DNA from: a virus | Virus record (IMG/VR): IMGVR_UViG_3300046167_000591 | Location: 1-58,240 of that record | Reading direction: 5' to 3' (one strand) | DNA: 58,240 nt | Shown: positions 1 through 58,240 of the stretch, piece by piece | Layout: each line of letters opens with the position of its first letter | How positions within the stretch are numbered: the first letter of the stretch is position 1 | Translations under genes and position numbers: made by a program | Notes under the pieces: model-generated | Databases searched by the model: none | Seen by the model: the letters and a program-made list of their open reading frames with translations, nothing else | What the model was told of the DNA's origin: nothing

Positions 1-664
1 TCAATTCATACTTTCCCGATGCCGATCAGGCTAATAGAAAAAATCAAAACAACACACAAAACGATACAGAGTTTTTTAACTCTTATATAAATGCTGAAAA
101 CAAGCTAACTCCGTTTATTACAGATGAAGGCGACTGGGGGCTAGGAGGTTCTACTAATGGCTATTCGCTTTGGAGGTGGAATGGAACAAGAACTATAGCA
201 AAAATTGGAATTGTTGAAGCAACATATAATGGGACTAATGGAGGAAGCAAAACTATTTCTATAGCAGATAGAATAGATAGAAAAGAATGGGCTAAAATAA
301 AAGGCAACAAATTAGTTGCTCCAAGTAAAAATGATCCAATATGGGTTACAGGTACCGGAAGATTAGGTGGTGCTGTTAGTGATACTAGTAATCCTTATAT
401 AATTATAGACCCAACACCAGTTGAAATTTATGTAAATGTAATTATTAAACCAAAAAACCCAAAATGGGGATATGATGTTGGAAGTTTAGGTCAATACGAG
501 TATACGCTGCTGCGTTTTCTACAAACTTTGAATTAATAGCAGAAGAACAAAATAAGTTAGTTATTGAAATACTTAAATATTGCGGTGTTGTTATAAAAGA
601 CCCACAAATTGTACAAATAGCTGCACAACAAGCACAACAAGAAGAAATTAACGAGAAAAGATAA
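1..664 (+). CDS. Tail connector protein, 3' part, frameshifted near base 505
   Basis: Continuation of the gene that starts at 58120. Frame 3 is open from base 3 to a stop at 534-536. The natural C-terminus is in another frame (about 510-664: STNFELIAEEQNKLVIEILK and then a Gln/Ala-rich tail ending in taa at 662-664). Adding one base at the tat-acg-ctg-ctg-cg site (about 505-512) restores one reading frame of about 260 residues in total. The C-terminal pattern (GSLGQY, then STNFEL, then a short helix ending in AAQQAQQEE) is typical of the marine podovirus connector family as I remember it. The break is either a sequence error or a real lesion. Confidence 0.7.
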
Positions 665-670
665 TAAGTA

Positions 671-1024
671 ATGGCGCAAATAACAGAAAATAACGAACAA
701 TATTATTCAGGTTCTCAAACGTTTTTTGATGCCAGTAGTGCAACAACAACGTTTCAAACTACATTTAATACCGATTTGGTATTTTATTCTCATGACCCTA
801 GCAATATAAATTATCCTTTAAATAATTTTAAACTTTATACTAGTCCAGATGGTCAAACATGGACCGAGTATACTTCTTCATTTAGTGTAACAACTAATAA
901 AATTACAACAGGATCATCAATTCCAGCCGGTACTTATGTAGCAGTACAATTAAAAAGATTAGATGGCGGCGAATACGCTGATCAAGAACGCGTTTGGAAA
1001 CACTACAGAGAACAATTATGGTAG
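671..1024 (+). CDS. Small structural protein between connector genes
   Basis: 117 residues, starting six bases after the preceding stop. The Thr/Ser/Tyr-rich composition with alternating hydrophobics suggests a mostly beta-strand virion protein; I recognise no domain. It lies between two connector genes, so a role in the head-tail junction or tail is inferred from position. Its last 62 bases overlap the next gene in another frame; both reading frames look protein-like there, so the overlap may be real. Confidence 0.55.
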   Translation: MAQITENNEQYYSGSQTFFDASSATTTFQTTFNTDLVFYSHDPSNINYPLNNFKLYTSPDGQTWTEYTSSFSVTTNKITTGSSIPAGTYVAVQLKRLDGGEYADQERVWKHYREQLW

Positions 1025-1881
1025 TTATCAATACATACCATTAAAAGAAATTATAGACAACTTTATGGTCGCTTATGTGGGTGATGGTAAATTAATACAA
1101 ACAGTTAAAAAAACAGATATATTATTTCATGCTAAAAGAGGTTTACAAGAATTTAGCTATGATACTTTAAAAAGTATTAAAAGCCAAGAATTAAGTGTGC
1201 CTCATAACTTATCTGTAATATTACCTCAAGGATTATGTTAACTATGTGCGCTTATCATGGATTGATGATTTAGGTGTGCGTAGAATAATACAACCTACAA
1301 GACTCACTAAAAGACCATCTGAAGCGCCTATACAAAGCGGTAATGGTATTCCATTACAAGATAACTTTTCAAGCAACATTGAAGGTACTTCGCAAATAAA
1401 TGAAAGATGGGCTAATGCTGATACTAAAAAAATTACAGGACAGTTTTCATCTACTGAACTTGATAATGGCTACAATGTTTTAGGATTTGAAAGTGGTTAT
1501 TATTTAGATGCTTACGGTAAAAGATACGGATTAAATCCTGAAACAACACAAACAAATGGTTGGTTTGTAATAGATGAAACACAAGGCAAAGTTAGTTTTT
1601 CAAGTGATTTAGTTGATAAGCTAATATTGTTTGAATACATATCTGATGGACTTGCGTATGACCGAGATACAAAAGTACCTAAGCTAGCTGAAGAGGCATT
1701 GTATAAATATATATTGTATAACGTTATTTATACAAGAGCTAATCAACCAGAGTACTTAGTACAAAGATTAAAAAGAGACAAAAGTGCTGCTCTTAGAAAC
1801 ACTAAAATAAGATTATCAAATATTAAACTAGAAGAAATTAGCCAAGTATTTAGAAACAAGGCTAAATGGATAAAACACTAG
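963..1881 (+). CDS. Neck / tail-tube-like connector protein, one-base frameshift at 1230
   Basis: Two adjoining open frames (963-1241 and 1231-1881) form one protein of about 305 residues once one G of the GG at 1230-1231 is removed: the sequence then reads LPQDYVNYVRLSWIDDLGVR across the joint. The N-terminus (MAANTLIKNAFGNTTENNYG) and the 'ENNYG-x-YQY' start are characteristic of a connector family common in marine phage genomes. It sits directly before the large tail protein. Without the correction the first frame ends at 1241 and a GTG at 1246 could only restart a truncated protein. The role as gatekeeper or tail-tube A analogue is inferred from position. Confidence 0.7.
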
Positions 1882-1887
1882 AATTAA

Positions 1888-4800
1888 ATGGCTGAAATTA
1901 AAAATACATTTTTAAAGTCTAAGATGAATAAAGACTTAGACGATCGTATTGTACCTAATGGTGAATACAGAGATGCTGTTAATGTAACTATTAGTCAATC
2001 AGAAGCAGGTGATGTTGGTGCAGTTGAAAATGTTAGAGGTAATATTGAAAAGCTACAAATAGATACTGATATTAATTTTATAGGCTCTTTAGCTGATGAT
2101 GTAAACAACGTTATTTATATATTTGGCACTGATAATACTTCTGAAGACGCTGCAACAGGAACTTGTGGTATATATAGATACAATGCAACTGCTAATACCG
2201 TTGTGCCTTTAGTTAAAGGTATTTTTCTTAATTTTTCTACGCTTTATCCAATGCACGGTATAAACTTGTTAGAAAATTTATTATTTTTTACAGACAATAG
2301 AAATCAGCCAAGAGTAATAGATGTTGATAAAGCACTTGCTAATCCTGCAACAGATCCATCACCATATTATACAAAAGAAGAACATTTATCAGTAGCAAAG
2401 TATGCACCATATGAAGCAATTGATGTTTATTATCAAACTACAGGAACAGCTAATGGTGCTACATCAGGAACTGGTTTTAATTTTGGAATAGCTGGCACTA
2501 CAACAGATATTCAAGTAGGTGATTATTGTGTTAATACTTCAACAGGGATATTTTTAGGAATTGTAAATAGCGTTGTAGTAACAACTAACGCTTCTGTAAT
2601 AGTTGATAGAGATATTTCAGCAGTTTTACCAGTAAATGGTAATGAAATACAATTTACAAGAACCACTATGAGCGACCAGTCTGGTAATGCTTCATGGGGT
2701 GGTGATCCTGATTTTATTGAAGAAAAGTTTATAAGACTAAGCTATAGATTTAAGTATGAAGACAATACTTACTCTTTAATAGCACCATATACACAAACTT
2801 TATTTATTCCTAAGCAAAGAGGTTTTTTTGGCGAAGACGATGAAGAAACAACTTATCAATCAACCATAGTTTCTTTTATGGAAAACTTGATTAATAACAT
2901 TGAGCTTTATGTTCCGCTGCCCTCCTCAAATATATCTATTGATTATAAAATTAAAGAAGTTGAACTTATATATACTGAATCTGATTCTAATATTGCAAAC
3001 GTATTACAGTCGGTACCAGTAGCAACAGTTCAAGCTAATATAGAAACAACTTATAAGCCAGAAAAAAATTACTTTAAGTTTGTTTATCAATCTCAAAAAC
3101 CTTTTAAAACTTTAACAACTGCTGAAACAACAAGAGTTGCAGATAAAGTACCAGTAAAAGCATTAGCACAAGAAATAATTAGCAATAGAGTTGTTTATGG
3201 TAATTTTGTAGATAGAAGAAACTCCCCGCAGTTTTTAGATTATAATATAGCTGCTCAAGAAAGAGATTTAACTGGAAGCCCTTTAGCTGCATCATACCCA
3301 CAGCATAGTTTAAAACAAAATAGAAATTATCAAGTTGGCGTAGTATTATCCGATAAATATGGTAGAGCATCAGATGTAATTCTTTCTGAAGATATTACTG
3401 GTATATCTGAGTTTCCAGCTTCTACATTATTTCATCTCTATAAAGAAGAAAGTTGGGCACCAGGTGTTGCTGATTGGTTAGGCGATTCATTAAGAATAAT
3501 ATTTAATACTGTAGTGCCTAGTGATGATTTATATGCAATACCACAAACATTTACATTAGCCGCAGCCCAAACGGGTACAACAATAGTTGGTACTACATAT
3601 ACTATAGTAGGCTTAGATGTTACATCAACCGTTGAGGCTGGTGAATATTTAAGAGCAAAGCAAAGAGATTTTACAAAAGTTGTCAGCTCAACTTTGGTTG
3701 GAAGTGATACTGTAATTGTTACTGAAGAAGAAATATCTAGTGTTTATTTATACACAGGTGGTTATCCAGCAACTACACCTGAAGAGCCAAAGTATGTTTA
3801 TACATTAGATCAAACCGGTTGGTATAGTTATAAAATAGTTATAAAACAAACCGAGCAAGATTATTACAATGTTTATCTTCCTGGTATACTAAATGGAAAT
3901 CCTATAGCTCCACTCGAACTTAATAGAGTAGCTAACATTGTATTACATTCTGATAATATAAATAAAATACCAAGAGATTTATCTGAAGTAGGACCTGACC
4001 AAGATAAGTATAGATCAAGTAGTGTAAGAATATATGGTAGAGTAAATAATACAACTACCGCGTTTTCTCCCACATATAATCAACAACTTTATTTAGGTAG
4101 AATTGATAATTTTGTAACACAAATAGCAACAGAAACAGACTTTTTTGCATCAGAATTTGGAGCTAGTGGTTATACTCCATTTGCTGGTTTTTATAATGTA
4201 AATTCTAACCCATTATTGGCTAAAATAGATATTTTTGAAAATAATGCAGCTATGAATATTCCGCCAAATATACCTCCTAACGTTGGCGTAAATGAGGCTG
4301 CATATACCGGTGATACTAATACTTTACCTCAATTAGCTGTGTTTGAAACGGAAGCTACTGAATCTAGGTTAGATATATATTGGGAATCATCAACAACAGG
4401 TTTAATAGCTGATTTAAATGAATTAATAGCTCAAAGCTTTGATGGCGTTGCTGGTGTTTCTTCGTTTAATAGTGTTTTTAACGAATCTAATAATTATGAT
4501 GGTACACCAAGCGGTTTACCTATAACAACTTCATTTAATCCAGTAGATGGTGCTGGAACAGCTATGTCAAGTACAACAGCGACAATTGACAACATTGTAG
4601 ATGGTAATGGCACTTCTGTTGTCAACGATAATAGTATTTTTGAACTTGATTTAATAAGTACAGGTCCAGACGTTTATAAAATTAATTGTAAACAAGACTT
4701 TGCTTATTTAGAAAGCAGCAGTACTTCAGATGTTTATACTTTTACTTTAAAATTTGTAGTTGGAACAACAATTTCTTATCATGATATATCTGTTGAATTA

Positions 4801-5928
4801 TTAAATGATAACCCAAGTTTAGGGTCTTCATTAGCTGATCAAACAATATTTTTAGGTGATACTGAAATTAGTGATACAATACAACCTATTTTAAATGGTG
4901 CAGCAACAAATACAGATGCTCAGTTAGTATTAGAAATTGATAGCCAAACAATGTTATCACCGAGTGCGGGTTCTTCTACAACTGCATTTGGTACTTCATT
5001 AACGGATGAAGGAAGTTTTCAAAGCGGTAAAATTACAGTTGTTGACGAAAGCCAACTTACTGCTGGTGACATTTATAGTGTAACTTATAAAGCATCTGAC
5101 GCTAATAAAGCAACTGGATTTTTAACAGATTCAGATACAGTACAAATAACCATAGCTGATCCTGTAACTTCACTTTCTACGAATACAGGAACTAACCAGT
5201 GGATTTACAAAGGTGGATTTGTAGCAAGTACAGGTAGTATATATCAAAAACCTATTATACCTTGTTCAAGTACTTATCCAGGAAAGGTAGGACATAGAAT
5301 ACAAGTAAACAATATTTATTCAGAGCAATCGAATATTCCTGGTTTAGGTCAAACAGGAGCGTTTACTTTAGCTATGCAAATTGTAACTGCTACAGGTGGT
5401 AGTAATAATGATTGGTTTGATCCAACTAGTACTGGAAGATACAGTAGTAACGTTCCATTTGTTGATTGGTTTGAATTTGATAGTGACGATTGTACTAGTC
5501 TTAACGGTACAACTAAAACCACTTACAACTCTGGTTCAGACCCTACAAAAAGAGGTATATTACTAGATGCAACTGAAATAACTGCTGGACAAAATATTAC
5601 TGCTTATATGCTTTTTGAAGACATCTTATTAAACAAAAGAGGTGCTTGGGCATTTGGAACTAGTGGTGCTTATAGCTACTCAGAAGGGTATGTGTCTATT
5701 AAATTTGTACTTAAGCCTTATGATCCAGTAGGAACTTATATTACTGATAGATGGGATGAAACTGATGGCTATCTTATAGCTAGCGGTACTTTGGATTTTG
5801 TTGGTTATCCTGAAAACGAAGATACTAATCCTTCGCCTACTACAGTATATGCTGGTTTAAATGACCCTAGTACAGTCATTGGAGTGGCTTGTGCTAGTGG
5901 AACTGGTAATCCTGGTACATCATGTTAA
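1888..5928 (+). CDS. Large tail / stabilisation protein
   Basis: 1346 residues. The N-terminus (FLKSKMNKDLDDRIVPNGEY followed by RDAVNV) matches, from memory, the marine-podovirus protein that occupies the position of tail-tube or DNA-stabilisation proteins. Residues about 1-800 look like repeated beta-propeller or beta-barrel segments with short Gly/Asp turns. Residues about 850-1130 are Ser/Thr-rich and resemble cadherin-like or Ig-like repeats (the NDNPSLGSSLADQ region). The C-terminus is Gly/Thr-rich and could bear receptor-facing domains. No catalytic motif is seen. It precedes a gene of related style at 5960 after a 31-bp gap containing a CACGTAAT box. The frame is intact over more than 4 kb. 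Confidence 0.7.
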   Translation: MAEIKNTFLKSKMNKDLDDRIVPNGEYRDAVNVTISQSEAGDVGAVENVRGNIEKLQIDTDINFIGSLADDVNNVIYIFGTDNTSEDAATGTCGIYRYNATANTVVPLVKGIFLNFSTLYPMHGINLLENLLFFTDNRNQPRVIDVDKALANPATDPSPYYTKEEHLSVAKYAPYEAIDVYYQTTGTANGATSGTGFNFGIAGTTTDIQVGDYCVNTSTGIFLGIVNSVVVTTNASVIVDRDISAVLPVNGNEIQFTRTTMSDQSGNASWGGDPDFIEEKFIRLSYRFKYEDNTYSLIAPYTQTLFIPKQRGFFGEDDEETTYQSTIVSFMENLINNIELYVPLPSSNISIDYKIKEVELIYTESDSNIANVLQSVPVATVQANIETTYKPEKNYFKFVYQSQKPFKTLTTAETTRVADKVPVKALAQEIISNRVVYGNFVDRRNSPQFLDYNIAAQERDLTGSPLAASYPQHSLKQNRNYQVGVVLSDKYGRASDVILSEDITGISEFPASTLFHLYKEESWAPGVADWLGDSLRIIFNTVVPSDDLYAIPQTFTLAAAQTGTTIVGTTYTIVGLDVTSTVEAGEYLRAKQRDFTKVVSSTLVGSDTVIVTEEEISSVYLYTGGYPATTPEEPKYVYTLDQTGWYSYKIVIKQTEQDYYNVYLPGILNGNPIAPLELNRVANIVLHSDNINKIPRDLSEVGPDQDKYRSSSVRIYGRVNNTTTAFSPTYNQQLYLGRIDNFVTQIATETDFFASEFGASGYTPFAGFYNVNSNPLLAKIDIFENNAAMNIPPNIPPNVGVNEAAYTGDTNTLPQLAVFETEATESRLDIYWESSTTGLIADLNELIAQSFDGVAGVSSFNSVFNESNNYDGTPSGLPITTSFNPVDGAGTAMSSTTATIDNIVDGNGTSVVNDNSIFELDLISTGPDVYKINCKQDFAYLESSSTSDVYTFTLKFVVGTTISYHDISVELLNDNPSLGSSLADQTIFLGDTEISDTIQPILNGAATNTDAQLVLEIDSQTMLSPSAGSSTTAFGTSLTDEGSFQSGKITVVDESQLTAGDIYSVTYKASDANKATGFLTDSDTVQITIADPVTSLSTNTGTNQWIYKGGFVASTGSIYQKPIIPCSSTYPGKVGHRIQVNNIYSEQSNIPGLGQTGAFTLAMQIVTATGGSNNDWFDPTSTGRYSSNVPFVDWFEFDSDDCTSLNGTTKTTYNSGSDPTKRGILLDATEITAGQNITAYMLFEDILLNKRGAWAFGTSGAYSYSEGYVSIKFVLKPYDPVGTYITDRWDETDGYLIASGTLDFVGYPENEDTNPSPTTVYAGLNDPSTVIGVACASGTGNPGTSC

Positions 5929-5937
5929 TATTAATAA

Positions 5938-5951
5938 AAACACGTAATATT
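5938..5951 (+). promoter_or_regulatory. AAACACGTAATA box (copy 1 of 4)
   Basis: One of four intergenic copies of AAACACGTAA followed by an A/T-rich run, each upstream of a rightward gene (others at 40681, 43313 and 58052). It lies about 20 bp before the ATG at 5960. It could be part of a late promoter or a regulator site; its function is not shown by the sequence. Confidence 0.4.
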
Positions 5952-5959
5952 TAATAATT

Positions 5960-7355
5960 ATGGCGTCATTAGAAATAGCATTTTATAACACATATATACT
6001 TAAAAAGTTAACGGACAGCAGTAGTGCTAATACAAGTCCAGAATGGGCTGGTGGTAATCCTTCAAATACGCCTGACCCTGCTAATGATTCTGAATGGTGG
6101 TATTTAGAAGAAGCAAGAATACGTGGTGGATTTAACAATACTATTACTGACTTAGGTAAAAAAGCATATATAGTTGAAGAAGATGATGAATCACAGCAAA
6201 GAACAAATGCGTTAATATATTCAGGTATATATAATTCTAGAACAGGTTTTAATGGCACTAATGTGTTTTCTGTGGCTGAAAATATAACTAAAAGCGTTGA
6301 CCCTGCTTATGGTAGTATACAAAAACTATATGCTGAAGATACTAATTTAACAATATTTCAAGAAGAAAAAGTTAGTAGAGCATTAATAGACAAAGACGCA
6401 ATATACTCTGCTGAAGGTGGTGGAACAGTAACTTCAACAAACTTAGTTATTGGACAAATAGTACCTTACGCTGGTAACTACGGTATAAGCACTAACCCTG
6501 AGTCTTTTGCTGTTTATGGCTATAGAAAATACTTTACAGATAAAAGAAACAACGCGGTATTACGTTTATCAGCTGATGGTATTACAGAAATATCATCTTA
6601 TGGTATGAAAGATTGGTTTAGAGATAATTTAGAAGATAAAACTAAACTTGAAGGTGCTTGGGATATTTACAAAAAGAAGTATGTTATTTCTTTACAAGGT
6701 GATGAATCATATACACTTACTTTTGATGAAAGTATTAAAGGCTGGGTAAGTTTTTATACATACTACCCAGAAGATATGGTTAGCTTGCGTAATAATTTTT
6801 ACAGTTTAAAAGATAATAAATTATGGCAACATAATTCAGAGCTTGTTGAAAGAGGTAATTTTTATAACAACGGCGTTACAAAAAGTAGCATACAGTTTAC
6901 AATGAATGCGCAACCGTCTCTTGTTAAAAACTTTAAAACTATAAACTTTCGAAGGTACGAGTAACTGGAACATGGATAGCTTTGTTACTGATTATGAAAA
7001 TGCTAAGTCAGATGATATAGATTAGCTTGATAGACGGCGCGTATTTTCAAGCAGGTATTCAACAACCATTTCAGTGCTGGTTTTGATCAGAAAAGAAAAT
7101 AAATACTTTGCATACTTAATAGCTAACGATACATGTATCTCAGACTCCTAATATATCATGCTGGGAAGCCGTTACCATTAGACGGTGTAGGAATAACGCT
7201 GGATGCAAATGGCAACGCATCAAAAAGTCAGGAGCTTAAAGGTTTTTACTCCACTGTTACATTGTCTAGTGGCGATACAGATAAACAGGTGACTTTTCAA
7301 CCATGAGAATTATTTGCTGTTTCGCGCTGAGTATAACGTGGGCTCTTCGTATTAA
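5960..7355 (+). CDS. Tail protein (second part of the stabilisation-protein unit), C-terminus disrupted
   Basis: The intact frame 5960-6964 gives 334 residues with beta-propeller-like content (SFAVYGYRKYFTDKRNNAVL; later SYGMKDWFRDN). From 6950 the natural sequence goes on in shifted frames: removing C6950 gives NFEGTSNWNMDSFVTDYENA, then fragments reading LIDGAYFQAGIQQPF, ENKYFAYLIAND, GKPLPLDGVGITLDANGNAS and FAVS-AEYNVGSSY, the last ending in taa at 7353-7355. The protein is therefore really about 460 residues and its last third is broken by several indels. In related phages, as I recall, this module is contiguous with the preceding tail protein. If the lesions are real, the virion protein is truncated. 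Confidence 0.65.
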
Positions 7356-7365
7356 ATTAAATTAA

Positions 7366-7809
7366 ATGGGTAGAACTTCAAAAAACAGTGCACAGGATTG
7401 ACAAGATTTTCTTGTGCAAAATAATGACTTAGAAGGTGTACACGGAGACGGTAAATCAATCGCTGTTGTTCCTGATATACCAATTACTAATTATTTTGCA
7501 GACGGTATATATTTAAGACAAATGGAAATGCCAGCTGATACTGTAGTTGTAGGAGCAATACACAATCATTTGCATGCGTGGTTTTTATTAACTGGCCGTG
7601 TGCTAATTAATAATAACGGTGAAATTATTGAACATATTGCACCTTGTTTTACTATTTCAAAACCAGGCGCAAAAAGATTAATATACGCATTGGAAGATTC
7701 TATTTTTGTAAACGTACATAAAAACCCTTCTAATACGCAAGATTTAAAAGAATTAGAAAAAGAAATTGTTTCAATGACAATAGACGAATTTAACGAAAAA
7801 TATAAATAA
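7366..7809 (+). CDS. Cupin-like protein, in-frame TGA at 7399
   Basis: The natural ATG appears to be 7366 (MGRTSKNSAQD, stop, QDFLVQNN); the TGA at 7399-7401 interrupts the frame where Trp (TGG) would fit. A GTG at 7414 could give a shorter 131-residue product. The core has a cupin pattern: HNHLHAWFLLTGRV (two His, then Gly at the turn) followed by the second motif around CFTISKPGAKRLIYALEDS. Cupin-fold proteins occur in marine phage structural clusters, possibly as virion proteins. No metal-dependent activity can be claimed. The TGA lies in the indel-rich stretch, so a base error is likely. Confidence 0.55.
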
Positions 7810-7810
7810 T

Positions 7811-8563
7811 ATGAGTTTCATAGCAGTTGGTGTTTCAGCCGGTACAGCGATACTTGGCGGTATAATAGGCGGCGGTAAAGCTAGACGACAAAGAAGAGCA
7901 GCGGCAAGAAGAGCTAGAGCTTTAGAAAAGCAATTAGAAGCTATAAAAAAGACTAGACCGCCTGTACCAGATTTAGCGTCAAATATAAGCGACTTATCAG
8001 GTGTTGCGCAAGATTTATCAGGAATGATTACAAATCCATATGCTAATTTAGGTGTTGCTACTGGTGCTGCTGAAATACAAATGGAGCAATCTGACATTGC
8101 TTTAGCAAATACTTTAGATACATTAAGAGCAACAGGATCTGGCGCTGGTGGAGCTACCGCATTAGCACAAGCCGCTTTGCAAAGTAAGAAAGATGTTGCA
8201 GCAAACATTGAACAACAAGAAGCTCAAAATGAAAAATTAGCAGCTCAAGGTGAAGCTCAAATGCAACAAGCTAAAATGTCTGAGCAACAAAGACTACAAG
8301 GTATACAAATATCTGAAGGACAACGTGTACAGCAAGCAGAAATGATGGCTGATCAATTTGAGTTTGGTGCTACAGAAAAACGTGTAGATCAAGATTTAAA
8401 TAGAGTTGCAAGTCAATTAGGTCAGCAACAACAAGTTCAAGCACAAGCTGCATCAGCTGAAGGCGCTGCATGGTCAAGCGCTTTAGGTGGTGTAAGTAGT
8501 GCGTTTGCCGGAGCTATTGGTGAAATGAGTTGGGATAAGGGCAAATTAACAACAAATAACTAA
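7811..8563 (+). CDS. Internal virion protein, Gln-rich coiled coil
   Basis: 250 residues. A hydrophobic Gly-rich N-terminus (residues about 4-22) is followed by an Arg-rich patch (ARRQRRAAARRARALEKQ), then a long Gln/Ala/Glu-rich helical region (about 95-215) and a short Ala/Gly-rich tail. This architecture, and the place just before two larger helical proteins, match the first of three internal (ejection) proteins of T7-like podoviruses, which leave the capsid to form a DNA-translocating channel across the envelope. The N-terminal segment could insert into membrane. Similarity is architectural, not residue-level. Confidence 0.55.
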   Translation: MSFIAVGVSAGTAILGGIIGGGKARRQRRAAARRARALEKQLEAIKKTRPPVPDLASNISDLSGVAQDLSGMITNPYANLGVATGAAEIQMEQSDIALANTLDTLRATGSGAGGATALAQAALQSKKDVAANIEQQEAQNEKLAAQGEAQMQQAKMSEQQRLQGIQISEGQRVQQAEMMADQFEFGATEKRVDQDLNRVASQLGQQQQVQAQAASAEGAAWSSALGGVSSAFAGAIGEMSWDKGKLTTNN

Positions 8564-8565
8564 AC

Positions 8566-10377
8566 ATGGGAGCATACGAAAATCCAGGACAATTTCAAAT
8601 ATACGACCCTACAGGAGATATAATGTTAGCACAGGCTTTTTCTCAAGTTGGTACTAACTTAATGAAGGCTTTGCAAGAAAGAAAACAAAAAGCAAAAGAA
8701 ACAATATTTAAAAGCTTTCAGTTAAATGAAAAAGAAAGAGAAGCACAAGCAAAACAAGATGCTGTTATTGCAAACGCAGCATTGGATGCTAACTTCGATG
8801 TTACCAAAATGCGTGATTTTATTGATGGGCTAAAAGACGAACAGTTTAAATTATCACAAAAAAGAAACTCATATATATCCAGAGGTGAAGTTCCACCGCA
8901 GGATTTAACAGACCAGTACGACCAAATTAGCAGTACTATTAGAATAGGTGTACCTACATTGTTAAATACTTATAAGCAATTTAACGAGGCTGGTAATCAA
9001 GTTACTCAAGGCGCTTTAGGAGATCAAGGTGGTACCTCTGCTTTAGTCAATTCAACAGCGATGGACTTGTTTGAGAAGTTTTCTTCATCGACAAAAGGTA
9101 AATACAAAATGGGCTGGATTACTGATTCAGATGGAAAACGTGAATTAGGTTTTATAGCTGAAGATGGTACGCAAGCTAGTTTTACAGGTTTATCTGAAGC
9201 AGCAAGCTACTACGGAAGAAAAGTACCTAATGCTGATCAAAACTTTGAAGACTCTGAAGTTATTAAACAACAACAAACAAAATACAAAGAATTATTTACA
9301 CCAGGCGCAATTCAAACAAAAATTGCAAATGATGGTATAGATGCAGCAAGAAAATTTTATAAAGACTACGGTAACTTTAGAACAGTGCAAAGCGGTAATA
9401 CCGTAAAAGAAATATTTGTATTAGATACTAATAAATTAGCTAATGTGGAGGCATCAGAATCAGCTTTAGATAATAGAGCAGCGGAAGTTGTGGCAAACTC
9501 TACGCCAGAACAGTTAGAAGATATTTACAATTCTGTATTAATGACAGTAACTAAAAAAGAAGAAACTGATCAATTTGGTAAAAAAACTACCAGAAATGTT
9601 TTTGTAAATGCTACTACAGGTGAAGAAGGAGATGTTATGTTATTTGATGGTAATACCACGCCTGAAGAAATAGAATCATTTAAAACAGCTTATAAAGATC
9701 ATTACAGAAGCGGCATATCTAGAGGTTTAGCTGAAACTATGACTTTTAATACTTACACTGTAAAACCAGATACTACCAAAGAAAAACCGATTGACACTAC
9801 AGGAGTTATAGTTGCTGAAAACTTGTTAGATTTACCTATAGCAAAACAATTTCAAGTTGTTGGAGGCGAAGGTGTAATGACTGAAGATCAAGAAGTAGAA
9901 ATGCTTGATAACTTTATAAAAACAGCAAATGCTGCTGGTAAAGGAATGCAGTATATTCCTGCATCAGCATTAGAAGAAACTATACTTAGTCAAAACGTGG
10001 ATGCTGGTGGTAATCCAACAACTTCAACAGACCCTAAAAAAGCAATACCAATACTAAAGTATTACGAAGATGAAAAAGGTGCTAAAAATCCAATAGATGC
10101 TAGGCAAATGATATTAGATGATTACAAAAATAAGTTTGGTGAGGCAGCTATTTACAAACTAGATAAAGGTGTCCCAAGAGAATTAACAACAGCAGAAAAG
10201 AAAAGATTAAAAACATATACAGGTAGATATGAACTTATAGGCGAGTCTGTTAATATTAATGATAGGACTAATGAAGTTTTGAAAGAAATATTTGGAAGAC
10301 TAGATAGCGGCAAAATAACTATAGAGCAATTAAATGCTGCAGGTGGTATAGACGCAATATTAAAACAATATAAATAA
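8566..10377 (+). CDS. Internal virion protein, mid-size
   Basis: 603 residues, mainly charged and helical, with no signal peptide or recognised enzyme motif. It starts three bases after the upstream gene's stop and is followed by the giant protein, the order seen for the T7 gp14-gp15-gp16 set. A lysine/glutamate-rich N-terminal helix (about 25-65: RKQKAKETIFKSFQLNEKER) and central beta-rich segments are visible. The role as second ejection-apparatus protein is inferred from order and size. Confidence 0.55.
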   Translation: MGAYENPGQFQIYDPTGDIMLAQAFSQVGTNLMKALQERKQKAKETIFKSFQLNEKEREAQAKQDAVIANAALDANFDVTKMRDFIDGLKDEQFKLSQKRNSYISRGEVPPQDLTDQYDQISSTIRIGVPTLLNTYKQFNEAGNQVTQGALGDQGGTSALVNSTAMDLFEKFSSSTKGKYKMGWITDSDGKRELGFIAEDGTQASFTGLSEAASYYGRKVPNADQNFEDSEVIKQQQTKYKELFTPGAIQTKIANDGIDAARKFYKDYGNFRTVQSGNTVKEIFVLDTNKLANVEASESALDNRAAEVVANSTPEQLEDIYNSVLMTVTKKEETDQFGKKTTRNVFVNATTGEEGDVMLFDGNTTPEEIESFKTAYKDHYRSGISRGLAETMTFNTYTVKPDTTKEKPIDTTGVIVAENLLDLPIAKQFQVVGGEGVMTEDQEVEMLDNFIKTANAAGKGMQYIPASALEETILSQNVDAGGNPTTSTDPKKAIPILKYYEDEKGAKNPIDARQMILDDYKNKFGEAAIYKLDKGVPRELTTAEKKRLKTYTGRYELIGESVNINDRTNEVLKEIFGRLDSGKITIEQLNAAGGIDAILKQYK

Positions 10378-10396
10378 TAATTTACAAAAATAATAT

Positions 10397-13300
10397 ATGG
10401 CAACTGATGTAAATTTATTCTTAGATAACATTTTTGGCGGTGATAACGACAAAAAGAAAGAAGAAGAAAAAAAGAAAAAAGAAGAACAAGCAAAGAAAAA
10501 AGACTCTGCAATGAGAGGTGTGGTTGCGGAGTCAACTGCAACTGCTGCACCTCAAATAAAAGATACGGCTTTACCTTCGGACGATGGTTTATCGGACTCA
10601 CAATCAGCTAAAAAACTTCTAGACGACTTATTTGCTGATTTAGACAAACCGGTTGAGCCTGCTGTAGAATACAAACCTATAGAAACTCAAAAAGCCCCAG
10701 CAATTGCTACTGTTAATTTAGAAAAACAATTAGCAGGAACTGGTTTTACAGTTAAAACAAAACAAGGGCTTAGAGGACAAACTGTAGAAATAACTTCACC
10801 TACAGGTAATACAAAAGATTTTCTTACACAAGACTATACTGTTTCGGCTACAGCGTTTGGCCCAGGGGCATCATACACTAATGACATTGAAGAAATGAAT
10901 TCATTTGTTAATAGTGAAATGCTTACAAAAAGCGCTAATGACTCAAGAAAACAAGAAGAAGACGATTTAAAACAAAACATTACCGAATACCTTGAAAAAG
11001 CAAAAGATTCAGGTGATATAATTAATTATGATTACTTTTTGCCAGAAATGTATGGCGGATCTGCAACAGCTTTAAGTCAAGAAAATTATGGTAATGTAAC
11101 ATTTGATAGCGTTTTAAAAGATTTTAAAAATTCTGAAGAGTATAAAAATTCTCAGTATGTCAATGAATTTAAGTTAGAAGATTTATTTATAACGCAAACT
11201 AAAACATTAGCTAATATAGATAAACAAGAGTTAAATACAGAACTTTTAGTAAGACAAGCCAACGCAGTTAAATTAACAGATGATCAGTTATTAGCAAACA
11301 AAGAAAAAGAATTACAAGGCACTAGAAATACTTTAGATAGAGAATATGTAGACTTAGTAGTTGAAATAGAAAGCTTAAAAGGTAAAACTGATCCTGAAAG
11401 TTTACAAAAACTTGAACAGCTACAAGAAAGACAAAAAAATCTTGTAGAAAACGAAGTAAAAATTCCATCATTTTTTGATTTATTTAAAGTAAACCCAGCA
11501 ACAGCTGGTTCAACTTATTTAGCAGCTTTATATACAAAAGCAACAAGTAAAGTAGGTGAAGAAGCTAAAATGTTATATGACTTAGATGGTAATTTACTTA
11601 TTGATACTAACCAAGATGCGGTAAGTACTTCCGATGCTGGTGTATCTGCTTCAAAATATGCTGGTAGCGATCAAGATTTTATTACTAATGAATATAACCG
11701 CAATTTAGTAAATTGGGGTAAAAGTGATATATTAGGAAGTGAAAAAATTAATGTACGTATTAATCAAGAATATGTACCATTTGCTTTTAACAAATATAAA
11801 GAAGAAGAGTTAGGAGTTTATAGCGTTCCTTTAAAAGAATTAGCTAAATACAGAAATAAACTTTTTTTAGGAGATAAAAATTTATTTGAAGTAATTCAAG
11901 ACCTTACTTCAGCTAAGCAAAGATTTGAAAACGAGGGTATAATACCTGAAGGTGAATTTGTATCTAACGAAGAAGAGTTATTTCAACTTGTAGATACTTA
12001 TGCTAGACAAAGAAAAGAAATAATATCTGATGCAACTGCATTAGAATCCATGCGTTATGGTTTTGATCCTGCTACTTTAGGTGATGATTCTTTAAACTTC
12101 ACTATGGATGTTACTAAAGAAGTTGTAGATAACTTTAAAAATTCTTTTGTTAAGACAGAAGATTTAGATAAGCCAATTACAACTACTATTCAAGTAAAGC
12201 AACAGTTAGCTGAAACAATACCCAATGATTTACAAGAATTAGGTATATCTGAAGAATATATTAAAACATTGAAACCAAGTTTAGCAGTAGGGGCTTTACA
12301 AGGTGTTGCTGGAATGTCTGAAGATTTAGTTGAGTTTGCATTATTTGATATAGCGGCAACCGCAGGCGAAGGCGCTATAGTCAAACTAGCTAGTAAAATG
12401 CCAAAAATAACAGCTGCATTAAAAGGCTCAAAACTTGTTTATAATGATAAGTTTAAAAATACCGCAAAAACAGCTTACGTTTTAGCAAAAGAAGAAGTTA
12501 AAATGAAAACTGTATTTGATGAAAACTATCACATGGGTGGTGGTGTTGCATTTGCTGGTATGGGTATGTTATCAAAAAAATACTTTCCGCTTAACTTTGG
12601 AGCAAATAGATTAAACACTTTAATGGGTGTACCAAAAGAAGGTGTAATATTTGCAACATCTTCTGAATTAGCTAAATTTACAGAAGGTGGTATTTCTTCA
12701 ATGGCTGGTGGTAAAACTTTTAAAAGACATTTAGATGAAAATTATTCTGACTTTGACGAAGTATCACGTGAATATTTAGGTAACATAATGTTTGGTAGTT
12801 TACTTAATATTAAAGGATTAAGTACAACAGCAGTAAAACGACTTTATAAAGGTGAAGCTCAATATGAATGGATGTCAACCAAGGCTATTGATAAACTAAA
12901 CAATACAGCTACAAAAAATATAAAATCGATTTCTGCTGAAATAAACGAAAGAGCAGAATTAGGAGATAAAGCAGAAGATTTAAAATCTCTTGAAGATAAT
13001 TTAATTAAAAACTGGAATGTATGGAATACAACCAGGTTTATACAAACAAACTTAAGAGATTTACAAGATTTAAGAAGCGGTGATGTAGAAAAAGTTACAA
13101 AATGGTATAAAAAATATCAAAAAGAAAATGTAGAAACATTAAGAAAAGTGTCTGGTAACGATGCTGCTCAAATTATTTATTCTACTGATGCTACTAGATT
13201 TCAACCAGGTGAGCAAGCTAAATATACATCAGATGGTAATATTGAGCTAAACATAAAAGCTATTGCCAATAAGAAAGAAGCTGCTGATCCAAATCTTGTA

Positions 13301-16300
13301 TCGCATGAAATGACGCATGCAATAACAGAAAGAATAAGTAAAAACAATCCTTTATTTTTAAAGAACTTTTACAACAAGTTAGAATCAGAGTTTCCTGAAT
13401 TAATTGCAGATATTAAAGAACAATATAAAGAAGAAATTGGAAAAGATCCTTCAATACTTGAAAAAGAGTTTATTTCTTTTGTTGCTCAAAGATTAGGTAA
13501 TAAAGAATTCTATAACAACTTTAGTGTTGTTTCTGAAGGTGAAACTACATTTTTCCAAAAAATAGCTAATTGGACAAAAAACTTTAATAAAGAAAATGTA
13601 GGATTCGACCCATCAATTGCATCTAAAAAAGATTTAGTTAAGTTTTGGGCTAATTTAAGTATAAAGCTAAATAAAAATACTTTAACCGCTTCTGACTTAA
13701 AAAAGCTTGAGCAATTAGGTTTATCTGAAGCATACGAAGTACCGGTTGAATCTAACGCTGAATCAAAAGATTTTAAAGCAAAAGATTTAGGTACTGATTT
13801 AGAACAAGCAAGAGACTTATTAGAAGTATATAGAGGTATAAAAGCAGCTGATACACCATTAGCAAAAAGAGCAATGGAAATTAGAGCTACTAATCCCGCT
13901 GTTGCTGAAAAAATGCTTGCTGACTCAAAAGATAAAGCTTTTGGTGAGTTAATAGTATCATTTGAACCAATGGTTAATAAAGAAGCTGGTCGTATTAATA
14001 CACAGTATGGTATTAGCAGAGAAGAAGCTGTTGCAGAAGTTCAAATAAACGCTATAGACTTAATTAATACATACAAGCCTTACTTAGCTATCATTGAAAA
14101 TGGAAAGTCTGTTAGCATCGCTGAAAAGGGTGTTAAAATGAAAAACATTATAGAAAGAGTTAATGCTGGTGAAATTTCATTTGATTTAAATAAACCAAAC
14201 CCTGTTGACCTTGCTGGTTATATTAGCAGAAACTTACCACTTAGAACAAATGCAATATACGCAAAGTATACAGAAGCAAACAAAGGCGGTGAGCTATTTA
14301 AAACAACTAGCATTGACGAAATACGTGAATTATCCGCTGATGATATTGCTGGATATGCTGGTGGCTCTGCTATGGAATCTACCGCCAAAGCTAATACAAG
14401 ATTGATTGAAGCTGTTGATGCACTTATTCCAGATGCTGTTAAAAGAAGCAATTACAATCAAGGTGTTATTGATTTAATGACTGAAGAAAACATTACAGAC
14501 TTTGGTTATCCTGCTGTAAAAGGAACTAATCCAGAAGCTATTATGGACGCTATGTCTGGTGGCAATCTTGTTGTTAAACCTAATGGCAAAATTAATAAAG
14601 CAAAAACTTTTGCAAACATTAGAGAATGGCTACGTAAAGATAACAATGCTAGTTTAATATATAAGTACTTTCCGCTTGGTGCTAAAAAACAAGCCGAAGG
14701 TTTAAAATCTGCTACTAAAGTAGCTAAGTCTATACTTAATAATTTTTATGAAAAAGGTGAAAGAGCTACTATGCTTGAAGGAACTGCCGCTGGTTTATCA
14801 GTACAAGAAAAAGTACCTTTTGATAGAAATAACTTTTTAGAAAAAGTAGGAGCTATAGGCAGCAAAGACAGAAACAAAGATACTTTACTTGAAGCAATAA
14901 TAAATGAAGTTGATAGATCAACAACAAATAGAGTTGTTAGAAAAGAACTTGAAATACAAGGTAAAGAAGATAAGCTATTACAAGAATTAGCAGATGGTAA
15001 GTCTGAAGATTTATTAGTAAAAGAACTTGACCCTGAATTTGAAAATTTAAGAATTCAATTAGCTGCTAACTTAGCTGTTGATAATATTGTCCTCAAAGCT
15101 TTTGATGAAGTTCTTGTAGATGCTAAAATGGACGACGCTATATTTAAAAAGTTTGCAAGTTTAAAAGGTGAAGAAAAAACAGCAGCTCAAGAAAAATATT
15201 TAAATGAGTTTGCAAAGCCTTTTGTAGCGCTTATGCCTAATGAATTTAAACAAGTATTAACTTCTCCTGGCGGAAAAGTACTAAATTCATTTATGGAAAA
15301 GTATTTATTGTATGGCAATAAAAGTAGAGGAGCCGGAGATTTAGGTACAAAAGGCGGACCTGGTTTTCAAAAGCAATTAAGAAATTTTTATGAAGATGCT
15401 AAAAAAGATACACAATTTCAAGAGCTTATTGACCCAAAAAGCAAAACTTACGATGTTGAGGTAGCCGAAGCTTGGAATGCTATCAAAGATAATTTAGAAG
15501 CATTTGAAGCAACTACAAGTACTCAAATAAATAAATATAACTTTGCTGGTGGAAAAGTTTTTGAAATAGCTGGTAAATCTAAAAATCCTGTTAAAGCTGG
15601 AAAAGAAATTGTAGCAGAACTTGATAGAATATATGGTGAAGGCAAAGGTGTTAAAACTTATGAAAAGTTAGGTAAGCTTACTCAAGATGTAGACTTTTTT
15701 ATGCAGCTTATGTTGAAAAAATGGTATGAAAGTGTGCCAGAAGGAGAATTAAAAGAAAAAGCTAAAGAAAACTTGTATTTATTAAAAACAGGCACTACAA
15801 ATGTATTAGAATCAGATAGAATTTTTGCACCATTAAGATATATTCAAGTTGGTGTTAAAAAAGCTTATTTAGAACATATAGTTTCATCTTTAGAAATATC
15901 TACAGCCAACTATATGGACATAATAAACGGTACTTTTAGCAAAGAATCTTTTGATGGTACCAGAAGCCTTTATTATACCGCTGCAATTAAACCGTCTAGT
16001 GCTAAATTGTTGGATAAAGTTTGGGGCAGTACTACAAATATAGCCTTGCATAGATTTTTTGCTGATCCTGAGTTAGCTAAAAATACTATAGACTTATATG
16101 CTCCTACAAAAAATAATACCCAGTTTAAAACTGTAGAAGAAAATTTAAATGCAATATACGGTAAACCGTTTGTAGAAAAACAATTTACTATAGCTAAAGA
16201 AGCAAAGTCATTGTATGAAAAGTCTATGGATTTGTCTTCAAAAGATTTAAGCAAAGACCCTATAAGTGATTTAGAATCTATAGCTCGTATGTCAAATGTA

Positions 16301-18906
16301 GATGTTGCTCATGATTTAGCAAGAATCAGAAACAAGAAAAATAAAGGTATTAGTGTTTTTGATTTTGATGATACACTTGCTAGAAGTAAATCTAATGTAT
16401 TATATACAATGCCTGATGGTAGAAAAGGGAAACTTAATGCAGAAGAGTTTGCTAAAAGAGGTGATGAACTATTAGCTCAAGGTGCTGTTTATGATTTTTC
16501 TGAATTTAAAAAAGTAATGCAAGGATCAAAAGGACCTTTGTTTGAGTTAGCTAAACAACGTGGTGAAAAGTTTACAACTAAAGATGTATTTGTATTAACA
16601 GCTAGGCCACCTGAAAGTGCGGTAGCAATACAAAAGTTTTTAAAAGAATCTGGTTTAGATATTCCTTTAGAAAATATTACAGGTTTAGGAAACTCTTCAG
16701 CACAAGCTAAAGCAGACTGGGTTGTAAATAAAGCTGCTGAAGGTTATAATGATTTTTACTTTGCTGATGATGCTATTAAAAATGTTAAGGCTGTTAAAGA
16801 TGCTTTAAGTGTTTTAGATGTTAAGTCCGATGTACAACAAGCATTTGCTGCTAAAGATTTAAACAAAGAGTTTAATAAATTAGTTGCATCAAAACTAGGT
16901 ATTGCTCCAAGTAAAAATATAAGTAAAGCTAGAGCTGAAATGTTGGGTAAAAAGAAAAAAGGCACCTGGTTTATTCCTTATTCCAATGAAGACTTTATGG
17001 GATTAATGTACCCTTTATTTGGCAAAGGCAAAAAAGGTGATGCTGATGTAGAATTTCTTAAAGATGCTTTAGTAAGACCTTTTGAAAGAGGTGAATATAA
17101 TATTTCAAAAGAAAGAGCCACGCTAGCTAGAGACATGTCAGCATTAAAAGATCAAACAAAAAAGTTAAACCCAGGCACAACTAAAAAACTAAAAAATACA
17201 GTTGACGAAGCTTTTACTGCAGAGCATGCTGTTAGAGTTTATATATGGGGTAGACAAGGTATGGAAGTACCTGGCCTTAATAAAAAAGATATACGTAAAT
17301 TAACAAACTACGTTAAAGCAGATAAAGATTTAGTTGAATATGCTGAAAACTTAATGTTATTAGGTAAAAGCAGCAAATACCCTGAGCCAACTAAGTATTG
17401 GGCCGGCGGCAATATATCAAATGACTTTAGAAACAGTTTATTAACTACAAGAAGAAAATATCATTTAGCTGAGTGGATTCAAAATAAAAATGAAATATTC
17501 ACGCCAGAAATGTATAATAAACTTGAAGCAACTTTTGGTAAAGGATATGTTGAAGCTTTAAAAGAATCTTTAGCTGCAATGGAAAGAGGTAAAAATAGAC
17601 TGCCTAGTAAAAATAAACAGTTTGATAAGTATTTAGATTTTGTTAATGGATCTGTTGGTGCTGTAATGTTTTTAAATACTAAATCCGCAGTGTTACAAAC
17701 ATTGTCAACATTAAACTATTTAAACTGGACAGATAACAATCCAGCTGCGGCTGCTAAACAATTTGCAAACATACCAAAGTTTTCAAAAACGTTTATGGAA
17801 TTATTCAATTCTGAATATTTAGTTAATAGACGTGATGGTTTAAAAATCAATGTAAGTGAAGCTGAACTTAACGATGTTTTTAAAGATAGAAATAAAGTTG
17901 AAGCATTTTTTAACTTAATGATTAGAAAAGGTTTTGCTCCCACAAGGTATGCTGATTCTTTTGCAATTGCATTAGGTGGTTCTAGTTTTTATTTAAATAG
18001 AATAGAAACTTATAAAAAGAATGGTTTATCTGAAGCTGAAGCTAAAAAAGAAGCATTTGTAGACTTTATGGAAACATCAGAACAAAGTCAGCAGTCTTCA
18101 AGAACAGATAAAATTAGTCAAGAGCAAAGAGGGCATTTAGGACGTCTTATTTTGTCTTTCGCTAATACACCAATACAATATAATAGATTAATGAAAAAAG
18201 CTATTATGGACATTAGAAATGGTCGTGGCGATGTTAAAACAAATGTTTCTAAAATATTGTATTACGGCGCTGCTCAAAATATTATATTTTCTACTTTGCA
18301 GTCAGCTTTATTTAGTATGTTTTTTGATCCAGATATGGACGAAGACGATAAAATGGAAAAATATGTAAAAGTTGTAAATAGCACTTCTGATTCTTTCTTA
18401 CGTGGTTTAGGTGTTGCTGGCGCTACTGCGGCAATGCTTAAAAATGTTGGAATCAAAATATACCAAGAGCATCAAAAAACAAGACCAGAATATGATAAAG
18501 CAGCTTTAGAAGTACTAAGTATTTCGCCGCCTTTAGATTCTAAGATCACTAAGTTAATGCAGGCTGGTAAAATATTCATGTATGAAAAAGATGCAATACA
18601 AGAAGAAGGGTGGTCATTAAATAACCCTGCTTGGCAAGCTGGTGCAAAAGTATTTGCGGCTGGTACTAACGTAGGTGTTGACAGGTTTTTTATTTTTAAA
18701 GAACAATATGAAAACCTTACGGATGATAATCTAGCAATGTGGAAAAGAATATCGCTGCTGGTGGTTGGCAGAATTACGAATTAGATATTGAAAGAGATGA
18801 AAGAAGATTACCACTTAAAAAGCCTTATAATCCATTTAAAATAAGATTAAAAGATGCTACTAAGCCAAAAATAAATTTAGATTTAAATATAAAACTTAAC
18901 TACTAA
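10397..18906 (+). CDS. Giant internal virion protein with HExxH and HAD-phosphatase motifs, C-terminal frameshift
   Basis: About 2835 residues if a one-base loss near 18755 is corrected; as written the frame stops at 18784 (2795 residues), but the next frame continues as GGWQNYELDIERDERRL up to taa at 18904. Visible parts: a Lys/Glu coiled segment at residues 15-35; a zinc-protease motif HEMTH at 970-974 with a possible third ligand in EKEFISF about 50 residues on; a segment at about 1180-1320 resembling sigma-70 region 2; a complete HAD-type set with FDFDDT at 1988-1993, the FVLTARPPES motif about 75 residues later and FYFADDAI near 2115; and a C-terminal part (about 2560-2720) with a hydrophobic stretch. 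Giant multi-domain ejected proteins of this type are known from marine phages; which domains act in the host is unknown. Confidence 0.75.
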
Positions 18907-18910
18907 TATT

Positions 18911-19051
18911 ATGGGAAAAAAAGATGCGTGTTATCACAAAGTAAAATCAAGGTATAGAGTGTTTCCATCTGCTTATGCTAGTGGAGCTTTAGCTAAATGT
19001 AGAAAAGTTGGCGCTGCTAACTGGGGCAATAAAAGTAAAAAGAAAAAATAA
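18911..19051 (+). CDS. Small basic Cys-containing protein
   Basis: 46 residues (MGKKDACYHKVKSRYRVFPS and so on), Lys-rich, two Cys. The pattern KDACY-xKVKSRY-x-V-xPSAYASGALxKCRKVGAxNWG is one I recall as very common in marine phages, usually beside the Arg/Lys-rich protein encoded next. It ends in TAATG, sharing bases with the next start. Function unknown; a small nucleic-acid-binding or virion-associated role is a guess. Confidence 0.7.
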   Translation: MGKKDACYHKVKSRYRVFPSAYASGALAKCRKVGAANWGNKSKKKK

Positions 19052-19326
19052 TGGCTGTGCGTAAAACAAAAAAAGGCGCAAACTTAAGACGTTGGTTTAA
19101 AGAAAAGTGGATTGATGTTCGCACTGGTAAACCATGTGGTAGAACCAAAGGCGAAAAAAGAGGTACACCTTATTGTAGACCTTCCAAAAGAGTATCAAGC
19201 AAAACACCTAAAACATCAGGTGAAATGTCTGCTGCTGAAAAGAAAAGAAAAATTGCTGAAAAGAAAAGGTTAGGACAACCAGCTGGCAAACCAAAAAGAG
19301 TTAAAAACGTTAAGCGTAAAAAATAA
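19051..19326 (+). CDS. Small basic protein (DUF5872-like)
   Basis: 91 residues, about one third Lys or Arg, with the conserved block LRRWFKEKWIDVRTGKPCGR and later YCRPSKRVSSKTPKTSGE. I recall this as the DUF5872-type family of marine viruses. It overlaps both neighbours by one base (TAATG junctions), so the genes are translationally linked. The charge suggests nucleic-acid binding; no enzyme motif is seen. Confidence 0.7.
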   Translation: MAVRKTKKGANLRRWFKEKWIDVRTGKPCGRTKGEKRGTPYCRPSKRVSSKTPKTSGEMSAAEKKRKIAEKKRLGQPAGKPKRVKNVKRKK

Positions 19327-19613
19327 TGGCACCAGAAATAAACGAATCAACCAAAGTGACTGTGGATTTAAAAACAGTAGGATTAATAATTGGTGGAGCA
19401 ATTTCATTAGCTGCAATGTATTTTACTTTAAAAGCAGATATAGAATTAGCTAAAGAATTGCCGGAACCTACTATTAGCAGAACAGAATACGATTTAAAAG
19501 ATCAGCTTATTCGAGAAACCATTATAAATACGCAAGAAAAAGTTGAAGAAAATAGTGATAAATTAGACAAAATAGACGGAAAGCTATATGAAATAATTGA
19601 AAAAGGTAGATAG
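19326..19613 (+). CDS. Single-span membrane protein, holin-like
   Basis: 95 residues: one hydrophobic segment at about 18-37 (VGLIIGGAISLAAMYFTL) then a charged coiled coil (residues 50-93). Such one-span proteins with a coiled-coil tail lie next to endolysins in many phages and can act as holin or spanin-like components. It is three genes upstream of the M15 peptidase. The GTA-type protein at 48085 is a competing holin candidate. Confidence 0.55.
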   Translation: MAPEINESTKVTVDLKTVGLIIGGAISLAAMYFTLKADIELAKELPEPTISRTEYDLKDQLIRETIINTQEKVEENSDKLDKIDGKLYEIIEKGR

Positions 19614-19615
19614 TA

Positions 19616-19936
19616 ATGAAAAATTTAATTACTTTAATAATATTGTTATGTAGTACCTGGGTTTTTTCTCAAGATTATAAAATAGTACAGGTTAATGCTA
19701 AATGGAACACTGCAAATGACGTAAAACTTCCTGACTATATATCTGGAGTTAAAGTTATTTACATATATTTAGAAAATCAACAATCTAATTTAAAAAATCA
19801 AATAAAATATGTTCCAACTATTCTTTTATTTAAAAACAATAAACCAATAGTGCAATGGACATCTAATTTAAGCTTTAAGTTAATAATACCTAAAGATCAA
19901 TTAATAAATGAAATAAAATTTCATATAAATAAATAA
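19616..19936 (+). CDS. Secreted thioredoxin-fold-like protein
   Basis: 106 residues with a clear signal peptide (MKNLITLIILLCSTWVFSQ), a style typical of Bacteroidota. The mature part has a thioredoxin-like rhythm: a strand (VKVIYIYLE), a helix, then YVPTILLFKNNKPIVQW with the cis-Pro signature of thioredoxins. No CxxC is present, so it is unlikely to be a classical disulfide reductase. It lies between the holin-like protein and the endolysin, suggesting a periplasmic role in lysis or envelope interaction. The fold call is by motif only. Confidence 0.5.
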   Translation: MKNLITLIILLCSTWVFSQDYKIVQVNAKWNTANDVKLPDYISGVKVIYIYLENQQSNLKNQIKYVPTILLFKNNKPIVQWTSNLSFKLIIPKDQLINEIKFHINK

Positions 19937-19944
19937 ATTAAATT

Positions 19945-20427
19945 ATGAATGTACCTAAATTTATTATAAGTGAACATATTACACTTAATGAAGCTGTTCA
20001 TTCTAATACCGCAAAAAGAAAAGGTATAGATAATACGCCAAACCCTGAAGCTGTATTAGCTATGAGTAAACTAGCTGAAAACGTGTTTGAGCCACTTAGA
20101 GCACATGTAGGTGGACCAATAAAAGTTAATAGTATGTTTCGCTCAGAAGAATTAAATAAAGCGATAGGGGGCTCTAAAACAAGTCAACACTGTAAAGGCG
20201 AAGCAATTGATATTGATGACATTTACGGTCATGCTACCAATGCTGAAATGTTTATGTTTATATGGGACAACTTAGATTTTGACCAACTTATATGGGAATT
20301 TGGTACTGATGAAAATCCATCATGGGTACACGTAAGTTACGTTTCACCTGAAGAAAATCGTAAACGTGTATTAAAAGCTGATAAAATAAATGGCAAAACA
20401 GTTTATAGTGTAATGCCAAAAGAATAG
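19945..20427 (+). CDS. Endolysin, peptidase M15 family
   Basis: 160 residues, no signal peptide. The M15/VanY-like zinc ligand pattern is visible: SMFRSEELNKAIGG, then SQHCKGEAIDID (His and Asp ligands), then WVHVSY (the third His). M15 endolysins cut peptide cross-bridges of peptidoglycan at the end of infection. It is the last gene of the rightward unit, followed within 50 bp by a strong terminator, and is preceded by membrane and secreted proteins that fit a lysis cassette. Confidence 0.85.
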   Translation: MNVPKFIISEHITLNEAVHSNTAKRKGIDNTPNPEAVLAMSKLAENVFEPLRAHVGGPIKVNSMFRSEELNKAIGGSKTSQHCKGEAIDIDDIYGHATNAEMFMFIWDNLDFDQLIWEFGTDENPSWVHVSYVSPEENRKRVLKADKINGKTVYSVMPKE

Positions 20428-20473
20428 GAACAAGAAGAAAATGGGCGCCATACCCAAAGTTCCTGTAACCAAG

Positions 20474-20504
20474 AAGGGGAAGCTTAACGGCCTCCCCTTT
20501 TTTA
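20474..20504. terminator. Bidirectional intrinsic terminator between converging units
   Basis: Stem AAGGGGA (20474-20480) pairs with TCCCCTT (20493-20499), with an inner GC/GC extension and a TTAACG loop, followed by T-rich sequence to the right and preceded by A-rich sequence to the left, so it can stop transcription from both sides. It lies between the endolysin stop (20427) and the nrdA stop (20506). Confidence 0.85.
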
Positions 20505-20505
20505 A

Positions 20506-22224
20506 TTATCCATCACATGCTATACATTCTTCCATAGCTTTACTCGCTATATCTCCACGTAGCACGGATTCAGTCCGCATGTAATACAAAGTTTTAATAC
20601 CTTGCTTCCATGCTTCCATGTGTACTTGGTTAATCCACTTAGGCGTAGCTTCCTTAGGAAACGCTAAATTCAAACTCATAGCTTGATCTATATATTGTTG
20701 CCTAACTCCAGCTTGCTTAACCAAATCTAATTGATTAATTTCTTTAAATGTTTTAAATACTTCTTTAAACGGTATTTCACCTGGTAGCATTATATCATTC
20801 AGTTCGTCGATACCTTGTACACTTCCGCCGTCTTCCAGGATCTTATCCCATATTTCTTTCGTGTTAAGTTTGAATTTTCTTAAGTACTTAACTAACGTCG
20901 GGTTTTTCCTAATGAAAGTACCTTTAGCGGTCTGCTCAGTAAATACATTGGCAGCCCAAGGCTCAATACCAGGACTAATGTTACCACTAAGCTTGCTGTT
21001 ACTGACAGTAGGAGCAACAGCCCTAAGATGCGTATTACGATAGCCAGTATCACGGCACCAAAGCGGCTCCCCGTAGGTTTCGGCCAAGGCTCTAGAAGCT
21101 CTTTCAGACTCAATCTTAATTTGCGAAAATATTTTCCTAGTCTCATACTGAGCCAATAAACCTTCGAAAGGAAGGCCATTCTCTTGGAGATATGTATGCC
21201 ATCCGAGGACACCCAAACCCAGTGCTCGCCCTTTTTCCGCAGATCGAACAGCGTTTTCAAATCCACGCATTCCTTTGGCCCTTTGAATAAATTCCTCAAG
21301 CACGCCGTCAAGAAACCATATGGCGTCATAGATAATATTAGTATCTTTCCATTCTTCATATTTTGCTAAGTTTAACGATGATAGACAACATACAAAGCTG
21401 TGACTTTCATCTGTGTGTAAAGTTATTTCAGAACATATGTTAGTCATATGCACTTTTAATCCATTCTTTTTATATGCAGCTGGATTAGCTTTATTAGTAT
21501 TTCCTTTATATAAGATATACGGTTGTCCAGTAGCTTTTCTTTTTCTAATAAGTTTAAGCCACTTAGATCTTGCTTCTGCATCTCCTTGATCAACTCTTCG
21601 CATAAACTTGTCGCCAACAACTGCGCACTGATTAAGATTAAGTGATTGTCTATTGACATCTCCTTTAGGTTCTCTAATTTCAAGCCATTCTTCAAAGTCT
21701 TCGTGTTCAATATTGAGATTAACAGAGGCAGCTCCTCTTCTAACATTTCCTTGGTTTGTTGCAAGAATTGTTGAGTCATAGATTTTACAAAAAGGGACCA
21801 CTCCGTCTGATGTTCCATTACCAGTAATTTTAGATCCGGCAGGTCTAATCATATTAATGCCTACACCAACTCCCCCGCCGTGTTTAGCTAGCAGCATCAT
21901 TTCTAAGTTTTTTCCACCAATCTCTTGTATACTATCACCAACATCGATACCAAAGCAGCTTATAGGTAAGCCGCGATCAGTACCAGTGTTAGATAATACA
22001 GGCGAAGCTAAGCATAGCCAGCCGTTCCATATATATTCAAAAAACCTTTCAGCTAATTCGGGTCTATATAATCTTCTAGCCACGCTAGTAGCAACCCTAT
22101 TATAAGCATCACGAGGACTTTCGCCAGGAAGTAAATAACCACCAGCGATTGTTTTTTTGTATATTTCATTATCACCCCATTTTGGATAGTCTTCACCTTT
22201 TACCCATTCATTATTCCACGCCAT
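20506..22224 (-). CDS. nrdA: Ribonucleotide reductase large subunit, class I
   Basis: 572 residues, lacking the N-terminal ATP-cone of cellular NrdA, as often in phages. Active-site residues are present: Cys90 (PISCFG), the radical-site triad NICSE (Asn262, Cys264, Glu266), the partner Cys in SFVCCLSSLNL (about 279-280), the Tyr pair LYYMRT (547-548), and a C-terminal redox tail ECIACDG with Cys567 and Cys570. It reduces ribonucleotides to deoxyribonucleotides with the NrdB protein encoded upstream. It is the last gene of the leftward unit. Confidence 0.95.
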   Translation of the reverse strand: MAWNNEWVKGEDYPKWGDNEIYKKTIAGGYLLPGESPRDAYNRVATSVARRLYRPELAERFFEYIWNGWLCLASPVLSNTGTDRGLPISCFGIDVGDSIQEIGGKNLEMMLLAKHGGGVGVGINMIRPAGSKITGNGTSDGVVPFCKIYDSTILATNQGNVRRGAASVNLNIEHEDFEEWLEIREPKGDVNRQSLNLNQCAVVGDKFMRRVDQGDAEARSKWLKLIRKRKATGQPYILYKGNTNKANPAAYKKNGLKVHMTNICSEITLHTDESHSFVCCLSSLNLAKYEEWKDTNIIYDAIWFLDGVLEEFIQRAKGMRGFENAVRSAEKGRALGLGVLGWHTYLQENGLPFEGLLAQYETRKIFSQIKIESERASRALAETYGEPLWCRDTGYRNTHLRAVAPTVSNSKLSGNISPGIEPWAANVFTEQTAKGTFIRKNPTLVKYLRKFKLNTKEIWDKILEDGGSVQGIDELNDIMLPGEIPFKEVFKTFKEINQLDLVKQAGVRQQYIDQAMSLNLAFPKEATPKWINQVHMEAWKQGIKTLYYMRTESVLRGDIASKAMEECIACDG

Positions 22225-22426
22225 CTTTTACCTCCTTTTCTGCTACAGCTTGAATAAGTTGAGCTTCAGCTTCTTTAAAACCTGGAAAGTACTTTAATAA
22301 TTCATAAGTACCAACACTCATTGTTTTAGTATTACTTGATTCTTTTAATAAATGGTCAATAACTCTTGTTATTGCATCTATCTTTTTTTCTAATAAGTCT
22401 AATCGACTTTGTTTTTGTCCTTTCAT
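22211..22426 (-). CDS. Small coiled-coil protein between nrdB and nrdA
   Basis: Starting at the ATG at 22426 (rather than further upstream) it has 71 residues: a Lys/Leu-rich helix (SRLDLLEKKIDAITRVIDHL) then a short C-terminal helix. It overlaps the nrdA start by 14 bases. Position between two RNR subunits suggests co-expression only; no glutaredoxin-type CxxC is seen. Confidence 0.55.
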   Translation of the reverse strand: MKGQKQSRLDLLEKKIDAITRVIDHLLKESSNTKTMSVGTYELLKYFPGFKEAEAQLIQAVAEKEVKDGVE

Positions 22427-22434
22427 ATTGTTAA

Positions 22435-23412
22435 TTAAAATGCGTCGTCCCAATCTTCTGACTCGCCTGGTTTAGAATAATCTGTTGGTCTTATTGCAAA
22501 GAAATCTGTGTGTGTATGTCCACCTGTTAAATGGTAAAACCAATCTAACTTATTTGCACTGTTTTCATCGTATGGAATATAGTTACCTAAATCTACATAA
22601 CCTAGCTCAACTAATTTTTCATTTGTACGTCGTTTAATAAAGTTTTTAAGATCAATAGCTTTAATACCTTCAATGTCACCCATTTCAAACATTTTGTCTA
22701 TATAATTCATTTCTAACTTTACCATTGTTTCTGCGGCGTCTATTACGTCTTCTCGACATAAATGTAGTAATTGTTCATTTTCACCGCACATGTCGCGGAA
22801 TAATTTACAACCCATACGACTATGCAAACTTTCATCACGTACACTCCATTTCATTTGTTGTCCAATACCTTTCAAAAGGTTTCTCATTTGAAAAGAATAT
22901 AAAACAGCAAATGCAGAATAAAGACTAACCCCTTCAGCAAAGGCAGAGAAAATAGCCAGACTACGAGCGACATCACGATCACTGTTTTCATTAGCGGCCA
23001 TAAGGTTTTCGAACCTAGCAGACGTTGCAGGCTCATGTAAAAATGCTTTAAAATCATCTAGTCCTAGTGTTTCGTTTAAATAACTGTAAGCTACTGCGTG
23101 TATGGTTTCTTGAGATCCAAACATCATAGCCATTTGTTGTATCTCGTGTTTAGGAAACCATTTTACTACCTGTTGAGTCCAGTAATCAGATACGGCACAT
23201 TCTGTTTGTGCAAAACCCAATAGTATATTTCCTACTAAGTTTTTTTCTTCTGGTGTTAATCTTTCGTTCCAATCTTTTACGTCACCACCCATTGGTATTT
23301 CGGTATGCAGCCAAAATGCTTGCGCTTGCGGTAACCAACCTTCTGTATAATATTCAGGATATTCAAAAGGTTTATATTCAACTCTTTCCTTTCTAATCGG
23401 TAGTTTGTTCAT
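22435..23412 (-). CDS. nrdB: Ribonucleotide reductase small subunit, class I
   Basis: 325 residues of ferritin-like fold. Metal ligands and radical Tyr fit class I: Glu71 (AQTECAVSDYW), Glu102 and His105 with Tyr109 seven residues after the Glu (QETIHAVAYS), Glu160 (AFAEGVSLY), and Glu194/His197 (RDESLHSRMG). The acidic, aromatic C-terminus (ESEDWDDAF) is the usual tail that docks on the large subunit. The first ligand is Glu, where E. coli NrdB has Asp84. It supplies the radical for nrdA and lies in the same leftward unit. Confidence 0.95.
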   Translation of the reverse strand: MNKLPIRKERVEYKPFEYPEYYTEGWLPQAQAFWLHTEIPMGGDVKDWNERLTPEEKNLVGNILLGFAQTECAVSDYWTQQVVKWFPKHEIQQMAMMFGSQETIHAVAYSYLNETLGLDDFKAFLHEPATSARFENLMAANENSDRDVARSLAIFSAFAEGVSLYSAFAVLYSFQMRNLLKGIGQQMKWSVRDESLHSRMGCKLFRDMCGENEQLLHLCREDVIDAAETMVKLEMNYIDKMFEMGDIEGIKAIDLKNFIKRRTNEKLVELGYVDLGNYIPYDENSANKLDWFYHLTGGHTHTDFFAIRPTDYSKPGESEDWDDAF

Positions 23413-23575
23413 TCTCTAATAAATCTTTAATAGTTAATAATTGATGTCTTATAGCTTGCATATAAGCTAATAATGTTTGTTTAGTATGTTGTCCTTTAAT
23501 TGCAGCATCGGCTAATTCAAATGCTTCATTATTAGACCACTCTACATAATTAATTAATGCTTTTTGTTTATTCAT
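23393..23575 (-). CDS. Small helical protein
   Basis: 60 residues (NKQKALINYVEWSNNEAFEL), mostly helical and acidic. It overlaps the nrdB start by 20 bases and the upstream gene's stop by 8, part of a tight leftward chain. No family recognised. Confidence 0.55.
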   Translation of the reverse strand: MNKQKALINYVEWSNNEAFELADAAIKGQHTKQTLLAYMQAIRHQLLTIKDLLENEQTTD

Positions 23576-23717
23576 CGTAATAAAGCGTTAAGCATAAATC
23601 TATAAACGGTAAATATAATACGTGATCCGACCTATCTTCACCTGTGTAAGTTCTGCCACCAATTAATATACCGGGATAAAGACCTATACCTAATTCCCAA
23701 TCTGTTACTTTTCTCAT
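23568..23717 (-). CDS. Small hypothetical protein (49 residues)
   Basis: Encodes MRKVTDWELGIGLYPGILIG and then GRTYTGEDRSDHVLYLPFID. Start and stop overlap neighbours (ATGA at the 5' side, ATGAATAA at the 3' side), which supports translation. The Gly/Tyr/hydrophobic pattern suggests a small beta-fold. I recall similar short phage proteins ending in YLPFxxxxI but cannot name a family. Confidence 0.6.
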   Translation of the reverse strand: MRKVTDWELGIGLYPGILIGGRTYTGEDRSDHVLYLPFIDLCLTLYYDE

Positions 23718-23881
23718 TTTGTTTCTACTTTAATATTATAATAATCTTGATACTCAACTAAATCTTTCCACCTTAAATAACCTTTTTGATTAATAGACCA
23801 TTTTATAAATTTATTAATTTGGCGTTCAGCGTATTTAGTTCTAGCTATTTCTTTAGAATCTCTTCTATTACTTTGTCGCAT
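23714..23881 (-). CDS. Small basic protein overlapping the nuclease gene
   Basis: 55 residues (MRQSNRRDSKEIARTKYAER and a WSINQKGYLRWKDL segment). It starts inside the 3' end of the nuclease gene (37-bp overlap) and its TGA overlaps the next ATG. The basic N-terminus and Trp/Tyr-rich middle could bind nucleic acid; this is a guess. Confidence 0.6.
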   Translation of the reverse strand: MRQSNRRDSKEIARTKYAERQINKFIKWSINQKGYLRWKDLVEYQDYYNIKVETK

Positions 23882-24285
23882 TCTGCTTGGTTTTGTGGTT
23901 TATACAATGTTGTACCTGGCATGGTTTCTTCTATATACTTTTTAAACATTTTGTATCGCAGAGGAAAACTTTCGTTAGCTCGACCTTTACATTCAATAAT
24001 AAAGTTTTTACCAACAAAATCCGGTGTGTATTTAATAGGCAGTATTTTTTTACGACCTCTATCTCTAAACTCACCTTTGCCATTTGCTTGTCTTTCATAT
24101 GCTTTACTTGTAAAGTTAAAACCTTCTTGCAAAACATATGTTTGTCCTTCGTATTCAGCTTTTATTTTAGCTTTCTTTAACGCCATATACATGTAACGTT
24201 CAAGACCTGAAGCAAAGTTAATACCATCATATGATACCTTCTTTGCTTGTACTGGTCCTTTCTTTCTTCTTTTAGTTCTTCTCAT
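23845..24285 (-). CDS. PD-(D/E)XK nuclease, DUF1064 / T7 endonuclease I-like
   Basis: 146 residues from the ATG at 24285. A very basic N-terminus (RRTKRRKKG) precedes the core: SGLERYMYMALKK (the helix with conserved Glu), YTPDFV (Asp of the PD motif) and IIECKG (the E-x-K motif), spaced as in small phage resolvase-like nucleases of the DUF1064 type. These cut branched DNA (Holliday junctions) before packaging or degrade host DNA. It sits with replication and nucleotide genes. Confidence 0.75.
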   Translation of the reverse strand: MRRTKRRKKGPVQAKKVSYDGINFASGLERYMYMALKKAKIKAEYEGQTYVLQEGFNFTSKAYERQANGKGEFRDRGRKKILPIKYTPDFVGKNFIIECKGRANESFPLRYKMFKKYIEETMPGTTLYKPQNQAECDKVIEEILKK

Positions 24286-24493
24286 CAAGTTTTTGAATTA
24301 TCCATTCAATATAATTGCAAGCATCCATAAGCTCTTCTTGATAATGAATTAATCTTGCTTTCATTGATTGATTGTCGTCAGCTAAAGTAACGCCGTACTT
24401 TTTAAAGCCTACTTCTGATCTACTAACGATTTTGTTTACAACCTTTTTAATTACAGGGTCTTGAATTTCTAATCTTACTATTTCTCTACTCAT
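24272..24493 (-). CDS. Small MazG-like helical protein
   Basis: 73 residues. The segment SRSEVGFKKYGVTL followed by HYQEELMDACNYIEW has the E-E-x-x-D arrangement of the all-alpha NTP pyrophosphatase (MazG-like) group. It may act on or regulate dNTP or dNMP pools. It overlaps both neighbours slightly. The call is by motif. Confidence 0.5.
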   Translation of the reverse strand: MSREIVRLEIQDPVIKKVVNKIVSRSEVGFKKYGVTLADDNQSMKARLIHYQEELMDACNYIEWIIQKLDEKN

Positions 24494-25284
24494 AATGTTT
24501 CTTTTACAAAAGTTCCATTCTTCATTTGACCTTTACGATTTTTAATTTCACCGTAAGCCGCATCAATACAATCTTCAATTCGAATATCAGTAGCTAAAGT
24601 AGTCAGGTTAGTAAGTACTACAACCATGTCACCAATAGCATCTACTATTTCTTTTTTATCATTTTTAAGTAATGCTTGAGCAAGCTCACCAGCTTCTTCC
24701 ATTAACTTAACATATTGAGTTCTAGCATCGCCTTTATCATATATGCCACGCTCAAGTGCCCATCTTCTTATGTTATTAAATACGCTTTCAGTTAGTATTG
24801 GTTCGTCACCAGTAGCTAAGTTGTTTAAATGCTCTTGTAAAGCTTTGTTGTATACATAACATCTAGTATTATTATACATTGATGTTACAGCATTCTTAGC
24901 TATCCATTCACATACTTCAGGCACTAGTGTTACTTCTGTACCATTCATATCAAAAGTTAAATCTAGCATATTAAATAATCTGCCTTTAAGTTTAGAAACG
25001 GGTACTGGAAATGTTGTAGTCATTTCTGTTACATTTAATTTCATTTGATTACGTTTTAAGTGTTTAAGATTTTTATAGAGTTGCCGGTCAACTTTATAGC
25101 CATATTCTTTTTGTAGTTCTAACTCTTTGTTAGATATATAGTCTATATCAGGGCTCGTCTCAAGAATTTCATATTCACCTTCTTGATAGCCCTGCATTAA
25201 AGTAACTCGGCGGTGAACATTAGTTGTTACACCTATTTTTTTACCGGGTATATGGTATATGTAATAATTACGTGTTTTCATCAT
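24490..25284 (-). CDS. mazG: GIY-YIG-like domain fused to MazG-type pyrophosphohydrolase
   Basis: 264 residues. The N-terminus (residues about 6-70) reads YYIYHIPGKKIGVTTNVHRR with a later Glu in NKELELQKEYGY, the layout of a GIY-YIG nuclease core. The middle (about 75-175) is unassigned. The C-terminus has the MazG signature KLMEEAGELAQALL followed by EIVDAIGDMVVVL. MazG-type enzymes hydrolyse (d)NTPs or alarmones and are common in marine phages. The fusion suggests a nucleotide-linked rather than homing role. Metal-binding acidic residues are present in the MazG part; nuclease competence of the N-terminus is uncertain. Confidence 0.75.
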   Translation of the reverse strand: MMKTRNYYIYHIPGKKIGVTTNVHRRVTLMQGYQEGEYEILETSPDIDYISNKELELQKEYGYKVDRQLYKNLKHLKRNQMKLNVTEMTTTFPVPVSKLKGRLFNMLDLTFDMNGTEVTLVPEVCEWIAKNAVTSMYNNTRCYVYNKALQEHLNNLATGDEPILTESVFNNIRRWALERGIYDKGDARTQYVKLMEEAGELAQALLKNDKKEIVDAIGDMVVVLTNLTTLATDIRIEDCIDAAYGEIKNRKGQMKNGTFVKETL

Positions 25285-25285
25285 T

Positions 25286-26104
25286 TTATACAGCTACTGG
25301 AGCAGTAATTACTGGTCCGTGTTTATAATTTATTAATTCAACTTTACCAAACTTAAGATTAACATCAACGCCATATTTGCCAGGTGTTAGATATTTAAAG
25401 TCCGGTGTGTCATATATAGAAGTTTTTAAGTAATCCATAACCGGTGCTAATTGATTTGTATATATATGAGCATCAATTATGTTCATATCTATTCTATTAG
25501 CTTTCAAACCAGTCATATGACTAATATACAATAAAATTTGTGAAAACAACGCAACATCGTAAGGAATTCCTAAAAATACATCGCCTGATCTTTGAAGTGC
25601 AAACATATTTAAGTTGTCACCATCTACAAAAAACTGAAAGTACAAATAGCACGGAGGTAGTTTCATTTCAGAAAGTTGCTCAACATTCCATAAACTAATA
25701 ATATGTCTACGACTATCTGGAAACGTTTTTATATTACGTATAACAGTCTTTAATTGATCTATATTAGTATTGTTCCAGTTTCTTAATTGATGTCCATAAA
25801 CAGGCCCTAAATCGCCATCATCATCAGCCCAAGCATCCCAGATTTTTACACCAGCATCGCGAAAGCGCTGTATATTAGTTTCACCATTCATAAACCAATT
25901 AAACTCAGTATCAAATGACTTAGGAAACATTTTGCGTCCAGTTATCATAGGGAAGCCATCGTTTAGATTCCAGGTTAAAGTTTTATTAAACGTAGAGTAA
26001 CAGCCAACACCTGTTCTATCATCACGTTTAACATTGTGCCTGAAAATTTCATTAAGCAATAATCTATATTGCTTTTCAAAATTATTTAGAATTATATTTC
26101 TCAT
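25286..26104 (-). CDS. thyA: Thymidylate synthase family enzyme with dCMP-type specificity residue
   Basis: 272 residues of ThyA fold: RDDRTG near the start, IWDAWADDDGDLGPVYGHQL (the two Trp and folate/phosphate region), catalytic Cys152 (LPPCYLYFQF), the phosphate-binding QRSGDVFLG, DAHIYTNQ and the C-terminal APVAV. At the position of E. coli Asn177 (FLGLPFNIAS) it has Asp183 (FLGIPYDVAL). Asp there is the hallmark of dCMP hydroxymethylases, and in thymidylate synthase this change favours dCMP over dUMP. Both active-site Trp of methylating enzymes are kept. It could therefore make 5-methyl-dCMP or 5-hydroxymethyl-dCMP; plain thymidylate synthesis is not excluded. Confidence 0.85.
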   Translation of the reverse strand: MRNIILNNFEKQYRLLLNEIFRHNVKRDDRTGVGCYSTFNKTLTWNLNDGFPMITGRKMFPKSFDTEFNWFMNGETNIQRFRDAGVKIWDAWADDDGDLGPVYGHQLRNWNNTNIDQLKTVIRNIKTFPDSRRHIISLWNVEQLSEMKLPPCYLYFQFFVDGDNLNMFALQRSGDVFLGIPYDVALFSQILLYISHMTGLKANRIDMNIIDAHIYTNQLAPVMDYLKTSIYDTPDFKYLTPGKYGVDVNLKFGKVELINYKHGPVITAPVAV

Positions 26105-26324
26105 AATAATATAAGTAAAATTTAAATATTGTTTTATATAAGTTTTTCCAATCGTAAGTTTCAGGTGATCTATGTTGTTTACCTTTGTTTACGATGTCAA
26201 TCCAATATCTAGTCTCGCTTTGTGCAAACGGGGATATTAGTATGTCATTATTAATACACCACTTATAAGCTGTGTATTCTTCGTCGTTAAACACGTAGTG
26301 TGTTACTTTCTTTTTTCTAGGCAT
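26082..26324 (-). CDS. Small basic/aromatic protein
   Basis: 80 residues (MPRKKKVTHYVFNDEEYTAY), rich in Lys, Tyr and Trp. It overlaps the thyA start by 23 bases and abuts the primase-helicase stop. I recall similar short proteins beside replication genes of marine phages but know no function. Confidence 0.5.
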   Translation of the reverse strand: MPRKKKVTHYVFNDEEYTAYKWCINNDILISPFAQSETRYWIDIVNKGKQHRSPETYDWKNLYKTIFKFYLYYYEKYNSK

Positions 26325-28040
26325 TTATTCCCAAGGCATTTTATCATTGCCAACATCAGTTTCATAATGTGGTATGAAGCAACCACTTTTTGGCTCCCAC
26401 TGAAACCAGGCTTCAGCTTGATTCTGTCCTAAGTTTTGAAACTTAACCTTAAGCACTTTTGCTTTTACTAAATTACGTTCATAGTCTCTGTGTACTAGTA
26501 AACCGTGATAAGAAGCATCATACCATTCACCACCACCTTTAATGTTATACATGGTTGGCTCTTCTATTTTACCATCGGAGCCCTTATACATTTTAGTAGG
26601 GTGAGCAACTATAAATACAAGAACGTCGTACTTCTTACAGAATATTTCAATCTTCTGAAGATATTCCATCGTGTATTTATTAACATCGTCACTACCATCA
26701 ATATCACGTACTTTATTAAATGGATCGATAACTAATACTTTAATACCTTTGCGTTTTACTAGCTCAGCACCTTTCTTTAATACTGCATCTAATGTATAAC
26801 GTTCCATATCAATATGGAAAAAGTTATCTGAGCAATGCTCTTTAATTCTATTCCACTCTTCACTTCCAATATCATCTCTACTTGGCATACGTTGCCAAAC
26901 TTTACGCATTAGTTTATGGGCATGAAGATAAGTTGGAACATTTTCAGGTGAAGCGAATGCCGCCTTCCAAGCATACTTGTGGTTATAACCCACAACCATT
27001 TGGTCGACAAAATCACTCTTCCCGGAAGAAGGCACACCAGTGACAGTAATAAATTGACCGGTATAAGTTGAGAATATATCATCAAAGTTTTCCAAGCCAA
27101 TTTGAAATCCTGGTTTAAAACCATTTTTAACAAAGTCTTCGACTTCGCCTTCAATATCTCTGAACGTAATGACGTTTTCAAGCGGTACAGCTTTGGCTCT
27201 GGCAATACACTGACCCAGTCTTTCTTTTCCATGTTTTAATAAATATTCGTTAGCATCCTTACAATCTTCAAAGTCAACCATAAAACAAACTTCAGCACCA
27301 AGTCTTCTTACAAGTTCTTGTTGCAATGCTTGTCCAGCTTCGTCATTGTCTACAGCTAATATTACTTTTTCTTTATCATCAAAATAATCAATGCAATTAT
27401 CAAGATAATCGAGATTGTTCCTATTAAGTGTTGCACCGTTAGGTACACTAATCGCATTATGGATTCCTGCTTCATGTAGTGCAAGAACATCCATTTCACC
27501 CTCAGCAATGATACAATACTCATAACCAATAGTAGAATCAATATTATAGAAGACTTTTTCTGCGCCTTTAAAAAGTTTAAAATTCTTTCTAGCATCGCGG
27601 TATTTAATGTTTGTTAGTTTATTTCCAATGAAGTAATTAAACTGAATTGTGTGTTCAGCTTTTTGTGTTTGCGGCATCCACTCAGGGCCATCAGTAACAC
27701 GTAGTTCGTTTAAAGTTTGTTGAGATATACCTCGATCTAAAAACCATTTGATTATTTTTTCAGATTGTATACCACTTGCAACTTCTGTTTCTGGTCTTAC
27801 GTACTCTTTTTCTGCTTTACCTTTTCTTTTAAATGTATGTAGTTGAAATACACTATCACAGTTATGACAAGTGCCCATACCGAGCTTCCAGTCTAGTGAT
27901 GCACATTTCTTGGTTTCGTTACCTTTCTTTCTATTAGACGAGCAGAGGGGACAAGTGCTATCTTTTTTCCCCTCTTCAAGTCCATATTGATTAAATTGAT
28001 CGATTTCAAAACCATTTATCTCATACCTCTCTACTTGCAT
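26325..28040 (-). CDS. Primase-helicase (T7 gp4 / Twinkle-like)
   Basis: 571 residues. The N-terminal zinc-binding module has Cys30, Cys33, Cys46, Cys58 and Cys61 (CPLC and CHNC). The TOPRIM domain follows: IIAEGEMDVLALHE near 175 and VILAVDNDEAG near 226. The C-terminal DnaB/RecA-like helicase has Walker A GVPSSGKSD near 330, Walker B KVLVIDPF near 435 and a downstream IVAHP motif. It primes and unwinds DNA at the replication fork. It is the core replication protein here, with no accompanying DNA polymerase gene. Confidence 0.95.
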   Translation of the reverse strand: MQVERYEINGFEIDQFNQYGLEEGKKDSTCPLCSSNRKKGNETKKCASLDWKLGMGTCHNCDSVFQLHTFKRKGKAEKEYVRPETEVASGIQSEKIIKWFLDRGISQQTLNELRVTDGPEWMPQTQKAEHTIQFNYFIGNKLTNIKYRDARKNFKLFKGAEKVFYNIDSTIGYEYCIIAEGEMDVLALHEAGIHNAISVPNGATLNRNNLDYLDNCIDYFDDKEKVILAVDNDEAGQALQQELVRRLGAEVCFMVDFEDCKDANEYLLKHGKERLGQCIARAKAVPLENVITFRDIEGEVEDFVKNGFKPGFQIGLENFDDIFSTYTGQFITVTGVPSSGKSDFVDQMVVGYNHKYAWKAAFASPENVPTYLHAHKLMRKVWQRMPSRDDIGSEEWNRIKEHCSDNFFHIDMERYTLDAVLKKGAELVKRKGIKVLVIDPFNKVRDIDGSDDVNKYTMEYLQKIEIFCKKYDVLVFIVAHPTKMYKGSDGKIEEPTMYNIKGGGEWYDASYHGLLVHRDYERNLVKAKVLKVKFQNLGQNQAEAWFQWEPKSGCFIPHYETDVGNDKMPWE

Positions 28041-28059
28041 AGGATAAAATTAAATTAAA

Positions 28060-28368
28060 TTAAAATGGTAAATCGTCGTCTTGTGGTTGACTAACCGCGG
28101 CTGGTTGCTGTTGACCATCACGTGGTGCAGCAGCTACATTATCGCCGTTGGTCCAAACAACTTTTACATTACCTAAATAAGTTTTAGCAGCTTTCGCTTC
28201 TCTTTCTTCTTTAGATTGTTCAACAATTATCGGTCCTTGGTTACCGAACTGATCAACTTCATCATTTAAAGTGATTACTAGGCTAAGATATTTACCCTTT
28301 TTTCCTTGGTATATCTTGTCTTTTGGGATTGCATCTAAGTTGATGCTAGTTTTAATAATACTTGCCAT
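28060..28368 (-). CDS. Single-stranded DNA-binding protein-like
   Basis: 102 residues with a beta-rich first half (KGKYLSLVITLNDEVDQFGN) and a disordered Gln/Pro-rich linker ending in DDDLPF, which closely resembles the acidic C-terminal tip that bacterial SSB proteins use to recruit partners. It lies between primase-helicase and exonuclease genes. An OB fold is inferred, not shown. Confidence 0.65.
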   Translation of the reverse strand: MASIIKTSINLDAIPKDKIYQGKKGKYLSLVITLNDEVDQFGNQGPIIVEQSKEEREAKAAKTYLGNVKVVWTNGDNVAAAPRDGQQQPAAVSQPQDDDLPF

Positions 28369-28369
28369 C

Positions 28370-29107
28370 TTACAATGTTTTGGTTAAAAAATAATTTTTA
28401 GGATTAAAATCCTCGTTTTCAAAAAATAATTTGTATTGCTCTTCAGCCTCTAATACTTTATTGGCGCCCCGCTCCAGAAATTCGTTGGAACAATCAAATA
28501 TTCCTATCTGGTGTGTATTCTTGTCAATAGCTATAAAAACCATTTCATAGCCAAATAACTTTTGATAGATATATGCTTGACTATCGTAGTTATATTTTCT
28601 TGCTGAGCTTGCGAACTGCTGGATATTTCCGGTGGTTTTCAAATCAATAATCAACCTGTCATCATGGTTAACTATATCAGCTTTACCTTTCCAATACATA
28701 TCACTAAGTATTTGACCAACAGCAGGCACTTCATACTCAACATTACCTTCTCTGATAAGACTGCGAACAACTTCATTATCTAACATTGTTTCAGTAAGTA
28801 ATTCTATCTTATCAACTTCGTGTTGTAATAAAGTTAACTCTCCACCACTTAGCTCTTTATACTTATTCGTATTTCGAGTTGTAGCATCAATAACTTTGAT
28901 TCTGTCTAATTTGTCAGGCTCAAGTATTGCTGTGTGAAAATATCCGCCAGTAAGGAGTGCCGGTGTTTTAGTTGTCGGCACCCCAAAGGCTAACGGATTC
29001 GAGAGTAAGACAGAAATATCAGAGTTGCTACGAAATTGCCTACCAAAGTCCCCATAATAATGTTCATCGTCTCGTAGCTTTTCTATAATTTCTTTAATAT
29101 TATCCAT
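28370..29107 (-). CDS. PD-(D/E)XK exonuclease, RecE/Exo VIII-like
   Basis: 245 residues. The nuclease core is GKADIVN then RLIIDLKTT (D-x-K motif) and NYDSQAYIYQ (the conserved Gln/Tyr helix), typical of the DUF3799/ExoVIII family. The early segment LLTGGYFHTAILEP contains the usual G-x-x-x-H element. It would resect double-strand ends for the annealing protein encoded just upstream; the two genes overlap by one base (TAATG). Together they form a viral recombination pair. Confidence 0.8.
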   Translation of the reverse strand: MDNIKEIIEKLRDDEHYYGDFGRQFRSNSDISVLLSNPLAFGVPTTKTPALLTGGYFHTAILEPDKLDRIKVIDATTRNTNKYKELSGGELTLLQHEVDKIELLTETMLDNEVVRSLIREGNVEYEVPAVGQILSDMYWKGKADIVNHDDRLIIDLKTTGNIQQFASSARKYNYDSQAYIYQKLFGYEMVFIAIDKNTHQIGIFDCSNEFLERGANKVLEAEEQYKLFFENEDFNPKNYFLTKTL

Positions 29108-29625
29108 TACAACAATTGTTTTTCAATTTCAGGAGTAACATTATACTTCTTTTTAATAGCATCTAATTTCCCACCATTCTTGATGTAGTCTTTAGCTTTC
29201 TTAATTTCAGCAGCTGTCATAGCTTTTCTATCATGGATATTTGTTGCGTCACTATCTTGTGTGTCGTCAATTAAAAACAAATTACCAAGCGCATATTTTT
29301 TGCCATAGCTACTTGCTGATCCAAATTGTTGTGGAACTTGCATACCTTTTTGAGCTAAATCAACACCGATAATTGCTACAGCATGTATAGCATCAGTGCC
29401 ATCTGTTATAATAGCTTTAGACTCTAAGATAGGCATAGGATCTGATGTAATTAATGATTCTTCAATTCTTACAGATACATCTAAATCTAATAAGAAAGGT
29501 TTAACTGCTTCAAGTATATCTTCAGCTGATCTGAAGTAATACTTACCAAACGCATTAAATCTACTCTTCTTTGATTTAAATTTAGTTTGGATTTCTGCTA
29601 ATTTCTGATTTAACGTCTTGCTCAT
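29107..29625 (-). CDS. erf: Single-strand annealing protein, Erf family
   Basis: 172 residues from the ATG at 29625. The Erf-like features are FGKYYFRSAEDILEAVKPFL and QQFGSASSYGKKYALGNLFL followed by an acidic DDTQDSD. The C-terminal 40 residues form a Lys-rich helical domain. Erf proteins coat single strands and anneal complementary DNA, supporting recombination-dependent replication or genome circularisation. Paired with the downstream exonuclease. Confidence 0.8.
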   Translation of the reverse strand: MSKTLNQKLAEIQTKFKSKKSRFNAFGKYYFRSAEDILEAVKPFLLDLDVSVRIEESLITSDPMPILESKAIITDGTDAIHAVAIIGVDLAQKGMQVPQQFGSASSYGKKYALGNLFLIDDTQDSDATNIHDRKAMTAAEIKKAKDYIKNGGKLDAIKKKYNVTPEIEKQLL

Positions 29626-29660
29626 ATAATACAAATATATAAAAAATAAATTAATTAATA

Positions 29661-30422
29661 TTAGAAATAATCTAAAACTTCAGCTGGATTTACATTATCA
29701 ATTAATTTTTGAACTGCTTGCTTTTTAATTTCAGATACTCTAACGTAGGCGCTAGCTCCTTGAATATCTAATCTTTCAGCAATAGCATTTGCACCGTGCT
29801 TATCGCAATCCAGTCCATAACTTAATCGTAATACTTCATACTCTCTGTAGTCTAAGTATTTCTTTAACAACCCCATGAGATACTTATTTAATATCCCAAT
29901 ATTATAGTTCTCAGATTTATCTTCAATCTGGTACATTGGTGAATCAAAGTCGTCTTCATCACCAATCCTTTCATCTATACTTAAGAACATAGAATTAAAA
30001 AACAAGCGCACCAGCTTTTTATCTTTGCCAGCATCTTTTCTTATTTGTAATAGCTTATGCTCTGGTATTTTAATATTACCCCTATTAATGTCAATAGCAC
30101 GTCTTATCGAGCCCTTAATTCTTTTTGATAGGAAACTCTTAATTGTTTTTTCAACGTCATCAGATCGATTTATTTCAGTCCATATAATTTTATCAACCGC
30201 TCTAACCAATCCAACATTACCTTCTTGTATTAGATCGTTAATACTTAATACCCCAGACGCTTGTTCACTAGTTGCAAACTTTCTTGCAATGTTTTCTACA
30301 AGTGGCATAAACTTTATTATAAGTTCATCTCTAGTATATTCTTGCCATTCATTATCTGCAGGCATACAGGTCTTAAGATCATCTTTATATCTTAGGTAAT
30401 TTTTAACATTATACTTTTTCAT
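29661..30422 (-). CDS. Phage sigma-70-family factor
   Basis: 253 residues. Region 2 is clear: FMPLVENIARKFATS, then INDLIQEGNVGLVRAVDKI, then FLSKRIKGSIRRAID. A region-3-like linker includes NIKIPEHKLLQIRK. Region 4 is YREYEVLRLSYGLDC followed by ANAIAERLDI and a recognition helix (SAYVRVSEIKKQAVQ). It should redirect host RNA polymerase. It is encoded downstream of the leftward cassettes headed by the repeated 37-bp element, so it could act on those promoters or on the rightward late genes; the sequence does not decide. Confidence 0.85.
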   Translation of the reverse strand: MKKYNVKNYLRYKDDLKTCMPADNEWQEYTRDELIIKFMPLVENIARKFATSEQASGVLSINDLIQEGNVGLVRAVDKIIWTEINRSDDVEKTIKSFLSKRIKGSIRRAIDINRGNIKIPEHKLLQIRKDAGKDKKLVRLFFNSMFLSIDERIGDEDDFDSPMYQIEDKSENYNIGILNKYLMGLLKKYLDYREYEVLRLSYGLDCDKHGANAIAERLDIQGASAYVRVSEIKKQAVQKLIDNVNPAEVLDYF

Positions 30423-31038
30423 TAAGTTGACGATTTAATAATTCTTTTTCTTTTTTAAGCTCATTGCTCATATTTCTATGTATTGTTCTTGTAGAGCAAT
30501 ATAACAATGTAGCCAGTTTAGAAACAGTAATTTTATTATTATCGTCGTGCAACATAATCATGGCGTCATATATTTCAACATCACCAATTTTTTTACGACC
30601 TATTATACGACCAACAATACTTAGCTTTTCAGAAACAGTTAATCCACTGTTGTCTTTAAATATGATTTTTCTAAGTTTATTTTTAGGTGGTCTATCAAGA
30701 TCTTGCATGCTAACTTCATAGATTATATTCTCTAAAGTTAATTTAGGTATTGTGAATGTAATAAAACCATTTGACTTATTCACTATAAAATCCACTAAAT
30801 TTTCAAAATCAGTTTGATCAAGCTGTGGATTAAGATACCATAATACATATAAATGCCATTTCAATGACTTATAAGTATTAATCTTAGCTTTGCTGTTAAA
30901 TAAAGAATAACATTGATAAGTACCTTCTTCATAGTAATAACCCCAAGTATAAACCGTAGTAGGCTTATCAGTAGCTGGATCTCTTCTATAAATTATTCTG
31001 TTCTTAATTAAATATGTTAAATCTCTATTGTGTGACAT
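30409..31038 (-). CDS. HTH regulator / replication-initiator-like protein
   Basis: 209 residues. The C-terminus has a helix-turn-helix (KITVSKLATLLYCSTRTIHR). The N-terminal 120 residues are aromatic-rich and unassigned. It overlaps the sigma-factor start by 14 bases, so the two regulators are translated together. It might be a transcription regulator or an origin-binding protein; the window has no other obvious initiator besides the MarR-like protein at 45157. Confidence 0.6.
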   Translation of the reverse strand: MSHNRDLTYLIKNRIIYRRDPATDKPTTVYTWGYYYEEGTYQCYSLFNSKAKINTYKSLKWHLYVLWYLNPQLDQTDFENLVDFIVNKSNGFITFTIPKLTLENIIYEVSMQDLDRPPKNKLRKIIFKDNSGLTVSEKLSIVGRIIGRKKIGDVEIYDAMIMLHDDNNKITVSKLATLLYCSTRTIHRNMSNELKKEKELLNRQLNEKV

Positions 31039-31048
31039 TAGCCCCTTA

Positions 31049-31180
31049 CTAATAATTACTTAACGAGCTATTGTCGCATTCTAGCTCTTTAGTTTTCGCT
31101 TCGCTTATTTCTTCAATGCTTACTTGACTCATATACCATCTTATATATTCATCATAATACTTTTCTTTATAATATCCCAT
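31049..31180 (-). CDS. Small acidic protein (43 residues)
   Basis: Encodes MGYYKEKYYDEYIRWYMSQV and an acidic Ser/Glu tail. Its start overlaps the upstream stop (TAATG). Too short for a family call; the tight spacing supports it being expressed. Confidence 0.5.
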   Translation of the reverse strand: MGYYKEKYYDEYIRWYMSQVSIEEISEAKTKELECDNSSLSNY

Positions 31181-31299
31181 TACTTAAATAATTTACTTAT
31201 TGCAGGCAAAGCCCAAAATAATATTCCATAACTTAATGCCCATACTATGTGTAACATAAGCACTATACTTAACCAAAAAACATTACTTCTTTTATTCAT
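31180..31299 (-). CDS. Small membrane protein (39 residues)
   Basis: Encodes MNKRSNVFWLSIVLMLHIVW and then ALSYGILFWALPAIS, i.e. one or two hydrophobic segments after a short basic start, so probably an inner-membrane peptide. Located among early genes; a host-takeover or superinfection-exclusion role is possible but unsupported. Confidence 0.5.
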   Translation of the reverse strand: MNKRSNVFWLSIVLMLHIVWALSYGILFWALPAISKLFK

Positions 31300-31588
31300 A
31301 CTTTTTTAATTCTCTTTCAATTATATCTAACTTATCTTTTACTTCTTTAGCTTTTAAATATTTTTCATCAGCCTCGTAAGATAATAATAATTCTTGTAAC
31401 TTTTCTTTTTCTTGCAATAGAAAATCTTTTTCAGTACTAAAATTTATTTCTAAATTTTTATTACTACTAGCAAGCTCTTCAAGTTCTAATTTAAATTGCT
31501 CGTCATATTCTTTTTGTTTGTCTAATACTTTTTCAGCTATTAGTTCTGCTAGCTGTAGCAACTGTTCTTCGTTTAGTCTAAACTCCAT
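31292..31588 (-). CDS. Coiled-coil protein (98 residues)
   Basis: Nearly all residues fall in heptad-like Leu/Lys/Glu helices (LLQLAELIAEKVLDKQKEYD). No other motif. It overlaps the next small membrane gene by eight bases. Confidence 0.6.
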   Translation of the reverse strand: MEFRLNEEQLLQLAELIAEKVLDKQKEYDEQFKLELEELASSNKNLEINFSTEKDFLLQEKEKLQELLLSYEADEKYLKAKEVKDKLDIIERELKKYE

Positions 31589-31858
31589 TTATTTTTTATT
31601 TACTAATTTATAATATTCATATTCAAAGTCATACTTTATATCTCTACCGGCTCGGCTGTTAAAGTTGTAACTATGTGTATATAATTCTTGTATTGGTTCG
31701 TTCTCGATCATAAAATGAAAGACCTGTGATGGACTAACATTATATTTTTTAGCTATTAACCTACATGCGCTAACAAAAGCTTTTAAATCGTGTTTAATGG
31801 CTCCATAATTAGTTTGTAAGTATGATTTAGCTGTTTTAATTCCTAGTCTTTGTATCAT
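31589..31858 (-). CDS. Hypothetical protein (89 residues)
   Basis: Basic N-terminal half (MIQRLGIKTAKSYLQTNYGA) and aromatic C-terminus with many Tyr. The middle stretch (KKYNVSPSQVFHFMIEN) could be a short helical DNA-binding element, but I do not recognise a family. Start overlaps the upstream stop by four bases. Confidence 0.5.
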   Translation of the reverse strand: MIQRLGIKTAKSYLQTNYGAIKHDLKAFVSACRLIAKKYNVSPSQVFHFMIENEPIQELYTHSYNFNSRAGRDIKYDFEYEYYKLVNKK

Positions 31859-32079
31859 AGTCTAATTTTTGCTAATAAATCTTGTACATTAAAATAAGCA
31901 TCTTTCTTGCCTTCATAAAATCTTTTTAGTTCATCACTACGATCATTGCCATCATTTAAAACACCTACAGTTGCAAATAATCTGTTATTAATATCTTTAT
32001 ATATAATATCTATAGCTTCTTCAACTTCAGGATTGATGTTGCATAATTGTTTAATTCTTTTTGTTTCTTCTGTATTCAT
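31855..32079 (-). CDS. Hypothetical protein (74 residues)
   Basis: Helical, charged (CNINPEVEEAIDIIYKDINN). It begins one base after the upstream stop and overlaps the next start by four bases. No family recognised. Confidence 0.5.
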   Translation of the reverse strand: MNTEETKRIKQLCNINPEVEEAIDIIYKDINNRLFATVGVLNDGNDRSDELKRFYEGKKDAYFNVQDLLAKIRL

Positions 32080-32080
32080 A

Positions 32081-32554
32081 TTAAAAAGGTTTAGTAGTGT
32101 ATAGCAATTCTTTTTTAGTATTGCAACACGATTGTTTTTCGTTTATATAATAATTCCAGTAACCATCAACAGCGTCGTCAGATTTGTATTCGTCAGGCAT
32201 ACACTGAGGTGGTTGTTCAAAGCCGTTGTTAATTAGATCGCCGGGTGCAATACTTAATATATCTCGGCATTTAGCAATAGTTAAATGTTCACGCCCATAA
32301 CGCTTTTTATATTCAGCACCAAGTGCTAACATATGTTCATACAACCAAGCATAGTGCATTAAAGAACGTCTAGCCCATATTGCAGAAGGGTGATTGCGAT
32401 GTGTAGCTTTATATGGTACGTCAACATCAGATTGTAACTCGTGATGAGCAGTACATAATAATTGTGCTGATTCAAGTATCATTTTAACTACATGTTTATT
32501 GTATTGATACTGAGCTGCTTGTGCAGGATTGTTGGATAAATAAAATATATTCAT
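32081..32554 (-). CDS. Possible pyrimidine-dimer glycosylase-like protein
   Basis: 157 residues. The N-terminus NIFYLSNNPAQAAQYQYNKH followed by VVKMILESAQLL matches a family frequent in marine phages that is often annotated as pyrimidine-dimer DNA glycosylase-like; it differs from T4 DenV, so the activity is uncertain. It starts 17 bp downstream of a 37-bp promoter element. Bases 32465-32502 of this gene are repeated exactly, inverted, at 34476-34513. Confidence 0.45.
   Translation of the reverse strand: MNIFYLSNNPAQAAQYQYNKHVVKMILESAQLLCTAHHELQSDVDVPYKATHRNHPSAIWARRSLMHYAWLYEHMLALGAEYKKRYGREHLTIAKCRDILSIAPGDLINNGFEQPPQCMPDEYKSDDAVDGYWNYYINEKQSCCNTKKELLYTTKPF
32465..32502 (-). repeat. 38-bp exact inverted repeat, copy A
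   Basis: The coding-strand text of this stretch (encoding NKHVVKMILESA) is identical over 38 bases to the plus strand at 34476-34513, about 2 kb away and in opposite orientation. A match of this length is not expected by chance. Confidence 0.85.
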
Positions 32555-32570
32555 TGTATTTGTTTTATAT

Positions 32571-32607
32571 TAATATCAATTTTAATTCGTATTAAGTTTG
32601 TATTTTT
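32571..32607 (-). promoter_or_regulatory. 37-bp leftward promoter element, copy 1
   Basis: Leftward reading: TACAAACTTAATACGA, five variable bases, TTGATATTAA. Consensus of all 11 copies is TACAAACTAAATACGA, N5, TYGATATTAW with constant spacing. It ends 17 bp before the ATG at 32554 and overlaps the stop of the gene behind it (32582). This copy heads the long leftward unit that reads on to the replication and RNR genes. Confidence 0.75.
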
Positions 32608-33043
32608 TTATATTTTGTTGATCAAGCCAATATATTAATGCGTCTACTTCAACATATAAACGCTTTTCAAATATAAACACAAGACCATCAAAGCCATCTA
32701 GGTTTTCACCGTTATGTGTATGCCAGAACGGAAATTTACGTGGATCATACTTAATAGATACATAGTTGCCGTTTAAAAATTCATTTTCACTGTGCATTAG
32801 ATATTGATCGTTAGCACATGCTAAACCGTTAGTACTTGCAATCCAAGCACATACAGTTTTATTTTCACCGCTGTGTATTTTTTCAGCAACCTTACGATTG
32901 TTGTGTAGCTTACCTCTAATTATACCGTAGAAGTTTTCAGTAGGAAAGTATGTAACTGTTTTACCGTCAGCTTTACGATATTGCCACTTCATATAGTTTT
33001 CACCTCTAGCTAAGTGAAATCGTAGTTTGTGTTTAGTACTCAT
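32582..33043 (-). CDS. Hypothetical protein (153 residues)
   Basis: Tyr/His/Asn-rich beta-type protein (RADGKTVTYFPTENFYGIIR; later FPFWHTHNGENLDGFDGLVF). I recall similar unannotated proteins in marine phages but no function. Its start overlaps the upstream stop by 11 bases. Last gene of the cassette headed by promoter copy 2. Confidence 0.55.
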   Translation of the reverse strand: MSTKHKLRFHLARGENYMKWQYRKADGKTVTYFPTENFYGIIRGKLHNNRKVAEKIHSGENKTVCAWIASTNGLACANDQYLMHSENEFLNGNYVSIKYDPRKFPFWHTHNGENLDGFDGLVFIFEKRLYVEVDALIYWLDQQNIKKYKLNTN

Positions 33044-33275
33044 CGTTGTGTATGTTTATTAATTCGTTTTCTAATTGTGTTACCATGTGGTTAGATAGTA
33101 GCTCGTATATACATTGAGCATCATTACCTACCGCTATCTTATGTATTTCAGCTATATCAGGTGAACCGGCATAATCATATGTTTGATCTTCGCCTTGCTC
33201 GAAATAGTATTGCACATTAAGTACAACACCATAAAACATTATTTCTCTCTCAAACTCGTTAGTATTTGTTGCCAT
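33033..33275 (-). CDS. Hypothetical protein (80 residues)
   Basis: Acidic small protein (FEQGEDQTYDYAGSPDIAEI). The start overlaps the upstream gene by 37 bases in another frame; both frames look coding. No family recognised. Confidence 0.5.
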   Translation of the reverse strand: MATNTNEFEREIMFYGVVLNVQYYFEQGEDQTYDYAGSPDIAEIHKIAVGNDAQCIYELLSNHMVTQLENELINIHNDEY

Positions 33276-33388
33276 CTGTTTTTTCTTTTTAATTCTGCAG
33301 CAGACTTTCTTGCTGACAGAGTGTTTTTATTTTCTATTTTATATCCTGTTATAGGATTTATACCGTGGTCCCAAAAGTTTTTTACCAT
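33239..33388 (-). CDS. Small basic protein (49 residues)
   Basis: Encodes MVKNFWDHGINPITGYKIEN and then a Lys/Arg-rich helix (LSARKSAAELKRKNRWQQIL). It overlaps both neighbours, consistent with a tightly packed cassette. Confidence 0.5.
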   Translation of the reverse strand: MVKNFWDHGINPITGYKIENKNTLSARKSAAELKRKNRWQQILTSLREK

Positions 33389-33651
33389 CTTCCTTTGTTT
33401 TTCTTTTTTATTTTATTAATTATTTTAAGTGATTCAAATATATGTGGATCAAACATTTTTACTTCATCGTTTATATCGTAGTCATCATGTATAGGAAAGT
33501 TATAATAAAACTTAAATAGCTCTTCTATTTTTATAATGTTTTCTTGGTATAAGTGATCGTCAATCATACCTTCTTCCCATAAACCGTTATTAAGTCGAAG
33601 CCTGTCTAACAGTCTTACAAACTCGTTTTTAAAGTATACGTAGTCGTTCAT
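33382..33651 (-). CDS. Hypothetical protein (89 residues)
   Basis: Helical, charged (FVRLLDRLRLNNGLWEEGMI). It begins two bases after the stop of the upstream GP88-like gene. No family recognised. Confidence 0.5.
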   Translation of the reverse strand: MNDYVYFKNEFVRLLDRLRLNNGLWEEGMIDDHLYQENIIKIEELFKFYYNFPIHDDYDINDEVKMFDPHIFESLKIINKIKKKNKGRW

Positions 33652-33653
33652 AA

Positions 33654-34259
33654 TTAATGAATAACTAGTCCGACGCGGTGATTATCGCTAAACCACTTTG
33701 TTGCATAAAGATCTGTCTTTGAAGCATTTACGTAGTTTGAATTTTGCAAATCTTCGAGGGAGCTGAATATTTTTGTATGACGGTGTATAGCATGGTCGAT
33801 TAAGTCGACTTGCTTACCACTATCGCTAAAAATAATATCGTAGTTGTCAGGAAGATCAGCATTAAGTAATAACTGAATAGAGTTGGTGTAACTGTAAAAC
33901 CGTACATTTGGATTGCTTTTAGCTATCTCGAGCCACTTTTTTAGATATGCTTTACTGTAATAGTCTCCGCTATCATGAACTCGAACATAGTTGGGTTTAG
34001 CTTTTTTAATTTCAGCATTCATTGCATCTATAAACTGATCTGTCTTACTTAGCTCATATCGCTTTTCAAATGCAGGTTTTACATTACCCCATATATAAGC
34101 ACCTTTACGTGCATAACAAAACTTGACACACTTATCAGCAAAGGGACATGTTAGTTTACCCGATGCGCTTTTATAAGCTGGTATGCCAAAGTTCATTACT
34201 TTAACACCAAGGGCTTTGCTAGTATTTTTTAATTTAGAGTTTTGTGTTAATAGTTTCAT
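33654..34259 (-). CDS. GP88-like protein
   Basis: 201 residues. The Cys cluster TCPFADKCVKFCYARKGAY and the later VRVHDSGDYYSKAYLKKW fit the phage GP88 (gene product 88) family as I remember it. The Cys spacing could hold a metal centre; the enzymatic role is unknown. It starts 23 bp after promoter copy 2 and is the first gene of its cassette. Confidence 0.7.
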   Translation of the reverse strand: MKLLTQNSKLKNTSKALGVKVMNFGIPAYKSASGKLTCPFADKCVKFCYARKGAYIWGNVKPAFEKRYELSKTDQFIDAMNAEIKKAKPNYVRVHDSGDYYSKAYLKKWLEIAKSNPNVRFYSYTNSIQLLLNADLPDNYDIIFSDSGKQVDLIDHAIHRHTKIFSSLEDLQNSNYVNASKTDLYATKWFSDNHRVGLVIH

Positions 34260-34281
34260 AATATAATTATTTAATTCAGTT

Positions 34282-34318
34282 ATAATATCAATATACTTTC
34301 GTATTTAATTCGTATTAT
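34282..34318 (-). promoter_or_regulatory. 37-bp leftward promoter element, copy 2
   Basis: Same element as copy 1 with the same internal spacing, upstream of the GP88-like gene. It overlaps the stop codon (34315-34317) of the preceding small gene. Confidence 0.75.
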
Positions 34319-34449
34319 CCAATACCAAAGTATTTAAGTTCTATATACTCAGATTCTTCTTGCAAACCTAAGTCTTGCATCATAGCCCAAACCCCATCGG
34401 GGTCTGAGATTTCTATGAGCTGATCTATCATTTCAGGTGTGTACTTCAT
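34315..34449 (-). CDS. Small acidic protein (44 residues)
   Basis: Encodes MKYTPEMIDQLIEISDPDGV then WAMMQDLGLQEESEYIELKY. Helical and acidic; typical of small host-takeover-type phage proteins, though no function can be assigned. Last gene of cassette 3. Confidence 0.55.
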   Translation of the reverse strand: MKYTPEMIDQLIEISDPDGVWAMMQDLGLQEESEYIELKYFGIG

Positions 34450-34473
34450 TACTTATATGCTTCAGCTTCATCT

Positions 34474-34974
34474 TCACAATAAACATGTAGTTAAAATGAT
34501 ACTTGAATCAGCAGCTAACTCTTTTATAGCATCAGCTAATTTATTGAGTAATTTAGGTCTGAAGTCATCGATGTCTTCATCGGCAGCCATCAAACTTTTA
34601 AACTCTTCGTTGTCTGTTAAAAATTCTGTAGCTAAACTATGCATAAGTGGGAATACATCTTTTTCAACTGTTTGTGTAGTAAACTCGAGAAACATTTCAT
34701 CGATCTTTTCAGTACTAATACCATACCACATTTCTTGCCACTCAGGCTCAAGGTGTTCATCACATGAGAATGTGTGACCATTTTCAATTAAGTCTATTAC
34801 TTCATCTCTTGCACTTGCTTCATTCATAAATACTTTTACATATTGATGATTATCTGATACAGTATAGATGCCATAACCGTCTTCTGTTGTGTCTTCACAT
34901 ACATTGTAGTAGTGTGGATTAAACTCTTCTAATTTAGCTCCGTAGTAACTTAATACTTGGTTTTTGTGGTCCAT
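34474..34974 (-). CDS. Acidic hypothetical protein (166 residues), C-terminus from inverted repeat
   Basis: Acidic helical protein (FTTQTVEKDVFPLMHSLATE). Its last 12 residues are encoded by the inverted 38-bp repeat (34476-34513), which is antisense to the glycosylase-like gene, so the natural C-terminus may have been replaced. It overlaps the upstream gene by one base (TAATG). Confidence 0.55.
   Translation of the reverse strand: MDHKNQVLSYYGAKLEEFNPHYYNVCEDTTEDGYGIYTVSDNHQYVKVFMNEASARDEVIDLIENGHTFSCDEHLEPEWQEMWYGISTEKIDEMFLEFTTQTVEKDVFPLMHSLATEFLTDNEEFKSLMAADEDIDDFRPKLLNKLADAIKELAADSSIILTTCLL
34476..34513 (+). repeat. 38-bp exact inverted repeat, copy B
   Basis: Identical to the leftward coding strand at 32465-32502. 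On the plus strand it reads N-K-H-V-V-K-M-I-L-E-S-A, outside any rightward gene, so this copy is probably the acquired one. Confidence 0.85.
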
Positions 34975-35228
34975 TATCTTTCAATATTAAAAGTTATACC
35001 ATTACATTTTACAGACAGTACACTTGATTTATCAAATGATCTGTAAGCATTTGCATTCATATCAAACACAGTAATTAAATGATCAGGCTTTCGCACACCA
35101 CTACCTTTAAGGTTGTTTTGTACATTTAGTCTAGCATTCATGGTACGGATAGCACCATTCTTTTTAATGAATTCTACATTAAAGATTTTGTTGCCAACAA
35201 AGTCGGCTAAGAAATTTTTGTTAATCAT
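34974..35228 (-). CDS. SH3-like beta-barrel phage protein (DUF2693-like)
   Basis: 84 residues. The pattern FIKKNGAIRTMNARLNVQNN, LKGSG, LITVFDMNANAYRSFD matches the small phage family (DUF2693/WYL_2-type, SH3-like barrel) in which a 'xRTMNxR' stretch and a 'xTVYD' strand recur. Function unknown. First gene after promoter copy 3. Confidence 0.65.
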   Translation of the reverse strand: MINKNFLADFVGNKIFNVEFIKKNGAIRTMNARLNVQNNLKGSGVRKPDHLITVFDMNANAYRSFDKSSVLSVKCNGITFNIER

Positions 35229-35256
35229 AATATTTAATTTAATTTGTTATACATTT

Positions 35257-35293
35257 ATAATATCAATACTGTTTCGTATTTAGTTTGTGTTTT
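35257..35293 (-). promoter_or_regulatory. 37-bp leftward promoter element, copy 3
   Basis: Full match to the consensus block; it ends 28 bp before the ATG at 35228 and begins one base after the stop of the gene behind it (35295). Confidence 0.75.
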
Positions 35294-35294
35294 T

Positions 35295-35519
35295 TTATTT
35301 TAAATCTTGTTCTACTAACTCTTTTAAGTATAAGTATATATTAACTTGGTTTTTATAGTAATACAAAACTCTATCGGTATGATCTTTGCTTAAATCTGTA
35401 TACAAACCTTTGCTGTAGTTAACTTCATACTCTCTGAGTTCTCTCAAAGCATTTATATACTTTGACCATGCGTGAAAGAAGGCATCTTCTTTTATTTCTT
35501 TACTATAATCTAACAACAT
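35295..35519 (-). CDS. Hypothetical protein (74 residues)
   Basis: Helical, Tyr-rich (EDAFFHAWSKYINALREL). It overlaps the upstream gene by 17 bases; second gene of cassette 4. No family recognised. Confidence 0.5.
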   Translation of the reverse strand: MLLDYSKEIKEDAFFHAWSKYINALRELREYEVNYSKGLYTDLSKDHTDRVLYYYKNQVNIYLYLKELVEQDLK

Positions 35520-35790
35520 CTTTTACTTCGGTATTTAAAAATTCTTTGTACTCATCATTTGTAAGGAACCAGTAGGTACCATACAATAACTCAATTTGAT
35601 TGATTTTACTTAGTCTACTGTCAGTAAATGTAGCTAAGCAATGTACTTGGTGTACGGTTAGTCTGTCAAAGAAAGGTGTATCTCTTAACCAAACTTTGAT
35701 CTTGTTTACCATGTCGTCGTATTCAGCGTCTTGACTGTTAAGAGTTGCTGCAAATTCTGGCTTTAGTCTTTTTAATAAATTGTGTATCAT
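35503..35790 (-). CDS. Hypothetical protein (95 residues)
   Basis: Helical (MIHNLLKRLKPEFAATLNSQ), with a central VHQVHCLATFTDSRLS. First gene after promoter copy 4. No family recognised. Confidence 0.5.
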   Translation of the reverse strand: MIHNLLKRLKPEFAATLNSQDAEYDDMVNKIKVWLRDTPFFDRLTVHQVHCLATFTDSRLSKINQIELLYGTYWFLTNDEYKEFLNTEVKDVVRL

Positions 35791-35827
35791 AGTTAATAAT
35801 TTTAAGTTAATAATTTTTTGTTCATAA

Positions 35828-35864
35828 TTAATATCAATACAGCTTCGTATTTAATTTGTAAACC
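35828..35864 (-). promoter_or_regulatory. 37-bp leftward promoter element, copy 4
   Basis: Consensus block with constant spacing, 38 bp before the ATG at 35790. A GGGAGG/CCTCCC hairpin (35868-35886) lies directly behind it. Confidence 0.75.
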
Positions 35865-35867
35865 ACG

Positions 35868-35886
35868 GGGAGGAATTTCACCTCCC
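35868..35886. terminator. Hairpin insulating promoter 4
   Basis: GGGAGG (35868-35873) pairs with CCTCCC (35881-35886) around a 7-base loop. It lies between the end of the upstream unit (35956) and promoter copy 4. No U-tract follows on the leftward strand, so termination is only suggested. Confidence 0.4.
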
Positions 35887-35955
35887 GAGTGATCTACGAA
35901 CTAAAAAATAATAATTATGAAAACAACCGCAGTGTATAGCACCGCGAAAGTACGT

Positions 35956-36228
35956 TTATAGTATTTCTAATTTTTCTAATAATTCGCTTGATTTCTTTTT
36001 GACCATGTTTTCTAAAAACATATTTTTAAGTGAAAACATTAATTGGTTTCTAAATTCATGAGGTTGCATACATGTAGTACTTTTATCTTTGTCGAAACTA
36101 TAAAAGCTTTTATGACCATAGGTATCGGTTAATTTACCTAAATCGTTTTCAAATTTTTCTATAATTTGCATTAACTCTACAACTGCTTTGTCTCTGATCT
36201 TTTGTTCTATAATATTTAAGTTACTCAT
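35956..36228 (-). CDS. Hypothetical protein (90 residues)
   Basis: Helical, charged (LNIIEQKIRDKAVVELMQII). Its start overlaps the upstream stop by four bases. Third gene of cassette 5. No family recognised. Confidence 0.5.
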   Translation of the reverse strand: MSNLNIIEQKIRDKAVVELMQIIEKFENDLGKLTDTYGHKSFYSFDKDKSTTCMQPHEFRNQLMFSLKNMFLENMVKKKSSELLEKLEIL

Positions 36229-36449
36229 AATATATTGTTTTGTTTATACATTTTTCTTTTGTTATCTAGTAGGTTGTTTAAACTTTTAAAAAGTTGTGAC
36301 TGAATGTCCATTATATACTCTGAACATTTATTATCGGTGGAATTAATTACATTTAGATCAAACAACTCATCAGTTATTAATTCGTAAGTTTCTGAGTATA
36401 CATAGTCAATTAACTTGTATACGATTTCTTCTTTTTGTCTCGGTGTCAT
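36225..36449 (-). CDS. Hypothetical protein (74 residues)
   Basis: MTPRQKEEIVYKLIDYVYSE then acidic helices; paralogous in style to its neighbours. Second gene of cassette 5. No family recognised. Confidence 0.5.
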   Translation of the reverse strand: MTPRQKEEIVYKLIDYVYSETYELITDELFDLNVINSTDNKCSEYIMDIQSQLFKSLNNLLDNKRKMYKQNNIL

Positions 36450-36454
36450 AATTA

Positions 36455-36616
36455 TTAAGTTTTAGAAATATATAATTCTTGTTCAACATTTCTTTCAAGT
36501 ATTATTAATTCTTCGTTGTCTTTATAGAACTCTAACTCTGAGTCATAAGTTTCTTTCATTTGATCAGTGTAGAAAGTAATTAATTCTTGAATAGTGTTTA
36601 AATCTTGTTTAGTCAT
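36455..36616 (-). CDS. Small acidic protein (53 residues)
   Basis: Encodes MTKQDLNTIQELITFYTDQM and a Glu-rich tail. It begins with the recurrent AATTATGAC start context and lies 24 bp after promoter copy 5. No family recognised. Confidence 0.6.
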   Translation of the reverse strand: MTKQDLNTIQELITFYTDQMKETYDSELEFYKDNEELIILERNVEQELYISKT

Positions 36617-36639
36617 AATTATTTATTTAATGTTCAGTT

Positions 36640-36676
36640 ATAATATCAATTTGATCTCGTGTTAAGTTTGTATTTT
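36640..36676 (-). promoter_or_regulatory. 37-bp leftward promoter element, copy 5
   Basis: Consensus block (one variation, TCGTGTTAAG on the plus strand). It touches the stop codon (36676) of the gene behind it. Confidence 0.7.
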
Positions 36677-36879
36677 TATAACTCATCTATAAAATTATAC
36701 AATTCTTCAGTTAAGTTTAGGTTACTGATCTCAGTACCATACCAGTCACTTAGTTCACTGAACACAGTCTCATAAGTTGAATCACTGATCCCACTGATAG
36801 AGTGTATAGCACGGTAACGATCTACTTTTTCTATTACAAATTCTACAATATGTTTTACTTCTAATTCTGTATAAGTCAT
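36676..36879 (-). CDS. Hypothetical protein (67 residues)
   Basis: Acidic helical protein (YTELEVKHIVEFVIEKVDRY). Starts two bases after the upstream stop with the AATTATGAC context. Last gene of cassette 6. Confidence 0.55.
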   Translation of the reverse strand: MTYTELEVKHIVEFVIEKVDRYRAIHSISGISDSTYETVFSELSDWYGTEISNLNLTEELYNFIDEL

Positions 36880-36881
36880 AA

Positions 36882-37151
36882 TTACTGGATTTTAAATTTA
36901 TTTTTTACATTATTAATAAATTCTACTTCTTGTTCTTTAACAATATAGGTTTGATCTTTTTTACTTAATAGACTAAATACTTTTTCAATTAAGTCTTCAT
37001 ATTCTCTAACTACATAACCTTTAGTAAAGTAAGAATTTCTACCTGACTTTTCTATATTATTTACATAGTCAACATTAATTTCTAAACCACTAAGTAAGTT
37101 GTCTACAATAATGGTATATTCACGGTAATTCAATTTGTTTTTGTAATTCAT
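36882..37151 (-). CDS. Hypothetical protein (89 residues)
   Basis: Helix and strand mix (YREYTIIVDNLLSGLEINVD). Two bases separate it from the gene upstream. No family recognised. Confidence 0.55.
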   Translation of the reverse strand: MNYKNKLNYREYTIIVDNLLSGLEINVDYVNNIEKSGRNSYFTKGYVVREYEDLIEKVFSLLSKKDQTYIVKEQEVEFINNVKNKFKIQ

Positions 37152-37153
37152 AA

Positions 37154-37330
37154 TTATTTATTTATAGTTAATGTATATTTTTGTAGTAACATAAGGTATG
37201 TATGATCGTGTAGTATTTGATGTAAAACATCGTCATTTACTTTGTCACAGTATTCACCAAATTCTTGTTGTGAAACTTCAAACTGGTCTTCGAAGTATTC
37301 TTTTAAATAGTCATTAAATGTTATTTTCAT
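37154..37330 (-). CDS. Small acidic protein (58 residues)
   Basis: Encodes MKITFNDYLKEYFEDQFEVS then EFGEYCDKVNDDVLHQILHD. First gene after promoter copy 6 (24 bp). No family recognised. Confidence 0.6.
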   Translation of the reverse strand: MKITFNDYLKEYFEDQFEVSQQEFGEYCDKVNDDVLHQILHDHTYLMLLQKYTLTINK

Positions 37331-37354
37331 AATATATTTATTTTTGATTCATAA

Positions 37355-37391
37355 TTAATATCAATAAGGTATCGTATTTAATTTGTAATAC
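37355..37391 (-). promoter_or_regulatory. 37-bp leftward promoter element, copy 6
   Basis: Consensus block; begins one base after the stop of the gene behind it (37393). Confidence 0.75.
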
Positions 37392-37392
37392 T

Positions 37393-37614
37393 TTATCTTC
37401 TAAATTCATTTTCGATCTCTTCTTCTACTTCCCACTCTTCGTACTGTCCATATTCTTTCCACCAATAATGTAGTACTTCACCGTAGGTCATTCTTGAAAC
37501 ATACTGATTACACTGAGCACGGTAAATACCATTTTCAAAAACTACATTGTCTGATAGTACCCAAGACATAAAACTGTTCATTTGGTCAATAGAGTATTCA
37601 TTGAAGTTTTTCAT
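37393..37614 (-). CDS. Small acidic protein (73 residues)
   Basis: MKNFNEYSIDQMNSFMSWVL, then a Trp/Glu-rich C-terminus (YEEWEVEEEIENEF). Only gene of cassette 7. Its composition (acidic, aromatic) fits anti-host or DNA-mimic-like small proteins, but no evidence supports a function. Confidence 0.55.
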   Translation of the reverse strand: MKNFNEYSIDQMNSFMSWVLSDNVVFENGIYRAQCNQYVSRMTYGEVLHYWWKEYGQYEEWEVEEEIENEFRR

Positions 37615-37660
37615 AATTTTTAAATTTTAATTATTATTATTATTATTTAAATTCATATAT

Positions 37661-37697
37661 AATATCAATATTCAATCGTATTTGGTTTGTAAAACCG
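37661..37697 (-). promoter_or_regulatory. 37-bp leftward promoter element, copy 7
   Basis: Consensus block, 46 bp before the ATG at 37614; behind it lies the 320-bp gene-free stretch. Confidence 0.75.
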
Positions 37698-37940
37698 TTT
37701 GACTAAAGGTTATAAAATATTTGGGTGAAGAAAGGGTATAGGGTGTTATAACGAGAGATCTCTAAGTACCTTACTCTCCGAAAGTTCACAGTGATATTTT
37801 TTTTTGGACTTAAAAAACTGTGACAATAGCCTATTATAGGTTAATATAGTAGGGGGCTAACGTCGCACTTTTCGAAGATGGTAATTTTGATCGGTTTTTC
37901 TTAGTTAACTTGATTCACCGTGTATAGCATGTATAGTAAA

Positions 37941-37958
37941 AGTAGGACGGAGTCTACT
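37941..37958 (-). terminator. Hairpin with TTTT tail (leftward)
   Basis: AGTA and TACT plus inner GAC/GTC pair with a one-base bulge; on the leftward strand it is followed by TTTTAC. It could end transcription of the unit starting at promoter copy 8. Confidence 0.4.
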
Positions 37959-38001
37959 CTTCCGGTCTTATTTCAGAACCAGGCCGTGTACAGCATGTAT
38001 A

Positions 38002-38013
38002 GCACCGAAGTGC
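38002..38013 (-). terminator. UUCG-type hairpin (GCAC-TTCG-GTGC)
   Basis: Leftward strand: GCAC, TTCG tetraloop, GTGC, then TATACATGC. It lies a few bases past the stop of the 35-residue gene. Similar hairpins are at 38377 and 39201. No U-tract, so processing site or weak terminator are equally possible. Confidence 0.4.
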
Positions 38014-38018
38014 CTACA

Positions 38019-38126
38019 TTACTTTCTCAAAGCATAGCCAGCACCTTTTGCTAGCTCAGTCAAGACTACTTCTAGTCTGTTAAAAAATCTACGGATCTTG
38101 ATTGCTCGGATAACTTTTTTGTTCAT
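38019..38126 (-). CDS. Tiny basic protein (35 residues)
   Basis: Encodes MNKKVIRAIKIRRFFNRLEV and a short hydrophobic tail. Start context ATAATTATTGTT-type leader is weak but the ATG directly follows AATTATG-like sequence, and the gene lies two bases after the upstream stop. Low-confidence because of size. Confidence 0.45.
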   Translation of the reverse strand: MNKKVIRAIKIRRFFNRLEVVLTELAKGAGYALRK

Positions 38127-38128
38127 AA

Positions 38129-38335
38129 TTATTGTTTTGTAAATGTTATTGGGCAGCAGTCTGCCATTCTCATTGCTAGTCTGTTACCAGCATTTGCTTG
38201 TCTTGCGATCAATGTTGCAAGGTCGTCTTGCATTACAGTTAATTCTTCTTGCCATATCATATCTGATAGGAAAAATTCATCGCCTAATATTTTTGCGATA
38301 GCTTGTACGAATTGTGTTTCTGGCATTTGTTGCAT
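38129..38335 (-). CDS. Hypothetical protein (68 residues)
   Basis: Helical (MPETQFVQAIAKILGDEFFL) with Met/Gln-rich ends. Preceded by the UUCG hairpin and a TGCTATACAC element instead of a 37-bp promoter, so probably read through from promoter copy 8. Confidence 0.55.
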   Translation of the reverse strand: MQQMPETQFVQAIAKILGDEFFLSDMIWQEELTVMQDDLATLIARQANAGNRLAMRMADCCPITFTKQ

Positions 38336-38376
38336 AATTATTTATTTTAAGTTATTATTTATTTTGTGGTGTATAG

Positions 38377-38388
38377 CACCCGAAGGTG
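38377..38388 (-). terminator. UUCG-type hairpin (CACC-TTCG-GGTG)
   Basis: Leftward strand: CACC, TTCG, GGTG, then CTATACACC. It lies ten bases past the stop at 38399 and before the next gene's leader. Confidence 0.4.
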
Positions 38389-38398
38389 AAACCTAAAT

Positions 38399-38734
38399 CT
38401 ACTTTTTAGTAGACTTAGATTTTTTAGGTTCAACAATTTCAATTACTGAATCAGAAGTTAATACTGATTTTGGTAGATTAGTTGATTGTGACCAATACTT
38501 TCTTTTTAACCAGTTTGGACTGAATTGTAATGTTGGTATCATTACTTCTAAAGCTTTGTCATGGTCATAAGTTATTGTTTGACCTTTTTTGTTGGTAAAA
38601 GTTATGATTTGATTTCGACCTAACCAACTTTCACGGATTACAAAATTCTTTCTATTCATCGGTGGAAATACTTTTCTTTTTTCTTCGATAGACATTGTTT
38701 TTAATGCTTGGGTAATTAATTCTTGTTTAGTCAT
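38399..38734 (-). CDS. Hypothetical protein (111 residues)
   Basis: Basic protein with a central IITFTNKKGQTITYDHDKAL and a Lys/Ser tail (EPKKSKSTKK). First gene after promoter copy 8; starts with AATTATGAC. No family recognised. Confidence 0.6.
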   Translation of the reverse strand: MTKQELITQALKTMSIEEKRKVFPPMNRKNFVIRESWLGRNQIITFTNKKGQTITYDHDKALEVMIPTLQFSPNWLKRKYWSQSTNLPKSVLTSDSVIEIVEPKKSKSTKK

Positions 38735-38780
38735 AATTATTAAATTTTAAGTTATTATTATTTTTATTTTAGTTACATTA

Positions 38781-38817
38781 TTAATATCGATTATACTTCG
38801 TATTTAGTTTGTACTTT
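38781..38817 (-). promoter_or_regulatory. 37-bp leftward promoter element, copy 8
   Basis: Consensus block, 46 bp before the ATG at 38734, and directly against the stop (38818) of the gene behind it. Confidence 0.75.
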
Positions 38818-39042
38818 TTATTCAAGTACATCAACTGGAATGAAACCACTTTGAAGTTCATCTTCATTTATAAAAGTAAAACCTTTATAGTTGAACCAAT
38901 TTCTAATAGGATTTTCATGATCTAATGTTACAAACTTATTTGGTAATTCATGGATCTTGAAACCTCTATATATTTTGTTATTAATTCTAACAAATTGTTT
39001 AGTTTTATTTTTTGAAGAAATTTTAATTTTAATTAAATTCAT
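38818..39042 (-). CDS. Hypothetical protein (74 residues)
   Basis: Lys/Asn/Phe-rich (KISSKNKTKQFVRINNKIYR), beta-type. Only gene of cassette 9. No family recognised. Confidence 0.55.
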   Translation of the reverse strand: MNLIKIKISSKNKTKQFVRINNKIYRGFKIHELPNKFVTLDHENPIRNWFNYKGFTFINEDELQSGFIPVDVLE

Positions 39043-39083
39043 AATTTTTAATTTTTAAGTTGTTATTAATTTTAAATTCATAT

Positions 39084-39120
39084 ATAATATCAAAGTTACC
39101 TCGTATTTAGATTGTATTTT
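39084..39120 (-). promoter_or_regulatory. 37-bp leftward promoter element, copy 9
   Basis: Consensus block, 41 bp before the ATG at 39042. Behind it lies a GC-richer stretch with the 26-bp block shared with 40209-40234. Confidence 0.75.
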
Positions 39121-39174
39121 TGGTGCACTGGTTTAGCGTTGGCGAGTGAGCAAAGCGAACGAGAGCATGAGCGC

Positions 39175-39200
39175 GACAGCGTCTCTGCTATACACGTTAT
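39175..39200 (+). repeat. 26-bp block, copy 1 (behind promoter 9)
   Basis: GACAGCGTCT then CTGCTATACACGTTAT; 22 of 26 positions match 40209-40234. Both copies lie about 35-70 bp behind a 37-bp promoter element, so they might be activator or operator sites. Confidence 0.6.
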
Positions 39201-39212
39201 CCCCCGAAGGGG
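39201..39212 (-). terminator. UUCG-type hairpin (CCCC-TTCG-GGGG)
   Basis: Leftward strand: CCCC, TTCG, GGGG (extended by one A/T pair), just after the stop at 39220 of the 58-residue gene. No U-tract follows. Confidence 0.45.
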
Positions 39213-39219
39213 ACACATG

Positions 39220-39396
39220 TTACGGCGTGATGTCAATCGGATCGTAATCACGGTCCTCGTAATCCAGTACACTGTGCAGGTCCTGGTAATTGTCACGTGC
39301 GAATCGTATTGCTTCGGCACGGGTTTCGAAATCGTAATGATCTTCGGTGTAGTCACCCTCGTCGTCGTGGCTACGTAATTCTACGGAGTATCTCAT
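39220..39396 (-). CDS. Small acidic protein (58 residues), GC-rich
   Basis: Encodes MRYSVELRSHDDEGDYTEDH, then FETRAEAIRFARDNYQDL and an acidic tail. GC content is clearly higher than in neighbouring small genes, pointing to a different origin. Its start overlaps the upstream TGA (ATGA). I recall no named family. Confidence 0.6.
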   Translation of the reverse strand: MRYSVELRSHDDEGDYTEDHYDFETRAEAIRFARDNYQDLHSVLDYEDRDYDPIDITP

Positions 39397-39542
39397 GGTT
39401 TAATGTGTTTAATTGTTTTTTCAATATCGTAGCTCAGTGCTACAAGTTCCAGCTGGTCATCGATCTGTATTAGTTCCTCTCGTGTCCAGGCTGTGGTCAG
39501 GTTCAGGATCCTGTTAATCGCTCTATCTCGCATTGTATTCAT
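39393..39542 (-). CDS. Small helical protein (49 residues), GC-rich
   Basis: Encodes MNTMRDRAINRILNLTTAWT then a helix REELIQIDDQLELVALSYDI. Shares the higher GC of its downstream neighbour. Part of cassette 10. Confidence 0.55.
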   Translation of the reverse strand: MNTMRDRAINRILNLTTAWTREELIQIDDQLELVALSYDIEKTIKHIKP

Positions 39543-39551
39543 ATGTTATTG

Positions 39552-39764
39552 TTATTTGTTAAAGCTCCATTCCCAATTATCAGATTCGTTCTGACGTACG
39601 CCGCAGATTATACTGTTGTAAATTTCTGCGACTGTTTGTATTTCATCTGGTGTTGACCAGCAGGTCCATCGTTGTTGATTCGGGAAGTTACCTTCCGCCA
39701 TTAGGTACTGTTGTACGTTACTTTCTTTTGTCATGTTTGTTAATTGTTTGATGTACTTGTTCAT
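39552..39764 (-). CDS. Hypothetical protein (70 residues)
   Basis: Trp/Gln-rich (RWTCWSTPDEIQTVAEIYNS). Its start overlaps the upstream TGA. Part of cassette 10. No family recognised. Confidence 0.55.
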   Translation of the reverse strand: MNKYIKQLTNMTKESNVQQYLMAEGNFPNQQRWTCWSTPDEIQTVAEIYNSIICGVRQNESDNWEWSFNK

Positions 39765-39853
39765 ATTCCTGAGATGATTAAAAATTGTTGATACATTTCG
39801 TGTTCTGATTCTGGTGTGATTGTTTCGAACTCTAAGTTTTGGTGATCATTCAT
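39761..39853 (-). CDS. Tiny protein (30 residues)
   Basis: Encodes MNDHQNLEFETITPESEHEM and QQFLIISGI. Its TGA overlaps the next ATG (ATATGA), and it starts 22 bp after promoter copy 10, which supports a real gene or a leader peptide. Confidence 0.5.
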   Translation of the reverse strand: MNDHQNLEFETITPESEHEMYQQFLIISGI

Positions 39854-39875
39854 ATTTATTATTATTTATTTGTTA

Positions 39876-39912
39876 TTAATATCGATTATACTTCGTTTTT
39901 AGTTTGTATTTT
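39876..39912 (-). promoter_or_regulatory. 37-bp leftward promoter element, copy 10
   Basis: Consensus block with one base change; lies between the start at 39853 and the stop at 39920. Confidence 0.75.
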
Positions 39913-39919
39913 ATATATT

Positions 39920-40114
39920 TTAAAATTCTGAAATATATAGTTTTAAATAATTATTTTTAGTTATTTTTTTAATTAGTTTTAAATCTTTTGAAGATATTAA
40001 AATGGAATTTTTAAATTTAATTGGACTTTTAGTTATATTATTATTATTTATAATTAAATTAAATAATATTGAATTAAAGTTTTTAGAAGTTGAAATTTTA
40101 ATTAATTTAGACAT
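39920..40114 (-). CDS. Asn/Lys/Ile-rich protein (64 residues)
   Basis: Extremely AT-rich gene (MSKLIKISTSKNFNSILFNL). It is the first gene of the leftward arm, 25 bp after promoter copy 11, so probably the earliest expressed. The low complexity leaves some doubt that it is translated. Confidence 0.5.
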   Translation of the reverse strand: MSKLIKISTSKNFNSILFNLIINNNNITKSPIKFKNSILISSKDLKLIKKITKNNYLKLYISEF

Positions 40115-40139
40115 AGTTTATATATTTTTAAATTCAATA

Positions 40140-40176
40140 TTAATATCAAAAATACTTCGTATTTAGAGCGTATTTT
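40140..40176 (-). promoter_or_regulatory. 37-bp leftward promoter element, copy 11
   Basis: Consensus block, the outermost leftward copy, facing away from the ACGTA array. Confidence 0.7.
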
Positions 40177-40208
40177 TTGAATTATCAAGAGCCTCGCAGA
40201 GAGCAAGA

Positions 40209-40234
40209 GACAGCGTCTTTGCTATACATGTATT
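40209..40234 (+). repeat. 26-bp block, copy 2 (behind promoter 11)
   Basis: GACAGCGTCT then TTGCTATACATGTATT; partner of 39175-39200, in the same orientation and similar distance to a promoter element. Confidence 0.6.
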
Positions 40235-40238
40235 CCGT

Positions 40239-40571
40239 ACGTAAACCGAACGTAACGAACGTAATAGGGAACGTACCAGACGTAACGAACGTAAACCAGA
40301 CGTAACAGACGTAACCTGAACGCACGAAACGTAAACGTAAACGTATCAAACGTACGAAACGTATTGGTAACGTAACAGATGTTTGGTGACGAACGTAACG
40401 AACGTACAGGTTTGGTCCATCGCATGTAGTGAGGTCAGGATCACGGCTGCAGGCACAGGATGCCGGCTGTAACGTGCGGAACGTAAACAGACGTAGCAGG
40501 TCGCGCGCTGGGAAAAGCTGAAACCTGGCCAGGAAAACGGACGAAACGTAAAACAAAACGCCCGAAACGTA
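40239..40571 (+). repeat. Directional ACGTA repeat array (candidate origin or regulator-binding array)
   Basis: Twenty copies of ACGTA in 333 bp, 16 of them in the first 176 bp, mostly as GAACGTAAC, AGACGTAAC or AAACGTAAA at spacings of about 6-20 bp. About 0.3 copies are expected by chance. The region is gene-free, GC-richer than its flanks and lies at the divergence of the two gene arms. Apparent leftward reading frames here (about 40185-40650) are by-products of the repeat. Confidence 0.75.
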
Positions 40572-40680
40572 CAAAAACAGGGGGACTGGGTCGAAACGAA
40601 ACGGTTTTCGGATCCGAGCGCGGCTTCCAAAAATACAATATAACCCCCAAATCCTCTATATCTAATGTAAATTCACCTCA

Positions 40681-40694
40681 AAACACGTAAATAT
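40681..40694 (+). promoter_or_regulatory. AAACACGTAA box (copy 2 of 4)
   Basis: Lies about 40 bp before the ATG at 40721 and just right of the ACGTA array; a TACGTAAATGG follows at the start codon. Candidate control site of the first rightward gene. Confidence 0.4.
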
Positions 40695-40720
40695 ATCTAT
40701 TATAGTAAAAATATACGTAA

Positions 40721-40966
40721 ATGGCTCAGAAATTAAGTAAAAAAGCCGCTACAGCTAAGAAAGTACGCGATTTAAAGACGGCAAATACGACTAGAAGAGC
40801 TACAATGCGAGCAGAAAACCAAAAAGCAAGGCGTGCAGCGATAAAAAAGCACGGTAAAGACTGGCTTAAGGGTAAAGATTACGACCATAACTGTAAATGC
40901 TTCGTATCTGTGAAGAAAAACAGGGGTGGTTATGGAAAAGGAACTAAAAAATATAATACAAAATAA
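40721..40966 (+). CDS. Small basic protein (81 residues)
   Basis: Lys/Arg-rich helical protein (KKAATAKKVRDLKTANTTRR) with a C-terminal Cys pair (NCKCF) and Gly/Lys tail. First gene of the rightward arm. The composition suggests DNA or RNA binding; I recall similar basic proteins in marine phage genomes without function. Confidence 0.6.
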   Translation: MAQKLSKKAATAKKVRDLKTANTTRRATMRAENQKARRAAIKKHGKDWLKGKDYDHNCKCFVSVKKNRGGYGKGTKKYNTK

Positions 40967-40975
40967 AAAAGTAAG

Positions 40976-42963
40976 ATGGCGATAATATACAGTTTTCCAA
41001 AAAAATCATCTTTAACCGGTAACGAGATTGTTTTAATAAGTGATGTTGATGCAGTTGGAAATCCTTCTAGGAACGCCACTATTAGCACGATAGCTTCTCA
41101 TACCATAGATGTTTTTTCCGACATTAGCGCATACAGAATACCTGTAGCAACTAGCGGATCTAAAATAGTTAACGGCTTGTTGTATCAAGATACAGCTCAA
41201 GCGTCTGGAACAACTCCTACGGGTTCTATTGTTTATTTAAACGATGGTTCAGGTAATGGTAGTTTAGAAGTAATACAGGCAATCTCTGCTGGTACTACAG
41301 TTGCAGTAGGTACTAACTTAACAGTTGGTGGTACAGCTACAGTTACAGGTGATGCTACAGTAAATGGTAAAACCACAACTAATGGTACATTGTCATTAGC
41401 AGGGCCCTATAAATGACTCTACAGACACAACAGGTGATACAGATCAGTTACTAAGTTCAAACGCATCAGGTGAAGTAATATGGAAAGATGAAGCGGATTT
41501 AAATGTACACTCTTCACAAAAAGTAATACAAACAGTAAGATTCAGTGAAGCGGTATCAAAAGGTGACCCTGTATATATAGATACGTATAATGTAGGTCAA
41601 GGCATACAAGTTGTAGGTAAAGCAGATGCTTCTGATCCAAACAAGATGCCGGCCTATGGTATTGCTAATGAGGACTATGGTATAAATACCAATGGCGAAA
41701 TAACCGCTATAGGATCATTCAATGGTACATTTGATACTTCAGGGCTTATTGAAAAATCAGTGGTGTATGTTTCACCAGGTGGTGGTCTTACATCAATAAA
41801 ACCTATAGGCACTAACTTAATACAAAACATTGGATTTTGTTCAAGATCAAATGCAAATAACGGTGAATTAGAAGTTGTTGCAGTTGGTAGAACAAATGAT
41901 TTGCCAAACCTGCAAGAAGGATATATATGGAAAGGTGATGCTAACGGTGTGCCACAAGCAGTATCTGAATTAGCTAACTCACCGTGGGAACAATCAGGAA
42001 CAGCTATTATTAAACAAGGACGTGATGAAGCGAACTACGGCACGCCAGGTGCTGATGCAATAGACGGTAGTAATTCTACAAGTGCTTCTGCAACTAAAGG
42101 TGCTACAGGCGCTGATTCTACAGCTTTTGGTAAAAATACAACAGCAAGCGGTATTGGTTCAACAGCTATAGGTAATTTTAGTGTAGCAAGTGGAGATTAC
42201 TCTACAGTTTTAGGTACCACACATACAGCTAGTGGTTATGCTGCTTTTGCTGCTGGTAATGCAAATACAGCTTCTGGTAACGAATCCATTGCAATGGGTA
42301 GAAACACAATAGCATCAGGAAATCAGTCTCTCGCAATAGGCGACAATGTTGAAGCTATTAGTACCGGCTCTATAGCAATAGGTGATAAAGATGTTGCTCT
42401 TAAAGGTATTTCTTCAGGGATTGTATTCATTAATGATTGGTAAAAATGGTTTAGCTAGCGGCAATTATTCTATAGCTATAGGTCTTGCAAATAACGCAAC
42501 AGCTAGCTATGCTTTAGCAACCGGTCAAAACTCTGACGCATCAGGCCTTCATGCTTTTGCTCACGGTCTTAACTCAACTGCATCCGGTTCTAGATCATTC
42601 AGTAATGGATGGGGTACTACAGCTTCAGGTGCTAACGCTTGGGCTGGTGGTAAAGATTCTACCGCTTCTGGAGACAGATCATTTGCTTTCGGTTTAGAAG
42701 TTAACGCGGATGATGCTAACATGGTTGCTTTTGGTAAATACAATAAACTAAACACAGGTAACAACTCTGTATTCCAGGTTGGTGTTGGCGCAAGTGATGT
42801 AGCAAGAGATAATGCTTTTGATATTCACCAAAACGGTACAATACTAATGTCAGTACTGCAGCAATCAACATCTTATGCAAACGATGGGGCTGCACAATCA
42901 GGAGGTGTTCCAATTGGTGGTTTATATAGAAATGGAAACGTTGTACAAATAAGAATTACATAA
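40976..42963 (+). CDS. YadA-like tail fibre / adhesin, two one-base frameshifts
   Basis: About 660 residues once one C of CCC at about 41404 and one G of GGG at about 42418 are removed. The N-terminus (about 1-130) is Thr/Gly-rich beta. Residues about 350-600 are a run of head repeats such as STAIGNFSVASGDYSTVLG, SIAMGRNTIASGNQSLAIG and NGLASGNYSIAIGL, the left-handed beta-roll repeat of YadA and other trimeric adhesins. A C-terminal domain follows. Such proteins likely form trimeric fibres contacting the host surface. It lies far from the tail genes, just before groEL. Confidence 0.75.
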
Positions 42964-42974
42964 ATAAACATATA

Positions 42975-43302
42975 ATGGGAAACTGGAAAATATTAGACAT
43001 GATACATACTGTAAGCACTGGAGAGGTTATAACAGTATATTCAGCTTACGAGGTTGAAGATGCAGTTACAGCTGTAAGAAAGGTATTTGAAAATGAGTTT
43101 TCAGCTGATCCATCAGATCCTGGATATATACCTTACGAAGATTTAACCGAAGCAATTGTTATTGGTTGGGTGAAAGACGCGTTAGGTGCAACCGTAGTAG
43201 CAGATACAGAGGCTGTGGTGCAAGCGGCATTTGATGTTAAAAAACAAGAAATAGAAAGCCCAGTAGAAGCAGGACGGACTTCCTTGGGTTGAAGAAGAGT
43301 AA
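42975..43302 (+). CDS. Small phage protein, 4-base duplication at 3' end
   Basis: 105 residues as written, ending SPVEAGRTSLG. A tandem GGAC at about 43271-43278 shifts the frame; without the extra four bases it reads SPVEAGLPWVEEE and stops at 43302, the usual C-terminus of this family. The start (MGNWKILDMIHTVSTGEVIT) fits a marine phage family of unknown function that I remember beside fibre genes. Confidence 0.65.
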
Positions 43303-43312
43303 TATTGCGTAA

Positions 43313-43326
43313 AAACACGTAATAAT
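43313..43326 (+). promoter_or_regulatory. AAACACGTAATAAT box (copy 3 of 4)
   Basis: About 37 bp before the groEL ATG; same core as the boxes at 5938, 40681 and 58052. It may drive the chaperonin pair. Confidence 0.45.
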
Positions 43327-43362
43327 ACACATAAGTAATAATCTAATTAAATTTAATATAAT

Positions 43363-44916
43363 ATGGCAGATGCAATCGTAAAGCATCTTAACTTTGGCAG
43401 CGATGCTAAGGATAAGATATTTGAAGGTATAAGCAAACTTACAAAAGCCGTTAGTTCAACACTAGGTGCTAGCGGGCAGTGCGTGATAATGGAAGACAAT
43501 CAAGGTAAACCTATTATTACAAAAGACGGTGTTACAGTAGCAAACACAATAGTGCTACTAGACCCTGTAGAAAATATGGGTGCTACGCTAATTAAAGAGG
43601 CAGCTAGAAAAACTGTTGGCGAAGCTGGAGACGGTACGACGACAGCAACTGTTTTAGCCCATGCGATTATTGAATCCGCGCAGGAGGCGTTGAAAACAGA
43701 AAGCCCACGAGCGATAAAAGAAGGCATTAACAAAGCTGTTGATAGTGTTGTAAAATATTTGGAAAAAATTTCGGTACCTGTTACCGGTAAAATGATTGAC
43801 CAAGTTGCAACTATATCTGCCAACAATGATCCAGAGCTTGGTGAAATAATAGCTAACGCTTTTAAAGCTGTAGATGAAACCGGTGTAGTTATGATGGAAA
43901 CTACTGACGAAGCAGAAACATGGATCGATATAGTTGACGGTATGCAATATGACGCAGGATTAAAAGCCTCGCACTTTATTACAGATAAAATAAAAGGTAC
44001 AGCGGAACTTCACAATCCACTGGTATTAATTACTGAGTCTAATATACCGAACATAAGAAGAATACAGAACATACTTGAGTATGTGATTAAGAATAAAGAA
44101 TCATTGTTAATTATAGGTGATGTAGATATACAAGTGTTAAATACATTAGCTATGAATAACTTGCAAGGTAACATAAAAGTAAATGTAATAGATTTACCAA
44201 CATATGGTATTTCTCGTAAATCTATTATGGAAGACATTTCGCTTTTAACTGGAGCAAAAATATTTAATGAAGATTTAGGTGATGACATGGATGTTGTTAA
44301 TGAGTCTATGTTAGGTAGATGTATTAAGGCAACTACTAATGATGCTGAAACTATATTACAAGTTGAAAAAGATACTCCAGAAGTTAAAAAAGCTATAGAA
44401 GCTACAAAGAAAGAGCTGGAAAATAAAATGTTACCAGGACATAAAGTTAGACTAGAAAAAAAATTAGCTAGGCTATCCGCTAAAGTTGCAATAGTAAAAG
44501 TAGGAGCAAACTCTGAAGTTGAACTAAAAGAAAAGCGCGATAGAGTGGAAGATGCTATTTGTGCTACAAAAGCCGCTATTAAAGAAGGCATAGTTCCAGG
44601 GGGAGGCGTTGCATTACTAAATGCTTCAACTTTAACATCGTCAAAAACAAAAGGCGAAGAAGTTTTATTAGACGCAATAAAAGCACCTTACAAAACAATA
44701 CTTGCTAATGCAGGTTTTGATGAAGTTTATCCTCAGCATAAAGGCAAAGGATTAAACGTGGTTACAGGGAATATGGTAAATATGATTAAGTCTGGTATTA
44801 TAGATCCTTCACTTGTAACAAAAAGTGCTCTCAGAAATGCGGCTAGTGTAGCCACAACTATTTTATCAACTGATTGTGTAATTAATAACTTAAGAATTAA
44901 TGAAGGCAATAGGTAG
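43363..44916 (+). CDS. groEL: Phage chaperonin GroEL
   Basis: 517 residues, slightly shorter than E. coli GroEL (548) and lacking the C-terminal GGM-rich tail. ATP-site motifs are kept: KDGVTVANTI, GDGTTTATVLA (Asp90 region), SANNDPELGE, and VEDAICATKAAIKEGIVPGG with Asp397 at the catalytic position (E. coli Asp398). The apical domain is diverged. It folds phage or host proteins in a ring, most likely capsid proteins. It overlaps groES by 17 bases and follows a CACGTAATAAT box. Confidence 0.9.
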   Translation: MADAIVKHLNFGSDAKDKIFEGISKLTKAVSSTLGASGQCVIMEDNQGKPIITKDGVTVANTIVLLDPVENMGATLIKEAARKTVGEAGDGTTTATVLAHAIIESAQEALKTESPRAIKEGINKAVDSVVKYLEKISVPVTGKMIDQVATISANNDPELGEIIANAFKAVDETGVVMMETTDEAETWIDIVDGMQYDAGLKASHFITDKIKGTAELHNPLVLITESNIPNIRRIQNILEYVIKNKESLLIIGDVDIQVLNTLAMNNLQGNIKVNVIDLPTYGISRKSIMEDISLLTGAKIFNEDLGDDMDVVNESMLGRCIKATTNDAETILQVEKDTPEVKKAIEATKKELENKMLPGHKVRLEKKLARLSAKVAIVKVGANSEVELKEKRDRVEDAICATKAAIKEGIVPGGGVALLNASTLTSSKTKGEEVLLDAIKAPYKTILANAGFDEVYPQHKGKGLNVVTGNMVNMIKSGIIDPSLVTKSALRNAASVATTILSTDCVINNLRINEGNR

Positions 44917-45160
44917 ATATATAGTTGTTACTCCTGAAAAGCAAGGAAAACAAAAAACAAAAGGTGGATTAATGCTAGCTGAAAATGCTAGAGACGATCT
45001 ACGATATAATATAGCCACAGTAAAATCTATAGGATCTGAAGTGTTAGGCATAAAAGAAGGTAGTAAAATATACTACGATAAGCATGCCGGCCACAGTATA
45101 GAAATAGATAAAGTCATATATAAAGTTATTCAACTACAAGATGTTGTTATAGTTTTATGA
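44900..45160 (+). CDS. groES: Phage co-chaperonin GroES
   Basis: 86 residues. The N-terminal strand (AIGRYIVVTPEK), mobile loop (KQKTKGGLMLAENA with hydrophobic LML that binds GroEL), KEGSKIYYDKHAGHSIEIDK dome-side strands and C-terminal QLQDVVIVL match GroES. It is translated together with groEL (17-bp overlap). Length fits the family (about 97 in E. coli). A second GroES-like protein is encoded at 49012. Confidence 0.85.
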   Translation: MKAIGRYIVVTPEKQGKQKTKGGLMLAENARDDLRYNIATVKSIGSEVLGIKEGSKIYYDKHAGHSIEIDKVIYKVIQLQDVVIVL

Positions 45161-45600
45161 GAAGATTAGAGCCTAATGATTTACGTGCGCTTAATATTTT
45201 AAAGCATTACAGATTAATCAGAAGATGGGCTTGTAGAAATAATAACTTGCAAGACGCAGATTTAGAATTATTAATATATTTTGATTGTTTAGAACATTTT
45301 ACTAAGCAAGACTATAAGATCGGTACTTATGCTTATAGCTGGGATAAGTTGCGCTGGGACAGATTGTTAAAAGAAGGTTGGATAACTGTTTGGAGAAAAA
45401 GAAACAGGACCACACAATTGTATCATATTTATAAAGTCTCTTTTAAGTGTAAACAGCTAATAAGTAGAATATACCGTATTATGTTAGGCGAAGAAGATAT
45501 ACCTATGACAAAATCAAATAAGATAATGACTAATGACACGTATTCTGATAAAGTATTGCGCAAAGCAATAGATTATATGAATAAAGATAAAAACAGGTAA
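45157..45600 (+). CDS. Winged-helix (MarR-like) DNA-binding protein
   Basis: 147 residues. A helix-rich N-terminus (RALNILKHYRLIRRWACRNN) is followed by the winged-helix pattern LLIYFDCLEHFTKQDYK, WDRLLKEGWITVWRKRN (recognition part and wing) and a helical C-terminus, as in MarR-type regulators. It overlaps groES by four bases. A late-gene regulator is a reasonable guess; a substrate site (possibly the CACGTAA boxes) is speculation. Confidence 0.65.
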   Translation: MRRLEPNDLRALNILKHYRLIRRWACRNNNLQDADLELLIYFDCLEHFTKQDYKIGTYAYSWDKLRWDRLLKEGWITVWRKRNRTTQLYHIYKVSFKCKQLISRIYRIMLGEEDIPMTKSNKIMTNDTYSDKVLRKAIDYMNKDKNR

Positions 45601-45602
45601 AT

Positions 45603-46058
45603 ATGAGTTTTATAACAGCAGGAGCTTCTTCAATGAACGCTCTTTATAATACAGATTCAAGCGGGTTATTTGGCATAGGTGGTATTGCAGGAAACTTACT
45701 AGGAAGAAGAAGAAGAGAAGCGGCTAGAAAAAGAAAAGAAGCAAGATCAATGTCTACAGCAGCTGGTGCTAATAATCAGATAGAAAGCAGACTTTCTGCA
45801 GTTGAAGGCGCTCTTGAAGAATTAAACACTGCTACTAGTGAGCCAGTTGTAGATACTCCATCTGAAGCACCTGTACCGCAAGTTTCAGCAGGTGCAACAA
45901 ATAATCTAAAAGCTTTAGGTACTATAGAAGGTGTATTTGGCGGACCAGAACAAAGAGACATTACAAGAGCACAAGTAATGGCAGAGCCTGTAGCACCCCC
46001 AACAGTACAAGAGTCATTACAAGATCAATTAGGTAAAACAATATTAGGAATACAATAA
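45603..46058 (+). CDS. Hypothetical, Ala/Pro/Ser-rich protein
   Basis: 151 residues: a hydrophobic Gly-rich start (residues 1-35), an Arg-rich patch (RRRREAARKRKEAR), a short coiled segment (IESRLSAVEGALEELN) and a Pro/Val-rich tail. Resembles the N-terminus of the protein at 7811 in style; possibly a virion or scaffold-associated protein. No family recognised. Confidence 0.5.
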   Translation: MSFITAGASSMNALYNTDSSGLFGIGGIAGNLLGRRRREAARKRKEARSMSTAAGANNQIESRLSAVEGALEELNTATSEPVVDTPSEAPVPQVSAGATNNLKALGTIEGVFGGPEQRDITRAQVMAEPVAPPTVQESLQDQLGKTILGIQ

Positions 46059-46069
46059 ACAAAAATATC

Positions 46070-46249
46070 ATGGCAACAAAAAACGGTAATTTAGGAGCAA
46101 ATACAATTTGGGACGGTCCTTTAAGTCAAGAAGGTAGACCACATAAAAAAGGGTCTAGCTCTGGACCAAATGGAATGCCAATAAGTAAATACCCATGCAA
46201 AAGTTATGAGCTTAACGGCCCGATTACTCAGCGTGCTAAAGGCAAGTAG
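46070..46249 (+). CDS. Small Gly/Lys-rich protein (59 residues)
   Basis: Encodes MATKNGNLGANTIWDGPLSQ then EGRPHKKGSSSGPNGMPISK. Basic and probably unstructured. It is one base from the next gene. No family recognised. Confidence 0.5.
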   Translation: MATKNGNLGANTIWDGPLSQEGRPHKKGSSSGPNGMPISKYPCKSYELNGPITQRAKGK

Positions 46250-46250
46250 A

Positions 46251-46403
46251 ATGGATGACATCAAAGTATATGGTTTAAATACTTTTGCTTTTTTTATGTC
46301 TATATTTGATAGAGTAGATGCAATATTAAAAGTAACGCTTCTACTTGTATCAATAGGATATACAATTGCTAAATGGTATCAGCTTCATAAAGGTAAAAAA
46401 TAA
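46251..46403 (+). CDS. Small single-span membrane protein (50 residues)
   Basis: From the ATG at 46251, an amphipathic start and a hydrophobic segment (ILKVTLLLVSIGYTIAKW) then a basic tail. A pinholin-type or host-membrane role is possible. It lies among small genes upstream of the GTA-type holin. Confidence 0.5.
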   Translation: MDDIKVYGLNTFAFFMSIFDRVDAILKVTLLLVSIGYTIAKWYQLHKGKK

Positions 46404-46426
46404 TAATAACAAGTAATAATTATAAT

Positions 46427-46732
46427 ATGGCTTCACGATTAGATAAAGATAAAATGCCATGTAATAAACCACGTAAATCCCCTAAGAAAGATAAAAAGAA
46501 AGTGGTTAAAGCATGTCAGGGCGGTAAAGAAAAAATTATACATTTTGGACACAGTTCATATGGTCATAATTATTCTGCGGCTGCAAGAAAATCTTTTAAG
46601 GCTAGACACAAGTGTAGCACAGCTAAAGATAAACTAACTGCCAGATACTGGGCTTGTAAAAACCTATGGGCTGGTAAAGGCGGATCTAAAAAATCAAGCC
46701 CTAAAGGGGTAAGAGGAAAATATGGTAAATAA
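46427..46732 (+). CDS. Small basic protein (101 residues)
   Basis: Lys/Arg-rich, with the block VKACQGGKEKIIHFGHSSYG and ARKSFKARHKCSTAKDKLTA followed by RYWACKNLW. I recall this as a widespread marine phage family (DUF6321-like). Function unknown; a role in DNA or RNA binding is possible. Confidence 0.6.
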   Translation: MASRLDKDKMPCNKPRKSPKKDKKKVVKACQGGKEKIIHFGHSSYGHNYSAAARKSFKARHKCSTAKDKLTARYWACKNLWAGKGGSKKSSPKGVRGKYGK

Positions 46733-46883
46733 ATCAAAAGGATTAGGGGATTCTATTGAAAAATTTACTAAGGCTACAGGAATTAAAACTGTAGTTGATA
46801 AATTGTCCGACGGGTTAAATATACCCTGTGGATGCGGGCAAAGGAAGGATTACTTGAACAAAAAGTTTCCATACAACAATTAA
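46722..46883 (+). CDS. Small Cys-containing protein (53 residues)
   Basis: Encodes MVNKSKGLGDSIEKFTKATG and ends in NIPCGCGQRKDYLNKKFPYN, the 'CGCxxRKxxLNxxFPY' pattern I have seen in many phages. It overlaps the upstream gene by 11 bases. Function unknown. Confidence 0.6.
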   Translation: MVNKSKGLGDSIEKFTKATGIKTVVDKLSDGLNIPCGCGQRKDYLNKKFPYNN

Positions 46884-46894
46884 CTAACACTACA

Positions 46895-47254
46895 ATGAAA
46901 TTTATTTTAATCTTATTATTTCCACTGCTTACAATGGGGCAGATGGATCTTACAAAATCTTTAAAAGTAAATCAAGACTTTCAAGGATTTTGGATCGCAA
47001 AAGAAAGTAGCTATGTAAACGTATTTTTATGGAATGAAAAAGACGGCATTACAGCTTTTAACTTTAGTTTTATAAAAGGTAAAGTTTACAAACAAAAAGT
47101 TATTAAATCAATAAAGGGTTTGGTACAATCCGCAATAATACATCCCGACACAGGTTGGGCGGTTAATGTATCATACAGAATAAACGGTGAAGTTATCGTT
47201 GCTGATTACACAGGTGACTTCCAAGGAAAAATAGTATATAGAAAATTAAAATAA
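46895..47254 (+). CDS. Secreted small protein
   Basis: 119 residues from the ATG at 46895, which gives a clean signal peptide (MKFILILLFPLLTMGQ). The mature part is beta-rich (FQGFWIAKESSYVNVFLWNE), without Cys or enzyme motif. A second phage-encoded secreted protein (the other at 19616). An envelope or superinfection-related role is possible but unproven. Confidence 0.6.
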   Translation: MKFILILLFPLLTMGQMDLTKSLKVNQDFQGFWIAKESSYVNVFLWNEKDGITAFNFSFIKGKVYKQKVIKSIKGLVQSAIIHPDTGWAVNVSYRINGEVIVADYTGDFQGKIVYRKLK

Positions 47255-47553
47255 TGCCATTTAAAATAAAGCCACCTATAAACACAAATACTACTCCCAT
47301 ATATTATGTGAATGAAGAAGAAAATGTTTTAGGTAGAACTAATGCTAATGGTACTATTACAATAAACGAAAAAATTAAATCTCCGTTAGAAATAAGAAAA
47401 GTCATAAGACATGAAATGGTACATGTTGATCAAATTAAAAGAGGTGACTTAAGTTATGATAACGACAATGTATATTGGAAAGGTAAAACTTATCCGCGTT
47501 CTAAAATGAATGAAGGCGCTAAAAAATTACCCTTGGGAAAAAGAAGCATATAA
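47254..47553 (+). CDS. Small HExxH protein, zinc-peptidase-like
   Basis: 99 residues with HEMVHVDQIKRGDLSYD, a short metalloprotease-type HExxH helix, then YWKGKTYPRSKMNEG. The size is too small for a full known protease, so it may be a minimal zinc peptidase or a degenerate one. It begins at the last base of the previous gene. Confidence 0.55.
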   Translation: MPFKIKPPINTNTTPIYYVNEEENVLGRTNANGTITINEKIKSPLEIRKVIRHEMVHVDQIKRGDLSYDNDNVYWKGKTYPRSKMNEGAKKLPLGKRSI

Positions 47554-47568
47554 CAAAAAATAAATATC

Positions 47569-48085
47569 ATGGCTTATAAACAAGAACCTGGAAGAGGTAA
47601 ATCTACTCCGCTTAAAATGGCAGGCGAAAAAATGAAATCAACATCACCAATTATGAAAGCATTAGTTGGTAATCAAGATAAATTACCTGAGCATTTAAAA
47701 AAGAAAATACTAGATGCACCAGAAGATAGTCCAGTTAAAATGTATGGGTCTCCAGTTAAAATGGAAGGTGATAAAGGACCTTTAAAAATGTACAAGTCAC
47801 CAGTTAAAATGAACGGTGGACCTGGCGATGGCGACGACGACGACGATGACAAAAAGAAAGAAAAAACTGTTAAAGTTGGACGTTACATTTACAGAAGAAG
47901 GGTTTAATAAACTATTTGAAAAAGATATTCCTAAACCAAGTGTGCGTGCTAAAAAGCGTGACTATTCTAGAGCACACGCAAGTGGTTTAAGTTCTGAAAA
48001 AAGAGCAGAAAACTTAAAGAAAAGACTTGAAGCTGGTCAAATAAGTGAAGAGAAGTTTAACTCAATGATGAACAGAAATAAATAA
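47569..48085 (+). CDS. SPVKM-repeat protein, one-base frameshift
   Basis: About 171 residues when one G of the GG at 47878-47879 is removed; the frame then reads KTVKVDVTFTEEGFNKLFEK up to 48085. The first half has several SPVKMYG-type repeats (SPIMKAL, SPVKMYGSPVKMEG, GPLKMYKSPVKMNG) and an Asp-rich run; the second half is basic and helical. Possibly a structural or scaffold-associated protein. No family recognised. Confidence 0.55.
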
Positions 48086-48537
48086 TGTCAAATCCAAAAA
48101 AGAAATTTAAAGACACAAAAGTCGGGAAGTTTCTTTTAGGTAAGTCCGGTCTTATTAATACGATCGGAGATGTATTACCAGACAAAGGTGTGTTTGGTAT
48201 TGTTAAAAATCTAATAGATAAAGACCCAGATTTACCACCTCAAGATAAAGAAACAGCTTTAAAGTTGTTAGAGATGGATATAATAGAAATGGAAAATGTT
48301 TCAAAGCGTTGGGATTCTGATATGAAATCAGATTCATGGCTTTCAAAAAACACAAGACCATTAACATTGATATACTTAACATTTATAACAACACTGTATA
48401 TTATACTTGATTCATTAGATATAGCTTTCGATATAGATAGCTCTTGGGTTGAATTATTAAAAACTTTATTAGTCACGATATATGTAGCGTATTTTGGTTC
48501 ACGCGGTTTTGAAAAGTACCAAACAATTAAAAAGTAA
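48085..48537 (+). CDS. Holin, GTA-type 3TM family
   Basis: 150 residues. The C-terminal half has hydrophobic segments (LTLIYLTFITTLYIILDS; LLKTLLVTIYVAYFG) after a charged, partly amphipathic region with the conserved EMENVSKRWDSDMKSDSWLS, matching the holin family named Holin_3TMs. It is separated from the endolysin gene (19945) on the circular map by the capsid and tail genes. Confidence 0.65.
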   Translation: MSNPKKKFKDTKVGKFLLGKSGLINTIGDVLPDKGVFGIVKNLIDKDPDLPPQDKETALKLLEMDIIEMENVSKRWDSDMKSDSWLSKNTRPLTLIYLTFITTLYIILDSLDIAFDIDSSWVELLKTLLVTIYVAYFGSRGFEKYQTIKK

Positions 48538-48557
48538 AAACAATTAAATTAAATTCA

Positions 48558-48804
48558 ATGGCAAAAATTAGAGAACACCAACTAAAAAGAATTTTAGAGC
48601 AAATGTCTAGTAAAGACAAATTATTAATAGACATAGGTGATTTAGAAGCTAAAAAACATTCATTATTACATGCACTGCATACTGTTACTCAGGAAATGGA
48701 ACAATACAAAGTCTGAGATGGAAAACGAATACGGTGCAATCAATATAGATCTTTCAGACGGAAGCTATACTAAATTAGATGATAATGGAGAACAAAATTC
48801 GTAA
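48558..48804 (+). CDS. Small coiled-coil protein, one-base frameshift
   Basis: 82 residues if the extra G near 48711 is removed, joining a 52-residue N-part (LKRILEQMSSKDKLLIDIGD, then HSLLHALHTVTQEMEQYK) with the C-part ENEYGAINIDLSDGSYTKLD that ends at 48804. As written there are two separate short frames. The family is a coiled coil ending in 'EYGxINIDLxDG' that I recall from marine phages. Function unknown. Confidence 0.55.
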
Positions 48805-49012
48805 GATAAGTATAGGAGCTGACTACAAAAATGAAGCCATGCACTATTCAGTAGGTCAATCCGTTTACGGTGGTCATACTATAAATGCAATATTGTTTGA
48901 GGACTATGATAGCTCATATAATATTTTTATAAAGAAAAACAATGAAGTATTGCCATGGAAAAAGTTTAACTGTAACATGGCTATTTCAGTTGAATACGAT
49001 TTAGAATACTAA
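48785..49012 (+). CDS. Small phage protein of unknown function
   Basis: 75 residues from the ATG at 48785 (MENKIRKISIGADYKNEAMH), beta-rich with Tyr/Trp. Recalled from marine phages with similar 'KIRKxSIGxDYKxxAMHY' start. It overlaps the upstream gene by 20 bases and the next by one. Function unknown. Confidence 0.6.
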   Translation: MENKIRKISIGADYKNEAMHYSVGQSVYGGHTINAILFEDYDSSYNIFIKKNNEVLPWKKFNCNMAISVEYDLEY

Positions 49013-49620
49013 TGAAAAGCGTATCAAGATTTATTGTAAAACCATATAATTCTTTATACAACAACGTAAAAAAAATAGGTGACAATAGCCTCTTATTAAA
49101 TACTAGTATAGAGAGCTTTCGTCACGTTAGTAAAGAAGCATTGGTATTAGCAACCCCAACTATTGATCCTGATTCACCAATAAAGGTAGGAGATATAGTT
49201 ATGATACATCATAACATATTTAGAAGTTATTATGATATTAAGGGTAAAGAGAAAAAAAGTAGCACGTATTTTAAAGATGATATGTACTTAGTATCACCTG
49301 ATCAAATATATGCTTATAAAAGTTTTGATAAATGGTGTGCACATTTAGATTATTGTTTCGTAAAACCTATAGTTGAAACAAGTAATCTAAAGACTCAAAA
49401 AGAGCAAAAGCATATTGGTATATTAAAAATTGGTAATAGTTCCTTAAATGAGCTTAAAATAAGCCCAGAAGACCTGGTAGGATTTAAACCATTTGGGGAG
49501 TTTGAGTTTATCATCGATGATGAGAGACTTTATTGTATGAAATCTAATGATATTGTTATTAAATATGAGCGTAAAGGAAACGAAAAAGAATATAATCCAA
49601 GCTGGGCGAAAAGCAGTTGA
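49012..49620 (+). CDS. Second GroES-like protein, possibly two GroES-fold repeats
   Basis: 202 residues. Residues about 1-115 follow a GroES pattern: FIVKPYNSLYNNVKKIGD, a Ser/Thr loop, IKVGDIVMIHHNIFRSYYD, then YLVSPDQIYAYK. Residues about 115-202 repeat the strand order in shorter form (KHIGILKIGN, PEDLVGFKPFGEFEF, MKSNDIVIKYE). This recalls T4 gp31, the phage co-chaperonin needed to fold the capsid protein. It lies directly before the packaging genes. Fold call is by motif only. Confidence 0.6.
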   Translation: MKSVSRFIVKPYNSLYNNVKKIGDNSLLLNTSIESFRHVSKEALVLATPTIDPDSPIKVGDIVMIHHNIFRSYYDIKGKEKKSSTYFKDDMYLVSPDQIYAYKSFDKWCAHLDYCFVKPIVETSNLKTQKEQKHIGILKIGNSSLNELKISPEDLVGFKPFGEFEFIIDDERLYCMKSNDIVIKYERKGNEKEYNPSWAKSS

Positions 49621-49840
49621 GGAATTGATTAAAGTAGCTGAAGAGCCGATAGTAGATTCAGGCGATGATATTACGGCTGACAGATTAAAAAACGCAGCAG
49701 CTACAAAAAAGTTAGCAATCTTTGATGCTTTTGAAATACTACAACGTATACAAGACGAAGAAGATATGTTAAACAACAAACCTAAAGAAGAAACTAAAAA
49801 AGATACTTTTGCTGGGTTTGCTGAAAGTAGATCTAGGTAA
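49565..49840 (+). CDS. Probable small terminase-like / DNA-packaging protein
   Basis: 91 residues from the ATG at 49565 (MSVKETKKNIIQAGRKAVEE). Mostly helical with the block DRLKNAAATKKLAIFDAFEI seen immediately upstream of TerL in many marine podoviruses. It overlaps the upstream gene by 56 bases and abuts terL by one base. No clear HTH is seen, so DNA recognition is inferred from position. Confidence 0.6.
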   Translation: MSVKETKKNIIQAGRKAVEELIKVAEEPIVDSGDDITADRLKNAAATKKLAIFDAFEILQRIQDEEDMLNNKPKEETKKDTFAGFAESRSR

Positions 49841-52050
49841 TGTATCAACAAACGTTAATTGAAACATTAGAAGATTATATCAAGCCTCAGGTGGTGAAAC
49901 GCCTTAATAAGTCCAAGAAATGGCAATACGGTTATAACAAAGAACATGACGTTGTTATAATTAGTAAAAATGGATTACTTGGCAAAGTCGTTAAAATAGA
50001 AAACTTAGTTATAGGTTTACCACCTGCACAAGATGTAATTTCTAATAAACAAAAAACATGGGTACCAGCAGAGTACCCTAAAGAATTACAGCGAATAAAA
50101 AGTGTATTTGATTGGAAGCAATATCCAATAGACTTTAAAGAAAAGTGGTATGATTATATTAACGAAGAATTTAGGAGACGTGATGAGGGTATTCACTTCC
50201 TACAGAAAGACAAGCCTATTTATATTACTGGTACTCACTACATGTATTTGCAGTGGTCAAAGATTGATGTTGGGAAGCCAGATTATAGGGAAGCAAACCG
50301 AGTATTCTTTATATTCTGGGAAGCTTGCAAAGCCGATGCTAGATGCTACGGAATGTGTTACCTTAAAAACAGGCGTTCAGGATTCTCATTCATGGCTTCA
50401 GGTGAAGCAGTCAACATGGCAACCATATCCAGTGATTCAAGATTCGGGATATTGTCAAAATCCGGTAGCGACGCAAAAACAATGTTCACAGATAAGGTCG
50501 TACCTATTTCAGCCAACTACCCGTTCTTTTTCAAACCGATACAGGACGGAATGGATAGGCCGAAAACAGAGCTTGCTTACAGGGTACCGGCTTCAAAACT
50601 CACTAGAAGGAAACTGGATCAAAACGACACACCTGATGAACTCGAAGGACTTGACACGACAATAAATTGGAAAAATACAGGTGATAACTCTTACGATGGT
50701 GAAAAGCTTAAATTATTAGTTCACGATGAAAGCGGTAAGTGGGAAAGACCTGATAACATATTAAATAACTGGCGAGTTACTAAAACTTGTTTAAGATTGG
50801 GATCTAAAATTGTAGGTAAGTGCATGATGGGTTCAACATCAAACTCTTTAGATAAAGGAGGCGAAAATTTTAAAAAATTATATTACCAATCAGATGTTAC
50901 AGAAAGAAACCGCAATGGACAGACTAGTTCAGGATTATATTCTTTGTTCATTCCTATGGAATGGAACTACGAGGGATTCATTGATTCTTATGGAATACCT
51001 GTCTTCGATACACCAGAAAAACCAGTTAAAGGTATCGATGGTGAAGAAATAGAAGTTGGTGTAATAGAGCACTGGCAAAACGAAGCTGAAGGTTTAAAAG
51101 ATGATCAAGACGCTTTGAATGAATTTTACAGACAGTTTCCTAGAACAGAGGAACATGCTTTTAGAGATGAAGCAAAACAATCTTTATTTAATCTGACTAA
51201 GCTATATGAGCAAATAGATTATAATGGAGATTTAAGAAACACGGAAATAGTTACTCGCGGAAGTTTTCACTGGGTAGATGGTGTTCAAGATACACAGGTA
51301 CAATTTGTACCAAATAACAACGGAAGATTTTATATTTCTTGGATTCCACCTAAACATTTACAAAACCGTGTAATTATAAAGAATGGAGTTAAAGCTCCGG
51401 GTAATGAGCATTTAGGTGCGTTTGGTTGTGATAGTTATGATATTTCTGGTACAGTAGATAAAAGAGGATCTAATGGTGCATTGCATGGACTTACTAAGTT
51501 TAGTATGGAAGATGTGCCACCAAACAGATTTTTTTTAGAATATGTAGCTAGACCACAAACCGCAGAAATATTTTTTGAAGATGTACTTATGGCATGTGTA
51601 TTTTACGGTATGCCAATACTAGCAGAAAATAACAAACCTAGATTATTATATTATTTTAAAAGAAGAGGCTATAGAGGATTTTCTATGAATCGACCCGATA
51701 AAGTGTATAATAAATTATCTATAACAGAAAGAGATATTGGTGGTATACCAAACTCAGGTGAAGATATTAAACAAGCTCATGCTGCCGCAATAGAATCTTA
51801 TATAGAAACTTATGTAGGATTAAAACAAGATGGTTATGGTGATATGTACTTTAATAGGACATTAAATGATTGGGTAAAATTTAATATAAACAACAGAACG
51901 AAGCATGATGCTTCAATTAGTTCAGGGTTAGCTATAATGGCATGCAATAAACATATGTATACACCTGTAGCACCAAGACAAAGCAAACCTGTTAATTTAG
52001 GTTTAAAAAGATTTGATAACAAAGGATATAGTTCAAAAATAATTAAATAA
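49840..52050 (+). CDS. terL: Terminase large subunit
   Basis: 736 residues. The ATPase half has a Walker-A-like segment (KNRRSGFSFMAS near 178) and Walker B LKLLVHDESGKW near 292; the nuclease half has an acidic motif GCDSYDISGTVDKRGSNG and further conserved blocks. It packages DNA into the procapsid through the portal encoded next. The frame is intact over the whole gene. Confidence 0.85.
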   Translation: MYQQTLIETLEDYIKPQVVKRLNKSKKWQYGYNKEHDVVIISKNGLLGKVVKIENLVIGLPPAQDVISNKQKTWVPAEYPKELQRIKSVFDWKQYPIDFKEKWYDYINEEFRRRDEGIHFLQKDKPIYITGTHYMYLQWSKIDVGKPDYREANRVFFIFWEACKADARCYGMCYLKNRRSGFSFMASGEAVNMATISSDSRFGILSKSGSDAKTMFTDKVVPISANYPFFFKPIQDGMDRPKTELAYRVPASKLTRRKLDQNDTPDELEGLDTTINWKNTGDNSYDGEKLKLLVHDESGKWERPDNILNNWRVTKTCLRLGSKIVGKCMMGSTSNSLDKGGENFKKLYYQSDVTERNRNGQTSSGLYSLFIPMEWNYEGFIDSYGIPVFDTPEKPVKGIDGEEIEVGVIEHWQNEAEGLKDDQDALNEFYRQFPRTEEHAFRDEAKQSLFNLTKLYEQIDYNGDLRNTEIVTRGSFHWVDGVQDTQVQFVPNNNGRFYISWIPPKHLQNRVIIKNGVKAPGNEHLGAFGCDSYDISGTVDKRGSNGALHGLTKFSMEDVPPNRFFLEYVARPQTAEIFFEDVLMACVFYGMPILAENNKPRLLYYFKRRGYRGFSMNRPDKVYNKLSITERDIGGIPNSGEDIKQAHAAAIESYIETYVGLKQDGYGDMYFNRTLNDWVKFNINNRTKHDASISSGLAIMACNKHMYTPVAPRQSKPVNLGLKRFDNKGYSSKIIK

Positions 52051-54475
52051 ATGGTTTATACTACAACTCAAAGTTCTTTTCCCGATCAGGTAGTACCAGA
52101 TGCAGAAAAAGATAGTTTAGATTATGGACTTCAAGTAGGCCGCGCTATAGAAGGTGAATGGTGGGATGGAGCTGGTAGCAATTGGGGTAATACCCGATAT
52201 GGATTTAACTACGCAAACTTTCATAGGTTAAGACTTTATGCAAGGGGTGAGCAATCTATACAAAAGTACAAAGATGAACTTGCTATAAACGGTGATCTTT
52301 CGTATTTAAACATTGACTGGAAGCCAATACCTGTTATACCAAAGTTTGTAGATATTGTGGTAAATGGTATGTCTCAAAGAAATCACGAGATAAAAGCATA
52401 CAGCCAAGACCCTGGATCAATAAGAGCTAAAACACAGTTTGCTTCTAATGTAATGCAAGATATGCAGCAACAAGAAGAAAATGCAATACTGGAACAAGCT
52501 ACTGGTATGAACTTTGCTAAAAGTCAATTAGGTAAAGAAAAAATATTACCAGAATCAAAAGAAGAGTTAGAGCTATATTTACAATTAAACTATAAGCAGC
52601 AAATTGAAATATCTCAAGAAGAATTAATAAATAACTTTTTAGATAAAAATAAATACCAGTTAATAAAAAGAAGATTAATAGAAGATTTAACTATTATAGG
52701 TATTGCTGCTACTAAAACAAGTTTTAATCAAGCTGAAGGTATTACTGTTGATTATGTAGACCCTGCTAATATTGTTTATAGCTACACAGAAGATCCAAAC
52801 TTTGAAGATTTATATTATGTGGGTGAAGTTAAAAACATTTCACTACCAGAACTTAAAAAAGAATTTCCTTACTTAACGGATGAAGATTTAAAAGAAATAC
52901 AATCATACAATAGTAATAATTATAATTATACACATAATTACGATTCTAATAATGATGATAATACTGTTCAGGTTATTTATTTTGAATACAAAACATTTAA
53001 AAACCAAGTATTTAAAATTAAACAAACTGATTTTGGTTTAGAAAAAGCAATTGAAAAAACCGACGAATTTAACCCACCAGAAAGCGACAACTTTAAAAAA
53101 GCGTTTAGAGCAATAGAAGTTCTTTATTCTGGTGCAAAAATATTAGGTCATAATAAAATGCTTAAATGGGAGCTTGCAGAAAATATGACAAGACCATATG
53201 CAGATACAACAAAAGTTCAAATGAATTATAGTATTTGTGCTCCTAAAATGTATAAAGGTAGAATTGAATCTTTAGTAGGCCGTATAACCAGCTTCGCTGA
53301 CATGATTCAATTAACACATTTAAAGCTACAACAAGTAATGTCAAGAATGGTGCCAGACGGTGTATATCTTGATGTTGATGGTTTAGCTGAAGTTGATTTG
53401 GGTAATGGTACTAATTACAATCCAGCGGAAGCACTTAATATGTATTTTCAAACTGGTAGTATAGTTGGTAGATCGTTAACACAAGACGGTGATTTAAACA
53501 GAGGTAAAGTACCTATTCAAGAATTACAAACATCATCTGGTCAAGCTAAAATAGCTTCTTTAATTAATACATACCAGTATTACTTACAGATGATACGTGA
53601 TGTGACGGGATTAAACGAAGCACGTGATGGTAGCACACCGGATAAAGATGCTTTAGTAGGTATTCAAAAACTTGCTGCTGCTAATTCTAACACAGCTACA
53701 AGACATATATTACAAGCTAGGTTTATATTTAACATTGAAAACTTGTGAAAATATATCGCTTAGAGTTTCTGATGCTATTAAGTTTCCATTAACTTATTCA
53801 TCTTTAATACACAGTATAAATCCTTTTAACGTTGAAGCGTTAGAAGAAATTAAAGATAAAAATATATTTGATTTTGGTATTTACTTAGAGTTAGAGCCAG
53901 ACGAAGAAGATCAAGCTAAGTTAGAACAAAACATACAAGTAGCACTGCAGTCAGGAAGTATAGACTTGGAAGATGCGATAGATATACGTAATATTAAAAA
54001 CGTTGACTTAGCTAATCAAGCTATCAAGTTAAAGCGTAGAAAGAAAGAAGAAAGAATGCAGGCTGCGCAACAAGCTAATATTCAAGCGCAGGCACAAGCT
54101 AATGCTCAAGCATCAGAAGCCGCTGCTCTTGCTGAAGTACAAAAACAACAAGCTCTTAACGCTAGTAAAGTTGAACTTGAAAAAGCTAAAGCTGGTTTTG
54201 AATTAGAAAAGCTTAGAACAGAAGCTAGTTTAAAACAACAATTAATGCAAGTTGAATTTGATTTTAACATGCAATTAACACAAGCTAGAGAAGGTGCTAA
54301 GAAAACTAATGAAGAATACAAAGAAGATCGTAAAGACGAAAGAACAAAAATACAAGCGACGCAACAATCAGAATTGATTGAACAAAGAAAAGGAGCTGGA
54401 GGGCCAAAGAATTTTGAATCTGCTGGCTTTGACACCATGGGTGGATTTGGCTTAGAACAATTCGATCCAAAGTAA
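52051..54475 (+). CDS. Portal protein, one-base frameshift near 53718
   Basis: About 808 residues if the extra A at about 53718 (caagct-a-ggttta) is removed; the reading frames 52051-53748 and 53672-54475 then join as TRHILQAGLYLTLKTCENIS. The N-terminal half has the portal pattern YGFNYANFHRLRLYARGEQS and WKPIPVIPKFVDIVVNGMSQ; the C-terminal 170 residues are Gln/Ala-rich coiled coil, as expected for large podoviral portals. The dodecameric portal is the channel for DNA and the tail. Confidence 0.8.
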
Positions 54476-54507
54476 AATAGTTTATTAATCTTATATTATA
54501 TTATATT

Positions 54508-55686
54508 ATGTCTGAAGTAAAAGAAGAAGGCACTTTTAAAATAAAAAAGAAGCCTAAATTAAAAAACATGGAGCAGCCAGAAGTTATTAAAGTTGACTTA
54601 GCTAATCCGCCAAAAAAAGAAGAAGATGCCGTTCAAGAGCAAATCACAGATGATAGCAATGATATTGTCGGACAACCCGAAAACGCGACAAACAGCGAAA
54701 AAGTGGTTGAAGAAGTACGGGACGCCGTTGAAGAAAAAGAAGAAAATGTAATTGAAGAAATTAGCGATGAAGCTACAGGTAGTACCGAAGGAACAGTGGA
54801 AGGCAGCAACGAGAGTGCCACCACCTTACAAGACAAAGAAGCAATATTGCAGGAAGCACAAGCACAAGCCCAACTTCCAGAAAACGTAGACAGTCTTGTA
54901 AAATTTATGAGTGAAACAGGCGGCAGCATAGAAGACTATGTTAGATTAAACGCCGATTACTCTAACGTTGATAGTAACGTATTATTACGAGAATACTATA
55001 AACAAAGTAAACCTCATCTAGATGCAGAAGACGTAAGTATACTTATGGAAGACTTTACTTACGATGAAGATGTAGATGATGATAAAGAAATACGCAAAAA
55101 GAAAATTGCGTATAAAGAAGAGGTAGCAAAAGCTAAAACCTTTTTGAATGGTTTGAAAGATAATTACTACAAGGAAGTGAAGTCACGACCTGGTGTATCT
55201 GGACAACAACAAAAGGCGATAGACTTTTTCAACCGATATAGTCAACAACAAGAAGTTGCAGAAAAACAGCATCAGGATTTTATTACTAAAAGTAACGAAA
55301 TCTTTTCAAATGAGTTTAAAGGTTTTGAATTCAATTTAGGTGAAAAGAAAGTAAATTATAAGTTATCAAATCCGTCTGCGGTAGCTGAAACACAATCTAA
55401 CATTGGCAATGTTTTAGGGAAGTTCCTTAACGAAGATGGCAGTGTAAAAGATCCAGTAGGTTATCACAAAGCTATGTATGCAGCTAGAAACGCTGACACT
55501 TTAATTAAACAGTTTTACGAACAAGGTAAAGCCGATGCTATTAAAGAGATCGAAGCTAAGTCTAAGAATATCTCAGGCGAGGCCCGGAAGTCTCTAGCAG
55601 GGCAAGACGTGTTTGTAAACGGTATAAAAGTAAAAGCTATTAATGGTGTTGACTCTAGTAAATTAAAAATTAAAAAGAAATTTTAA
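54508..55686 (+). CDS. Scaffold-like capsid-assembly protein
   Basis: 392 residues, strongly acidic (KVVEEVRDAVEEKEENVIEE), with an Asn/Ser-rich linker and a helical basic C-terminus. It lies between portal and major capsid protein, the standard place for the scaffold. No protease motif is seen, so it may be removed by other means or stay internal. Confidence 0.7.
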   Translation: MSEVKEEGTFKIKKKPKLKNMEQPEVIKVDLANPPKKEEDAVQEQITDDSNDIVGQPENATNSEKVVEEVRDAVEEKEENVIEEISDEATGSTEGTVEGSNESATTLQDKEAILQEAQAQAQLPENVDSLVKFMSETGGSIEDYVRLNADYSNVDSNVLLREYYKQSKPHLDAEDVSILMEDFTYDEDVDDDKEIRKKKIAYKEEVAKAKTFLNGLKDNYYKEVKSRPGVSGQQQKAIDFFNRYSQQQEVAEKQHQDFITKSNEIFSNEFKGFEFNLGEKKVNYKLSNPSAVAETQSNIGNVLGKFLNEDGSVKDPVGYHKAMYAARNADTLIKQFYEQGKADAIKEIEAKSKNISGEARKSLAGQDVFVNGIKVKAINGVDSSKLKIKKKF

Positions 55687-55703
55687 CTTAAAACCGTATT
55701 ATT

Positions 55704-57134
55704 ATGGCTATTGCACCTACGTTTGGGACGTTAATCCCTACACTCGCCAAAGGCGCTATAACTCCAGGTTCTTACTTAGATTTTACAAGTGGAGCTGGAA
55801 ATGACTTCTCTCAGCAGTATTTACCTGAGATTTACGAACAAGAAATAGAAAGATATGGAAACCGTACGCTTTCTGGATTCTTAAGCATGGTTGGCGCTGA
55901 AATGCCAATGACATCTGATCAAGTTGTATGGTCTGAACAAAACAGACTACACATCTCTTATAACGCTTGTACTATTGCAGCTAATAACGATGCTACTATT
56001 ACTATCGAAGATAGTGCTGGTTCTATTGCTGCTGGTAAAAATCAAGCTATTAGACTTAATTCTTTAATTGTAGTTATTGATCCTGTTACTGGTACAGAAT
56101 CAAAAGCAATTGTAAAAGGAACTACAGCTACAACAGTTGAAGCACACCCATTTGGCGCTGCTACTTGGCCTGGTGCTCTTGTTGGTACTCCTTTAAAAGT
56201 ATTTGTATTTGGATCTGAGTTCAATAAAGGAACTGGCGGACAAGCAGATACTATTGATCCTCAATTTACTCAGTTTAGTAACTCACCTATTATCATTAAA
56301 GATAAATATGGAGTTAATGGATCTGACACTGCTCAAATTGGATGGGTTGAAATTGCTACTGAAGCTGGTGATTCTGGTTTCTTATGGTACTTAAAAGCTG
56401 AAGGTGAAACTCGTTTGAGATTCAACGATTACTTAGAAATGACTTTAGTTGAAGCTGAAAAAGCTGTTGCTGGTACTGGTGGTATTTCTGCTGATGCTCA
56501 AGGAGCTAAAGGTACTGAAGGTCTTTTTGCTGCTATTGAAGGCAGAGGTAACGTTGTTACTGGATATGGTGGAACTCTTCCTGAGTTTGATGATATTCTT
56601 AAGAACTTAGATTCTCAAGGAGCTATCGAAGAAAACATGCTTTTCTTAGACAGACAAACTTCTCTTGATATTGATGATATGTTAGCTGGTCTTTCTGCTG
56701 GTGCTAATGGTGGTACTGCTTATGGATTATTTGAAAACTCTGCTGATATGGCTTTAAATCTTGGATTTACTGGTTTCAGAAGAGGTTCTTATGATTTCTA
56801 CAAGACTGATTGGAAATACTTAAACGATGCTTCTACTCGTGGTGGTGACAATTCTTTTGCTGCTGGAGATTCTGATAACATCGACGGTGTATTAATTCCT
56901 GCTGGAACTTCTACTGTTTATGATCAAACTTTAGGAACTAACATCAGACGTCCATTCTTACATACTCGTTATAGAGCTTCTGAAGCTGACGATAGAAGAA
57001 TGAAATCTTGGATAACTGGATCTGTTGGAGGAGTTTATACTTCTGATGAAGATCAAATGAACGTACACTTCTTATCTGAAAGATGTTTATGTGTTCAAGG
57101 AGCTAATAACTTCGTACTTTTCAAAGCTAGCTAG
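55704..57134 (+). CDS. Major capsid protein
   Basis: 476 residues; HK97-type fold is likely. The N-terminal start MAIAPTFGTLIPTLAKGAIT, the long beta regions and the order portal, scaffold, this gene, connector support the call. Codon use and compact spacing suggest high expression, and a UUCG-loop terminator follows 19 bp after the stop. Confidence 0.75.
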   Translation: MAIAPTFGTLIPTLAKGAITPGSYLDFTSGAGNDFSQQYLPEIYEQEIERYGNRTLSGFLSMVGAEMPMTSDQVVWSEQNRLHISYNACTIAANNDATITIEDSAGSIAAGKNQAIRLNSLIVVIDPVTGTESKAIVKGTTATTVEAHPFGAATWPGALVGTPLKVFVFGSEFNKGTGGQADTIDPQFTQFSNSPIIIKDKYGVNGSDTAQIGWVEIATEAGDSGFLWYLKAEGETRLRFNDYLEMTLVEAEKAVAGTGGISADAQGAKGTEGLFAAIEGRGNVVTGYGGTLPEFDDILKNLDSQGAIEENMLFLDRQTSLDIDDMLAGLSAGANGGTAYGLFENSADMALNLGFTGFRRGSYDFYKTDWKYLNDASTRGGDNSFAAGDSDNIDGVLIPAGTSTVYDQTLGTNIRRPFLHTRYRASEADDRRMKSWITGSVGGVYTSDEDQMNVHFLSERCLCVQGANNFVLFKAS

Positions 57135-57152
57135 ACTAGATTTATTTAAAGT

Positions 57153-57179
57153 CCCGGGTCTTCGGACCTGGGGTTTTAT
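57153..57179 (+). terminator. Intrinsic terminator with UUCG loop after the capsid gene
   Basis: CCCGGGTC (57153-57160) pairs with GACCTGGG (57165-57172; one G-T pair) around TTCG, followed by GTTTTATT. It may reduce read-through and so set high capsid versus lower downstream expression. Confidence 0.75.
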
Positions 57180-57210
57180 TATTTTTTAAATTATTTAATT
57201 ATATTATATT

Positions 57211-58053
57211 ATGGCAAAACAAGCTGCAAAAAAGCCTGCTGCAAAAACAGTTGAGGCACAAACTGAAATTTTAGAAACACCCGTTGCTGAGGTTAAAAAG
57301 TCAAAACCTAAAAAACCTGAATGGGAAATTAAAGATAGGCATTATTTTTTAAGTGGAAATAAAATGCCTTTAACATTTACATTACCATCAAGACATACAC
57401 GTAAATATCCTTTACTATGGTTTGATGAAAACAATGGAGTACAAAAAGAAATTAGATACGCTACTAATCAAAATTCTGTTTTTGTAGACGAACAAAAAGG
57501 TGAATGTACATTAGGACATATTATGTTTAAAAATGGTCACTTGCATGTTCCAAAAGAAAGACAACAATTACAAAAGCTTTTATCATTGTATCACCCTCAT
57601 AAAGGGCATAAGTATACTGAAAAAGATGAAGTATTAGAAGCTACAAATGAATTAGATTGGATTGAAGCAGAAATTGACGCTTTAATGGCTGCTAGAGATA
57701 TGGAAGTTGATCAAGCTGAGGCTATATTAAGAGTTGAGCTAGGATCTAAAGTATCTAGTATGTCTTCTAAAGAAATTAAACGAGATTTATTAATATTTGC
57801 TAAAAGAAATCCAATATTATTTATTGAATTAGCAAATGATGATAACGTACAGCTTAGAAACTTTGGTATCAAAGCCGCTGAGTTAGGACTTATTAAACTG
57901 TCTCAAGATCAAAGAACGTTTACATGGGGAGCTACAAATAGAAAATTAATGACTGTTCCTTTCGATGAAAACCCATACTCTGCATTCGCTGCATTCTTAA
58001 AAACAGACGAAGGCGTTGAAGTATATAGATCAATTGAGAAAAAATTGATATAA
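57211..58053 (+). CDS. Structural protein downstream of the capsid gene
   Basis: 280 residues. A Lys/Ala/Pro-rich N-terminus (residues 1-38, likely disordered) precedes a mixed domain (PEWEIKDRHYFLSGNKMPLT; later RNPILFIELANDDNVQLRN). Recalled from marine podoviruses as a conserved structural-region protein; head-decoration or connector-associated role is inferred. Confidence 0.6.
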   Translation: MAKQAAKKPAAKTVEAQTEILETPVAEVKKSKPKKPEWEIKDRHYFLSGNKMPLTFTLPSRHTRKYPLLWFDENNGVQKEIRYATNQNSVFVDEQKGECTLGHIMFKNGHLHVPKERQQLQKLLSLYHPHKGHKYTEKDEVLEATNELDWIEAEIDALMAARDMEVDQAEAILRVELGSKVSSMSSKEIKRDLLIFAKRNPILFIELANDDNVQLRNFGIKAAELGLIKLSQDQRTFTWGATNRKLMTVPFDENPYSAFAAFLKTDEGVEVYRSIEKKLI

Positions 58054-58065
58054 ACACGTAATAAT
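58052..58065 (+). promoter_or_regulatory. AAACACGTAATAAT box (copy 4 of 4)
   Basis: Immediately after the stop at 58053 and upstream of the connector gene at 58120. Confidence 0.45.
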
Positions 58066-58068
58066 AGT

Positions 58069-58095
58069 TATAGAGGTGGTGCTGCCGCCTCTATA
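58069..58095 (+). terminator. Perfect 11-bp hairpin before the connector gene
   Basis: TATAGAGGTGG (58069-58079) pairs with CCGCCTCTATA (58085-58095; one G-T pair) around TGCTG. The following U-tract is weak (ctctattattt), so it may act as an attenuator or mRNA-processing site. Confidence 0.6.
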
Positions 58096-58119
58096 CTCTA
58101 TTATTTAAAACAAATATAA

Positions 58120-58240
58120 ATGGCAGTAAACGTAAATACAGTATACAAAACAGTCCTTTACATACTTAATAAAGAACAAAGAGGATATATTACACCTGAT
58201 GAATTTAACAACATTGCTACTCAGGTGCAGTTAGATATAT
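58120..58240 (+). CDS. Tail connector protein, 5' part (gene continues at base 1)
   Basis: The ATG opens 41 codons running off the window end. The last base (T) plus bases 1-2 (TC) give a Phe codon, after which bases 3-536 stay in the same frame, so this is the N-terminal part of the protein that ends near base 664. The N-terminus (NKEQRGYITPDEFNNIATQV) resembles a connector protein I recall from uncultured marine podoviruses, encoded just after the capsid genes. It follows a strong hairpin at 58069-58095 and an AAACACGTAATAAT box at 58052. Identification of the exact connector role (adaptor or tail-tube) is inference. Confidence 0.75.
   Translation, partial: MAVNVNTVYKTVLYILNKEQRGYITPDEFNNIATQVQLDI

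Follow-up and report, generated by a model that had tools for sequence, protein, structure and literature searches.

A dense cluster of the word ACGTA lies where the leftward and rightward genes of an uncultured virus diverge, and the question it raises is whether this cluster serves the control of transcription, the start of replication or the packaging of the genome, or has no such role. The window analysed here is the whole linear virus record of 58,240 bp. Its leftward genes, which span 40.1 to 20.5 kb, encode, among other proteins, ribonucleotide reductase, thymidylate synthase, a T7-type primase-helicase, an exonuclease, Erf and a sigma-like factor, while GroEL/GroES, terminase and portal are found among the rightward genes. 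Terminase identity to the window is 69-75% in uncultured relatives, 63% in MW202828, the closest named relative, 44% in Elemovirus and 36-39% in Cellulophaga phages. The virus is a flavobacterial-type podovirus, and its hosts are flavobacteria-like bacteria. Two of its proteins stood out during the survey: a 2795-aa protein of the late region (10397-18784) without any Pfam or PHROGs match, and, beside the primase-helicase, a 102-aa protein (28060-28368) that ends in an acidic DDDLPF tail, resembles single-stranded DNA-binding proteins and has no convincing Pfam match.

Small early genes are preceded by a promoter-like motif, TACAAACTAAATACGAA-N5-ATTGATATTA when read leftward, present in 11 near-identical copies between 32570 and 40170, and its position and repetition suggest that these copies are promoters. 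An interpretation of this motif as a DnaA-box was dropped, as in the window it reads TTAATATCAAT. The array had been placed by an earlier, sequence-only reading between the outermost leftward promoter and the first rightward gene, and the map agrees with this (Table 1). Two GC-rich patches, at 39140-39200 and 40190-40235, are similar to each other, and each adjoins a leftward promoter and ends in GACAGCGTCTnTGCTATACAyGT; the sequence TGCTATACA also recurs at hairpins, for example at 38370.

Table 1. Features of the early/late divergence region and the candidate binding proteins (window coordinates).
Feature	Coordinates	Strand	Remarks
Phage sigma-factor-like protein	29661..30422	-	homologue in 11/11 relatives checked
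209-aa protein, weak HTH_11 match	30409..31038	-	beside the sigma-like gene
Outermost leftward ORF, 64 aa	39920..40114	-	downstream of the last early promoter
Last (outermost) leftward early promoter, putative	40140..40170	-	TACAAACTAAATACGAA-N5-ATTGATATTA
Variable GC-rich spacer	40171..40543		from last early promoter to conserved element
ACGTA array	40239..40571	+	20 exact directional copies
Conserved non-coding element	40544..40666	+	A-rich block, G-tract GGGGGACTGGG at 40580, 3' end ATAACCC..CCTCTATATCTAA
Late box AACACGTAAATATATC and second ACGTAA (40715)	40683..40719	+	just upstream of the first late gene
First rightward (late) gene, conserved basic 81-aa protein	40721..40966	+	

The array is real and far beyond chance. 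Against an expectation of 0.36 from base composition, its 333 bp hold 20 copies of ACGTA on the + strand and, at their left edge, a single - strand copy; when the whole window was dinucleotide-shuffled 100 times, no more than 4 copies per 333 bp arose. The word was picked once the array had been seen; no 5-mer cluster in the genome was stronger than that of ACGTA, which scored 60.9 versus a best shuffled score of 18.8 for any word. The second strongest cluster of the genome, ten copies of TACAG at 41132-41460, overlaps a gene (40976-41416). Sixteen ACGTA copies make up a dense block (40239-40406), mostly 9-12 bp apart, and the other four are scattered (40481, 40491, 40546 and 40567), the last two falling within the conserved non-coding element. 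Spacings between successive copies are 11, 9, 12, 9, 9, 11, 9, 20, 6, 6, 9, 9, 11, 23, 9, 79, 10, 55 and 21 bp. As had been claimed, the region is GC-richer than the genome (0.49 versus about 0.33) and holds no credible gene, the open frames on the - strand at 40185-40650 being rejected as an artefact of scarce stop codons. The single orientation of the array was likewise borne out, but its description as mostly G(A)ACGTAAC units was not: strict units account for about 5 of the 20 copies, ACGTAA for 13 and a preceding A for 15, and only ACGTA is invariant.

This contrast between word and flanks bears on how the array is maintained. The flanks match their own consensus at 0.54 on average, while the five ACGTA positions are invariant in all 20 copies, and one-mismatch copies outside the exact ones number 6-7 versus about 4-6 by chance. 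A decaying repeat with flanks this relaxed should consist mostly of mutated words; since few are seen, recognition of ACGTA is favoured, with the reservation that the word was selected after the array had been noticed. An ordinary tandem repeat or minisatellite was rejected, given spacings of 6 to 79 bp and one-mismatch copies scarcely beyond chance. An exact word within relaxed flanks is also what an operator array displays, and the pattern favours binding sites, which would be expected to look like this, over decaying satellite DNA.

Relatives were found with the 81-aa protein of the first late gene as anchor. In most of them a short spacer of about 10-110 nt separates the conserved element from the last early promoter and no array is present, so that the array is not essential to the family; the spacer of the window, expanded by the array, measures about 370 nt and that of locus L162 about 300 nt. 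Long spacers carry differing repeats, namely GACCA (L162), TGTCA (L017, L174) and CCAGG (L148), and the divergence of MW202828 bears repeats of the CGCGT type together with ATGTCGATT in four exact copies. In the early region of this last genome (locus L113, 604-2758), a perfect palindrome, TGTCGTTAACGACA, occurs seven times. The ACGTA version was in no other stored virus: an exact 17-mer scan gave eight matches, none of them such an array, and a flexible ACGTA-array scan gave 30, none with the conserved element, the eight inspected lying mostly inside open frames in unrelated phages. Conservation of the ACGTA array in relatives, one of the checks named by the sequence-only reading, was thus not found; what is shared is its position, a conserved site at which a subset of relatives carry arrays of another word, and its neighbourhood. 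Breaks no more than about 850 bp ahead of the first late gene were more frequent than expected among contigs of 47-61 kb (L015, L018, L028, L144, L162 and L197).

The chief alternative array follows the plan TGTCA-N3-TGTCA-N10-TGTCA-N3-TGTCA, with a fixed 8-15-8 spacing. Among 225 loci fetched independently of this pattern, it is intact in three; the best match carries one mismatch in a single locus and two mismatches in none. The loci L017, L174 and L176, obtained by protein search, keep every TGTCA word unchanged but vary in the 3-bp spacers, and L068 has one mismatch. A scan of the collection returned 36 contigs, most of which belong to the same family and have the element, identically oriented, on the downstream side; exact words were part of that query, so that word conservation in this set is by construction and the unbiased test of constraint is that of the 225 loci. 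The TGTCA arrays of related uncultured phages (L017, L174, L176, L206-L236) resemble that of the window in their position between last early promoter and element, in their directional short words with variable spacers and in their orientation. They differ in their word, in their fixed spacing and in being AT-rich and shorter, and they are known from sequence alone. The two kinds of array are linked by place and form, not by sequence. Elemovirus and the Cellulophaga phages phi13:2, phi18:3 and phi38:1 share with the window leftward early genes, rightward late genes and the same element between them; the scans made reported no ACGTA array at their divergence and, unlike the TGTCA-array relatives, elemoE and phi13:2 have no TGTCA pair 8 bp apart.

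This element, missed in the earlier reading, precedes the first late gene and consists of about 124 nt common to relatives (A-rich block, G/C tract, ATAACCC and CCTCTATATCTAA). A model built from 38 relatives, with the window left out, gave a single match in the 58 kb (40546-40665, E 2.5e-08), and it found the element in dozens of relatives. It also matched elemoE (7e-06), elemoB and elemoF (both 1e-05), phi18:3 (4e-05), phi13:2 (0.0027) and, weakly, phi38:1 (0.019). In each of these cultured phages the match falls where early and late genes diverge and is on the strand of the late genes, and no match was obtained against reversed sequences. An Rfam search of 39.5-41 kb gave nothing. As alifold predicted no structure on the + strand and, on the - strand, a weak stem derived from a dyad, the element was treated as DNA. 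No description of it was found in the literature, within an incomplete library.

The array word was compared with the sites that precede late genes. Four intergenic CACGTAA boxes are present, as had been noted, at 5941, 40684, 43316 and 58055. The proposal that one protein binds both these boxes and the array is weak, since every one of the four boxes has a C before ACGTA and no array unit among the 20 does. In many relatives, a dyad, GTGACATTAGC..GCTATTGTCAC, which is absent in the window, precedes the first late gene, and its arm is TGTCA, the same word as in their array. A co-variation of array word and dyad in L162 (ACGAC) was within chance.

Taken together, these sequence comparisons lead us to think, with middling confidence, that a sequence-specific DNA-binding protein recognises the array, a group of sites peculiar to this lineage within the control region from which early and late genes diverge, and that this protein most likely helps to set the early-to-late switch. 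This reading draws on the position of the array, directly beside the last of the 11 early promoters, and on the recurrence of the relatives' array word at the late-gene dyad. With the array just upstream of that leftward promoter, and the conserved element and then the first late gene on its other side, the protein might bind cooperatively along about 170-330 bp of array and so shut off the outermost early promoter, assist late transcription, or both. Multi-site phage operators and stoperators have many short asymmetric sites, with a specificity that varies between relatives, and the array is like those of, for example, mycobacteriophage L5 in both respects. It is unlike L5-type stoperators in that all sites lie in one control region and in that the genes searched yielded no recognisable integrase or repressor.

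A replication origin, in which the array would provide iterons for a phage or host initiator, the stretch 39880-40170 the unwinding region and the element a part of the origin, is a possible though doubtful explanation. It would account for directional short repeats, spaced 9-12 bp apart and clustered in non-coding DNA, beside the conserved element at the divergence and next to a strongly AT-rich stretch (39880-40170), which, however, holds a small ORF and a promoter. The array shares clustered directional repeats near AT-rich DNA with iteron origins such as those of plasmid Rep/iteron systems and the lambda ori with its O protein. Classical iterons have long conserved units of about 18-22 bp, whereas only 5 bp are conserved here and no initiator was recognised. 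Initiator-iteron pairs often differ between relatives, as the array words do, and some cultured cousins have annotated initiator or DnaA-like genes; against this, a search of the window for the Bac_DnaA_C domain found none, and no other initiator family was recognised among the early proteins searched, where small genes without assigned function remain. The GC-skew shift predicted at 40.2-40.7 kb did not appear either: the cumulative minimum lies at 37,676, 2.6 kb away, and the skew tracks gene direction. Moreover, most relatives have no array at this spot, and the recurrence of TGTCA in the dyad at the late promoter points to transcription. If there is an origin here, the conserved element is the better candidate for its essential part, and the roles of switch and origin could coexist. 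Of the earlier proposal, then, the divergence point, an array beyond chance and its behaviour as a site cluster stand, while the skew shift and the conservation of ACGTA itself are unsupported and the shared protein has weak support.

It is unlikely that the array is a neutral or nearly neutral expansion, in a spacer that tolerates short repeats arising by slippage and unequal exchange. Fast turnover of this kind would explain why different relatives have different words, and words and lengths do vary widely (ACGTA, GACCA, TGTCA, CCAGG, CGCGT); several near-complete contigs break near the array spot, L197 within its repeat-rich spacer, and the window has another GC-rich repetitive patch at 39140-39186. 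However, exact words within variable flanks in the window, and a fixed 8-15-8 plan with intact words in diverged relatives, speak against it. That the terminase recognises the array as a physical genome end or packaging signal is very improbable. In relatives, contig ends do concentrate in the 1.5 kb or so before the first late gene, but they scatter by hundreds of bases, and four of the six contigs examined have their far end at another place in the early region, which fits assembly breaks; the window itself reads through the array. Physical ends were rejected, as the contig ends lie near the site yet not at one position.

The obvious phage candidates for the protein that would bind the array are the sigma-like product, which might also read early or late promoters, and the neighbouring 209-aa HTH protein, which may be the array-binding protein and has homologues in 9 of the 11 relatives compared. 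No gene was present in all relatives compared and missing only from the window. A 55-aa candidate, found in 9 of 12 and absent from the window, was discarded, since it was also missing from two relatives and so did not fit the pattern sought cleanly.

We propose tentatively, and as an idea that may well prove wrong, that the control locus of this widespread group of flavobacterial-type podoviruses consists of the conserved element and an exchangeable array module, whose word (TGTCA, ACGTA, GACCA or others) would be replaced between lineages together with a putative DNA-binding protein. If this is true, the control specificity that lytic phages carry at their early/late switch or origin differs from lineage to lineage. 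Phages with this early/late divergence are common and aquatic, and the element, common to uncultured relatives and to cultured Elemovirus and Cellulophaga phages, offers a concrete place to seek the start of replication and the transcription switch. The changing arrays beside it are a natural experiment on shifts of specificity in phage control proteins and in the DNA sites that go with them.
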